Shown here: positions 1 to 44,998 of the stretch, in pieces
Layout: each line of letters begins with the position of its first letter
Position numbering within the stretch: position 1 is the stretch's first letter
Assembly: GCA_949293325.1 (NCBI GenBank)
Contig: CASFCZ010000104.1
Span: 1 to 44,998 of the forward strand
Reading direction: 5' to 3'
Source: an uncultured Eubacteriales bacterium
GTDB taxonomy: Bacteria > Bacillota > Clostridia > Lachnospirales > CAG-274
Length of the DNA stretch: 44,998 nt
The notes under the pieces: model-generated
What the model saw: the letters and a program-made list of their open reading frames with translations, nothing else
Database searches by the model: none
Told to the model about the DNA's origin: nothing
Translations under genes and position numbers: made by a program

Positions 1-692
1 CCACACATACCGGTACCATCTACCATAATAGGGTTAACACTTACAATAGTAGGTATCTCAAGTTTTTTGGTGAGCATTGCCGTAAACTTCATCATGATCA
101 TAGGACCGATAACAACTGCATGATTGTATTTTTTACCCCTATTTTCAACCAGATCCTGTAAAAGGTCTGTTACTCTGCCGTTAAAACCGTATGTACCGTC
201 ATCAGTGCCTACGTAAAGGTTGTCTGCAACCTTGCCCATAGCCTCCTCAAAAATAACAAGATCCTTGCTCCTTGCACCGATAATAACGTCTGCTTTTATG
301 CCTCTGTTATGAAGATACTTAACCTGAGGATAAACTGGAGCGGCACCTACACCACCTGCAACAAAGATAATGCTGAGCTTTTTAAGCTCCTCATCACTCT
401 TTTCACACAAATCAGATGGTCTGCCAAGTGGTCCTACAAAATCTGCTACACTTTCACCTTCATTAAACTGCATAAGCTCAAGTGTAGACTTGCCTACAGG
501 CTGTACAACTATAGTAACCGTGCCCTTTTCAGCATCATAATCTGCTATTGTAAGAGGTATACGCTCTCCCTTTTCAGTAGTCTTTATAATAACAAACTGA
601 CCGGGCAAAGCTGACTTTGCAATACGTGGTGCTTCGATCTCCATAAGATATATGGTATCGGTAAGCATTTGCTTTTTAACGATTTTATACAT
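1..692 (-). CDS. nfnA: NfnA-like FAD/NAD-binding subunit (NADH-dependent ferredoxin:NADP oxidoreductase), partial
   Basis: The protein runs leftward from an ATG at 692 (ribosome site GGAGGA a few bases upstream) and is still open at base 1, so only about 230 N-terminal residues are present. It reads as a ferredoxin-reductase-type flavoprotein: an N-terminal beta-barrel with an FAD-binding RIPLTI motif, a NAD-binding GGVGAAP stretch, and VDGTGMC at the cut end, which begins the [2Fe-2S] cysteine cluster of NfnA-type subunits. The family acts with NfnB in electron bifurcation between NADH, ferredoxin and NADP in anaerobes. The related dihydroorotate dehydrogenase electron-transfer subunit PyrK is the main alternative, but VDGTGMC fits NfnA better. 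The partner gene would lie off the left edge. Confidence 0.78.
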   Translation of the reverse strand, partial: MYKIVKKQMLTDTIYLMEIEAPRIAKSALPGQFVIIKTTEKGERIPLTIADYDAEKGTVTIVVQPVGKSTLELMQFNEGESVADFVGPLGRPSDLCEKSDEELKKLSIIFVAGGVGAAPVYPQVKYLHNRGIKADVIIGARSKDLVIFEEAMGKVADNLYVGTDDGTYGFNGRVTDLLQDLVENRGKKYNHAVVIGPMIMMKFTAMLTKKLEIPTIVSVNPIMVDGTGMC

Positions 693-735
693 TATAATCC
701 TCCTTCTTCTACGGCAATCATTTCCGTTAAAAAGT

Positions 736-764
736 AGTATACACTATTTTGACAAAATTTTGAA
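736..764 (-). promoter_or_regulatory. Candidate sigma-A promoter of the nfnA-like gene
   Basis: On the minus strand TTCAAA (759-764) and TATACT (736-741) are 17 bases apart, 44 bases before the ATG at 692. The -10 is good and the -35 weak. The palindrome TTTTGACAAAA (747-757) lies in the spacer and could be an operator, but I do not recognise it. Confidence 0.4.
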
Positions 765-791
765 TAGTTTTTTTATAAAAATTCATTTATT

Positions 792-1994
792 TTAAGGCTG
801 TACACTTTCCCCAAAGGGTGAACCGTTACCCTCGGTTTTGATAAGTGCCTCATAGTCCCTGATACAAATAACATAGTCAGGCTTATAATCCTCAATGTAG
901 TCTGCAAGGCTCATTTTATTATAATGTCTTAAATCAATACTGCGCATTTCATCAAAGCTGTAATAGGCAAGACATTCAAGAGCATTTGTAAAACTGTCGC
1001 CATAAATAAGTACATCCGGCAGCTGGGGACGATTTGTTTTAATTATGGTCTCTGCCCTATCACCACACATATACAAATCATACATAACATCCTTGTAGGG
1101 ATTTTCCGGAGGATAATACACCTGTGAATAGCTTTTTACACCACCGTCCTCCCTTGTAAACGGAATATTTTCAGCAAACTCAGCAGTAAATAAAGTCTCT
1201 GTAATCCTGGTAATGCCGAAAAGCTTTCGTGAGCTGGATCCCAGATAGTTATTTTTAAGCTCGACAAAGGTAATCTCATCCCCTGTAGGATAAGTAAGGT
1301 TACTGCCGGAGCTGCTGTTAATGCTGTCTATAATATATTTATATGAAACATAGGCTCCCTGAAGACTATAATGGTTATCCACCTTGGAACTGTATATATC
1401 CCTGCCTTCCATAAGCTCCTGACACTGTCCTACATCTATAAAATTAACCCCATACTTATCTGATGCCTTGTTGAAATCAGCAATAAGCTCATCGGTATAC
1501 TCTGCACGGTTTTCAAGATATGATGGATACTTATCCTCAAAGATCGCATACTGACAAGGTACTCCAACATAATAATAATTGCCGCCATATCCTTCAACAA
1601 GCTGCTGGAGCTGTGCCAACTGATTTACATATGCATCAGTCTGTGCCATAAGCTCATCCCTGTCAAAAAAGCAATAGTCAAGATAAATAAGAAGTATATC
1701 CTCCCTTACAATCACATTATTCACAACAGGTCGCCTTAAAATATATTCATTAAAATAAGTCCTGAACTTAAGAAGGGTATATCTGTATGCCGCATGATCT
1801 GCAAGGTAGCCCTCCAGCTCAGTAAAATATGTACCATCCTCAACGGACTGCCTGCTATACGTGGGCATAGCATCAAGCATACGGTTTTCATAAAAGGATT
1901 TATCCTCCTTAGGCTTGACTATGGTAACAATCATTCCGGAAAATATAAGTACAATAAAGGAGATAATTATAAGTATATCCGATAACTTTTTCAT
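792..1994 (-). CDS. DHHW family membrane-anchored protein, partner of the MBOAT acyltransferase
   Basis: The 400-residue protein has one N-terminal membrane anchor (residues about 8-27) and an extracytoplasmic SGNH/AlgX-like region. Visible motifs are YGDSFTNALE (GDS block) and DNHYSLQGAY, a variant of the DHHW/DHxxS signature. Proteins of this family work with MBOAT acyltransferases to O-acetylate secreted or cell-wall polysaccharides outside the membrane. It lies 12 bases downstream of the MBOAT gene in the same direction with its own GGAGG site, so the two form an operon. The acceptor polysaccharide cannot be read from the sequence. No clear terminator was seen between its stop and the next gene. 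Confidence 0.82.
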   Translation of the reverse strand: MKKLSDILIIISFIVLIFSGMIVTIVKPKEDKSFYENRMLDAMPTYSRQSVEDGTYFTELEGYLADHAAYRYTLLKFRTYFNEYILRRPVVNNVIVREDILLIYLDYCFFDRDELMAQTDAYVNQLAQLQQLVEGYGGNYYYVGVPCQYAIFEDKYPSYLENRAEYTDELIADFNKASDKYGVNFIDVGQCQELMEGRDIYSSKVDNHYSLQGAYVSYKYIIDSINSSSGSNLTYPTGDEITFVELKNNYLGSSSRKLFGITRITETLFTAEFAENIPFTREDGGVKSYSQVYYPPENPYKDVMYDLYMCGDRAETIIKTNRPQLPDVLIYGDSFTNALECLAYYSFDEMRSIDLRHYNKMSLADYIEDYKPDYVICIRDYEALIKTEGNGSPFGESVQP

Positions 1995-2006
1995 TATATT
2001 ACCTCC

Positions 2007-3425
2007 TTAAAACCTGAAATAAATAAAGGGGTTAAATGAACCGTTTACCAGCTCAATATATCCCAGTATAAATACTACAAGGGCAAAGATCTTTGGTACA
2101 AAGGCAAGGAGAAAGTTCGCAAAGCCCCTTTCCTTTAAAGCAAGATACTTTCCTGCGACCTGTACAACAGGCGTAGAACAAATAAAGAACAGTATCCATT
2201 CAGGATAAAACTGTATAAAATAATACACCGTCTGCTTGCTCAGGAAGCCCTCTGCATGTACACCAAACATGGCTCCAAGATAATTAGCTACCGAAGAAAG
2301 ATCCTCACAGCGGAAAATAACCCAGCCCACAATTACCAAAATCATGGTATATAAATGCCCCAATATGGAAGGAATTTTTTCAATAATACCTGAAAAAACA
2401 TATTTTTCCATTAAAAGGATAATACCGAAATACAAGCCCCAGAGAATAAAATTCCATGATGCTCCGTGCCACATACCCGTTAAGAACCATACTATCATTA
2501 TGTTTATTATGTGACGCAAAGGGCTGCATCTGTTGCCTCCAAGGGGAATATACACATAATCCCTGAACCAGCTTGAAAGGGAAATATGCCACCTTCGCCA
2601 GAACTCCGTCACGGATTTTGAAATATATGGATAGTTAAAGTTTTCAAGAAAATGAAAATCAAACATTCTTCCCATACCTATAGCCATATCCGAATAAGCA
2701 GAAAAGTCAAAATAAATCTGAGCAGTATAGGCAAGGGCACCCATCCATGCAAAGCTGACACTCAGATGCTCCACAGGAAAGCTGAATGCAATGTCTGCAA
2801 TCCTTCCTGCTGCATTTGCAAGAAGCATTTTTTTGCCAAAGCCTACCATAAAGCGGACACAGCCGCCTGAAAAATCCTCAATATTTTCACTTCTGCCCTT
2901 TATCTCATCGGCTATGGTTCTGTAGCGGACTATAGGTCCTGCTATAAGCTGAGGAAAGAGGGAAATATACAATGCTACCCAAAGGGGATTTTTCTGTGCC
3001 TGTGTATCACCCCTGTATACATCCGCCACATAGGCAATGCCCTGAAAAGTATAGAAGGATATACCTATAGGCAGAACAACATTTATTACGGGAACAGAAG
3101 ATATAAAAGAATGGATGTTTTGGGTAAAAAAACCAATATACTTAAAGTATCCAAGTAAAAGCAGATTACATATAACTGCCCCTATCATCCCCCATTTTGC
3201 TGTTCTCCTGTTTTTGAGTGATGCCAGTACGCCTCCAATATAGTTTATGGTAATACTTGCAAGCATAAGGAGTAAAAACCTTACTCCACCACAGCCATAG
3301 AACACAAGGCTGAATATAAGCAGAACCAAATTTCTCACAGTACGTAAGGATTTTGGCACGCAAAAATAAACCGCCAGCAAGGACGGCAGGAAAAACAATA
3401 AAAAGCTTACACTGCTGAAAAGCAT
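2007..3425 (-). CDS. MBOAT family membrane-bound O-acyltransferase (AlgI/DltB-like)
   Basis: This 472-residue polytopic membrane protein moves acyl groups across the membrane onto an extracytoplasmic glycan. It has many hydrophobic segments and both family hallmarks: FWRRWHISLSSWFRDY and TGMWHGASWN, whose His is the expected catalytic residue. The start is set at the ATG at 3425 (product begins MLFSSVSFLL, as in AlgI homologues), because GGAGG sits seven bases upstream; the frame is open 18 codons further but without a ribosome site. The DHHW gene follows directly. A sigma-A promoter lies at 3468-3496, divergent from the thiamine operon. Confidence 0.9.
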   Translation of the reverse strand: MLFSSVSFLLFFLPSLLAVYFCVPKSLRTVRNLVLLIFSLVFYGCGGVRFLLLMLASITINYIGGVLASLKNRRTAKWGMIGAVICNLLLLGYFKYIGFFTQNIHSFISSVPVINVVLPIGISFYTFQGIAYVADVYRGDTQAQKNPLWVALYISLFPQLIAGPIVRYRTIADEIKGRSENIEDFSGGCVRFMVGFGKKMLLANAAGRIADIAFSFPVEHLSVSFAWMGALAYTAQIYFDFSAYSDMAIGMGRMFDFHFLENFNYPYISKSVTEFWRRWHISLSSWFRDYVYIPLGGNRCSPLRHIINIMIVWFLTGMWHGASWNFILWGLYFGIILLMEKYVFSGIIEKIPSILGHLYTMILVIVGWVIFRCEDLSSVANYLGAMFGVHAEGFLSKQTVYYFIQFYPEWILFFICSTPVVQVAGKYLALKERGFANFLLAFVPKIFALVVFILGYIELVNGSFNPFIYFRF

Positions 3426-3467
3426 GCCTCTACCTCCAAAATCATTCCCTGTAATAAGCAATGATTG

Positions 3468-3496
3468 ATTATACCACAAAAATATCTACGATTCAA
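3468..3496 (-). promoter_or_regulatory. Sigma-A promoter of the MBOAT-DHHW operon
   Basis: Minus-strand TTGAAT (3491-3496), a 17-base spacer and TATAAT (3468-3473) sit 43 bases before the MBOAT start. A short inverted repeat (AATCATT/AATGATT) lies between it and the ribosome site. Confidence 0.7.
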
Positions 3497-3556
3497 CAAA
3501 TTTTCGGAAACATACACTCTGCTTACATAACAAAATATCATTTATATAAATTCAGC

Positions 3557-3585
3557 TTGACAAAAAAGAACCCCTGTGCTACCAT
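3557..3585 (+). promoter_or_regulatory. Sigma-A promoter of the thi operon
   Basis: TTGACA (3557-3562), a 17-base spacer and TACCAT (3580-3585) preceded by TGC (extended -10). Transcription should begin near 3592, about 90 bases before thiS. Confidence 0.65.
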
Positions 3586-3611
3586 ATTTTACAAGTTAAT
3601 AATTTCTTACA

Positions 3612-3653
3612 CACAAAAGGGGTACACCACCAAAAGGGTGTATCCTTTTTGTG
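3612..3653 (+). terminator. Attenuator-like hairpin in the thi leader
   Basis: Bases 3612-3628 pair with 3637-3653 over 17 positions (two G-U pairs) around an 8-base loop. The lower stem is A-tract against T-tract, so the 3' arm ends in TTTTTG like an intrinsic terminator. It sits between the thi promoter and thiS and no other gene reads into it, so it would end leader transcripts after about 60 bases unless bypassed. I see no THI-box (TPP riboswitch) motifs in the leader. Confidence 0.6.
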
Positions 3654-3682
3654 CGTTTAAGGGACTTTTAGGGAGGTAATAT

Positions 3683-3877
3683 ATGAGATTAAACGGCAAA
3701 GAAATAAGCCTTGAAAGCAAAGTTGCCCTTGATGACTTTTTAGAAGCTCAGGGCTACAAACTCACAAGGATAGCTGCTGAACTTAACGGTAGGATAATAC
3801 CTAAGGGAGATTATTCCCATACCCTTTTAGAGGATGGGGACAGCCTTGAAGTAGTTACCTTTGTAGGTGGCGGTTGA
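3683..3877 (+). CDS. thiS: Sulfur carrier protein ThiS
   Basis: This 64-residue ubiquitin-like protein carries sulfur as a C-terminal thiocarboxylate for thiazole synthesis. It begins MRLNGKEISL, a typical ThiS strand, and ends FVGGG, supplying the Gly-Gly tail that ThiF adenylates. Length matches the family. The start follows AGGGAGG with normal spacing. It is the first gene of a five-gene thiazole operon; its stop lies one base before the likely start of thiF, suggesting coupled translation. Confidence 0.93.
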   Translation: MRLNGKEISLESKVALDDFLEAQGYKLTRIAAELNGRIIPKGDYSHTLLEDGDSLEVVTFVGGG

Positions 3878-3878
3878 T

Positions 3879-4682
3879 ATGACAATAATACTTAACGGCA
3901 AAAAAGTCCAGGTAACGGTATCCACTCTTTTTGAGTTGAGGGACAGTCTTTTTGACAGAGAGTGCATAACCATATATGACGGCTTTCAGACCAGTGAGGA
4001 TAAGGAGCTTAAAGACGGGTGCAGTATTTCAATCTTAAAAAAGGGTGTAATGCCTGATAAAGAAAATATGGAAGCACTTATGGCAGCAAGGCACTCCCCT
4101 GGACTTTATAAAAAATTTAAAAATGCAGAGGTAGCCATAGCCGGTCTGGGAGGTTTAGGCTCAAATATTGCAATCATGCTGGCAAGATCAGGTGTAGGAC
4201 GGCTTTTGCTTATTGATTATGACATAGTGGAACCCAGCAACCTTAACAGGCAACAGTATTTTATAAGCCAGCTGGGTATGCAAAAGACCGATGCCCTGAA
4301 GCAGACTCTGGAAATGATAAACCCATATATACAGGTAGATACAAAATCCCTAAGGGTCAGTGAAGATAATATGGAGGAATTATTTTCTTCCTTTAAGCTG
4401 ATATGTGAAGCTTTTGACAATCCCGACAGCAAAGCATTGCTGGTAAATTATGTCCTTGAAAACCTTCCTGATGCCTATATAGTAGCATCCTCAGGAATGG
4501 CCGGAATAGAGAGCAGCAACAGCATTAAAACCCTGAAACCTATGAACAGGCTGTATATCTGCGGTGACGGTGTTACCTCTGCGGACTATGGCATGGGACT
4601 TATGGCACCACGTGCCACTATATGTGCAGCCCATCAGGCAAATATGCTGCTGAGGTTGATAGACGGTATATATGAACCATAA
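3879..4682 (+). CDS. thiF: ThiS adenylyltransferase ThiF, clostridial type with N-terminal ThiS-like domain
   Basis: The enzyme activates the ThiS C-terminus with ATP. Residues about 1-60 form a second ThiS-like ubiquitin-fold segment ([12 protein letters not shown]) without a usable Gly-Gly tail, as in the family-2 ThiF proteins of Clostridia. The adenylating domain follows, with the nucleotide loop AGLGGLGS and the conserved [14 protein letters not shown] block. The ATG at 3879 is preferred over an upstream in-frame GTG at 3867 because AGGTGG is well placed for it. The C-terminal zinc cysteines of Escherichia coli ThiF are not visible, which is normal for this subfamily. Confidence 0.9.
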
Positions 4683-4698
4683 TACAGGAGGAAAGAAA

Positions 4699-5469
4699 AT
4701 GAACAATGATAAACTTGTAATAGGCGGACATGAATTTGACTCACGTTTTATACTGGGTTCAGGCAAATTCAGCCTTGATATGACAAAGAAAGTCCTTGAA
4801 AACAGCGGTGCCCAGATAGCAACCCTTGCCTTAAGGCGTGCTAACGGAGAATGTGAAGAAAATATACTTGACTATATGCCTGAGGGCATTACTCTGCTAC
4901 CTAATACCTCAAGTGCCAGGAATGCAGACGAGGCTGTCAGAATAGCAAGACTTTCAAGGGAACTTGGCTGTGGAGATTTTATAAAGGTTGAGGTGGTAAG
5001 GGACAGTAAATATCTTCTCCCTGACAATAGTGAAACCATAAAGGCAACTGAAATACTTGCAAAGGAAGGCTTTATAGTTATGCCATACATGTATCCCGAC
5101 CTGAATGCAGCCCGTGACCTTGAAAATGCAGGTGCTGCTGCCGTAATGCCTTTGGGGGCTCCTATAGGCAGTAATAAGGGACTTGCCACCAGGGACTTTA
5201 TACAGATATTGATTGATGAAATAAACCTGCCCATTATAGTTGATGCAGGTATAGGCAGGCCATCACAGGCATGTGAAGCAATGGAAATGGGTGCTGCCGC
5301 TGTAATGGCAAACACAGCTATTGCCACAGCAGGTGATGTTGCAATGATGGCAACGGCATTCAGGCTTGCCATAGAGGCAGGTCGTGCAGCCTACCTTGCC
5401 GGTCTTGGCAGAGTACTTGAAAAGGGCGGAGAGGCATCAAGCCCCCTTACAGGATTTTTGGAGGATTAA
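4699..5469 (+). CDS. thiG: Thiazole synthase ThiG
   Basis: ThiG condenses deoxyxylulose phosphate, dehydroglycine and ThiS thiocarboxylate into the thiazole phosphate of thiamine. The 256-residue product is of normal length and shows the family stretches [27 protein letters not shown] and [11 protein letters not shown], the last two being phosphate-binding. The lysine in FIKVEVV is the likely Schiff-base residue. The start at 4699 follows AGGAGG by seven bases; an in-frame upstream ATG at 4672 inside thiF lacks such a site. Confidence 0.95.
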
Positions 5470-5472
5470 ACT

Positions 5473-6630
5473 ATGAAGGACATTAGAAAATATGACCACA
5501 TGACATATATGGAAGGCATGGAGGCAATAGATTCCGATATAATGGACAGAGTCCTTGCGGAAACTGCCAGATATGACTATGATAAATATACAGCTGCGGA
5601 TGTTGAACGTGCCTTAAGCCGCGACACCATAGGAGTTGAGGAGTTCAAGGCATTGCTTTCACCTGCCGCTCTGCCTTATCTTGAGCAGATGGCACAAAGG
5701 GCAAAGGATGAAACCCGCCGTCACTTCGGTAACTCTGTATCCATGTTTACACCCCTGTACATTGCAAACTACTGTGAAAACTACTGTGTTTATTGCGGCT
5801 TTAACTGTTCCAACAAAATACACAGAGCAAAACTTACCTATGATGAAATAGAAGAGGAGCTTAAGACTATAGCAAAGACAGGTCTTCAGGACATACTTAT
5901 ACTTACAGGAGAAGAAAAGAAACAGTCCTCAGTTGAGTACATAGGTGAGGCAGTAAAGCTTGCGGCAAAATACTTTAAACTGGTTGGTATTGAAATATAT
6001 CCCCTTAACACCGACGAATACAAATATCTTCACCAATGTGGTGCTGACTATGTATGTGTATATCAGGAAACCTACAATACAGATAAGTATGAGGAAATGC
6101 ACTTAAGAGGCTCAAAGAGAATATATCCTTATCGTTTCAATGCACAGGAACGTGCCTTAAGAGGTGGTATGCGAAGCGTATCCTTCGGTGCATTGCTGGG
6201 GCTTGATGATTTTAGAAAGGATGCCTTTGCCACAGGTTTACATGCAAAGTTTATACAGCAAAAGTATCCTCAGGCAGAGATATCCTTCTCACCCCCTCGC
6301 CTTAGACCCTTTATAAATAACGAAGAAAATAATCCAAAGGATGTACATGAACGTCAGCTTTTACAGGTAATGACCTGCTACCGTATGTTTATGCCCTTTG
6401 CAGGTATCACTATTTCCACAAGGGAAAGGGCTGGCTTCCGTGACAATGTAATTGGTATGTGTGCCACCAAAATATCTGCCGGTGTAAGTGTAGGTGTAGG
6501 AGGACATGCCCATGAGGAAAAGGGCGATGAGCAATTTGATATTTCTGATCCACGTAGTGTGGAGGAGGTAAGAAGTTCAATAGTTGCCCATGGTTTGCAG
6601 CCTGTATTTACGGATTATATCAGGGTATGA
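5473..6630 (+). CDS. thiH: 2-iminoacetate synthase ThiH (radical SAM)
   Basis: ThiH cleaves tyrosine with a radical SAM mechanism to give dehydroglycine for ThiG. The CX3CX2C cluster motif is at residues 101, 105 and 108 (CENYCVYC). The 385-residue length is typical. It starts three bases after thiG behind GGAGG. Use of ThiH rather than the oxygen-dependent glycine oxidase ThiO fits an anaerobe. Its TGA overlaps the ATG of the next gene by four bases. Confidence 0.95.
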   Translation: MKDIRKYDHMTYMEGMEAIDSDIMDRVLAETARYDYDKYTAADVERALSRDTIGVEEFKALLSPAALPYLEQMAQRAKDETRRHFGNSVSMFTPLYIANYCENYCVYCGFNCSNKIHRAKLTYDEIEEELKTIAKTGLQDILILTGEEKKQSSVEYIGEAVKLAAKYFKLVGIEIYPLNTDEYKYLHQCGADYVCVYQETYNTDKYEEMHLRGSKRIYPYRFNAQERALRGGMRSVSFGALLGLDDFRKDAFATGLHAKFIQQKYPQAEISFSPPRLRPFINNEENNPKDVHERQLLQVMTCYRMFMPFAGITISTRERAGFRDNVIGMCATKISAGVSVGVGGHAHEEKGDEQFDISDPRSVEEVRSSIVAHGLQPVFTDYIRV

Positions 6631-7214
6631 GTATGGATGTTATATGCGTTACCAACAGAAAGCTGTGCAAAGGGGATTTCCTTAAACAGATAAGGACAAT
6701 AGCCCGTGCAAAGCCAAAGTATATAATACTCAGAGAAAAGGATATGACCAATGATGAATATGTCTGCCTTGCAAGGAAGGTTATTGAAATATGCAACAGT
6801 ACAGAAACAAAACTTATATGCAATACCTTTATTGAAGCGGCAGAAGCAGTAAAAGCACATGGTATACACCTTCCCCTTTCTCTGGCTGAAAAATCAACAT
6901 ATACTACAAAACCGTTGGGAATATCGGTGCACAGTCTGGAGGATGCCATAAAGGCAAATAACCTTGGAGCAGACTATATTATCTACGGACACATATTTGC
7001 TACCGACTGCAAAAAAGGACTTGAGCCAAGGGGTGTTGAGTCACTTCAAAATATATGTTCAACCGTAAATATTCCTGTATATGCCATAGGAGGCATAACT
7101 CCCGAAAATGCTGCCCTTGCAAAATCAGCAGGTGCAGCAGGTGTATGTCTTATGTCCTCCTTAATGCAATCTGATAATCCACAAAAAATAATAGCTATGA
7201 TTAAACAGCTCTAG
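6627..7214 (+). CDS. ThiE/TenI family protein (thiamine phosphate synthase or thiazole tautomerase)
   Basis: The 195-residue TIM-barrel protein overlaps thiH by four bases and closes the operon. Family features are ILREKD, YGHIFATDCKKGLEPRG and YAIGGI. Typical ThiE has an Asn-Asp pair and an HLGQxD segment with acidic Mg/substrate residues. Here the matching stretches read ICNTF and HGIHLPLS, so those acidic residues are missing. That pattern, with GHIF, is closer to TenI, which aromatises the thiazole made by ThiG. Family membership is secure; the choice between the two activities is inference. No thiC, thiD or thiM lies in the window. Confidence 0.85.
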   Translation: MSMDVICVTNRKLCKGDFLKQIRTIARAKPKYIILREKDMTNDEYVCLARKVIEICNSTETKLICNTFIEAAEAVKAHGIHLPLSLAEKSTYTTKPLGISVHSLEDAIKANNLGADYIIYGHIFATDCKKGLEPRGVESLQNICSTVNIPVYAIGGITPENAALAKSAGAAGVCLMSSLMQSDNPQKIIAMIKQL

Positions 7215-7254
7215 ATTATTTTTATTAATCTTACATTACAAAACACAAAAGCTA

Positions 7255-7283
7255 TTGTAATTTTCTCTTTGAAGCGTTAAAAT
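7255..7283 (+). promoter_or_regulatory. Candidate sigma-A promoter of the PEGA gene
   Basis: TTGTAA (7255-7260), 17-base spacer, TAAAAT (7278-7283). The only hairpin seen between thiE and this gene is a weak AT-rich one (ATTACAA/TTGTAAT), so thi readthrough remains possible. Confidence 0.5.
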
Positions 7284-7337
7284 GAAATGGAATGTGTAAC
7301 ATACTATAAGGAATTATACTAAACTGGAGTGTTTATA

Positions 7338-8756
7338 ATGGCACAAAGCAAAAATAATCGTGAGGAAGTCAAAAGGCATATAAGCGGCAAACCCAATAAA
7401 AATAATCTTGGCAGGCACAGACGGAGAGGCCCCGTCTTTCCGGTGGTAATATGTATCACTATAATTGCAGGATTTATAATTGGTGCCAAAAGCTACAGCT
7501 TTGCCTACAATGAAGTGGCAAAACGCAGCGTAATTGCTGAAACAGCAGATAGTGGAGAACAGCAGTTTTCTGCCAACAATATAGTACAACAGGCTCAAAA
7601 CAACCTCGTGGGCTCTGACATAGACGGTGTAATTAAGGAAATAGACCTTGAATCGGGTAAATTTACCTTTTATAACCTTAAGTCAAATGAAACCATTATA
7701 CTTACAGCAACAGATGATACACAGTATCCATACCCAAACACCATTAATGACTACAAAATAGGTGATGTGGTTACCTTTGTATATGATGAAAACAGAAATC
7801 TGACAAATATCAAAGAGTGCGAAAATGCCTGGGCATTTTCCGATACGGGTCTTACAGTAAATAAAGACTCAAAGCTTCTTAAATTCAGTGAGGCATCATC
7901 CCAGTATAAGGATAAGGCATTTAAGTATACCGATGGTATCACCACTGTAAGATATAAAGACGAATACACTACCCTTGATAAGATAGATCCTCTTGACTAT
8001 GTAACAGTAAGGGGCTATGACAACGGCACTGTAAACAAGGCATACTCCGTAACCATTGAAAAAAGTCATGGTATGCTTGAAATACATAACGGAGAGCAGA
8101 TACAGGACGGTATAATCAAGCTGAATGACAAGGAAATATCCTTAAGTTCCGCAAAGAGCATGAAGGTCACAGAGGGTAAGTATACCATAGAGGTAAGCGG
8201 AAGTAACTGTGAGCCATACAAAACCGAGGTACTTGTAAATCCCGACAGCACCACCACTGTTGACCTGTCGGTAATCCAGATCAAGAGCGGACTTGTTAAT
8301 ATTAACACCAATGTACCTGACTGTACAATAACAATAGATAACCAGGTATACAGTGACAGCGAGCCTATACTGCTTGACTACGGCAAATATTCTCTTAAGG
8401 TAACCAAAGAGGATTATGAGGAATATTCCACAACTATTACAGTCAACCAGGATATAAATGATATAAACGTTACCCTTAAGGAAAGGGAAAAGACAGGCAC
8501 CATAAGCGTCACTACCACCCCAGGCTCTGCAAAGGTGTATATTGACGGTACCTTTGCAGGTCAATCACCACAGAATGCCACTGTTAAACTTGGCAGTCAC
8601 AAGGTAGAGGTGAAGATGGACGGATATATCAGCGAAACCAGGGATATAACTGTAGCAAACGAAGGGGATACCATAAGGTGTGAGATTTCTCTTACTCCTG
8701 TTGTAACACCATACTCTTCCGAAACTACAGCAGCGGTGGCATCAACAAATGGGTAA
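7338..8756 (+). CDS. Membrane-anchored PEGA-domain protein
   Basis: The 472-residue protein has a basic N-terminal tail, one membrane segment (residues about 32-52, VFPVVICITIIAGFIIG) and a large extracytoplasmic part. Its C-terminal half holds two clear PEGA repeats (cores NTNVPDCTITIDNQ and TTPGSAKVYIDG) and one weaker copy before them. PEGA domains are beta-rich modules of bacterial surface proteins, of unknown binding partner. The ATG at 7338 is chosen because GGAG lies eight bases upstream; an in-frame GTG at 7329 overlaps that site. The next gene, signal peptidase I, begins inside its last codons. Exact function unknown. Confidence 0.8.
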   Translation: MAQSKNNREEVKRHISGKPNKNNLGRHRRRGPVFPVVICITIIAGFIIGAKSYSFAYNEVAKRSVIAETADSGEQQFSANNIVQQAQNNLVGSDIDGVIKEIDLESGKFTFYNLKSNETIILTATDDTQYPYPNTINDYKIGDVVTFVYDENRNLTNIKECENAWAFSDTGLTVNKDSKLLKFSEASSQYKDKAFKYTDGITTVRYKDEYTTLDKIDPLDYVTVRGYDNGTVNKAYSVTIEKSHGMLEIHNGEQIQDGIIKLNDKEISLSSAKSMKVTEGKYTIEVSGSNCEPYKTEVLVNPDSTTTVDLSVIQIKSGLVNINTNVPDCTITIDNQVYSDSEPILLDYGKYSLKVTKEDYEEYSTTITVNQDINDINVTLKEREKTGTISVTTTPGSAKVYIDGTFAGQSPQNATVKLGSHKVEVKMDGYISETRDITVANEGDTIRCEISLTPVVTPYSSETTAAVASTNG

Positions 8757-9216
8757 AAAAATAAAATCCCTGTTTATTATGATTGCAGAAGCAGTTATAT
8801 TAATATGTATTGCCTATGTATTTGCTTTTCCCTACCGTATAGACGGCAGTTCTATGGAAAGCAGCTACTATACAGGAGATAAAGTGCTTATATCTCATAT
8901 TTCCGTTTGGATGAGCAATATTGAGAGAGGTGATACTGTTGTATGTACCCTGGGAGATACCACTGTTATTAAACGTGTTATAGCAGTTCCCGGTGATGAA
9001 TTGGTAATTACAGGTGGTAAGGTATATCTGAACGGGGCACTTCTGGATGAACCCTATATTGATACAGATGAGTATACCTCAGGTGATATTTCCGTAACCC
9101 TAGGCAGTGATGAATACTTTGTAATGGGAGATAACCGTTCCGTAAGCCTTGACAGCAGACAGAAAGGGTGTATTTCCCGATCTGATATTAAAGGTATAAT
9201 ATGGTTTAAATTCTGA
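8749..9216 (+). CDS. lepB: Signal peptidase I
   Basis: This 155-residue enzyme removes signal peptides from exported proteins at the outer face of the membrane. One N-terminal membrane segment precedes the catalytic Ser35 in DGSSMESSY and the general-base Lys75 in IKRVIAVPGD; box E reads MGDNRSVSLDSR. The length matches short Gram-positive SipS-type enzymes. It overlaps the PEGA gene by eight bases, so the two are probably translated together. A strong intrinsic terminator follows the stop. Many exported proteins in this window would be substrates. Confidence 0.93.
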   Translation: MGKKIKSLFIMIAEAVILICIAYVFAFPYRIDGSSMESSYYTGDKVLISHISVWMSNIERGDTVVCTLGDTTVIKRVIAVPGDELVITGGKVYLNGALLDEPYIDTDEYTSGDISVTLGSDEYFVMGDNRSVSLDSRQKGCISRSDIKGIIWFKF

Positions 9217-9241
9217 GGACATTTATATGTCCTCTTTTTTT
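9215..9241 (+). terminator. Intrinsic terminator after lepB
   Basis: GAGGACAT (9215-9222) pairs with ATGTCCTC (9227-9234) around a four-base loop, followed by at least seven T. Confidence 0.9.
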
Positions 9242-9250
9242 ATAATTCTA

Positions 9251-9280
9251 ATGACATTTACCCCTGTTATATTGTATAAT
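9251..9280 (+). promoter_or_regulatory. Sigma-A promoter of the transglutaminase-dockerin gene
   Basis: ATGACA (9251-9256), 18-base spacer, perfect TATAAT (9275-9280), 35 bases before the ATG. Confidence 0.6.
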
Positions 9281-9315
9281 TATGTTATTAAATTACAAAT
9301 AAAAGGAGGCATACA

Positions 9316-11025
9316 ATGAAAAAAATTATATTTTTAACCCTTTTGTTTTCACTTTTGTCCATTACCTTCTGTTTTGCAGAAGAACACCTTGGTATACCAA
9401 CCTACCTGGGTGAAGCAGAGGCAGAAAATATTACAGAATATAACCCTGATAGTAAAGTCAGTTTTTTCTCTGTATTTTCAGAACCTGACTGGCTTAAGAA
9501 TGGCAGCAGAAACTACTATGATTATATAGGTACAATAGAAAACGGTGAGATGTATCAGGAGCTGTATAACAGAATATATAATTCTTTGGAAAGTTTTGCC
9601 TACGACAGATACGGCAACCTATACTATTTAAGTGCCGACGATACTTATTATCTATGTACAGACATAAGCAAATACTATGATACTCTTGATAATGAACAAA
9701 TAGTCAATACCTTCTTTGCTCTTTTACAAGACAATCCACAGATATTTTATCACGGTTCCTATATCCGCATACTTACATCAGGGGGAAATGCCTATTTTGC
9801 CACGTCTGTAGATAAAACATATATAAATCCCGAGGAAAAGATAGCAGAGGCTGATGCAATAACGGCAGGAATAGCCGAATATGACCTTATTATAAACAGT
9901 AACATGTCAAATTATTCCATTGAAAAAAAGATACATGATAAGCTTATACTTGATAACAACTACGCATACGATGAAAATGGTAATCCTCTGATGGACAGAT
10001 ATGCCCATTCAATAGCAGGCAGCCTTAACAGCACTTATGGAGGCGGTGTTTGTGAGTCCTATGCCAAAACCATGCAATTACTCCTTAACAGGTATGGCGT
10101 TGATAATTATCTTGTATCCGGGTATGCAGGCACCGAAGCCCATGCTTGGAATATGGTGCAGCTTAATAACGGCAATTACTACTGTACAGATGCCACCTGG
10201 GATGATCCTACAGTAAGCGGACAAAACTGGCTTTACTACAGATACTTTAATATGCCCTATTCCACCTTCTATGCAAACAGGAATAACTCTCTTACATATT
10301 TTCCTGAGGCAATTCCGGAATGTGCAAATGATACTACCTACTATACCTCATCTTACAGCACCAGGGTCGGTTATGCAGACAACGGAGATGTTATCTTCCT
10401 TGCACCTGATGTAAGGGAAGATGAAACACGTATAACCACAACCACCGAATCTACCACCGAAACCACCACTGTTCACATCACCACAGAAGGACAGACTGAG
10501 GTTACAACAAATTTTCTACAGGTAATAGCAGATAAAACAATAAAGCCCATAACCATATCCCGTGTAGGAAGCTGGCAGTACGGTATATTTTCAGGAACAG
10601 ACAGATATTTTGGTCTGACCTCTCAGAACGGTGCTGAAATACAGACCATGGTCGACGAGGAATGCTATATCAGCTTTCATGTCCAGTTTTCAGGCAATGG
10701 AAGGCTAAGTGTATATGTTGATGACAAACTTGTTTCACAGTATACCACAGCTTCAGATTCAGGGGTAAGGGTCGGCAAGGGTATGCACAGGATAAGGTGG
10801 GTATTCGACGAGCTGAATACAGGAGGTATACTATCGGATGTATGTGCCTATTACCTTGGTGATGCTGACCTTAACGGAACAGTAGATATTACAGATGCCA
10901 TATATATGATGTCAAACACCTTTGTTTCACCATCTGAAACAAGGCATCTTGATATGGATAACAGTGGAAGTATAGGGGATGATGATATTATTGCAATAAT
11001 AAGAAAAGCATCCGGACTTGATTAA
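9316..11025 (+). CDS. Secreted transglutaminase-like protein with C-terminal dockerin
   Basis: The 569-residue protein starts behind AGGAGG with a signal peptide (residues 1 to about 22, ending CFA). A transglutaminase/cysteine-protease core follows, with a likely triad Cys246 (GGVCESYA), His276 (AHAWNMV) and Asp292 (DATWDDP). A Thr/Glu-rich linker (about 372-397) leads to a beta-rich segment of about 110 residues, possibly carbohydrate-binding. The C-terminus (about 513-569) is a type I dockerin-like pair of Ca-binding repeats, DADLNGTVDITDA and DMDNSGSIGDDDI. Such a protein would be docked by a cohesin; a cohesin gene lies at 37880-39142. Whether it crosslinks, cleaves or only binds protein is unknown. 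Confidence 0.85.
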   Translation: MKKIIFLTLLFSLLSITFCFAEEHLGIPTYLGEAEAENITEYNPDSKVSFFSVFSEPDWLKNGSRNYYDYIGTIENGEMYQELYNRIYNSLESFAYDRYGNLYYLSADDTYYLCTDISKYYDTLDNEQIVNTFFALLQDNPQIFYHGSYIRILTSGGNAYFATSVDKTYINPEEKIAEADAITAGIAEYDLIINSNMSNYSIEKKIHDKLILDNNYAYDENGNPLMDRYAHSIAGSLNSTYGGGVCESYAKTMQLLLNRYGVDNYLVSGYAGTEAHAWNMVQLNNGNYYCTDATWDDPTVSGQNWLYYRYFNMPYSTFYANRNNSLTYFPEAIPECANDTTYYTSSYSTRVGYADNGDVIFLAPDVREDETRITTTTESTTETTTVHITTEGQTEVTTNFLQVIADKTIKPITISRVGSWQYGIFSGTDRYFGLTSQNGAEIQTMVDEECYISFHVQFSGNGRLSVYVDDKLVSQYTTASDSGVRVGKGMHRIRWVFDELNTGGILSDVCAYYLGDADLNGTVDITDAIYMMSNTFVSPSETRHLDMDNSGSIGDDDIIAIIRKASGLD

Positions 11026-11042
11026 TTGATACACAAAAGCAC

Positions 11043-11072
11043 AGGAGGTACCACATTTTTGTGATACCTCCT
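11043..11072. terminator. Terminator hairpin between convergent genes
   Basis: AGGAGGTA and CAC (11043-11054) pair with GTG and TACCTCCT (11061-11072), one mismatch, loop ATTTTT. T-rich stretches lie on both sides, so it may serve the rightward dockerin gene and the leftward pectinase operon. Confidence 0.65.
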
Positions 11073-11085
11073 TATTTGTTATATA

Positions 11086-11238
11086 TTAAAAGTCAAATAC
11101 ATTTGTATAGGAATTAGTACCTACTCCTTCTGGATATGTATGCCTGTATACAGCACTTCTCTCTATGCTTGTGCTTATTTCATCCTTACCACTAAGGCAG
11201 ATAATTTCCATTTCAGGCTTGGAATATGTTTTCTTCAT
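11086..11238 (-). CDS. 50-residue hypothetical protein coupled to the pectinase gene
   Basis: This short gene follows the lyase-esterase gene. Its ATG at 11238 shares one base with the upstream TGA (an alternative ATG at 11241 overlaps it by four), and a GGGAGGG ribosome site lies inside the last lyase codons. The product begins MKKTYSKPEMEIICLSGKDE and ends TNVFDF; it has one Cys, no signal peptide and no membrane segment. The opening K-x-Y-x-KPE-x-E-I-I pattern recurs, to my knowledge, in many tiny uncharacterised proteins of gut Clostridia. Function unknown. Ribosome site, coupling and a terminator right after it argue that it is real. Confidence 0.7.
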   Translation of the reverse strand: MKKTYSKPEMEIICLSGKDEISTSIERSAVYRHTYPEGVGTNSYTNVFDF

Positions 11239-14200
11239 CATAATCCCTCCCTTGCTGTTACAGTAATGCTTATTGGTGTACCAAACTTATAGATAGGATC
11301 AATATCAATAGTATCACTGTTATGCCTTGCATCATATTTAATATATGGCACTACACGTATTTCACCGCTTTTTGCAATATCATCAATTATGCCAGTACCA
11401 AAGTAAACACCGCTTTCTCCTGCCGGTACAGACTTCAGGGAATACTCCTGTCCCTTTTCTGTCGCTATACTTTCATACAGGGTAGTAGTTTTAATTGTAT
11501 TGGTATCTGTTATCTTATCAGCTGATGCATTTGCCTCACTTACAAAACCTACCTCAATAATATCCGGCAGAATATTTTGTATAAATCTGCTGTCCATACC
11601 TCTGCCAAAATCACCGACAAGAAGAACACTGTTCCTGTTTTCAAATTCTATTACAGGTGTTGTACCGTTCATTTCAAAGAGATCCAGGGCAGTCACATTT
11701 GAGGTTGCTATCAATTCAGAACTGCTGTCGCTGCCTGCATATACATTAAACGAAAAATCATTTATAGAATGGGAGCGGCCGCCTCCTGTTGAACCTCCAA
11801 AGCCCATAAGCCCCTTTGTACCAAGAGTAACATCATGATCCATACCATAAATATTAAGTGTCTGGGAATTATCCGAACGATCCTCCCATGGCCTACCATA
11901 GTAGAAATTTTTAACAACACAAGTATCATCAAATAAAAGTTTACCACCATTTACCGTCCACTGAGCCATCTGGCTTGGTGCAAACACATAACAATCATCC
12001 TTGCTTGTTAATGCACCGGTAAATATTCTAAACTCACAGTTGTTAAAATCAACTATACTTGAACCGCATATAAAGTCAGTTGCTCCGTAGAATATGCAGT
12101 TGTTAAAGGTCTGCTTAAGAAGTGGATTACCTGAAGAATAATGATAAATATTTACTGTATCCTGAACACTTATAAATTTACAATTCTCATATACACTGTT
12201 ATCACCGTCTGAAATAATTGCAGCTCCCGTTGTACCGTTTGATGATACAGCATCAATATCCCCATAGGATGCATTAATATTATTTAAAAAGGTAATGCCT
12301 TTAATCGTAACGTTTGCTGCGGAAACCCGTACAGCACCCTTCATACTACCGCCATAGGTACCATCGGAGGAATAAATCACAACTTCATCTTCGCTGTTTT
12401 CTGCCTTTTGAAGACTTACCGACTTATTTACCTCAAAACTTTCATTATAGTATCCCGGTTTGATATATATTACAGAGCCGTCAACTGTAGTATCTGCATT
12501 AATGGCATCTGTTATGGTAGAATAGCCTGCTGTAAACGAGCCATCACCATTGTAAACAAGTACATTCTGTGCCGCCCTGCTAATTACGGAATTTACTGTT
12601 ATATCCCCATCCACCGTAAATACGGCAGGATCAGGAGTCAGGCTCTTATCTGAAACTGATATGGAATATGTGCCTTTAACCAGTGTTAATACCTTACTGA
12701 CTGCAGAATTTGCTCCTACAGTTATACTGTTATCTCCAACTGTAAGATTTGCTTCTGTATCTGTATTATTTTTAATATTAAGGGTAACACTGTACTCCTT
12801 TTCAGGTTCTTCACCGCCATCATCTGTTGATAATATGGCTATCTTGTATAAAAGTGACTTGCTGCTGCTTACAATCTTAAGTGTGCCGCCCTTTTCGGTT
12901 GTCACAACTATAGGCGTTGCATCTGCATCCTTTCTGCCTGGCATTGTATAACTGCCAAGGGATGTACCATCAAAGCTGACAGAGGCACTGCCCTTAGGAG
13001 AGTTATCATCTGTTGCAATATAAATACTTACTATTGAGTCTGAAGAAAGACTTATGCTTATTTCAGATCCTGCCGTACCTGAATAACGCTTCGATAAGTC
13101 TGCCACATCACTATCTGTATTTTGGAAAACAATATGTGATGAGCTGTTAGATCCCTGTGTATAGCCATTTAATGTAAGCCATGATGGTATAGCCATATCT
13201 GCCGTCCACATATCCGTTGCAACAGGCACAACAGTTGTACTTTCGGTAGTTTGTTCCTCCACTGTCGTCGTGCCCTCTGTTATTCCTGTTGTTGTAGTTT
13301 CCGTAGGCTGTTCCACAGAATCTACATTAGTCTTCACAACAGGTGAGGTGTAATTAATTATAGCAGACTGTAATTCAGGATCAATATCCTTAAGGTCATC
13401 ATCCTCTGCTGAGAATGTCCACTTAAAATCACCACCATTTAATCTGCCTGCTTCAGCCATTACCTCCAGCTTTGCTTCCTCAGCAGTATCTGGATTATAG
13501 CTATACATAATATCCGGATTTGTATCAAAGTTATTATATACCGATCCTCCGGAAAGTGCCGTAACCGTTGAAGGAACCTGTTCATCAGGACTTAAAACAC
13601 TATAGGCATCTATTTGACCTTCATCAGGGGTAGTAAGCTGAGTATAGAACCTCTTTGCGCCCTCAATAACATTGCCATACTCCTTGATCATACCTCCTGT
13701 CTGACCTGAAAGTGTTCCCTCTGTTTTATATGTACCTGTTGCACTGTCATATACGTCACTGCCCTGAGATGCTATTATCATAGGTCTGTCACAGTTACGG
13801 AAATAATTACTTTCCACAAAAAGTGATGATTGAACTGCTGCTCCCACGCCGTACACACTGTTACCATCGTAATAATTATTATAAACATGCACACTGCCGG
13901 CAACACATCGAGGGTGACGTGAATCGGAATGATCAAACCAGTTATGATGATAGGTTACAAATATTTTTGCCTCAGGATCATCAGGATTTTTTGCTTCCCA
14001 GACTCCACCTGCCACACAACTTTTGCCGGAGTCCCAAAAATGACAGTATGAAACAGTAACATAATCTGTTCTTGCCTTCAGGTCAATGGACCCATCTCCC
14101 TTTGCCTGATCACTGTCCTTGCCGGGAGCCCCATAGAAAAAGTCTATATTATGTATCCATATATTTTTATTTTCCGTGTCAAGAGAAAGACTGTCACCAT

Positions 14201-14999
14201 CTCCTCCAACTCCACCATACCACATAATTCCGATGTTACGTACTTCTATATTACATGCCCTTTTCATGGTAAAGCCCCAGCCATGTACTGTAGCATCATC
14301 ACCTATACCTTCAATAGTTATATTACTGGTATCCTGAAGGCGAAGCATATAGTTTTCAACACCACCTGGCATCTCAACTTTACCTATGATACGAACTATA
14401 AGAGGAGTAGTTATTTTGTTACTTTGCCTGTAGGCCATTATACCATTAAATCCTACGCCCTTAGTGCTGTCTCCATTTATGGTAACACTGTCCTTGTTTT
14501 CATTTGTAACATACACAATATCCGCTCCGCTGTTTACACTGCCGTCAGCATTATATCCGCCTGTGGTATTTCCATAGGGAGAATTTTTTGAAAAGGCAAA
14601 GCCCTCCCTGACAAAGCTATCAACTGTAAGTACGTCACTTATTGCCTCTGTGCTTTCCCTACCATCTACAACAGGAACTACCTTCAGTCTATAGTTGCCG
14701 GGAGTCAATCCCGGAACATCAGCCCTTATATAGTTGGCATACTCCCTTATCAGTTCCTTATCAACCAGAGTATAACTGCCTCCCACCGGTGCAACATAAA
14801 CATTGTAGCTTTCTGCACCGGGTACAGCCTGCCACTTAATATAGGCACTTTCATGCCATCCACTGCTTTCAACTATTACCGGTGCTTCCTCAGCTGCATA
14901 TACAATACTTTGACCTATAGGTAAGGCCGACCGTAGAGGTAAGGTTGGTGCTACCATTACCGCAGCTAAAAGCAATCCTAAAATTTTTTTACTTTTCAT
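11238..14999 (-). CDS. Secreted bifunctional pectate lyase (PL1) - pectin methylesterase (CE8)
   Basis: The 1253-residue protein has a signal peptide (1 to about 35), a fibronectin-III-like domain (about 40-125) and a PL1 pectate lyase right-handed beta-helix (about 130-520). Lyase signatures are DGSIDLKARTDYVTVSYCHF (Ca-binding Asp region) and SRHPRCVAGSVHVYNNYYDG with the conserved Arg. A Thr/Glu-rich linker (about 565-600), two beta-rich modules (to about 820) and a CE8 pectinesterase (about 825-1140) follow. CE8 signatures are FISVQDTVN, GATDFICG and YGRPWEDR, giving both catalytic Asp and the Arg. The esterase would demethylate pectin so that the lyase can cut it. No dockerin was seen. 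The start at 14999 follows AAAGGAG. Confidence 0.9.
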   Translation of the reverse strand: MKSKKILGLLLAAVMVAPTLPLRSALPIGQSIVYAAEEAPVIVESSGWHESAYIKWQAVPGAESYNVYVAPVGGSYTLVDKELIREYANYIRADVPGLTPGNYRLKVVPVVDGRESTEAISDVLTVDSFVREGFAFSKNSPYGNTTGGYNADGSVNSGADIVYVTNENKDSVTINGDSTKGVGFNGIMAYRQSNKITTPLIVRIIGKVEMPGGVENYMLRLQDTSNITIEGIGDDATVHGWGFTMKRACNIEVRNIGIMWYGGVGGDGDSLSLDTENKNIWIHNIDFFYGAPGKDSDQAKGDGSIDLKARTDYVTVSYCHFWDSGKSCVAGGVWEAKNPDDPEAKIFVTYHHNWFDHSDSRHPRCVAGSVHVYNNYYDGNSVYGVGAAVQSSLFVESNYFRNCDRPMIIASQGSDVYDSATGTYKTEGTLSGQTGGMIKEYGNVIEGAKRFYTQLTTPDEGQIDAYSVLSPDEQVPSTVTALSGGSVYNNFDTNPDIMYSYNPDTAEEAKLEVMAEAGRLNGGDFKWTFSAEDDDLKDIDPELQSAIINYTSPVVKTNVDSVEQPTETTTTGITEGTTTVEEQTTESTTVVPVATDMWTADMAIPSWLTLNGYTQGSNSSSHIVFQNTDSDVADLSKRYSGTAGSEISISLSSDSIVSIYIATDDNSPKGSASVSFDGTSLGSYTMPGRKDADATPIVVTTEKGGTLKIVSSSKSLLYKIAILSTDDGGEEPEKEYSVTLNIKNNTDTEANLTVGDNSITVGANSAVSKVLTLVKGTYSISVSDKSLTPDPAVFTVDGDITVNSVISRAAQNVLVYNGDGSFTAGYSTITDAINADTTVDGSVIYIKPGYYNESFEVNKSVSLQKAENSEDEVVIYSSDGTYGGSMKGAVRVSAANVTIKGITFLNNINASYGDIDAVSSNGTTGAAIISDGDNSVYENCKFISVQDTVNIYHYSSGNPLLKQTFNNCIFYGATDFICGSSIVDFNNCEFRIFTGALTSKDDCYVFAPSQMAQWTVNGGKLLFDDTCVVKNFYYGRPWEDRSDNSQTLNIYGMDHDVTLGTKGLMGFGGSTGGGRSHSINDFSFNVYAGSDSSSELIATSNVTALDLFEMNGTTPVIEFENRNSVLLVGDFGRGMDSRFIQNILPDIIEVGFVSEANASADKITDTNTIKTTTLYESIATEKGQEYSLKSVPAGESGVYFGTGIIDDIAKSGEIRVVPYIKYDARHNSDTIDIDPIYKFGTPISITVTAREGL

Positions 15000-15048
15000 T
15001 ATATGACTCCTTTCCATATTGAACCTTATTCGCCTTAGTGACAATTCA

Positions 15049-15076
15049 AGTATATATCTATATCCCATTTTTTCAA
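15049..15076 (-). promoter_or_regulatory. Sigma-A promoter of the pectinase operon
   Basis: Minus-strand TTGAAA (15071-15076), 16-base spacer, TATACT (15049-15054), giving a leader of about 40 bases. No recognisable cre (catabolite) site was seen. Confidence 0.55.
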
Positions 15077-15213
15077 CATATTAACTTAAATTGTGTCATT
15101 CAGGCACGTTTATTTGTATAAAGTATATAATAAATCTCTGATTTTATTTTTCAATTAAGGATATTTCTTATATATGCCATGTGCTTTTATAAATTTTTTT
15201 AATAATTTAGCAC

Positions 15214-15267
15214 AAAAAAAGGGCTGAAACATCAATGACTAATATCACTGTGTTTCAGTCCTTTTTT
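15214..15267 (-). terminator. Terminator of the rpoBC operon
   Basis: Bases 15221-15231 pair with 15251-15261 (11 pairs, one G-U) around a 19-base loop, with seven T on the minus-strand 3' side (15214-15220) and T on the other side too. It ends the leftward rpoC transcript. The remaining 15070-15213 is AT-rich and shows nothing else. Confidence 0.85.
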
Positions 15268-15289
15268 ATATATTATTTACTTCCGGTCA

Positions 15290-18200
15290 TCAGACCTCAT
15301 CATTTCCAGATGCTTCTTCACTGCTTACAGAAAGGGTTTCAGGTAAGACATCATTTGTCTCAGTCTGAGACGCTTCTGCCTCTGCCTTACGCTGTTCCTC
15401 AGCAAGTCTTGCAGCCTCTGCCTTTGCCTTAAGCTCATCTTCCTTCTCAAGCTTAAGCTCTATCTTTCTATAGGTACTCATACCTGTACCGGCAGGTATA
15501 AGCTTACCGATAATAACGTTTTCCTTAAGACCGATAAGAGGATCTACCTTACCCTTTATAGCTGCCTCAGTAAGCACCCTTGTAGTCTCCTGGAAGGATG
15601 CAGCTGAAAGGAAGCTGTCTGTAGCAAGGGATGCCTTGGTAATACCAAGCAATACCCTTGAACCTGTAGCAGGCTCCTTACCTTCTTCCTCCATATGTGC
15701 ATTAACATCATCAAAGTCAAGCCAGTCAACATAGCTGCCTGGAAGAAAATCGCTGTCGCCATTTTCATCCACCTTAACTCTCTTAAGCATCTGACGTACT
15801 ATTACCTCAATGTGCTTATCGTTAATATCAACACCCTGGAGTCTGTACACACGCTGTACTTCCTGTATAAGGTAGTCCTGAACGCCCCTTATACCCTTGA
15901 TACGGAGTATATCATGTGGATTAATAGGTCCCTCTGTAAGAGGATCGCCTGCCTCTATAACATCGCCGTTAAATACCTTTATTCTTGAACCGTAAGGGAT
16001 AAGGTACTCCTTACTTTCGCCATTTTCTGCAGTAACAACGACCTCACGCTTCTTTTTGTTATCAGTAACAGTTACGCTGCCACCGAATTCAGCTATGATA
16101 GCAACACCCTTAGGTTTTCTTGCCTCAAAAAGCTCCTCAACTCTTGGAAGACCCTGTGTAAGGTCATTACCTGATACACCACCTGTATGGAATGTACGCA
16201 TTGTAAGCTGAGTACCGGGCTCACCGATGGACTGTGCCGCAATAATACCTACAGCCTCACCGATTCGTACCAGACGTCCACTTGCCATGTTGGCACCATA
16301 GCACTTTGAACAAATACCGTTATGTGAACGGCAAGTAAGCATAGTCCTTATAAATACCTTATCAATACCTGCTGCTACTACTGCCTCTGCCTGATCCGGA
16401 GAGATCATTGTATCAGCATGAACAATTATTTCACCTGTTTCAGGATGCTTTATATCATAAACGGAGAAACGACCCCTTATTCTGTCTGTAAGGGACTCAA
16501 TTGTTTCCTGTCCATCCATAAATGCAGATACCCACATACCCGGAACTTCATCAAGGTTCTCTGCACAATCGTATTCCCTGATGATAATATCCTGAGATAC
16601 ATCAACAAGTCGTCTAGTAAGGTAACCTGAGTCAGCAGTCCTAAGAGCGGTATCAGAAAGACCCTTTCTTGCACCGTGAGCGGAGATGAAATATTCCTGA
16701 ACACTAAGACCCTCACGGAAGTTAGCCTTAATAGGAAGCTCAATAGTTTCACCACTTGGTGATGCCATAAGTCCACGCATACCTGCAAGCTGCTTGATCT
16801 GTCTGTTACTACCACGGGCACCTGAATGTGCCATCATGAAGATGTTATTATACTTACCAAGACCTGCAAGAAGTGCCTGTGTAATCTTATCATCGGCAGC
16901 CTCCCAGACCTCAATAACCTTTTTATGACGTTCCTCATCTGTCATAAGACCACGTCTGTACATCTTTGTGATCTTATTAACTTCCTTATCTGCTTCTGCA
17001 AGATATTCTTCCTTCTCAGGAGGAATCTCCATATCGGATACGGAAACAGTAAGAGCACCCCTTGTTGAGAACTTATAACCAAGGCTCTTAATATCATCCA
17101 GTACAACTGCTGTTTCAGTTGATGGATGCTTATTAATACACTTCTTGATAAGTTTACCAAGCTCCTGCTTACGTACAAGGAAATCTATTTCATACTTAAA
17201 CTTGTTTTCCGGAATTGATCTGTCAACAAAGCCAAGATCCTGTGGAATAATTTCGTTGAATATTATACGACCAACGGTAGTATCCACAATCTTGCTCTGC
17301 TCTACACCGTCAATTACCATTGTACGTCTTACCTTTATCCTTGCATGGAGGCTGATAACATGGTTATCATAAGCCATCCTTGCCTCATTTTCGTCCTTGA
17401 ATACCTTACCTTCACCAGGCTCGCCCTCTTTATCAAGAGTCAGATAATAAATACCAAGTACCATATCCTGTGTAGGTACGGTAACAGGCTCACCATCTGA
17501 TGGCTTAAGGAGGTTATTAGGAGAAAGAAGAAGGAAGCGGCACTCTGCCTGAGCCTCTACTGAAAGAGGTACATGCACCGCCATCTGGTCACCATCGAAG
17601 TCCGCATTATATGCAGTACAAACAAGCGGATGAAGCTTAATGGCACGACCCTCAACAAGTATTGGCTCAAATGCCTGAATACCCAGTCTGTGAAGCGTAG
17701 GTGCACGGTTAAGCATAACAGGATGTTCCTTGATTACCTCCTCAAGAACATCCCAGACGTCCTCCTGAAGTCTTTCAACCATCCTCTTAGCGGATTTAAT
17801 ATTATGTGCCTTACCGTCCTGAACAAGCTTTTTCATAACGAAAGGCTTAAACAGCTCGATTGCCATTTCCTTAGGCAAACCGCACTGATATATCTTAAGG
17901 CTTGGACCTACTACGATAACGGAACGACCTGAATAGTCAACACGCTTACCCAGAAGGTTCTGACGGAAACGTCCCTGCTTACCCTTCAGCAGATCGGAAA
18001 GTGACTTAAGACTTCTGTTTCCAGGTCCTGTTACAGGACGACCTCTCCTGCCGTTATCAATAAGGGCATCAACAGCCTCCTGAAGCATTCTCTTTTCATT
18101 TCTAACAATAATATCCGGAGCTCCAAGTTCCAGAAGCTTTTTAAGTCTGTTATTTCTGTTAATAACACGTCTGTAAAGGTCATTAAGGTCAGATGTAGCA

Positions 18201-18964
18201 AATCTGCCACCATCAAGCTGAACCATAGGACGAAGATCTGGTGGAATAACAGGGATAGCATCCAGAATCATCCATTCAGGCTTATTACCTGATGTACGGA
18301 ATGACTCTACTACCTCCAGCTTTTTAATTATTCTTACTCTCTTCTGGCCTGAGCTTGTCTTAAGTTCTTCCTTAAGCTCCTCTGACTCCTTATCAAGATC
18401 AATACCCTGCAAAAGCTCCTTAATAGCCTCTGCACCCATACCAACCCTGAAATTGCCATAGCCATACTTGTCACAAGCTTCTCTGTACTGTTGTTCTGTA
18501 AGGAGATCCTTAAATGGAAGTCCCGTATCACCAGAATCAAGAACAACATAGCTTGCAAAGTAAAGTACCTTTTCAAGAGCACGTGGGCTCATACCAAGTA
18601 TGATACCCATACGGCTTGGAATACCCTTAAAATACCAGATATGAGAAACAGGAGCCGCAAGTTCAATATGACCCATTCTCTCACGTCTTACCTTACTCTT
18701 TGTAACCTCAACACCACAACGGTCACATACTACACCCTTATATCTGATACGCTTGTACTTACCGCAATGGCATTCCCAGTCCTTTGTTGGTCCGAAAATC
18801 CTTTCGCAGAACAAACCGTCACGCTCAGGCTTAAGGGTTCTGTAGTTAATGGTTTCAGGCTTTTTTACCTCGCCCCTTGACCATTCACGGATTTTTTCAG
18901 GAGATGCAAGCCCAATCTTAATTGAATCAAATGAAATAGATTGTTCACTGTTTTGTGTAGCCAT
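15290..18964 (-). CDS. rpoC: DNA-directed RNA polymerase beta' subunit
   Basis: The 1224-residue beta' subunit holds the catalytic Mg centre [12 protein letters not shown], the N-terminal zinc cysteines (CHCGKY and CDRCGVEV) and the second zinc site ([13 protein letters not shown]). Length is typical of Firmicutes. It begins [10 protein letters not shown] behind AAGGAG, 19 bases after the rpoB stop, in one operon. The last 50 or so residues are a charged Ala/Glu-rich tail rich in Ser and Thr, as in related Clostridia. No intein, frameshift or missing residue was seen. Confidence 0.98.
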
Positions 18965-18983
18965 TTATTTTATCTCCTTCCTT

Positions 18984-21900
18984 TTATTCTTCACTATCAT
19001 CTTCGGAAGCGAACTTGTCGATGTCAGCAAGGTCAGCCATAACATCCTTCTCAAGTGCAACATCCTCATCACTAATTACAATATCACTGTCATCAAGGTC
19101 GCCATCGAAATCATCAAGATCCACATCATCAAGGTCATCAAGTACATCCTCAATTGTGTGCTCCTGCTTGTCCTTAGCCTCTTCCTCATCATCAAGCTCA
19201 ACGCCCTCGATATTTATGTTAAGGTCATCAACATCATCAATTGACTCCTTAATTTCAACCTCGGTATCGTCATCCCTTAAAACTCTTACATCAAGAGCAA
19301 GGGCCTGAAGCTCCTTAAGAAGTACCTTAAATGACTCAGGAACACCTGGTTCAGGTATGTTTTCACCCTTAACAATTGCCTCATAGGTCTTAACACGACC
19401 TACTATATCATCAGACTTAACTGTCAGAATTTCCTGAAGGGTATAGGCTGCACCGTATGCCTCCAGAGCCCAAACCTCCATCTCACCAAAACGCTGACCA
19501 CCAAACTGAGCCTTACCACCCAGAGGCTGCTGGGTAACAAGGGAGTAAGGACCTGTGGAACGTGCATGGATCTTATCATCTACAAGGTGATGGAGTTTGA
19601 GATAGTGCATATATCCGATGGTAGTTGCATTATCGAACTCCTCACCGGTACGGCCATCACGAAGTTTTACCTTACCTGTATGGTCTATAGGAACACCTCT
19701 CCATTCCTCTCTGTGATCCTTATGCTCATCAAGGTAAGCAAATACATCATCATTTATCTTACCCTTGTACTTAGCCTCAAAATCTTCCCAGCTGCCGTTG
19801 GCATAATCATTTGCCATGGTCAGTGTATCCATAATATCCTCTTCATTTGCACCCTCAAATACAGGGGTAGCAATCTTCCAGCCAAGCACCTTGCTGGCAA
19901 GGCCCAGATGGATTTCAAGCACCTGTCCGATATTCATACGTGAAGGCACACCCAGTGGGTTAAGCACAATATCAAGTGGACGTCCGTTAGGAAGGAATGG
20001 CATATCTTCAACAGGCAGCACACGGCTGACAACACCCTTGTTACCATGACGACCTGCCATCTTGTCACCTACAGAAATCTTTCTCTTCTGTGCGATATAT
20101 ACTCTTACAAGCTGATTTACTCCCGGTGGAAGTTCATCGCCGTTTTCTCTTGAGAACTTCTTAACATCTACTACAATACCGCTTTCGCCGTGAGGTACTC
20201 TCAGGGAAGTATCCCTGACCTCCCTTGCCTTTTCGCCAAAGATTGCACGGAGAAGTCTTTCCTCAGCTGTAAGCTCGGTTTCGCCCTTAGGAGTAACCTT
20301 ACCTACAAGTATATCATTTGTAGTTACCTCAGCACCTACCATAATGATACCGTCATCATTAAGATAACGAAGTGCATCGTCACCAACATTAGGAATATCT
20401 CTTGTTATCTCCTCTGCTCCAAGCTTGGTATCCCTTGCCTCTGCCTCATATTCCTCAATATGAATTGAGGTATAGACATCGTCCATAACAAGTCTCTCAC
20501 TTAAGAGAACAGCATCCTCGTAGTTATAACCTTCCCATGTCATAAAGCCAATAAGAGGGTTCTTACCAAGGGCAAGCTCGCCGTCCTTTGTTGAAGGACC
20601 ATCGGCAATTATTTCCCCTGCCTCAACTCTCTGACCTTTATCTACAATAGGTCTTTGATTCATACAATTAGACTGGTTGGAACGCTTAAACTTAATCAGC
20701 TTATACTCATCCCTTGCACCTTCATCAGTCTTAACCACTATTCTGGCTGCATCCACTTTATCAACAACACCGCTGTGCTTAGCAACCACTACAACACCTG
20801 AGTCCTTAGCTGTTTTATACTCCATACCTGTACCGACTATGGCTGAGTCAGTTGTAAGGAGGGGAACTGCCTGACGCTGCATGTTTGAACCCATAAGAGC
20901 ACGGGTAACGTCATCGTTCTGAAGGAAAGGAATAAGTGCGGTAGCTACGGAAACAAGCTGACGTGGGGATACGTCCATCATATCTACTTTCTCAGGTGGT
21001 ACTTCAACATTATCCTCACCGTCACGGGCAACTATCCTGTCATGTATGAAGTGACCATTTTCATCCAAAGGCTCGTTAGCCTGTGCAATAACGTACTTTT
21101 CTTCCTCATCTGCAGTAACATATACTACCTTATCTGTTACAACAGGCTTGTCACCGCTTTTATCTATAATTCTGTATGGGGCTTCAATAAAGCCATATTC
21201 ATTTATCCTTGCATAACTTGCAAGGGAGTTAATAAGACCGATATTAGGACCTTCAGGAGTCTCAATAGGACACATACGACCGTAATGTGATGTATGAACG
21301 TCACGTACCTCGAAACCAGCTCTTTCCCTTGAAAGACCGCCAGGACCAAGGGCTGAAAGACGTCTTTTATGAGTAAGCTCACCAAGAGGGTTATTCTGAT
21401 CCATAAACTGTGAAAGCTGGGAACTTCCGAAGAATTCCTTAATAGCTGCGGTAACAGGCTTAATATTAATGAGTGCCTGTGGTGTCACAGCAGCCATATC
21501 CTGTGTAGACATTCTTTCACGAACAACTCTTTCCATACGGGAAAGACCGATCCTGAACTGATTTTGTAAAAGCTCACCTACTGCCCTTATCCTACGGTTA
21601 CCAAGATGATCAATATCATCCTTGTTACCGATACCGTAGTCAAGATGTATACAATAGTTGATGGAAGCCATAATATCATCAAGAGTAATATGCTTAGGCA
21701 CAAGCTCATGGATATTAGCGGCAATAGCAAGCTTCACACTCTGAGCATCAGAGTTTTCCTCTAAAATTGTACAAAGCAGAGGATAATAAACTCTTTCCTT
21801 TATATTAAGCTCCTCGGCAGTAAGACCGTACTGAGCAATATAATCATCTATTTTTACCTGCATATTTGAAAGGATCTTGGTCTGCTTACCATCCTCGATC

Positions 21901-22898
21901 TCAACAAATACAAAAGGTACACCGCTGTCCTGAATAGTATCACAAAGCTCCTCTGTAAGCTTAGTACCAGCCTGTGCAAGGACCTCACCTGTCATAGGGT
22001 CAACGGCATCCTGTGCAAGGATCCTGCCTGCGATTCTGTTTCTGAAAAGCAGTTTTTTATTGAACTTATAACGACCTACATGGGCAAGATCATACCTCTT
22101 TGGGTCATAGAACATATTATTAAGAAGAGTCTGAGCACTTTCAACCGTAGGAGGCTCACCTGGGCGGACCTTTTTGTAAAGCTCAATAAGGCCCTCCTCA
22201 TAGGTCTTTGTAGTATCCTTCTCAATAGTTGAGATAATCTTTGGTTCCTCACCGAAAAGATCAATTATCTCTGCATCACTGCCTATGCCAAGGGCACGGA
22301 TAAGCACTGTTACAGGCACCTTACGTGTTCTGTCCACACGTACGGAGAAAACATCGTTACTGTCTGTTTCATACTCAAGCCATGCACCCCTGTTTGGGAT
22401 AACAGTACTGGAGAGAAGGTTTTTACCTACCTTATCCTTTTCTATCTCATAATATATACCGGGTGAACGCACAAGCTGACTTACGATAACACGCTCAGCA
22501 CCATTAATAACAAAGGTACCGGTATCTGTCATAAGAGGGAAGTCGCCCATGAAGATTTCCTGTTGCTTAAAATCATCTCTTTCCCTGTTACGAAGCCTTG
22601 CCATTACCTTCATAGGAGCAGCAAAGGTAGCATCTCTTTCCTTACATTCCTCTATAGGATACTTATAATTTTCAGTCTCCAGCTTAAAATCAACAAATTC
22701 CAGCTCAAAGTTGCCGTTGTAATCGCTGATAGGAAAAATGTCATCAAACACTTCCTTAAGGCCTTCGTCCAAAAACCATTTGTAGCTGTCCTTTTGGAGG
22801 GCAAGCAGGTTAGGCATCTCTAAAACTTCGTCAACTCTTGAATAACTCATACGCTGTACGTTACCGTACTTAACAGGGCGTATTGTGTTTTTCTCCAT
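18984..22898 (-). CDS. rpoB: DNA-directed RNA polymerase beta subunit
   Basis: The 1304-residue beta subunit starts [12 protein letters not shown] at 22898; the frame is open 27 codons upstream, but that stretch is leader RNA with structure and no better ribosome site. The rifampicin pocket reads [13 protein letters not shown] then [12 protein letters not shown], with the usual Asp, His and Ser residues of sensitive enzymes. The last 85 or so residues form a very acidic tail (runs such as [17 protein letters not shown]) beyond the conserved C-terminus. Upstream lies trxB, not the usual rplJ-rplL, and the gene has its own promoter and a leader of about 270 bases. Confidence 0.97.
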
Positions 22899-22960
22899 GG
22901 CACCTTCACTCCTTAAATTTTTATTATGCAACAAAAAGTACATCTGTAAACAAGACATAC

Positions 22961-23017
22961 AAAAACCCGACAACCCCATGCCATAAGCGACTATGGACTG
23001 CCGCAGTACAGGTTTTT
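22961..23017 (-). ncRNA. Structured element in the rpoB leader
   Basis: In the leftward transcript nine bases (23009-23017) pair with 22961-22969 (one G-U), closing a domain that holds two small hairpins: ACTG/CAGT (22997-23007) and CCATA/TATGG (22981-22996). The closing stem ends in UUUUUG, like an intrinsic terminator, 63 bases before the rpoB ATG. It may act as an attenuator or as a ribosomal-protein-like leader; I do not recognise the family. The rest of the 388-base gap, apart from the promoter, the trxB terminator and this element, shows no gene. Confidence 0.5.
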
Positions 23018-23174
23018 ATATATAACATTATCAAAGCTGCAACGCAGCCATTAATATAAAACCGTCCCAACAAAATGCACAAACTTTTGTCACAAAAATA
23101 CATGAAAAACCATGATATTTTCGGGCAAAAACACATGCAAAAGGGCATAAAATCCCCTAGGGATACATTAAAAC

Positions 23175-23203
23175 ATTTTAACACCTTTATTTAGCCCTGT
23201 CAA
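23175..23203 (-). promoter_or_regulatory. Strong sigma-A promoter of rpoBC
   Basis: Minus-strand TTGACA (23198-23203), 17-base spacer, TAAAAT (23175-23180) with an upstream TGT (extended -10). Transcription should start near 23168, leaving a leader of about 270 bases. Confidence 0.8.
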
Positions 23204-23240
23204 TACCCTTTTTTTATTTTAGCAAACTTTTTAATATACT

Positions 23241-23280
23241 AAAACAGGCGCAGACAAATATACTCTCTGTCTGCACCTGT
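23241..23280 (-). terminator. Terminator of the isc-trx operon
   Basis: Bases 23244-23256 pair with 23268-23280 (13 positions, one G-U on the minus strand) around an 11-base loop, followed by TTTTAG. Confidence 0.8.
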
Positions 23281-23286
23281 CTGTTA

Positions 23287-24210
23287 TTATCTGTTTCTTA
23301 CATATTTTGCCGCAGCTATACCTGCAACTGCACCATCAGCTGCTGCCGTTACAAGCTGTCTTACTTCCTTGGTACGGCAGTCACCTGCCACAAAAATACC
23401 CTTAGTTGATGTAAGGCAATCTTCCCCTGCAACAACATAACCAGCTGAATCAAGTTCCACCAGTCCCTTAAATATATCATTGGAAGGGACCTGACCCACA
23501 GCAGCAAAAACTCCGCTGACATCAAGGGTTTTAACACTGTCATCCTTAAGATTTTTTACCTTAAAACCTTCCACCCTGTCAGTACCTTCTATTTCCACGG
23601 GAATATAGCTTTTAAGCTGAATGATATTGTCCCTGTTGGCAATTTCATCTATATAAGTCTGTTCACCCCGGTACTCGTCACGTCTGTGTACAAGGTACAC
23701 ATTTGTACAATACTCACTCAGAAAAAGGGCATCCTCAAGGGCAGTATTACCTCCACCTACCACAGCAACATTCTTTCCCTTATAAAAGGCTCCGTCACAA
23801 GTGGCGCAATAGGAAACTCCCTTACCAGTCAGGATTTCTTCCTTATCAAGATTAAGTTTGCGTTTTTCAAGTCCCGTTGCTATTATTACAGCCGCAGTCT
23901 TATATATAACTCTGTCAGTAACAACGTCAAATCCTGTATCTGTAGGCTCTACCGACTTAACGGCGCTGAACTTTATTTTGGCACCCAGGGACTTTGCCTG
24001 TTCATACAGCCCTGTTGCAAAGTCAAATCCCGATACAGAGGCAATGCCCGGATAGTTTTCCACTCTGTCGGTAGAACCTATCTGTCCGCCATATCCCTTG
24101 CCATCCAGAATAATAATATCCTGACCTGCCCTCTGGGCATATATGGCTGCACTTAAGCCCGCTGTACCTGCACCTATGATAACTATTTTATAGTCCTCAT
24201 TTATTTTCAT
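23287..24210 (-). CDS. trxB: Thioredoxin reductase
   Basis: The 307-residue FAD enzyme reduces thioredoxin with NADPH. It shows the FAD loop GAGTAGLSAAIYAQRAG, the redox pair CATC (about residues 135-138), the second nucleotide loop GGGNTALEDA and the C-terminal FVAGDCRTKEVRQ. Length is typical. Its ATG lies 14 bases inside trxA behind ACAGGAG, so the pair is translationally coupled. It is the last gene of the isc-mnmA-trx operon and is followed by a strong terminator. Confidence 0.95.
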   Translation of the reverse strand: MKINEDYKIVIIGAGTAGLSAAIYAQRAGQDIIILDGKGYGGQIGSTDRVENYPGIASVSGFDFATGLYEQAKSLGAKIKFSAVKSVEPTDTGFDVVTDRVIYKTAAVIIATGLEKRKLNLDKEEILTGKGVSYCATCDGAFYKGKNVAVVGGGNTALEDALFLSEYCTNVYLVHRRDEYRGEQTYIDEIANRDNIIQLKSYIPVEIEGTDRVEGFKVKNLKDDSVKTLDVSGVFAAVGQVPSNDIFKGLVELDSAGYVVAGEDCLTSTKGIFVAGDCRTKEVRQLVTAAADGAVAGIAAAKYVRNR

Positions 24211-24514
24211 CTATTATCTCCTGTAAATCGTCTTCACTGTGTACGCCTACAACCCTTGTTACCTGCTCTCCATCCTTAAAAAGAATAAGTGTTGGGATAG
24301 TGGACACACCGAATGCCATTGCAAGTTCCTGTTCATCATCAACATTTACCTTGCCAAAAACAACATCCGGATTTTCCTCTGCAACAGCATCGAAAATAGG
24401 TGACTGCATCTTGCAGGGACCGCACCATGATGCCCAGAAATCCACAAATACAGGCTTATCTGACTTAAGTACCTCTGCTTCAAAATTGTTTTTGTTAAAA
24501 TTCATTACACTCAT
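24197..24514 (-). CDS. trxA: Thioredoxin
   Basis: The 105-residue thioredoxin has the active site WASWCGPCKM and the cis-proline region STIPTLILF. It is the small disulfide reductant recharged by the adjacent TrxB. The ATG at 24514 is used because AAAGGAG lies eight bases upstream; 12 further upstream codons are open but belong to the end of the preceding gene region. It starts 16 bases after the lipoprotein hydrolase stop, so it belongs to the same operon. Confidence 0.95.
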   Translation of the reverse strand: MSVMNFNKNNFEAEVLKSDKPVFVDFWASWCGPCKMQSPIFDAVAEENPDVVFGKVNVDDEQELAMAFGVSTIPTLILFKDGEQVTRVVGVHSEDDLQEIIDENK

Positions 24515-24530
24515 TTTTATTTCTCCTTTC

Positions 24531-25655
24531 TTACGGATCACATTTACCACAGGGTGAATATCCCTGTTGCAGTGCCTCCTGTCTGGACGAAAAATATACT
24601 CTGTTTTTTTCCGCCGGAAGTGTGCTGCAATCCGATTTATGAAATTTTTTTGAATTAATATTGCCTATATATGTTATTTCCGACTCAACAGGAGAGGATG
24701 TTTCATTTTCCCGTGAGTCCTTGAAGACAGCTTCAGATTCGTTTGTGGTCTGCACTGCCTCCTCCGATACAGCCGAAGCCGTATCATTGTATATGATATT
24801 ATTACCATCACTTTCAATGGTAATTGTACCCTGCTTATCGGTCCTTAATACAGTTATACCAAAGCTGTCAAGGACAGAAAGTGTTTCGCTGTCCGGATGA
24901 CCGTAGCTATTGTCAACGCCACAGCTTATAACAGCATACTGAGGATCTACCGCCTCCACAAAGTCAGGTGAAGATGAGCTTGAACTGCCATGATGTCCAC
25001 ATTTAAGCACATCCGCACTGACATCTTCTCCTGCTGCAAGTATCTCCTCCTCAGACAATGCCTCCGCATCACCCATAAAGATAAAATCCGTTTCACCGTA
25101 TGTAAGTTTAAGGACTACCGAATAATCATTAAGATCCTCATAACTTTCCGAACATGGAGCAAGTACCCTACAGCTTACCTGCTGTCCCAAAGAAAAGGTA
25201 TCCCCCGCCTTAACAGCCTTGATATCCTCTACATCCTCAAGGGCATCCAGCATATTTTCAAAATCCTTTGTGGTATGGCTCACATCAGGCATATAAAAAT
25301 GCTCTACCTCTGTCGAGTCAAGAACCTCATCCATTGCATTAATATGGTCACTATGGGGGTGGGTAGCTATAACTGTATCAATTTCATCAATTCCCCTTTG
25401 TGTCAGATAAGAGGTAACAGCTCCGCTTTTTCCTTCCCCTTCACCTGCATCAATAAGCATATTTACACCGTCAGGAGTAGTTATCAGAATACTGTCACCC
25501 TGTCCCACATCAATATAGTCTACCCTTAACATATCATCAGTGGCAAAGGTCTGTGCCTGTTCGGTTACAGGCTCCGTTTTTGTAGCAGTTTCAGCAGATA
25601 TGTTACAGCCTGTCATGGAGAGTATAATTGCTATAATCAAGCTTATTTTTTCCAT
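24531..25655 (-). CDS. ComEC-like metallo-beta-lactamase-fold lipoprotein with C-terminal Cys-rich (Ada-like) domain
   Basis: The 374-residue product starts with a lipoprotein signal (LSMTGC, Cys17), so it is probably anchored outside the membrane after Lgt and Lsp processing. A metallo-beta-lactamase fold follows: THPHSDHINA, FMGDAE and CGHHGSSSSS are the metal ligands in the style of the ComEC C-terminal hydrolase. The last 45 residues (FHKSDCSTL and PCGKC) resemble the small metal-binding Ada-like domain often seen on secreted clostridial nucleases. It may cut extracellular nucleic acid, but the substrate is not shown. It lies three bases after mnmA and 16 before trxA, inside the operon. 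Confidence 0.82.
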   Translation of the reverse strand: MEKISLIIAIILSMTGCNISAETATKTEPVTEQAQTFATDDMLRVDYIDVGQGDSILITTPDGVNMLIDAGEGEGKSGAVTSYLTQRGIDEIDTVIATHPHSDHINAMDEVLDSTEVEHFYMPDVSHTTKDFENMLDALEDVEDIKAVKAGDTFSLGQQVSCRVLAPCSESYEDLNDYSVVLKLTYGETDFIFMGDAEALSEEEILAAGEDVSADVLKCGHHGSSSSSSPDFVEAVDPQYAVISCGVDNSYGHPDSETLSVLDSFGITVLRTDKQGTITIESDGNNIIYNDTASAVSEEAVQTTNESEAVFKDSRENETSSPVESEITYIGNINSKKFHKSDCSTLPAEKNRVYFSSRQEALQQGYSPCGKCDP

Positions 25656-25658
25656 ATA

Positions 25659-26741
25659 TTACCTCACTATTACTCCACCACCAAGAACATAACCGTCAAT
25701 ATAAAATACGGCCGCCTGTCCCGGGGTAACTGCCCTTTGGGGAACATCAAATTCACAAATCACCTTGTCATTCTTTACTGTAAGGGTACAAGGGCTCATC
25801 TTCTGGGAATATCTTATCTTTCCCATTGCCCGAAGGCTGCTATTCTCCTGAGGTTTATCATAAGCCATCCAGTTAAAATCCCTTACATAAACCTCCCTTT
25901 TAAACAGGTCCTCGTTGCTGCCCAAAACAACCTCATTGCGTTCCGGATCAATGGAACATACATAGGCAGGCACACCAAGGGCTATACCAAGCCCCTTACG
26001 CTGACCTATGGTATAATTACAAATTCCCCTATGTCTGCCAAGAACATTACCTGATTTATCCACAAAATTACCTTCCCTGACAGGTGTATTGATATTTTCC
26101 TCAATAAAAGCACTGTAATCTCCGTCAGGCACAAAACATATATCCTGACTGTCAGGCTTATCAGCTACCACAAGTTCTATTTTCCTTGCAATATTTCTGA
26201 TTTCATCTTTTTCGTAACTGCCAAGGGGCATCAGAGTATGTTCCAGTTGAAACTGGGTCAGATTATACAGGGCATAGGTCTGATCCTTACCCTGGGTATC
26301 AGAAAGTGCCAGAGTATATCTTCCCGTTTCCGGATGGCGCATTACCTTTGCATAATGCCCCGTAGCAATATAATCAGCACCTATGGACATTGCCTTTGTA
26401 AGCAAAGACTCCCACTTCACATAGCGGTTACAGGCTATACAAGGATTGGGAGTAGCACCCTTTAAATACTCATCAATAAAATAATCAATTACCTTAGTCT
26501 TAAATTCCTTTTTGAAATTCATTACATAGTAGGGTATATCCAGCTTTGCAGCAACACGCCTTGCATCATCCACAGCAGTCAATCCGCAGCATCCGCCCTC
26601 ATCTTCAACAGTTTGCCGCTCCTCTTCCTGCCATATCTGCATGGTAACTCCTATTACATCATAGCCCTGCTCTTTAAGCAGGTAGGCGGCAACCGACGAA
26701 TCCACTCCGCCGGACATACCCACAACAACCTTTTCAGGCAT
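25659..26741 (-). CDS. mnmA: tRNA-specific 2-thiouridylase MnmA
   Basis: MnmA transfers sulfur to U34 of Lys, Glu and Gln tRNAs. The 360-residue protein has the PP-loop GMSGGVDSS, the catalytic cysteines in NPCIACNRY and [10 protein letters not shown], and the usual C-terminal beta-barrel. It starts behind GAGGAGG one base after iscU. Its place directly after the cysteine desulfurase and scaffold genes fits its need for activated sulfur. Confidence 0.96.
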
Positions 26742-26742
26742 A

Positions 26743-27183
26743 TTAATCCTCCTCGGGTATTTCCTCGTGGTCCCCTATATCCTCCTTTGGCTCTTTAAGG
26801 CCCTCGATTACAATACCGTTTTTCTGTGCATAGTCCCATAGGGCAGCATGAAGTGTCTCCTCTGCAAGGCAGGAACAGTGTACCTTTACAGGTGGAAGTC
26901 CGTCAAGAGCTTCCATTACTGCCTTATTTGTAATTTTCATTGCTTCCTCTATGGTTTTACCCTTTATAAGCTCGGTAGCCATTGAGCTGGTGGCAACAGC
27001 GGCACCACAACCAAAGGTTTTAAACTTTGCATCCTCAACAATATTATTTTCTATTTTAAGATATACCTTCATTATATCTCCGCACTTGGCATTTCCCACA
27101 GTGCCTACACCGCTTGCATCCTCAATTTCACCCACATTTCTCGGGTTCATAAAATGATCCATTACCTTTTCACTGTATTGCAT
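26743..27183 (-). CDS. iscU: Fe-S cluster scaffold protein IscU/NifU-type
   Basis: The 146-residue scaffold assembles Fe-S clusters from sulfur supplied by the upstream desulfurase. The three ligand cysteines sit in NAKCGD, TFGCGAA and VHCSCLAEE, with the family Asp after the first. A short acidic tail (about residues 130-146) extends beyond the core. It follows iscS by 52 bases with its own AAAGGAG site. Confidence 0.93.
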
Positions 27184-27235
27184 AGTAATTCTCCTTTAAT
27201 TATACACTTGGTAAATTATTTTGTCCAGAAAACAA

Positions 27236-28408
27236 TCATTTGTTTTTCATATATTCCTCATAGAGAGGGGACATTTCCCTGAGCCTTTGCACAATAGGCG
27301 GAAGCTCCCTGAGAAGAACCTCCACATCCTCCTCGGTATTAAAATGTCCCAGGGTAAGGCGTAAAGATCCATGTGCCTTTTCATGAGGCAAACCGATTGC
27401 CAAAAGTACATGGGATGGGTCAAGGGAACCGCTTGTGCAAGCACTTCCGCTGCTGGCACATATTCCCTTCATATCAAGGAGCAGCAGCATTGACTCACCC
27501 TCAATAAACTCAAATGATATATTTACATTTCCCGGCAGTCTTTCTTCCGGATGTCCATTAAGTCTTGAATGGGGTATAGTGGTTAAAATCCCCTTTATAA
27601 GCTTATCCCTCAGGGATATAAGTCTTGCCCTTTCCTCATCAATTTCAGAGGATGCAAGTCTTATTGCCTCACCAAGTCCTACTATTCCAGGAACGTTTTC
27701 AGTACCTGCACGTCTGCCCCTTTCCTGGGCTCCACCATGTATAAACGGTTTAAGCCTGATACCTTTTCTTACATAAAGAGCTCCTATGCCCTTAGGACCG
27801 TAAAGTTTATGTCCGCTAAGGGAAAGCAAATCTATATTCATTTCCTCCACATCTATAGGCAGATGTCCCACTGCCTGAACTGCATCGGTATGGAACAATA
27901 TACCCTTTTCCCTTGCAATTTTACCTATCTCTGCAATGGGCTGTACAGACCCGATTTCATTATTTGCAAACATAACGGAAATAAGAATGGTATCATCCCT
28001 TATAGCCGATTTAAGGTCTTCAAGGGAAATAATGCCATACTCGTCTACAGGCAGATAAGTCACTTCAAAGCCCTTGCTTTCCAGATATTCACAGGTATGC
28101 AAAATAGCATGATGCTCAATTTTTGTAGTTATAATGTGCTTTCCCTTGTCACTGTAGCTATCTGCAATACCCTTTAATGCCCAGTTGTCAGATTCGCTGC
28201 CTCCTGCAGTAAAATAAATTTCACTGCTCTTTGCATTAATGGCATCGGCAACTGACTGTCTTGCCTCATCAACAGCCTCCCTGTTTTCTCTGGCTATCTT
28301 ATATATACTTGATGGGTTTCCATATTTTTCCGTAATATATGGAAGCATCTTATCTATTACTTCCTTACGTGGCTTTGTAGTAGCCGCATTATCAAAATAT
28401 ATTTCCAT
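27236..28408 (-). CDS. iscS: Cysteine desulfurase (IscS/NifS)
   Basis: This 390-residue PLP enzyme takes sulfur from cysteine for Fe-S clusters and tRNA thiolation. The PLP lysine is in [12 protein letters not shown] and the persulfide cysteine in SSGSACTSG, on the long loop typical of class I enzymes. It starts [11 protein letters not shown], as in its family, behind GGAG, 20 bases after iscR. The neighbours iscR, iscU and mnmA define its role. Confidence 0.95.
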
Positions 28409-28428
28409 TATTCACACACTCCTATTAC

Positions 28429-28881
28429 TTAATTATCCTCGACACATTCCAGGTCGGGACATACTTTTATATAGTTATCCGCAAGCTCTGCCAAGGTTAT
28501 ACTGTCGGCAGCCTGATTTACACTGACACTTAATTTCTCCCACACATCACGGGTAACACATTTGCCGCACTTAGCAAGGCTGCAGCTTTCTGCCCTTGAT
28601 ACACAATCCACAAGGGACATAGGCCCTTCAATAGCCCGAAGTATATCTCCCACAGTAATATCTGCCGGATCCTTTGCAGGTTCATATCCACCCTGAGCTC
28701 CCCTTATGCTTCTGAGCAAGCCTGCCCTTCTGAGTGGCAATACAAGTTGTTCAAGATAGCTTTCGCTAATATCCTGACGTTTTGCCACACAGCTGAGGGA
28801 AACGCATTTACCCTCCCTTGCATTTGCAGCTATATCTACCATGGCACGGAGACCATACCGTCCTCTGGTTGAAACCTTCAT
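28429..28881 (-). CDS. iscR: Rrf2 family Fe-S regulator, IscR-like
   Basis: The 150-residue regulator opens MKVSTRGRYGLRAM, the Rrf2 winged helix start, and keeps three cysteines spaced as for a [2Fe-2S] cluster (DCVSRAESCSLAKCGKC, with a fourth). Such proteins sense Fe-S status and repress the isc genes they lead. The start at 28881 is chosen for its family N-terminus and GAGGTG site; 12 upstream codons are open. Its promoter region holds an imperfect palindrome over the -35 and flanking inverted repeats, consistent with autoregulation. CymR-type cysteine regulators are related but lack the cysteines. Confidence 0.9.
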   Translation of the reverse strand: MKVSTRGRYGLRAMVDIAANAREGKCVSLSCVAKRQDISESYLEQLVLPLRRAGLLRSIRGAQGGYEPAKDPADITVGDILRAIEGPMSLVDCVSRAESCSLAKCGKCVTRDVWEKLSVSVNQAADSITLAELADNYIKVCPDLECVEDN

Positions 28882-28896
28882 AAAGTTCACCTCATC

Positions 28897-28979
28897 AATT
28901 CCGACTAAAAAACTCAACTTTCATCTTGCCTGTATTTTATCACACAAAAAAGTTAATGTCAAGTAAAATACTCGGAATT
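28897..28979 (-). promoter_or_regulatory. iscR promoter with candidate Rrf2 operators
   Basis: Minus-strand TTGACA (28957-28962), 17-base spacer, TAAAAT (28934-28939) with TGA before it. The imperfect palindrome CGAGTATTTTACTTG (28960-28974, minus strand) covers the -35. AATTCCGACT (28897-28906) recurs inverted as ACTCGGAATT (28970-28979) with one mismatch, so matching half-sites lie on both sides of the start point. That they bind IscR is inference. Confidence 0.65.
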
Positions 28980-29103
28980 ATAAATTGTTTTATATTTTTC
29001 CTTCCATTTGCATATTTTATTCAAATTTATTCCTTTTTAGTCAGGTTTTTTTTGTGCATAATGACGTTTTGTCCGTTTGCACTTTTTTTAATGAAATTCT
29101 AAT

Positions 29104-29132
29104 TTGCATTTTTCTGAAAACTGTGCTATACT
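29104..29132 (+). promoter_or_regulatory. Sigma-A promoter of a candidate small RNA
   Basis: TTGCAT (29104-29109), 17-base spacer, TATACT (29127-29132) with TGC before it (extended -10). No open reading frame follows. Confidence 0.65.
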
Positions 29133-29138
29133 TTAATC

Positions 29139-29253
29139 GTACCAAGGCGGTATCCTTGGTATATAACAGAGCCAGACTCTATTATTCATATACAACTCTC
29201 CACTTGAAATAGGCTTATGTCCTCCACTCACGACATAAGTCTATTTCCCTTTT
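29139..29253 (+). ncRNA. Candidate trans-acting small RNA with C-rich loops
   Basis: The transcript of about 115 bases would begin near 29139. It contains a 7-bp hairpin (29141-29147 with 29154-29160), a single-stranded stretch ending in CTCTCCACTT, and a 16-pair terminator hairpin (29206-29221 with 29232-29247, one G-U) followed by CCTTTT. The terminator loop is CTCCACTCAC. Both exposed stretches share CUCCAC and could pair with GGAG-type ribosome sites, as in RsaE/RoxS-like regulators. No known family was recognised. In the 464-base gap 28882-29345 the rest is the iscR promoter, AT-rich DNA and the spmB terminator. Confidence 0.55.
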
Positions 29254-29280
29254 ATGAGGAAAATATCCCTTCTGTAAGAT

Positions 29281-29320
29281 ATTCAAATAAAAAAGCCCCT
29301 GTGAGGGGCAGTATTTGAAT
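29281..29320 (-). terminator. Terminator of spmAB
   Basis: GCCCC/GGGGC (29295-29309) with six T on the minus strand (29289-29294), nested in an outer repeat ATTCAAATA/TATTTGAAT (29281-29289, 29312-29320). Confidence 0.8.
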
Positions 29321-29345
29321 TTAACATTAATCAAGCCACGTTTTT

Positions 29346-29876
29346 TTATTGCCATAGCATACGGCATAACCACAGACTGGTCAGAATCCCTGCAATATTA
29401 GCAACAAGGGCTCCTGCAAGGGTATACCTTGTTTTTGAAATCTTAATTGCCATAAAGTAAACGCACATTGTATAAAAGACCGTTTCGGTGCAGCTCATCA
29501 TTACAGATACAAACCTGCCAGTAAAGGAGTCAGGTCCATAGGTTTTAAACAAATCCAGAAGCAGACCTGTAGAGGCTGAGGAAGATACAAGACGCATAAA
29601 GGTAAGGGGAACTACCTCTGCCGGATAGCCTACAACAGATGCCAAAGGCTCAATAAACTTTGTAATAAGTTCCAGTGTTCCACTAGCATTCAGAACTCCC
29701 ACCGCTACCATAAGACCTATTAACGTAGGCAGAATATCAAGCACTACCTTAAAGCCATCCTTTGCCCCCTCCACAAAGCTGTCATATATATTTATCCTTT
29801 TTGAATAACCATAGAAAATAATGTATACAAATACAAGAGGTATCATCATATCGGAAATAAAACTTACAAACTTCAT
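29346..29876 (-). CDS. spmB: Spore maturation protein B
   Basis: The 176-residue membrane protein has about four to five hydrophobic segments and the nucleoside-recognition-like fold of the SpmA/SpmB pair (for example DGFKVVLDILPTLIGLMVAV and LVSSSASTGLLLDLF). With SpmA it helps dehydrate the spore core in Bacillus. It overlaps spmA by four bases and ends before a strong terminator. Length matches the family. Confidence 0.92.
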   Translation of the reverse strand: MKFVSFISDMMIPLVFVYIIFYGYSKRINIYDSFVEGAKDGFKVVLDILPTLIGLMVAVGVLNASGTLELITKFIEPLASVVGYPAEVVPLTFMRLVSSSASTGLLLDLFKTYGPDSFTGRFVSVMMSCTETVFYTMCVYFMAIKISKTRYTLAGALVANIAGILTSLWLCRMLWQ

Positions 29877-30457
29877 TTTTTACCTTCCCGCCTTTCCATA
29901 AGCTTGGCGAAAATAATGGAAGCAACGGTAGACGCCAATGTAGTCAATATGCCAGGGCCAATGATTTCAGATGGGTTCTGGGAGCCATACTGGGCTCTGT
30001 AAGCAAGTAAATTAACGGAAACAAGTTGCAGAGAGGACATATTGACTATCATAAACATACACATTTCACGGCTTGCAATACTTCTCCTGCCGTTTAAAGT
30101 TGACAACTCCTGCATTGCTTTTATGCCCGGAGGGGTAGCACCCCAGCCAAGCCCCAGAAAGTTGGCAATAAAATTTGCCGCTATGTACTCAAACGACTTA
30201 TGCCCCTTTGGTATCCGCGGAAAAAGAAACCGCAGAAATGGCATAAGTTTTTTCGTAAGGGATTTAATTAAGCCTGCATCCTCCCCTATACGCATAATCC
30301 CCGTCCACATGGATAATACTCCCAGCATGGTTATTGATATGGAAACAGCCTCCTTGGCAGACTCAATGGCACCGTTAGTCACCTCAGGCAGCCTGCCAGT
30401 AAAAGCTCCTACTAAAACACCTATTAAAATCATTCCGCCCCATAAGTAGTTAAGCAT
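29873..30457 (-). CDS. spmA: Spore maturation protein A
   Basis: The 194-residue membrane protein shows the family stretches GAIESAKEAVSISITMLG and NFLGLGWGATPPGIKAM and several membrane segments. It pairs with SpmB for spore core dehydration. The start follows CGGAG. A possible sporulation (sigma-E-like) promoter lies at 30478-30506. It is divergent from sigG, so two sporulation units share this 264-base region. Confidence 0.92.
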   Translation of the reverse strand: MLNYLWGGMILIGVLVGAFTGRLPEVTNGAIESAKEAVSISITMLGVLSMWTGIMRIGEDAGLIKSLTKKLMPFLRFLFPRIPKGHKSFEYIAANFIANFLGLGWGATPPGIKAMQELSTLNGRRSIASREMCMFMIVNMSSLQLVSVNLLAYRAQYGSQNPSEIIGPGILTTLASTVASIIFAKLMERREGKK

Positions 30458-30477
30458 ATAAAACTCCGTTTTTTATT

Positions 30478-30506
30478 AGCATATGAGAGAATTGGCCTGT
30501 AAATTC
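30478..30506 (-). promoter_or_regulatory. Possible sigma-E promoter of spmAB
   Basis: Minus-strand GAATTTA (30500-30506), 14-base spacer, CATATGCT (30478-30485), a partial match to the Bacillus sigma-E consensus (KMATATT, CATACAMT). spmAB is sigma-E controlled in Bacillus. Confidence 0.4.
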
Positions 30507-30662
30507 ATTTTTTGTTTACATGTTTTTTCAATTTACATAACAGAGCTCAAAATATATTTTGCTTTTATCCACAAGCCGTACAAATATCTCTTTATATTGA
30601 TGTTTAAATCAATTCCTTATTACTTACAAGTACTTCCATATTTAATTTAACCCTTTGAAAAA

Positions 30663-30692
30663 GTATAATTTTCCCTCCTTGGGGCAACATTA
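30663..30692 (+). promoter_or_regulatory. Sigma-F type promoter of sigG
   Basis: GTATA (30663-30667), 15-base spacer, GGCAACATTA (30683-30692). This fits every defined position of the Bacillus sigma-F consensus as I recall it (GYWTA, 15 bases, GGNNANANTW). It lies 30 bases before the sigG ATG, matching the known sigma-F control of sigG. Confidence 0.65.
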
Positions 30693-30721
30693 ACTTAAAG
30701 CATAAATTCGGAGGGAATAAT

Positions 30722-31495
30722 ATGGCGTTGAATAAGGTTGAAATATGCGGTGTAAATACAAGCAAGCTGCCTATACTCAAACCAGAGGAAAAGCAGGAGC
30801 TATGGGACAAGCTCCAGAAGGGCGACCCACAGGCTCGAAGTCAGTATATATACGGTAACCTCAGGCTTGTATTAAGCGTAATACAGCGATTTTCCAACAG
30901 AGGCGAAAGTGCTGACGATTTGTTTCAAGTAGGCTGTATCGGACTTATCAAGGCAATTAACAATTTTGACACTTCCCACAACGTAAAATTTTCCACCTAC
31001 GCCGTGCCTATGATAATAGGAGAGATACGCCGCTACCTCAGGGATTACAACAGCATAAGGGTTTCACGTTCAATAAGGGATACCGCCTACAAGGCATTAC
31101 AGGTAAAAGAAAGACTTACAAGCGAAAAAAGCCGTGAGCCAACCCTTGAAGAAATTGCAAAGGAGTTGGATCTTAAAAAGGAAGATGTTATATTTGCCCT
31201 TGATGCCATACAGGATCCCATATCACTGTTTGAGCCTGTATATCACGACGGCAGCGATGCCCTTTTTGTAATGGATCAGGTAAGTGATGAAAAAAATACA
31301 GATCTTTCATGGATAGAAAATATTGTATTGTCAGAGGCTATGAACAAGCTGACAGACAGAGAAAAGCATATTATAGAGCTGAGATTTTTTGACGGCAAGA
31401 CCCAGATGGAAGTTGCCGAGGAAATAGGAATAATTCAGGCACAGGTTAGCAGACTTGAAAAAAACGCTCTTAAAAACATGAAAAAATATATGTGA
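30722..31495 (+). CDS. sigG: Sporulation sigma factor SigG
   Basis: The 257-residue sigma factor directs late forespore transcription. It begins MALNKVEICGVNTSKLP, the SigG-specific N-terminus, and contains region 2 (DDLFQVGCIGLIKAINNFD) and region 4 (LTDREKHIIELRFFDGKTQMEVAEEIG). It starts behind CGGAGGG. A sigma-F type promoter precedes it. In many Firmicutes sigG follows sigE; here it stands alone, divergent from spmA and followed at 11 bases by the M16 genes. Confidence 0.96.
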   Translation: MALNKVEICGVNTSKLPILKPEEKQELWDKLQKGDPQARSQYIYGNLRLVLSVIQRFSNRGESADDLFQVGCIGLIKAINNFDTSHNVKFSTYAVPMIIGEIRRYLRDYNSIRVSRSIRDTAYKALQVKERLTSEKSREPTLEEIAKELDLKKEDVIFALDAIQDPISLFEPVYHDGSDALFVMDQVSDEKNTDLSWIENIVLSEAMNKLTDREKHIIELRFFDGKTQMEVAEEIGIIQAQVSRLEKNALKNMKKYM

Positions 31496-31506
31496 GGTCA
31501 TTAAAA

Positions 31507-32730
31507 ATGGATATTAACTCATTTAATGTAAAAGGAATGAGAGTTTGTCTGTGTAATACAAAAAAATTCAATTCCACTACACTATGCCTTGTTTACAGGA
31601 CAGGACTTAACAGAGAAACCGTAAGTTCCTACGCTCTTCTGCCTAAAATACTGTCCCGGGCAAGCAGCCGCCACGATTCCATGGGGCGTGTAAACAGGTA
31701 CCTTGAAGAAATGGGAGGGGCTGAATTTATTGCACAACCAATTAAAAAGGGTAATGAACAGATAATAACCTTCTATATTACAGCCCCAAAGGAATACAGC
31801 GGAAGAATGTTTGAGTTTTTAAGTGATACGGTATATCGCCCCCTTATAAATGAAAACAGTTTTATGCCTTCCTATGTTCACAGTGCCTGTAGCGTGGCAG
31901 GGAAAGAAATAGGGGATAAGATAAATGATAAAAAAAGCTATGCCGCCGAAAAAATGATTGAACTTATGTGCAAGGATGAAATCTTTGGCATTTGTTCCGA
32001 CGGATATACAGAAGACTTTGGAGATATATCCGGTCAGAGTCTTTATCAGGCATACAGCAGACTGCTTAAGGAAGGAAAGGTAGAAATATATATAGCGGGG
32101 GATATAAGTCCCAACGAGGCAGAAAGTTATATTACAAACTGCTTTGATCATGTTTCTGACAGCCTTCCCACTACATCTGATGATAACACAAGCACTTCCC
32201 ATCCACCCAGGTATTATACAGAACCTGCCGACACTGCCCAGTCCATACTTACTATAGGCATACGTACGGGGCAGTCAGACTATCCACAACTTAAACTATG
32301 TAACGAAATATTAGGAGGCGGTGCATCATCGCGGCTATTTAAAAATATCAGAGAAAAAAAATCCCTTTGTTATTATATAAATTCCTCTCTGTACAGATAC
32401 AAGGGATTAATAAGTGTACAGGCAGGTATAGAAGCATCAGCCGCTGAACAGGTAGTTGAAGCAGTGAACGATGAAATAAATTCCCTTGCAGAAAGGGGAG
32501 CATCTAAAAAGGAGCTTGAGCTTGCAAAGGACAACCTGTTAAGTGCATATAAAATCATTGAGGACTATCCCCAAAGACTCCTTGACTATATGCTGTCACT
32601 ATCGGTTGCAGGCAAAGAATATTCCCTTACAGATGAAGCTAAAACAATAGCTGAAGTTCAGGACATAAAGGGTGCCCTTGACGGAGCATACATGGATACC
32701 ATATACCTGTTAAAGGAGGGTAACAAATGA
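31507..32730 (+). CDS. M16-family peptidase-like protein without catalytic motif (YfmF/YmfF type)
   Basis: The 407-residue protein has the M16 two-domain layout but lacks the zinc HxxEH motif in its N-terminal half; the substrate-cavity part is kept (LGGGASSRLFKNIREKKSLCYYI). It overlaps by four bases a gene with the active motif, so the two probably form a mixed dimer like mitochondrial processing peptidase. The Bacillus pair is described as associated with EF-P aminopentanol modification. The ATG at 31507 follows GAGGT; an in-frame GTG at 31492 overlaps the sigG stop and has no site. Confidence 0.85.
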   Translation: MDINSFNVKGMRVCLCNTKKFNSTTLCLVYRTGLNRETVSSYALLPKILSRASSRHDSMGRVNRYLEEMGGAEFIAQPIKKGNEQIITFYITAPKEYSGRMFEFLSDTVYRPLINENSFMPSYVHSACSVAGKEIGDKINDKKSYAAEKMIELMCKDEIFGICSDGYTEDFGDISGQSLYQAYSRLLKEGKVEIYIAGDISPNEAESYITNCFDHVSDSLPTTSDDNTSTSHPPRYYTEPADTAQSILTIGIRTGQSDYPQLKLCNEILGGGASSRLFKNIREKKSLCYYINSSLYRYKGLISVQAGIEASAAEQVVEAVNDEINSLAERGASKKELELAKDNLLSAYKIIEDYPQRLLDYMLSLSVAGKEYSLTDEAKTIAEVQDIKGALDGAYMDTIYLLKEGNK

Positions 32731-33956
32731 ATGACATTACCTACAGAACTACAGACAGTGGCTTAACAGTCTGCTGTATAAAAAAGCCCGGATATGTAGA
32801 GAAGCAGGCAATGGTGGCTGTAAGATGTGGTTCGGCAGATGTCAGGCTGAAAGGAATAAGAGAAAATTTTACACTACCACATGGTACAGCACACTATCTG
32901 GAACATAAGATGTTTGAAAAAAAGCATGGAAATATTTTTGACAACTTTTCCCATCTCGGAGCGGATGCAAATGCCTATACTTCCCTTGATACCACGGCAT
33001 ACTACTTTACCTGCCAGGATAATTTTGAAAAATGCCTGTCACTCCTTGGAGAAATGGTAACAGAACCCCACATCACCAATAAGGGCATTGAAAAGGAAAG
33101 GGGCATAATAGAAAGTGAAATAACCATGTATGAGGACAATCCCTGGTGGCAGTCATACTTTGGTATGCTTGGAGGACTATACAATGAAAGTCCTGTAGCT
33201 GTACCCATTGCAGGCAGCAAGGCAGACATAGGGGAGATAGATCAGGATACCCTTAAGCTCCTTTACAGAAGTATGTATACCCCGGACAATATAATAGTAA
33301 TAGCAGCAGGAGATATTGATGAGGAAAGTTTTTTTAATCAGGTAGAAAAGGAATTTTTATTTACTCCCAGAGAAAAGGCTGAGTCTGTATTTCCGGCAGA
33401 GGATAGAATAAACAAGGTATCGGTCAAAAGGCACATGAACATAGCAACGCCAATATTCAGCATAGGTTACAGAGAAAATAACTTTGATATGCCACCTTTG
33501 ATGCGTATGATGACTTCAAAAATTCTTATGGATATATTTGCAGGGAAAGGTTCTGTATTATACGAAAAGCTGTACACCTCAGGACTTTGCACCTCACCTC
33601 CAAGCCTTGAATACCTGTGGGGTATGCAATACGGTGCATCTGTAATATCAGGAACTTCTGACAAGCCCGAAACCCTTCTTTCGCGGCTTGACAATGAAAT
33701 AAATAATTTTTTAAGCTATGGTATATCGGAAAAATACTTGAGCCGTATAATTACAAAAAGCCGTGGAGAACTTAAGAGGCGGATGGACAGTCTGAGCTTT
33801 TGTTGTTCCTATGCGGCTGATCACTTTGCAAAATCAATAAAAACACTGGACATTTCTGATAAATATGATAGTATTAATAGTGATATGCTTCTGATAAGGC
33901 TTAAGGAACATTTCAGAGCAGATAACCTATGTATGTGTGAAATACTGCCAAACTGA
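32727..33956 (+). CDS. M16-family zinc peptidase, active partner (YfmH/YmfH type)
   Basis: The 409-residue protein carries the inverted zinc motif HYLEH (in LPHGTAHYLEHKMFE, residues about 52-66) and the downstream acidic ligand region RGIIESEITMYED. It forms the catalytic half of the pair with the preceding gene; the ATGA overlap ensures coupled translation. The natural substrate is not known from the sequence. A hairpin (33958-33985) follows its stop. Confidence 0.88.
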   Translation: MNDITYRTTDSGLTVCCIKKPGYVEKQAMVAVRCGSADVRLKGIRENFTLPHGTAHYLEHKMFEKKHGNIFDNFSHLGADANAYTSLDTTAYYFTCQDNFEKCLSLLGEMVTEPHITNKGIEKERGIIESEITMYEDNPWWQSYFGMLGGLYNESPVAVPIAGSKADIGEIDQDTLKLLYRSMYTPDNIIVIAAGDIDEESFFNQVEKEFLFTPREKAESVFPAEDRINKVSVKRHMNIATPIFSIGYRENNFDMPPLMRMMTSKILMDIFAGKGSVLYEKLYTSGLCTSPPSLEYLWGMQYGASVISGTSDKPETLLSRLDNEINNFLSYGISEKYLSRIITKSRGELKRRMDSLSFCCSYAADHFAKSIKTLDISDKYDSINSDMLLIRLKEHFRADNLCMCEILPN

Positions 33957-33957
33957 C

Positions 33958-33985
33958 TTCCAAAGCACCTTAAAGGTGCTTGGAA
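33958..33985 (+). repeat. Inverted repeat between the M16 gene and lgt
   Basis: TTCCAA and AGCACCTT pair with AAGGTGCT and TTGGAA, one bulged A. There is no T run, so it is probably a processing or stability hairpin rather than a terminator. Confidence 0.55.
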
Positions 33986-34009
33986 ATTACATAGAAAGCG
34001 GAGATAGAT

Positions 34010-34885
34010 ATGAATTCAACACCTGATATTTACTTTCCTAACTTAGGAATAAGTATTGATAATATGGACAGGGTAGCATTTAGCCTGTTTGGATTTGATG
34101 TATACAAATACGGGGCAATAATATGCTTTGGAGTAATACTTGGCATTGCCCTTGTAATATACCGTGCAAAAAGGAGTGGACAGGATCCGGATATATATAC
34201 TGATTATGTGTTCTGGGGTATACTTTTCGGTGTGCTGGGTGCAAGGTGTTACTATATGATATTCCATGCAGGTACATTGAAAGGCTTTTTTGAGATACGC
34301 AGCGGGGGACTTGCCATTTATGGAGGTATAATAGGTGCAGTTCTTGCCCTGATTGTATACACACGTATAAAAAAATATCCCCTGCTCCTTTTCACAGACA
34401 CTGCTGTAACCAGTCTGGTGCTGGGCCAGCTTATAGGGCGCTGGGGCAACTTCGTAAACAGAGAAGCCTTCGGCGGACCTACAGAAAGTATATTTGCAAT
34501 GGCGTACAAAGCAAGCCAGGTACCGGGGCTTGATATAACCGACAGTACCTCTGCCATTTACAACGGCTATGCCACATATCCCTTGCACAATTTAAATGGT
34601 ACAGACTATATATGGGTACACCCAACCTTCCTGTATGAAAGCTGCTGGAATATACTGTTGCTTATACTCCTACTAGTATTAATCAGGCACAAAAAGTTCG
34701 ACGGACAACTAACAGCAACATACTTTATCGGATACGGTGCAGGCAGATTTATAATAGAAAGCATGCGTACAGATCAACTGCTTATATTCGGCATACCCGT
34801 AAGTATGCTTCTTTCTGCAGTGCTTGTAATAGTCGGCATAATATTTACTATATATAACCTTATCAAAGTAAAGGCAAAAAAATAA
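34010..34885 (+). CDS. lgt: Prolipoprotein diacylglyceryl transferase
   Basis: Lgt attaches diacylglycerol to the cysteine of prolipoproteins in the membrane. The 291-residue polytopic protein has the family signature GRWGNFVNREAFGG, the conserved SGGLAIYGGIIGA and the C-terminal GAGRFIIESMRTD. It starts behind AGCGGAG. The ComEC-like lipoprotein at 24531-25655 would be one of its substrates. A terminator overlaps its stop. Confidence 0.96.
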   Translation: MNSTPDIYFPNLGISIDNMDRVAFSLFGFDVYKYGAIICFGVILGIALVIYRAKRSGQDPDIYTDYVFWGILFGVLGARCYYMIFHAGTLKGFFEIRSGGLAIYGGIIGAVLALIVYTRIKKYPLLLFTDTAVTSLVLGQLIGRWGNFVNREAFGGPTESIFAMAYKASQVPGLDITDSTSAIYNGYATYPLHNLNGTDYIWVHPTFLYESCWNILLLILLLVLIRHKKFDGQLTATYFIGYGAGRFIIESMRTDQLLIFGIPVSMLLSAVLVIVGIIFTIYNLIKVKAKK

Positions 34886-34911
34886 CGGGTCCACCATACC
34901 CGTTATTTTTT
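34881..34911. terminator. Terminator after lgt, usable in both directions
   Basis: AATAACGGGT (34881-34890) pairs with ACCCGTTATT (34898-34907) around seven bases, followed by T to 34911. On the other strand the stem is also followed by T, so it could end the leftward RNA described below. Confidence 0.88.
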
Positions 34912-35077
34912 CATACATTTCCCTGACATAACAGGGAAGGCGAAGCACCTCATTTTGTCCAAAACACATAACATAAATAAAAAGCACAGAGGAAGGAGTC
35001 TTTATTTATAAGATTTATCAATATAAGGAGAAAACAAAATGAGGCGCCGGAGATAAACTCCAACGCCTTTGTTGTAT
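34881..35077 (-). ncRNA. Candidate leftward structured RNA in the lgt-XRE gap
   Basis: A perfect promoter (35084-35112) fires leftward into a region without a gene. The RNA would open with a hairpin (35058-35068 with 35042-35052; fully paired only on this strand through two G-U pairs). Bases 35035-35046 can pair with 34946-34957 (12 positions, one G-U), an arrangement that competes with that hairpin. Inside are an AU stem and a pyrimidine loop CUCCUUCCUCU, then a hairpin TTCCCTG/CAGGGAA. The end is either just after the first hairpin (about 50 bases; weak T run) or at 34881 (about 195 bases). Family not recognised. This accounts for the 308-base gap. Confidence 0.5.
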
Positions 35078-35083
35078 GGGCAT

Positions 35084-35112
35084 ATTATATCCCTAAAGCC
35101 TCAAAATGTCAA
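35084..35112 (-). promoter_or_regulatory. Perfect-consensus sigma-A promoter pointing left
   Basis: Minus-strand TTGACA (35107-35112), 17 bases, TATAAT (35084-35089). It lies downstream of the XRE gene and heads away from any leftward gene. Confidence 0.8.
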
Positions 35113-35193
35113 GGATACAAAAACAAACCGCATAATTTTTCATATAATTTAAGTAAAAACTAATTTTTTTATAATTTAATTATTGGTTTTAAC

Positions 35194-35544
35194 TTATCCT
35201 TTCAACTTATCCTTTTTTGCAGAATTAACAATAACAACAAACTCCGAAAGAATATTTTCCAAAATACTCAAATTAGCATCACTCAAATTCATAAGCATTT
35301 CCGCAACAGGTGTTTTCATATCAGAAAGATTTTCACGTCCCATTAGCAAGTAATCGGATGATAAATAAAACTTATCACATATCTTGTATAGAGTTTCAGC
35401 AGACATACCTTTCTTTCCATTCTCCAATTCAGCCAGAAATTGGGGAGAAATGTCTATCATTTCCGCAAAAGTTTCCCTCGATAATGACAACTTTTCTCTC
35501 TGCTTACGCAACCTTTTTCCTATTATAACTTTATCCAATTCCAA
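35194..35544 (-). CDS. XRE-family helix-turn-helix regulator
   Basis: The 116-residue protein has an N-terminal Cro/C1-type helix-turn-helix (about residues 7-62: GKRLRKQREKLSLSRETFAEM, then SPQFLAELENGKKGMSAETL) and a short helical C-terminus that may dimerise. A TTG at 35544 is preferred because GAGGTG lies six bases upstream; the in-frame GTG at 35553 overlaps that site. It is divergent from the dockerin/cohesin genes, and palindromes in the shared region suggest it represses them and perhaps itself. The signal it senses is unknown. Confidence 0.85.
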   Translation of the reverse strand: MELDKVIIGKRLRKQREKLSLSRETFAEMIDISPQFLAELENGKKGMSAETLYKICDKFYLSSDYLLMGRENLSDMKTPVAEMLMNLSDANLSILENILSEFVVIVNSAKKDKLKG

Positions 35545-35573
35545 AAAAATCACCTCAAATTATATTTTAGTTA

Positions 35574-35602
35574 TTGCTTTTAGCTTATAAATATGCTATA
35601 GT
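35574..35602 (+). promoter_or_regulatory. Promoter of the dockerin-LRR/cohesin operon
   Basis: TTGCTT (35574-35579), 17-base spacer, TATAGT (35597-35602) with TGC before it (extended -10). Start expected near 35609. Confidence 0.6.
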
Positions 35603-35646
35603 TTAAATATAAGCTAATAGCGTAAAACTTTTATGCTATCAGCTTA
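35581..35646. promoter_or_regulatory. Two palindromic operators in the XRE divergent region
   Basis: Site 1 (35581-35598) is TAGC...GCTA within the promoter spacer. Site 2 (35610-35646) is a 37-base palindrome, 16 of 18 positions paired, with half-site TAAGCTAATAGCGTAAAA, lying just after the expected transcription start. Both share AGCTTA/TAAGCT and TAGC elements. Binding by the XRE protein would block the LRR/cohesin promoter; this is inferred. Confidence 0.65.
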
Positions 35647-35670
35647 ATATATATCTATAAGAGGTGTAAT

Positions 35671-37863
35671 ATGTATTATTTTTCAACGAAAAAAGGGGGC
35701 TTGCTTATGTTAAAACAAAATCTTACAAAATGCTGTTTTATTCTAGTGCTTATGTTCGGCTGTATTACAGGTACACAACTGACAGTTTGTGCAGATGAAG
35801 CAAATGATACAGCAGTCAGCAGTGCTGCACTTACTGCTTATAGTTCATCAAACAACAGTTATTCTGTGACAGGAGGCAAAATATATTACAAAATAACAAA
35901 CGGTAATGTATATATAACAGACTGTGACAGCAATGTTACAAGTGCTGTTATACCTCAAAATTTGGACGGATATCCCGTTATAGAAATTTCGGAAAATGCC
36001 TTTAAGGAAAACAAACTACTAAAAAACGTAACAATTCCTATATCTGTAACAGATATAGGCCGTTCAGCCTTTCAGGATTGTGATTCTCTCACCTCTATCA
36101 CAATTCCTTCATCTGTAACAAATATAGGCCGTTCTGCCTTTCAAGATTGCGGTCTGTTAAACTCAGTTACTTTAAACGAAGGATTATACCAAATAGGAGG
36201 CGAAGCCTTCAGAGGCTGTCCTAAACTCACGGAAATAACTATTCCATCAAGCGTAAAAAGCTTAAAATCTTACCCAGGTGCTGCTTTTGCGGACTGTACG
36301 GCACTTCAAAAGGTAACCATTAAAAACGGTGTTCCTCATATAGGCGAACGTACCTTTCAAGGCTGCACAAAGCTTACCGAAATATCTATTCCGACAAGTG
36401 TAAACGAAATATGCGATTATGCCTTCAGCGGATGCAGCGGTCTTAAAAGTGCTACGATTTTCTGTGGTGCAGGAGCAATAATAAACTCATATGCTTTTAA
36501 TGACTGCAGTGGATTAACTAACCTTAATATGACAAACAGCAGAATAGTATCCATAGGAAGAGCCGCTTTCAAAGGTTGTACTGCCCTAAAGTCAATTGTT
36601 GCTCCATCTAGCCTATTGGAGATTGAAAGAGAGGGGTTTATGGACTGTACTTCTTTAAGAGCATTAAATCTTAACGAGGGTTTAACTACGCTTGGAGATG
36701 CTGCTTTTAGAAACTGCACTTCTCTTTCGGAGATCACTCTGCCTTCAACACTCAATACCGTAAACGGTTATTGGGGAGGTGCTTTCCAAGGATGTACTTC
36801 CCTTAAATCAGTTACTTTTAAGGAGGGCATCTCTGTTGTTGGTGAATATATGTTTAATGACTGCACCTCATTAACAAATGTAAATCTTTCAAAAACGATA
36901 ACATCCATCGGAAATAACGCCTTTGAAAATTGCACAAAACTAAGTAAAATCATCATTGCACCTACAGTTGCAATGACTATAGATGAATACGCTTTCAGGA
37001 ACTGCTCGGGGCTAAAGGAGCTTAAACTGCAGTCTAGTACCATAACACAAATAGGCAGAAGTGCTTTTGAAAACTGCACAGCACTAAATACAGTTACAAT
37101 TCCGGGTTGTGTTGTGAGTATAGGCAGAAACGCTTTTGCAAGTTGCTCATCACTTGTTTCCTTATATCTTAACGAAGGTATACAATCAATAAATGATGGT
37201 GCTTTCCTCGGATGTATTTCACTTAAGGAAGTCACTATTCCGGCAAGTATATCAGAAATAGGTGGATATTGGGGCGGGGCTTTTGAAAACTGTACCTCGC
37301 TTGGCTCTGTGAATATAAAAAACGGGGTAAACAGCTTGGGTGAGCAGATGTTTGAAGGGTGCAGTACACTTACATATATAATATTGCCAGGTTCCATTAC
37401 AAATGTACCTGACAGTTGTTTCAACAACTGTACAAGCTTAAGTATTGCAATAATTGAAGATGGTATACAAGCAATAGGCAGCGATTCTTTTTATGGCTGT
37501 AATTCACTGTCAAAAGTATACATACCGGACAGTATGCAAACTATAAATAAGAATGCATTCAGGAATTGCCCTCAAACCATGGAATTGATATATAAAAACT
37601 CAAGTGCAATTGAAACCTTCTTTTCAGATAGCAGTATAAACTGTGCAAAAAAAGCTGTCACTTATTCACGAACTATAGGCGACGTAGATCCAAATGGTGA
37701 TGGAAAAATTACAGCAAACGATGCAATGTTTGCCTTAAGATGTTCAATAACACCAGGCTTACTCACCGGAGACCGCCTTGCTGCGGCGGACTATAACGGT
37801 GATGGCAAAGTTACTTCAAACGATGCTTTTCTTATATTAAGAAGAAGTTTACAAGATATGTAA
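35671..37863 (+). CDS. Secreted BspA-type leucine-rich-repeat protein with C-terminal dockerin
   Basis: The 730-residue protein has a signal peptide, about two dozen leucine-rich repeats of the BspA/Treponema type (AFxxCxxLxxVTIPxxVxxIG, residues about 110-640) and a type I dockerin (about 667-730) with two full Ca loops, DPNGDGKITANDA and DYNGDGKVTSNDA. BspA repeats mediate binding to host or bacterial surfaces. The ATG at 35671 has AGAGG six bases away; an internal ATG at 35707 also has a purine-rich site and would give a more usual signal peptide. Three exact-length superrepeats of 166 residues are visible. The cohesin gene follows 16 bases later. Confidence 0.9.
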   Translation: MYYFSTKKGGLLMLKQNLTKCCFILVLMFGCITGTQLTVCADEANDTAVSSAALTAYSSSNNSYSVTGGKIYYKITNGNVYITDCDSNVTSAVIPQNLDGYPVIEISENAFKENKLLKNVTIPISVTDIGRSAFQDCDSLTSITIPSSVTNIGRSAFQDCGLLNSVTLNEGLYQIGGEAFRGCPKLTEITIPSSVKSLKSYPGAAFADCTALQKVTIKNGVPHIGERTFQGCTKLTEISIPTSVNEICDYAFSGCSGLKSATIFCGAGAIINSYAFNDCSGLTNLNMTNSRIVSIGRAAFKGCTALKSIVAPSSLLEIEREGFMDCTSLRALNLNEGLTTLGDAAFRNCTSLSEITLPSTLNTVNGYWGGAFQGCTSLKSVTFKEGISVVGEYMFNDCTSLTNVNLSKTITSIGNNAFENCTKLSKIIIAPTVAMTIDEYAFRNCSGLKELKLQSSTITQIGRSAFENCTALNTVTIPGCVVSIGRNAFASCSSLVSLYLNEGIQSINDGAFLGCISLKEVTIPASISEIGGYWGGAFENCTSLGSVNIKNGVNSLGEQMFEGCSTLTYIILPGSITNVPDSCFNNCTSLSIAIIEDGIQAIGSDSFYGCNSLSKVYIPDSMQTINKNAFRNCPQTMELIYKNSSAIETFFSDSSINCAKKAVTYSRTIGDVDPNGDGKITANDAMFALRCSITPGLLTGDRLAAADYNGDGKVTSNDAFLILRRSLQDM
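36055..37548 (+). repeat. Three tandem 498-base superrepeats in the LRR gene
   Basis: Units start at 36055, 36553 and 37051 (each at the codons for IGR) and each encodes 166 residues, about seven LRRs. Landmarks recur at the same offset: LNEGL/LNEGI at 36175, 36673 and 37171, then a PGAAF, YWGGAF, YWGGAF segment. The copies have diverged but kept exact length. Confidence 0.8.
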
Positions 37864-37879
37864 TGTAGGAGGAATTAAT

Positions 37880-39142
37880 ATGAAAATATCAAAACTTATT
37901 GCAGCCTTAATGTTTATTGTAATAACACTTTCTTGTTTCGGCATTAACACCTTTGCGGCAGATGCCACAATCGCTGTAAGCAGCGTAAGATGCAATACAG
38001 GTGAAACGGTTCAAGTCCCCATTAGTATCAGCAACAATAGCGGACTTACCGATATACAGTTTAATGTAAACTTTGATAGTCTTTGCCTTGAATATTTAAG
38101 CTGCGAAACAACAAGCGATATATTTGCACTTGCATCTACCACCAACAGCGGCAATAAACTTTCTTATTCTGCAATGAATGCGGACCAAACAACAGACAAC
38201 GGTATACTTCTCACAATAACATTCAAAGTAATATCAGATGAACGTCTTAACAGTGAAATCACAATCAGCGATATATTAGCTAACGACTTCGTAACAGCTA
38301 AAAATATTGAAATATCAAACGGAAAAGTTTCCATAGGTGGTTCTTTTGTTTCTACAACCGAAAGCACAACAAAACAAAGCATCGAAACCACCACTGTACA
38401 AACCATCGAAACTTCCACAGTTCGAACTACTGAAGCTTCTACCGAGATCACTACAAGGCAAACCACCACTGAACATACAACTGCAATACCTACATTTGAA
38501 ACCACAACACAACATTTAACGGAAACAAATACAGAAGCCACAACCAAAGTGACTGAATTCGCCACAACTTCTGCTACTACAACCACCAAAAAATCTATTG
38601 TTAATAACGATTACGAAGTGGATACTGAAACCACAACAAAAAGCGGAGGTAAATCTTCAAGTAAAGCAAGTAATAATCTCACATCCAAAAGCCAAACTGA
38701 GGTTACAACAGAAGCAACATCAATCAATACGAATGAGAATCGCGAAAATACAGTTAGTGTAATTATTGGCGAAAACAAACTATATAAAAATGGTATTGCA
38801 GTTATAATGGACGCTGCCGCATATATTCAGCCATCAAGCAACAGCACAATGATACCATTAAGATTTGTATCCACAGCAATTGCCGAAATAAAAGGATTTA
38901 ATGCAACCGTAAGTTGGGAAAGCAAAACAAAAACCGCAAAAATAACTTACCAAAATCATAATATCTCTTTTACGGCAGGCAGTAATACAATGTATGTTAA
39001 TGGTAATCCTGTAGTCATGGAAAATGGAGTTAAGGCAGAGATTAATAACGACAGAATGTATATTCCTTTCAGGGCATTGGGAAATGCAATGGATATAAAT
39101 GTCAGCTGGGACGCACAAAGTAAAACTGCAATCTACAAATAA
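37880..39142 (+). CDS. Cohesin-domain surface protein with Thr-rich linker and copper-amine-oxidase-N-like (stalk) domain
   Basis: The 420-residue protein has a signal peptide (1 to about 27), one cohesin domain (about 29-152; NTGETVQVPISISNNSGL, then IQFNVNFDSLCLEYL and GILLTITFKV), a long Thr/Glu linker (about 155-290) and two C-terminal repeats of the copper amine oxidase N-terminal (stalk) type (about 294-420; MIPLRFVSTA and YIPFRALGNA). Cohesins bind dockerins; the adjacent upstream gene and at least two others here encode dockerins. No LPxTG, SLH or membrane anchor is seen, so attachment to the cell may be through the stalk domain or the protein may be released. It starts behind AGGAGG and is followed by a terminator. 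Confidence 0.85.
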   Translation: MKISKLIAALMFIVITLSCFGINTFAADATIAVSSVRCNTGETVQVPISISNNSGLTDIQFNVNFDSLCLEYLSCETTSDIFALASTTNSGNKLSYSAMNADQTTDNGILLTITFKVISDERLNSEITISDILANDFVTAKNIEISNGKVSIGGSFVSTTESTTKQSIETTTVQTIETSTVRTTEASTEITTRQTTTEHTTAIPTFETTTQHLTETNTEATTKVTEFATTSATTTTKKSIVNNDYEVDTETTTKSGGKSSSKASNNLTSKSQTEVTTEATSINTNENRENTVSVIIGENKLYKNGIAVIMDAAAYIQPSSNSTMIPLRFVSTAIAEIKGFNATVSWESKTKTAKITYQNHNISFTAGSNTMYVNGNPVVMENGVKAEINNDRMYIPFRALGNAMDINVSWDAQSKTAIYK

Positions 39143-39152
39143 AAAATAATAC

Positions 39153-39197
39153 AAACAGGCTCTATTAAAAAAAATAATTAAAATGGAGCCTGTTTTT
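39153..39197 (+). terminator. Terminator of the dockerin-LRR/cohesin operon
   Basis: Fourteen pairs (39153-39166 with 39182-39195, one G-U), A-rich loop of 15 bases, then TTTTTC. Confidence 0.85.
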
Positions 39198-39220
39198 CAT
39201 AATAAAATATATTTACTTTT

Positions 39221-39865
39221 TTAATTTCTTACTCCATAAAAATTATTTGGAACCTCACCACTGAACACTGTATTAACAAGCATCAATTTACGGGTTATAC
39301 CGAACTTTTCTTTAAAAAGAGGATTTACAACCCCCATTTCCGCATCCACCACAAGCCATACCTTAAAATTAACCTGACCTATACCTGTACTGACTACCTC
39401 CGTTTCATAATCCGCCTGAGCCTTTCCGGAGGGTGTGATATATACAGGAATTCCTGCACCTGAATGGGAAAAAAATCCCAGTCCCGTAAGTACACCTACA
39501 GGAATATCAATCCTTTCAGCCTTGGGAACGTTAAGCTCCTTTGATAAATGTTCTGCCGCCTCCGCACAAAGGCTATTCACCATTACAGAATTAACCTCCA
39601 GATATGTAAGTCTGCCTTCTTCATCAAAATAGGCATTATACAAATCCCCTGCCTCCAGGCCCTCATCCTCTATACACTCCTTAAGATATTCACCTATGGA
39701 TGCATTGACACGGCTTACACTGCGTTCCCTGGCAAGTTCAAGGGCAGCAGGAACGGCAAAATGTTCAAAAAGACAAATAAACATGACTGTTATTAATATG
39801 GCTATTACTGTCAAAACTATAAGAAAGACTTTTAAACGCAAAAAAAATTTACCAAAATAAAACAA
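39221..39865 (-). CDS. yunB: Sporulation protein YunB
   Basis: The 214-residue protein has one N-terminal membrane segment (about 10-32) and the YunB pattern IDIPVGVLTGLGFFSHSGAGIPVYI and STGIGQVNFKVWL. In Bacillus it is a mother-cell sporulation protein of unclear biochemistry. The product appears to start at TTG (39865), with only a weak AAAGGA site about 11 bases upstream, so the exact start is uncertain. A good sporulation promoter was not found. It converges on the cohesin operon and is divergent from the penicillin-binding protein gene. Confidence 0.88.
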   Translation of the reverse strand: MFYFGKFFLRLKVFLIVLTVIAILITVMFICLFEHFAVPAALELARERSVSRVNASIGEYLKECIEDEGLEAGDLYNAYFDEEGRLTYLEVNSVMVNSLCAEAAEHLSKELNVPKAERIDIPVGVLTGLGFFSHSGAGIPVYITPSGKAQADYETEVVSTGIGQVNFKVWLVVDAEMGVVNPLFKEKFGITRKLMLVNTVFSGEVPNNFYGVRN

Positions 39866-39881
39866 TTCAGAAAAAAATTCC

Positions 39882-39910
39882 TTTATATATTTAACAAGGT
39901 CTGCTATAAT
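39882..39910 (+). promoter_or_regulatory. Sigma-A promoter of the PBP gene
   Basis: TTTATA (39882-39887), 17-base spacer, TATAAT (39905-39910) with TGC before it (extended -10), about 100 bases before the ATG. It overlaps the yunB upstream region. Confidence 0.6.
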
Positions 39911-40017
39911 GATATTGTTGAAAATATGCTTTTATGCCATAGCCCTTCTACAGTAATGCAACTTACATGTGCTATGACTGAGCAAGTGGAGATATACCCT
40001 TGACGGGAGGTCGTATA

Positions 40018-42648
40018 ATGATTTCAAGCAGTAATGACAGCAGTACAAGGCGTAGGAGTACTGCCCAACATTCCTCAAAAAGTTCTTCTAAGGCAAGACG
40101 GAGGAAAAGGAAGGGCAGGCAGTCCAAACCATTCAGCACACTGCTTAAAACTTTGATAGTTGTAGGGATTTTATTTGCCTTTGCAATAGGTGGAGCAGGT
40201 ATAGGTGCGTATATTGCCATAATCCGCAATACCCCTGATCTGGGATTGGTTGCTATTCAGCCGCAAACATATACCACAATTATATATGACAGTGGCGGCA
40301 ATGAACTTGACAGACTTCACGGAGATGAAAACAGAGAATATGCTACCCTTGATGAAATACCTCTGTATATGCAGCAGGCAGTCATCGCCATTGAGGACGA
40401 GCGTTTCTATCAGCATGACGGTGTTGATATCCGTGGTTTTGCCCGTGCTGCATACTCTACCCTTTCAGGCAAAAGACTTGAGGGCGGAAGTACCATAACT
40501 CAGCAGCTTATCAAAAACAATGTTACAAAGGTTCAGCGTAATACCGTAGTTACCAAGTTACAGGAGCAATACCTTGCTACCAAGTATGAAAAGGAGCTTA
40601 CAAAGCAGCTTGGCTCAAAAGAGGCGGCAAAGGACTATATCCTTGAGCTTTACCTTAACACCATTGCCCTTGGTCACGGCTATAACGGTGTACAAGCAGC
40701 ATCCCTGGGCTACTTCAATAAGGATGTATCAGAGCTCAGCCTTGCGGAGTGTGCTGCCCTTGCAGGTGTAACAAACAATCCTTCCCTGTACTCGCCACGT
40801 ACTCAACCTGAGAACAACAAGGCAAGACAGACAATCATTCTTAACTATATGTGTGAACAGGGATATATTACAGAGGAAGAAAAGGAGGCTGCCCTTGCAG
40901 AGGACATATATTCCAAAATATCCGAATCGGATTCGGTAGATGTGGATACAACATCAGATGAAACAGATAATATACACAGCTACTTTGTAGATGCACTCTT
41001 TGAGCAGATTTCAACAGATCTGCAAAACAAGTATAATATGAGTTCTACACAGGCTGAATATGTTCTTTATAACGGCGGTTTGCAGATAAATGCCACTATA
41101 GATACAAATATGCAGCAAATAGTGGATAATGTATTTTATAATCCCGATGCCTTCCCTTCCATGACATACAACTATGACATAACTTATGTTGTATCTATAG
41201 AAGACAGCACTACGGGACAGCAGACACATACCCAGTACAATCAATTTGCACGTACAAGGGAAAGTGCCGAAGAATGGGTAAAGCAGAAACGTGCAGATAT
41301 TGAGGCAGGTCTTACAGATACCCAGAGCATAGTTGCAGACAAAGCAACTTACAGTATACAGCCTCAGGCTGCAATGGTAATAATTGACTATCATACAGGT
41401 GAGGTTAAGGCCCTTGCCGGCGGAAGGGATGTTAAAACCATTAATCGTGGCTTTAACAGAGCTACCGATGCAGAAAGACAGCCCGGCTCCGTATTCAAAG
41501 TACTGGCTGCCTATGCACCTGCTATAGATACAGGAAAAATTACAGCAGCAACCCTTATTAAAGATGAGCCTTATACCATAGGAGATTATTCACCCAAAAA
41601 CTGGTACAGCGGTTATAGAGGCAACTGTACTGCAAGGGTAGGTATAAGGGATTCTATGAATATACTTGCAGTTAAGACAATGGTTGAAACAGGCATTGAC
41701 GTATGCTATGATTACCTGCTTAACTTCGGCTTTACCACCCTTGAGGATGACAACCACGCTGCAACTGCATTGGGTGGTTTGTCAAACGGTGTTACCCAGC
41801 TTGAGGTTGCAGCAGCTTACGGTACAATAGCAAACCTGGGCGAGTACAGAAGACCAATGCTCTATTCCATGGTACTTGACCATGACGGCAATGTACTCCT
41901 TGAAAACAACTCTGAGCCAAGGCAGGTACTTAAGGCCACCTCAGCCTATATCCTTACTCAGATGATGAGCAGCGTTGTAAATGACAGTAAGGGTACAGGT
42001 ACCGCTGCCAAGTTTAAAAATTCCCAAATGCCTGTTGTAGGAAAAACCGGTACTACCACAGATACAAAGGACCTTACTTTCGTAGGTTACACACCATATT
42101 ATGTAGGCAGTATATGGATGGGCTATGACAGATACGACACCACCGTTGCCAATATGAATGGACTGAGCAACCAGCATGCTCACCTTGATGTATGGCGCAA
42201 CATTATGGAGCAGATACATCAGGGACTAGAAGTAAAGGACTTCCCTCAGCCTGATGGCATAGTTGAGGTTGAGATATGCAAAGACACAGGTTATCTGCCA
42301 AGCAGCAGTTGTTCTACAATAACTGAATACTTTGCAGAGGGTACAGCACCTACAAAACGCTGCTCAGGTCACTGGTCAGCTGATACCTACGAAGACGAGG
42401 AGGATACAGACGATACAGCCGATACAGGCGAAAGCACTGATGATACCTCACAAAGCACTGAAGATACAGGAGAAGCAACTGTACCTGATGATGGTACAGA
42501 TAATACTGACACTTCCGGAGAAACTGCACCGGAAACTCCTGATGAATCCCCTGAACAGCCTGCCACTACTGCACCTGTACAGGAAACTCCCCCACAGGAA
42601 CCTGTAGCGGAAGACATAATAGTTGAACCTACTGTATCAGGAGGCTGA
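40018..42648 (+). CDS. Class A penicillin-binding protein (PBP1a type)
   Basis: The 876-residue protein builds and crosslinks peptidoglycan. A basic cytoplasmic tail and one membrane segment (about 45-70) precede a GT51 glycosyltransferase (EDERFYQHDG with the catalytic Glu; GGSTITQQLIKN) and a transpeptidase with SVFK (RQPGSVFKVLAAY), SMN (RDSMNILA) and KTGTTT motifs. The last 100 or so residues are an Asp/Thr/Ser/Pro-rich disordered tail. The ATG at 40018 follows GGGAGG; an in-frame TTG at 40000 lacks a site. Confidence 0.95.
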   Translation: MISSSNDSSTRRRSTAQHSSKSSSKARRRKRKGRQSKPFSTLLKTLIVVGILFAFAIGGAGIGAYIAIIRNTPDLGLVAIQPQTYTTIIYDSGGNELDRLHGDENREYATLDEIPLYMQQAVIAIEDERFYQHDGVDIRGFARAAYSTLSGKRLEGGSTITQQLIKNNVTKVQRNTVVTKLQEQYLATKYEKELTKQLGSKEAAKDYILELYLNTIALGHGYNGVQAASLGYFNKDVSELSLAECAALAGVTNNPSLYSPRTQPENNKARQTIILNYMCEQGYITEEEKEAALAEDIYSKISESDSVDVDTTSDETDNIHSYFVDALFEQISTDLQNKYNMSSTQAEYVLYNGGLQINATIDTNMQQIVDNVFYNPDAFPSMTYNYDITYVVSIEDSTTGQQTHTQYNQFARTRESAEEWVKQKRADIEAGLTDTQSIVADKATYSIQPQAAMVIIDYHTGEVKALAGGRDVKTINRGFNRATDAERQPGSVFKVLAAYAPAIDTGKITAATLIKDEPYTIGDYSPKNWYSGYRGNCTARVGIRDSMNILAVKTMVETGIDVCYDYLLNFGFTTLEDDNHAATALGGLSNGVTQLEVAAAYGTIANLGEYRRPMLYSMVLDHDGNVLLENNSEPRQVLKATSAYILTQMMSSVVNDSKGTGTAAKFKNSQMPVVGKTGTTTDTKDLTFVGYTPYYVGSIWMGYDRYDTTVANMNGLSNQHAHLDVWRNIMEQIHQGLEVKDFPQPDGIVEVEICKDTGYLPSSSCSTITEYFAEGTAPTKRCSGHWSADTYEDEEDTDDTADTGESTDDTSQSTEDTGEATVPDDGTDNTDTSGETAPETPDESPEQPATTAPVQETPPQEPVAEDIIVEPTVSGG

Positions 42649-42661
42649 AATAATTAAATAT

Positions 42662-42706
42662 AAAAAGGCTGTTTACACTTACAAATTATGTGTAAACAGC
42701 CTTTTT
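42662..42706. terminator. Terminator between the PBP gene and the DUF3793 gene
   Basis: Seventeen perfect pairs (42662-42678 with 42690-42706) with A-tract and T-tract ends, so it works in both directions for the convergent genes. Confidence 0.92.
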
Positions 42707-42721
42707 CAATACTCTGTTATG

Positions 42722-43267
42722 CTAACTACATTTTACTGTCAGTCGTTCAAGTCCCGTACCCCTTTTATAACATTCCATATACACAGATGTACACTTTTTA
42801 AAATTTGCAAAGCACTTCTTTGCCTGCTCCTCATTGCAATATACCTTCCACATACCGCTTAAAATAAAATTATACCCCTTATTTTCAATATATCCCTTTA
42901 CATCATTAGTGGGATAACCCAGAAAAAGACCTATCTCATGGGGAAAGTCCCTTTGGGTTGCTATCCTGTTGAGAAGAAAGCTTACTGCCTCCTCCTCCGA
43001 AAATGAAGTATAGCCAAACTGACCAAGGATACATTTATTACACTTGTTGCTTAAGATTTCTCTTAATCCCTCAGGACGGTACAAGTATAACATTCTCTGA
43101 CCCTTAAAGCCCTTAACCCCCTTTATACAAAGCCCCTTACCCCTTAATATATCCAAGCACCTTTTCATATCACTACCACAGTATTTGCCATCAAGGCAAA
43201 AAATACTTCCCACCTTAAGCCCTGCAAGAGTAGGGGCACAACATTTGATAATTATTTCTTCCGCCAC
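42722..43267 (-). CDS. DUF3793 family protein
   Basis: The 181-residue Cys-rich protein has the family stretches KCCAPTLAGLKVGSIF and FPHEIGLFLGYPTNDVKGYI followed by SGMWKVYCNE. Its function is unknown. A GTG at 43267 is chosen because GGAAGGGTG lies just upstream and the product then begins MAEEIIIKCC. It follows the DUF2325 gene by 13 bases, and the pair is probably one unit. In other Clostridia such genes are often found near iron-uptake and flavodoxin genes (from memory), which fits the palindromes upstream. Confidence 0.85.
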   Translation of the reverse strand: MAEEIIIKCCAPTLAGLKVGSIFCLDGKYCGSDMKRCLDILRGKGLCIKGVKGFKGQRMLYLYRPEGLREILSNKCNKCILGQFGYTSFSEEEAVSFLLNRIATQRDFPHEIGLFLGYPTNDVKGYIENKGYNFILSGMWKVYCNEEQAKKCFANFKKCTSVYMECYKRGTGLERLTVKCS

Positions 43268-43280
43268 AAAAACACCCTTC

Positions 43281-43562
43281 CTATACTGCAAACTCACTCA
43301 AAATTTTACTTAGGGCAGCCGTACTGCTGCTATGGGAACGAACTATCTTTGACATACTTCTTTCTCCCTCCCTAATCGCCGCACTGACCATCTTATGGGA
43401 TACTGTACTTGTAAAAAGCACCAACAAATCAGGTGAACCTATCTGTTTTTTAAGATTACCCCTTGGCTGTGTAAAGACCTTTGCCTTACAGTTATGTACC
43501 TTGCACAACTCCTTGTATTTACGCACCATACAGTCGTTGCCACCTATAATAACAACACTCAT
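43281..43562 (-). CDS. DUF2325 family protein
   Basis: The 93-residue protein begins MSVVIIGGNDCMVRKYKELC and contains LLVLFTSTVSHKMV and RSHSSSTAAL, the DUF2325 pattern, a small Rossmann-like fold of unknown function. It starts behind AAGGAG. The upstream region holds a strong promoter and two GTTAGC(N4)GCTAAC palindromes, which suggest metal-responsive control of this gene and the DUF3793 gene after it. Confidence 0.85.
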   Translation of the reverse strand: MSVVIIGGNDCMVRKYKELCKVHNCKAKVFTQPRGNLKKQIGSPDLLVLFTSTVSHKMVSAAIREGERSMSKIVRSHSSSTAALSKILSEFAV

Positions 43563-43696
43563 AATATCACTCCTTAGCTATTGGTATTTTGTGAAATTAA
43601 ATTAAAAATATAAGTAGGAATACAAAGTCAGTCCACAATAACTGATATTTAATCTGCCTTTACAGAAAAACAAGGCAACATTAAACAAAAGTTTCT

Positions 43697-43712
43697 GTTA
43701 GCATAAGCTAAC
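43697..43712. promoter_or_regulatory. Proximal palindromic operator GTTAGC-N4-GCTAAC
   Basis: A perfect 6+6 palindrome, 135 bases before the DUF2325 start, identical in its arms to the distal site. It resembles operators of DtxR-family metal regulators. No certain promoter was found right beside it. Confidence 0.6.
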
Positions 43713-43868
43713 CACATTGCAAAAAAATTACTCGACTTAATGTCGGGCATACACCACTATTTATATATACAATTACGACAGCAAAAAAGTAATCCGTCTA
43801 AATAAAATTTTGATTTTATAAAACAGAAACCTTTTCGGCACTTAGCTGACATAAATAAGAATATTTTA

Positions 43869-43922
43869 GTTAGCGTTTGCTAACCTATTTATATTTATAT
43901 CATTATTTTTGTCCATTGTCAA
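43869..43922 (-). promoter_or_regulatory. Promoter with distal GTTAGC-N4-GCTAAC operator
   Basis: Minus-strand TTGACA (43917-43922), 17-base spacer, TATAAA (43894-43899); the palindrome 43869-43884 lies just after the expected start near 43887, as for a repressor site. The leader to the DUF2325 ATG would be about 325 bases. This 485-base gap (43563-44047) otherwise holds AT-rich DNA, the terminator at its right end and only an unconvincing 31-codon frame. Confidence 0.65.
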
Positions 43923-43956
43923 GCACTTTTCCTGAACTTAACAAAAAGATACTCAC

Positions 43957-44029
43957 AAAAAACACTGCCCTGAAACAGATACCATATTACAGAATAATCT
44001 GCAATCAAATATCATTAATAGAGCAGTGT
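43957..44029 (-). terminator. Terminator of the right-edge dockerin gene, with a long branched loop
   Basis: ACACTGC (43962-43968) pairs with GCAGTGT (44023-44029), and five to six T follow on the minus strand. The 54-base loop holds an inner hairpin (CAGA/TCTG near 43990-44002). Confidence 0.65.
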
Positions 44030-44047
44030 CATTTGTTTAGTTAATAT

Positions 44048-44998
44048 TTAATATTTTTCAACAGGAAATACAATACTGTTATCAAGACTTCTGGCTAAAA
44101 TGTAAGCAGCATCATTTGCTGTCATATGGGTACCACCGCATACGCCGGCAAGTCTTATCTGCTCTTCATCAAGACCAGAATCCACATTTTTTAATACGTA
44201 ACTTAATGCCAAAGCCGCATCATTAGATGTGTAAATACCGTTTCTGTCAACATCACCTATTTTTTCTGAAGGAAGGCTCTCTCTATATATATCTATTGAA
44301 TTATCCTGTGTATCATATAGGGCAATATACAAGCTATCCTCCGTCATCGCTATCTTAGTGATACCGTTAAGCGGTGTATTTTCTGTGTCTATAAGTATAT
44401 CCGTTGATGTTTCCTTTGCAAGGTCAATATACTTAACCATGTTGCCCAGATCGCCTCCGGAAATTACCAACTTATTATAACAGGCATCCAAATCCATACT
44501 GCTTACATCTCCCGATATGGGTTGTGTAATAACCTTATTCCATGAGTCACCATAAGATGTATAAACAGTAAGCTCATTATTATTATAGGTAACCAGACCG
44601 GTTAAATTCAAATAGTCAAAGGCAAACACAGGAACTTCATTATCAACCGCAGTAAAGTCAGTAATACGGTTTATCTCAGGGCTGCTGTTGACATAATTAA
44701 TATAATATAAGCCGTAGGTATCTGTTCCCTCTTTGGCAATATAAGCAGTATGTCCATTGTATTCAAAGGCATCCACTATATCTGCTGTATAAAAGGCTGT
44801 ATTCTCAAGAAATTCATAATGACTGTAGTATGGTCTGCCCCAGGAAAGCACATAATTATGCCCCTCACTGTCGGTAAAAATACTGTTAACGGTATTTGAT
44901 GACCTTGACCGGAAACTGTGTACATCTCCCTCCAGCAAACCCGTGCCTATAGAATAATCACCATTAAAGGTAAGGGGACTAAGGGAATAATCATCAAC
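44048..44998 (-). CDS. Secreted protein with C-terminal dockerin-like domain, partial
   Basis: The frame is open to the right edge, so the N-terminus and any signal peptide are missing; about 316 residues are visible. The visible body repeats short beta-propeller-like units (for example NYVLSWGRPYY, AYIAKEGTDTYGLYYINYV, DSLYIALYDTQDNSIDIYRE), perhaps a WD/YVTN-like fold. The last 70 residues look like a dockerin: the first loop is DVDRNGIYTSNDAALAL, while the second (GVCGGTHMTANDAAYIL) keeps the helix but lacks the Asp and Asn Ca ligands. Binding to a cohesin is therefore uncertain. Confidence 0.75.
   Translation of the reverse strand, partial: VDDYSLSPLTFNGDYSIGTGLLEGDVHSFRSRSSNTVNSIFTDSEGHNYVLSWGRPYYSHYEFLENTAFYTADIVDAFEYNGHTAYIAKEGTDTYGLYYINYVNSSPEINRITDFTAVDNEVPVFAFDYLNLTGLVTYNNNELTVYTSYGDSWNKVITQPISGDVSSMDLDACYNKLVISGGDLGNMVKYIDLAKETSTDILIDTENTPLNGITKIAMTEDSLYIALYDTQDNSIDIYRESLPSEKIGDVDRNGIYTSNDAALALSYVLKNVDSGLDEEQIRLAGVCGGTHMTANDAAYILARSLDNSIVFPVEKY

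Follow-up and report, generated by a model that had tools for sequence, protein, structure and literature searches.

The coupling of cohesins to dockerins is best known from cellulose-digesting complexes and has mostly been studied as a part of enzyme complexes. Non-cellulosomal cohesin-dockerin pairs of the NagJ type join large secreted hydrolases. LRR-dockerin proteins have been reported from R. flavefaciens FD-1, with 28 LRR modules (Table 2 of PMC2930009). Invertons occur near surface genes, including those of Clostridia (PMC11892184). The literature searched yielded LRR-dockerin proteins, no LRR-dockerin/cohesin pair, and no paper that joins phase variation to dockerin proteins.

The window, which is the whole 44,998-nucleotide stretch analysed, comes from an uncultured gut Clostridia bacterium. 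It contains an LRR-dockerin gene and a cohesin gene that, judged from sequence, on balance appear to act together in displaying an adhesin, as a two-gene unit that is turned on and off. A preliminary description had placed here an XRE gene, a divergent BspA-LRR-dockerin gene and a cohesin gene with a Thr-rich stalk. This layout is confirmed:

35194–35553, minus strand: XRE-family (HTH_19/HTH_3) regulator of 119 aa, divergent from the pair (Pfam)
35554–35670, between the divergent genes: promoter/operator region of 117 bp with three GCTATTAGCTTA copies, overlapped by likely promoter elements
35671–37863, plus strand: secreted BspA-type LRR protein with a C-terminal two-loop dockerin at about 37680–37860 (Pfam)
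37880–39142, plus strand: cohesin gene with a secreted product (Pfam Cohesin and PF07833)
37964–38344, plus strand: cohesin domain (Pfam)
About 38345–38720, plus strand: Thr-rich stalk of the cohesin protein
About 38732–39139, plus strand: C-terminal PF07833 domain of the cohesin protein (Pfam)
39153–39196, plus strand: terminator-like hairpin common to both pair genes (folding energy, U-run)

The gap between the two secreted genes measures 16 bp, as first described, and the proposed shared terminator corresponds to the terminator-like hairpin 3' of both genes (14-bp stem, -18.2 kcal/mol, z -7.3, adjoining U-run). Both proteins have signal-peptide-like N-termini, and a Pfam scan of the two finds no enzyme domain. 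A pectate lyase/pectinesterase protein is also encoded in the window.

The LRR-dockerin gene probably starts at ATG 35707 rather than at 35671: in the congener G001, the more upstream ATG is not in frame. Its product matches LRR_5 (PF13306) in six stretches (E 9.3e-137), as expected of a BspA-type LRR protein, and itself lacks any recognised anchor. Residues 673–722 match Dockerin_1 (PF00404) above the cut-off (E 1.4e-8). The two dockerin loops, DPNGDGKITAND and DYNGDGKVTSND, are of the F-hand-like calcium type, which places the domain with type I dockerins. Its helix residues are unlike those of the genome's other dockerins, which mostly share another helix signature. The genome carries about 24–30 dockerins, and the three counted previously are too few.

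The preliminary description had staked its reading on the proposed region matching cohesin profiles, and the region does so. Scanned alone against PF00963, the domain gives 49.7 bits (E 5.9e-13; cut-off 24.1), a match that the whole-protein Pfam scan overlooked, and in the genome-wide search it scores 48.8 bits against the same cut-off of 24.1. Profile matches of the window cohesin include the type I cohesins 4ums, 5nrk and 3ul4. The modelled cohesin of a relative matches the type I cohesins 6kgd, 5nrk and 4ums (TMt about 0.73–0.75). With a significant profile match of its own and a fold taken from the relative's model, the window cohesin is classed as type I-like. The NagJ cohesins of Clostridium perfringens appear among the weak profile and fold matches. 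In the genome profile search, one other cohesin exceeds the cut-off, on an SLH-type protein, and two are weak.

A single cohesin and a Thr-rich stalk are both present as described, and an overlooked PF07833 domain (copper amine oxidase N-type; E 8.3e-24) forms the C-terminal end of the protein. AlphaFold2 models this domain with a pLDDT of 93.5. The nearest solved fold for PF07833 is the N-terminal domain of E. coli amine oxidase; a solved-structure search with the window domain as query returned no match. The cohesin protein shows no LPXTG or SLH element at its end. PF07833 is C-terminal after Ser/Thr-rich stretches in several secreted proteins that the genome encodes; of 91 related proteins, retrieved in a search biased toward it, 73 carry it no more than 5 residues from the C-terminus. 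A C-terminal domain after a Ser/Thr-rich stretch is the usual surface-retaining layout, and PF07833 is likely the surface-retaining end of the cohesin protein.

Pairs of LRR-dockerin and cohesin-PF07833 genes number 17 and are found in 13 of 48 genomes of one uncultured gut Clostridia family. The order is dockerin followed by cohesin in 16 of the 17, with a spacing of 1–37 bp, and the flanking genes differ. Across 392 genomes of the order, those among the matches listed that reach the cohesin end are all from the same family. This recurrence agrees with the earlier view of a self-contained module, and the adjacency itself can no longer be called unusual. One relative's pair carries two cohesins and the others carry one. 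In a congener, C-type and ricin-type lectins replace the LRR in a lectin-cohesin-dockerin/cohesin unit. Pectate-lyase-cohesin-dockerin proteins also occur in the family.

Across the pairs, dockerin distances follow cohesin distances (r 0.75; 0 of 5000 permutations; partial correlation 0.73 given the anchor). Part of this correlation comes from a few close pairs (Spearman 0.39). The corresponding similarity correlations are 0.72 for dockerin and cohesin, 0.40 for dockerin and its own LRR, and 0.16 for cohesin and its own anchor. The same-genome paralogues L118 and L169 have similar anchors (77%) and different cohesins (24%), and L166 and L169, from different genomes, have cohesins that match at 86% and anchors at 61%. 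Genomes with two pairs can thus have strongly differing cohesins. Genetic linkage alone could hold the dockerin and cohesin together, because their sequences are adjacent in the DNA. An AlphaFold2 model was made of a relative's linked dockerin-signal peptide-cohesin, a pair naturally in frame, with stops read as a residue. It reaches a pTM of only 0.54, and its moderate dockerin part is weakened because the alignment (A6) includes only four dockerin rows.

The XRE protein matches HTH_19 (E 1.1e-13). The palindromic operators proposed between the divergent genes correspond to three copies of GCTATTAGCTTA, at 35576–35587 (plus), 35610–35621 (minus) and 35635–35646 (plus), each containing a GCTANTAGC-like dyad; they are putative operators. 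The 117-bp gap thus holds three separate matches, or four with an overlapping opposite-strand match, and the whole 45 kb holds 7 against 6.9 expected. A Cro/CI-class HTH protein with repeated candidate operators in its own promoter has the make-up of an XRE autoregulator. The congener G001 has a near-identical XRE gene at the same site, together with the start of the LRR gene; its contig ends within the LRR region. It keeps the first and second GCTATTAGCTTA copies and about 72 bp, which are more conserved than the adjacent coding sequence. No LRR-dockerin/cohesin pair is seen beside lgt in the congener G002. An XRE gene lies beside the pair only in the window, in G001 and in G006, where it is non-orthologous (18.5% identity). 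With recurrence in G001 and G006 only, the XRE gene is rejected as a component that the module conserves. Of the repressor-switched display first suggested, switchable expression stands in principle and XRE control as a general feature does not.

In relatives, a small recombinase gene accompanied by an inverted repeat frequently occupies the upstream slot. Inverted repeats lie upstream of 6 of 13 testable pairs, with about 0.04 expected for each. In L118, L179 and L196, a perfect TTGACA-N17/18-TATAAT promoter lies between the repeat arms and points away from the pair genes, and a repeat with a perfect promoter also lies upstream of the congener's lectin-cohesin-dockerin/cohesin unit (L183). 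These four repeats are 21–30 nt long and 90–100% identical, and have the inverton arrangement of repeats around a promoter beside a recombinase. Over the units of relatives, the repeats measure 20–30 bp and their spacers 99–130 bp. The L119 and L194 spacers have the same orientation. Promoter inversion apparently switches the pair on and off in several relatives, as read from these sequences. No inverted repeat was found upstream of the window pair, and an inverton in the window itself is rejected on that ground. The window genome has no PF00239 match and one PF00589 match.

That unrelated secreted proteins lie side by side by chance is extremely improbable: it draws on the abundance of dockerin genes and nothing else, and is contradicted by the conserved adjacency, since the 17 pairs, spread over 13 genomes, are closely spaced and have differing flanks. 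Unlikely too, though to a far smaller degree, is a role in which the cohesin would dock many of the cell's dockerin proteins, as the anchoring scaffoldin of a small complex that degrades pectin, with the adjacent LRR-dockerin protein as only one client. The about 24–30 dockerins against two cohesins over the cut-off would suit such a dock, as would the family's pectate-lyase-cohesin-dockerin proteins and the pectate lyase/pectinesterase protein of the window; however, dockerin and cohesin diverge jointly, pair by pair, and two-pair genomes can hold very different cohesins. The genome's other dockerins are mostly of a different helix signature and could be held by the SLH-type cohesin protein.

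The LRR-dockerin protein may instead be a released factor that binds a substrate or cell wall, so that the pair would assemble away from the producing cell, on a target surface or in a biofilm matrix. Two points speak for this: no LPXTG or SLH element was seen in the terminal part of the cohesin protein, and anchoring by PF07833 is putative. The C-terminal position of PF07833 after Ser/Thr-rich stretches, at most 5 residues from the end in 73 of 91 proteins of the biased search, argues against release, which is judged quite unlikely.

Adhesin display is the best reading of a pair that lacks an enzyme domain, is conserved and co-diverges, and we infer in this sense the adhesive rather than enzymatic complex of the preliminary description. 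The display would begin from the signal-peptide-like starts and the tight co-directional pair seen in the sequence. PF07833 would hold the cohesin protein on the cell surface, and the Thr-rich stalk would lift the cohesin outward. The dockerin of the LRR protein would plug into the neighbouring cohesin in a private lock-and-key fit, a joint suggested by their joint divergence, and the LRR array would therefore be displayed as a ligand-binding head. In the window, the XRE protein would act at the operator copies to repress both its own gene and the pair; several relatives would instead rely on the recombinase and invertible promoter for switching. During evolution, head and anchor would be exchanged and the dockerin-cohesin joint kept matched. 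A phase-variable, mix-and-match display, with a private joint, exchangeable LRR or lectin heads and a host-specific stalk, with promoter inversion as the switch in several lineages and an XRE repressor in that of the window, is put forward more tentatively, as a possibility.

Because the pair is kept in at least 13 related species, and is apparently switched in several, the coupling has seemingly been reused for adhesin display. If so, it would serve family-wide to separate an adhesin's binding head from its anchor, in a non-enzymatic role under on/off control. This would account for a number of the LRR-dockerin proteins, abundant in gut Clostridia and ruminococci, whose role is unexplained. 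A set of at least 17 diverse, naturally occurring dockerin-cohesin combinations would also become available for specificity studies and protein engineering.

The unit shares its cohesin-dockerin building blocks with the cellulosomes and minicellulosomes of Clostridia and Ruminococcus, and the relative's modelled cohesin resembles type I. Unlike a cellulosome, the window pair has a single cohesin and neither a carbohydrate-binding module nor an enzyme, and the dedicated partner is encoded by the next gene. The cohesin protein ends in PF07833 and not in SLH or a sortase motif, and a recombinase or XRE gene heads the unit. Cellulosome membership is rejected, given the single cohesin, the LRR partner and a pair without an enzyme domain. 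As with the NagJ cohesin of C. perfringens, the coupling is used outside cellulose digestion, but in this conserved two-gene unit it connects an LRR head with a stalk/anchor protein. The PF13306 repeats are those of BspA-type LRR adhesins, whereas the window LRR protein has a dockerin at its end and no recognised anchor. The units of relatives resemble inverton-controlled, phase-variable surface proteins in their inverted repeats, internal promoter, adjoining recombinase and downstream surface protein, and differ from them in that the cargo is a cohesin-dockerin pair.

The unit in the window comprises three genes, with a terminator-like hairpin 3' of the LRR-dockerin and cohesin pair.

35194-35553, - strand: XRE regulator gene, divergent from the LRR-dockerin gene
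35671-37863, + strand: secreted LRR protein of BspA type, two-loop dockerin at its C-terminus
37880-39142, 16 bp after the LRR-dockerin gene: secreted protein with one cohesin domain, a Thr-rich stretch and a PF07833 end

The XRE gene, the LRR-dockerin gene, the 16-bp gap and the single cohesin with its Thr-rich stretch had been named in the preliminary description, and all are present. The cohesin call is upheld by a profile scan of the domain alone (E 5.9e-13) and by a whole-genome profile search (48.8 bits, cut-off 24.1); a scan of the whole protein did not detect the cohesin. The description overlooked the PF07833 (copper amine oxidase N-type) domain at the C-terminal end (E 8.3e-24). A confident AlphaFold2 model of this domain (pLDDT 93.5, pTM 0.87) comes closest, among solved folds, to the amine oxidase N-terminal domain from E. 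coli (copper enzyme), a match that reveals no ligand. The domain presumably anchors the cohesin protein at the surface, and the LRR head would mediate adhesion.

The neighbourhoods of cohesin-PF07833 proteins and of the stronger cohesin matches in the family were examined. LRR-dockerin and cohesin-PF07833 genes are same-strand neighbours at 17 loci in 13 of 48 family genomes, and the pairing seen in the window is thus recurrent. The dockerin gene precedes the cohesin gene in 16 of the 17 pairs, with gaps of 1-37 bp; the one reversed pair (L123) has a gap of 118 bp. At L120, the two genes are separated by a gene for another dockerin protein, one that has GBS_Bsp-like repeats. Because the LRR proteins of L116, L174, L179, L186 and L196 carry their own cohesin ahead of the dockerin, chains linked head to tail, or the capture of a third partner, are conceivable. 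The cohesin-PF07833 protein of L171 is without a dockerin neighbour. In an order-wide sample of 392 genomes, all of the matches listed that cover the cohesin end of the model belong to this family, and the matches listed outside the family cover the PF07833 end only. The genes flanking the pair vary from genome to genome, a pattern to be expected if the unit is mobile or gets rebuilt. The pair at L121:4190-6106 (G047:C99) would be either decayed or misassembled: a dockerin-like gene comes first, then a cohesin-PF07833 frame interrupted by a single in-frame TAA.

Across 16 pairs, dockerin and cohesin distances are correlated (r 0.75; 0 of 5000 permutations). The correlation is 0.73 once the PF07833 domain is allowed for; dockerin-PF07833 and cohesin-PF07833 distances give r 0.28 and 0.24. 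On normalised BLAST scores, dockerin and cohesin correlate at 0.72, the dockerin and its own LRR at 0.40, and the cohesin and its own PF07833 domain at 0.16. For the two pairs within genome G024, the PF07833 domain is 77% shared and the cohesin just 24%; between G024 and G041 pairs, the cohesin is 86% shared and the PF07833 domain 61%. Much of this joint divergence leans on a few close pairs (Spearman 0.39), and physical linkage of the adjacent sequences may add to it. These patterns suggest that the dockerin-cohesin joint stays matched while heads and anchors swap, and binding may be private to the pair. A linked dockerin-signal peptide-cohesin model of the relative L221, with stop codons read through, has a well-formed cohesin (pLDDT about 95) that matches type I cohesins, a moderate dockerin and a pTM of 0.54.

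In relatives, a gene for a small site-specific recombinase often stands ahead of the pair. A similar unit is found in the congener G002.

L118, L179: Tyr-type recombinase before the pair
L119, L186, L194, L196: Ser-type recombinase before the pair
L183:1192-6928 (G002): inverton-like promoter in a perfect 27-bp repeat, then a Tyr recombinase
L183, first protein: weak NlpC/P60-like, C-type lectin, ricin-type lectin, cohesin and dockerin
L183, second protein: cohesin with a Thr-rich stalk and no PF07833 domain

Recombinases of both families together number roughly 8-24 per genome, the window genome excepted, and the upstream repeats therefore carry more weight. An inverted repeat (at least 15 bp, at least 88%, at most 1 kb upstream) precedes 6 of the 13 pairs with enough upstream sequence, against about 0.04 in each shuffled sequence. 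A perfect TTGACA-N17/18-TATAAT promoter sits within the repeat at L118, L179 and L196, and all three promoters face in the direction opposite to the LRR gene, which corresponds to the off state. In the fetched neighbourhoods, 973,044 strand-bases contain 18 perfect promoters. The one further repeat-enclosed example in 486 kb is that before the L183 unit, a lectin-headed version of the window's. L119 and L194 have identical 20-bp repeats, in one orientation in both, without a strong promoter. On this anatomy, promoter inversion may act as a switch in relatives.

In the window, there is no inverted repeat of this kind, and the window genome has no Ser recombinase match and one integrase match. 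Three separate GCTATTAGCTTA copies lie in the 117-bp gap between the XRE and LRR-dockerin genes. Across 45 kb, 7 matches are observed against 6.9 expected by chance; 4 of the 7 sit in this gap, counting an overlapping opposite-strand match. The XRE protein would repress through these operator copies. At the same site beside lgt, the congener G001 (Lgt 91% identical) encodes an almost identical XRE protein, and the LRR gene begins there too. Operator copies one and two, with about 72 bp of surrounding sequence, have hardly changed, and divergence is greater in the coding sequence. G006 likewise has a divergent XRE gene, yet it is only 18.5% identical, so XRE control was probably gained repeatedly, or else its divergence has been extensive. 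The regulator and operator cluster of the proposed XRE switch are present in the window; relatives often have recombinases or repeats instead. In G001, the LRR gene meets an opposite-strand MATE-type gene just before the contig end (L288:9607-10104), either an assembly chimera or a real truncation.

Between lgt and the XRE gene lies a likely structured small RNA (34870-35078, - strand) of about 200 nt (-69.9 kcal/mol, z -7.3) with a terminator at its end. Its promoter (35112-35084) is the sole perfect TTGACA-N17-TATAAT in the window. The RNA is 93% conserved in G001, and an Rfam search returned nothing close to gathering score.

The window genome, 1.96 Mb in 106 contigs and 94.8% complete, contains about 24-30 dockerins, 23 PF07833 matches, and two cohesins above cut-off besides two weak ones. 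The second of the two above cut-off sits in a Thr-rich protein whose end is SLH-like in sequence. At 11238-15068 (- strand), pectate lyase and pectinesterase domains are combined in one large protein. The relatives, retrieved by sequence, are uncultured Clostridia of the gut, many of them rabbit-derived; one is Candidatus Gallispira edinburgensis. A second conserved unit is present at L173, L175, L176, L177, L184, L187, L189, L191 and L193. It resembles a small complex for pectin degradation, and at L177 a small PF07833 protein is nearby.

L177, first gene: pectate lyase-CBM77-cohesin-dockerin protein
L177, next: dockerin protein of roughly 250 aa with a weak cohesin match, then a third secreted gene

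In the literature searched, no report joins LRR-dockerin proteins and invertons into a dedicated cohesin-dockerin adhesin unit. LRR-dockerin proteins are already known in ruminococci (PMC2930009). Invertons near surface genes are already known in gut bacteria (PMC11892184). The repeats and promoters of the relatives are like these in anatomy.
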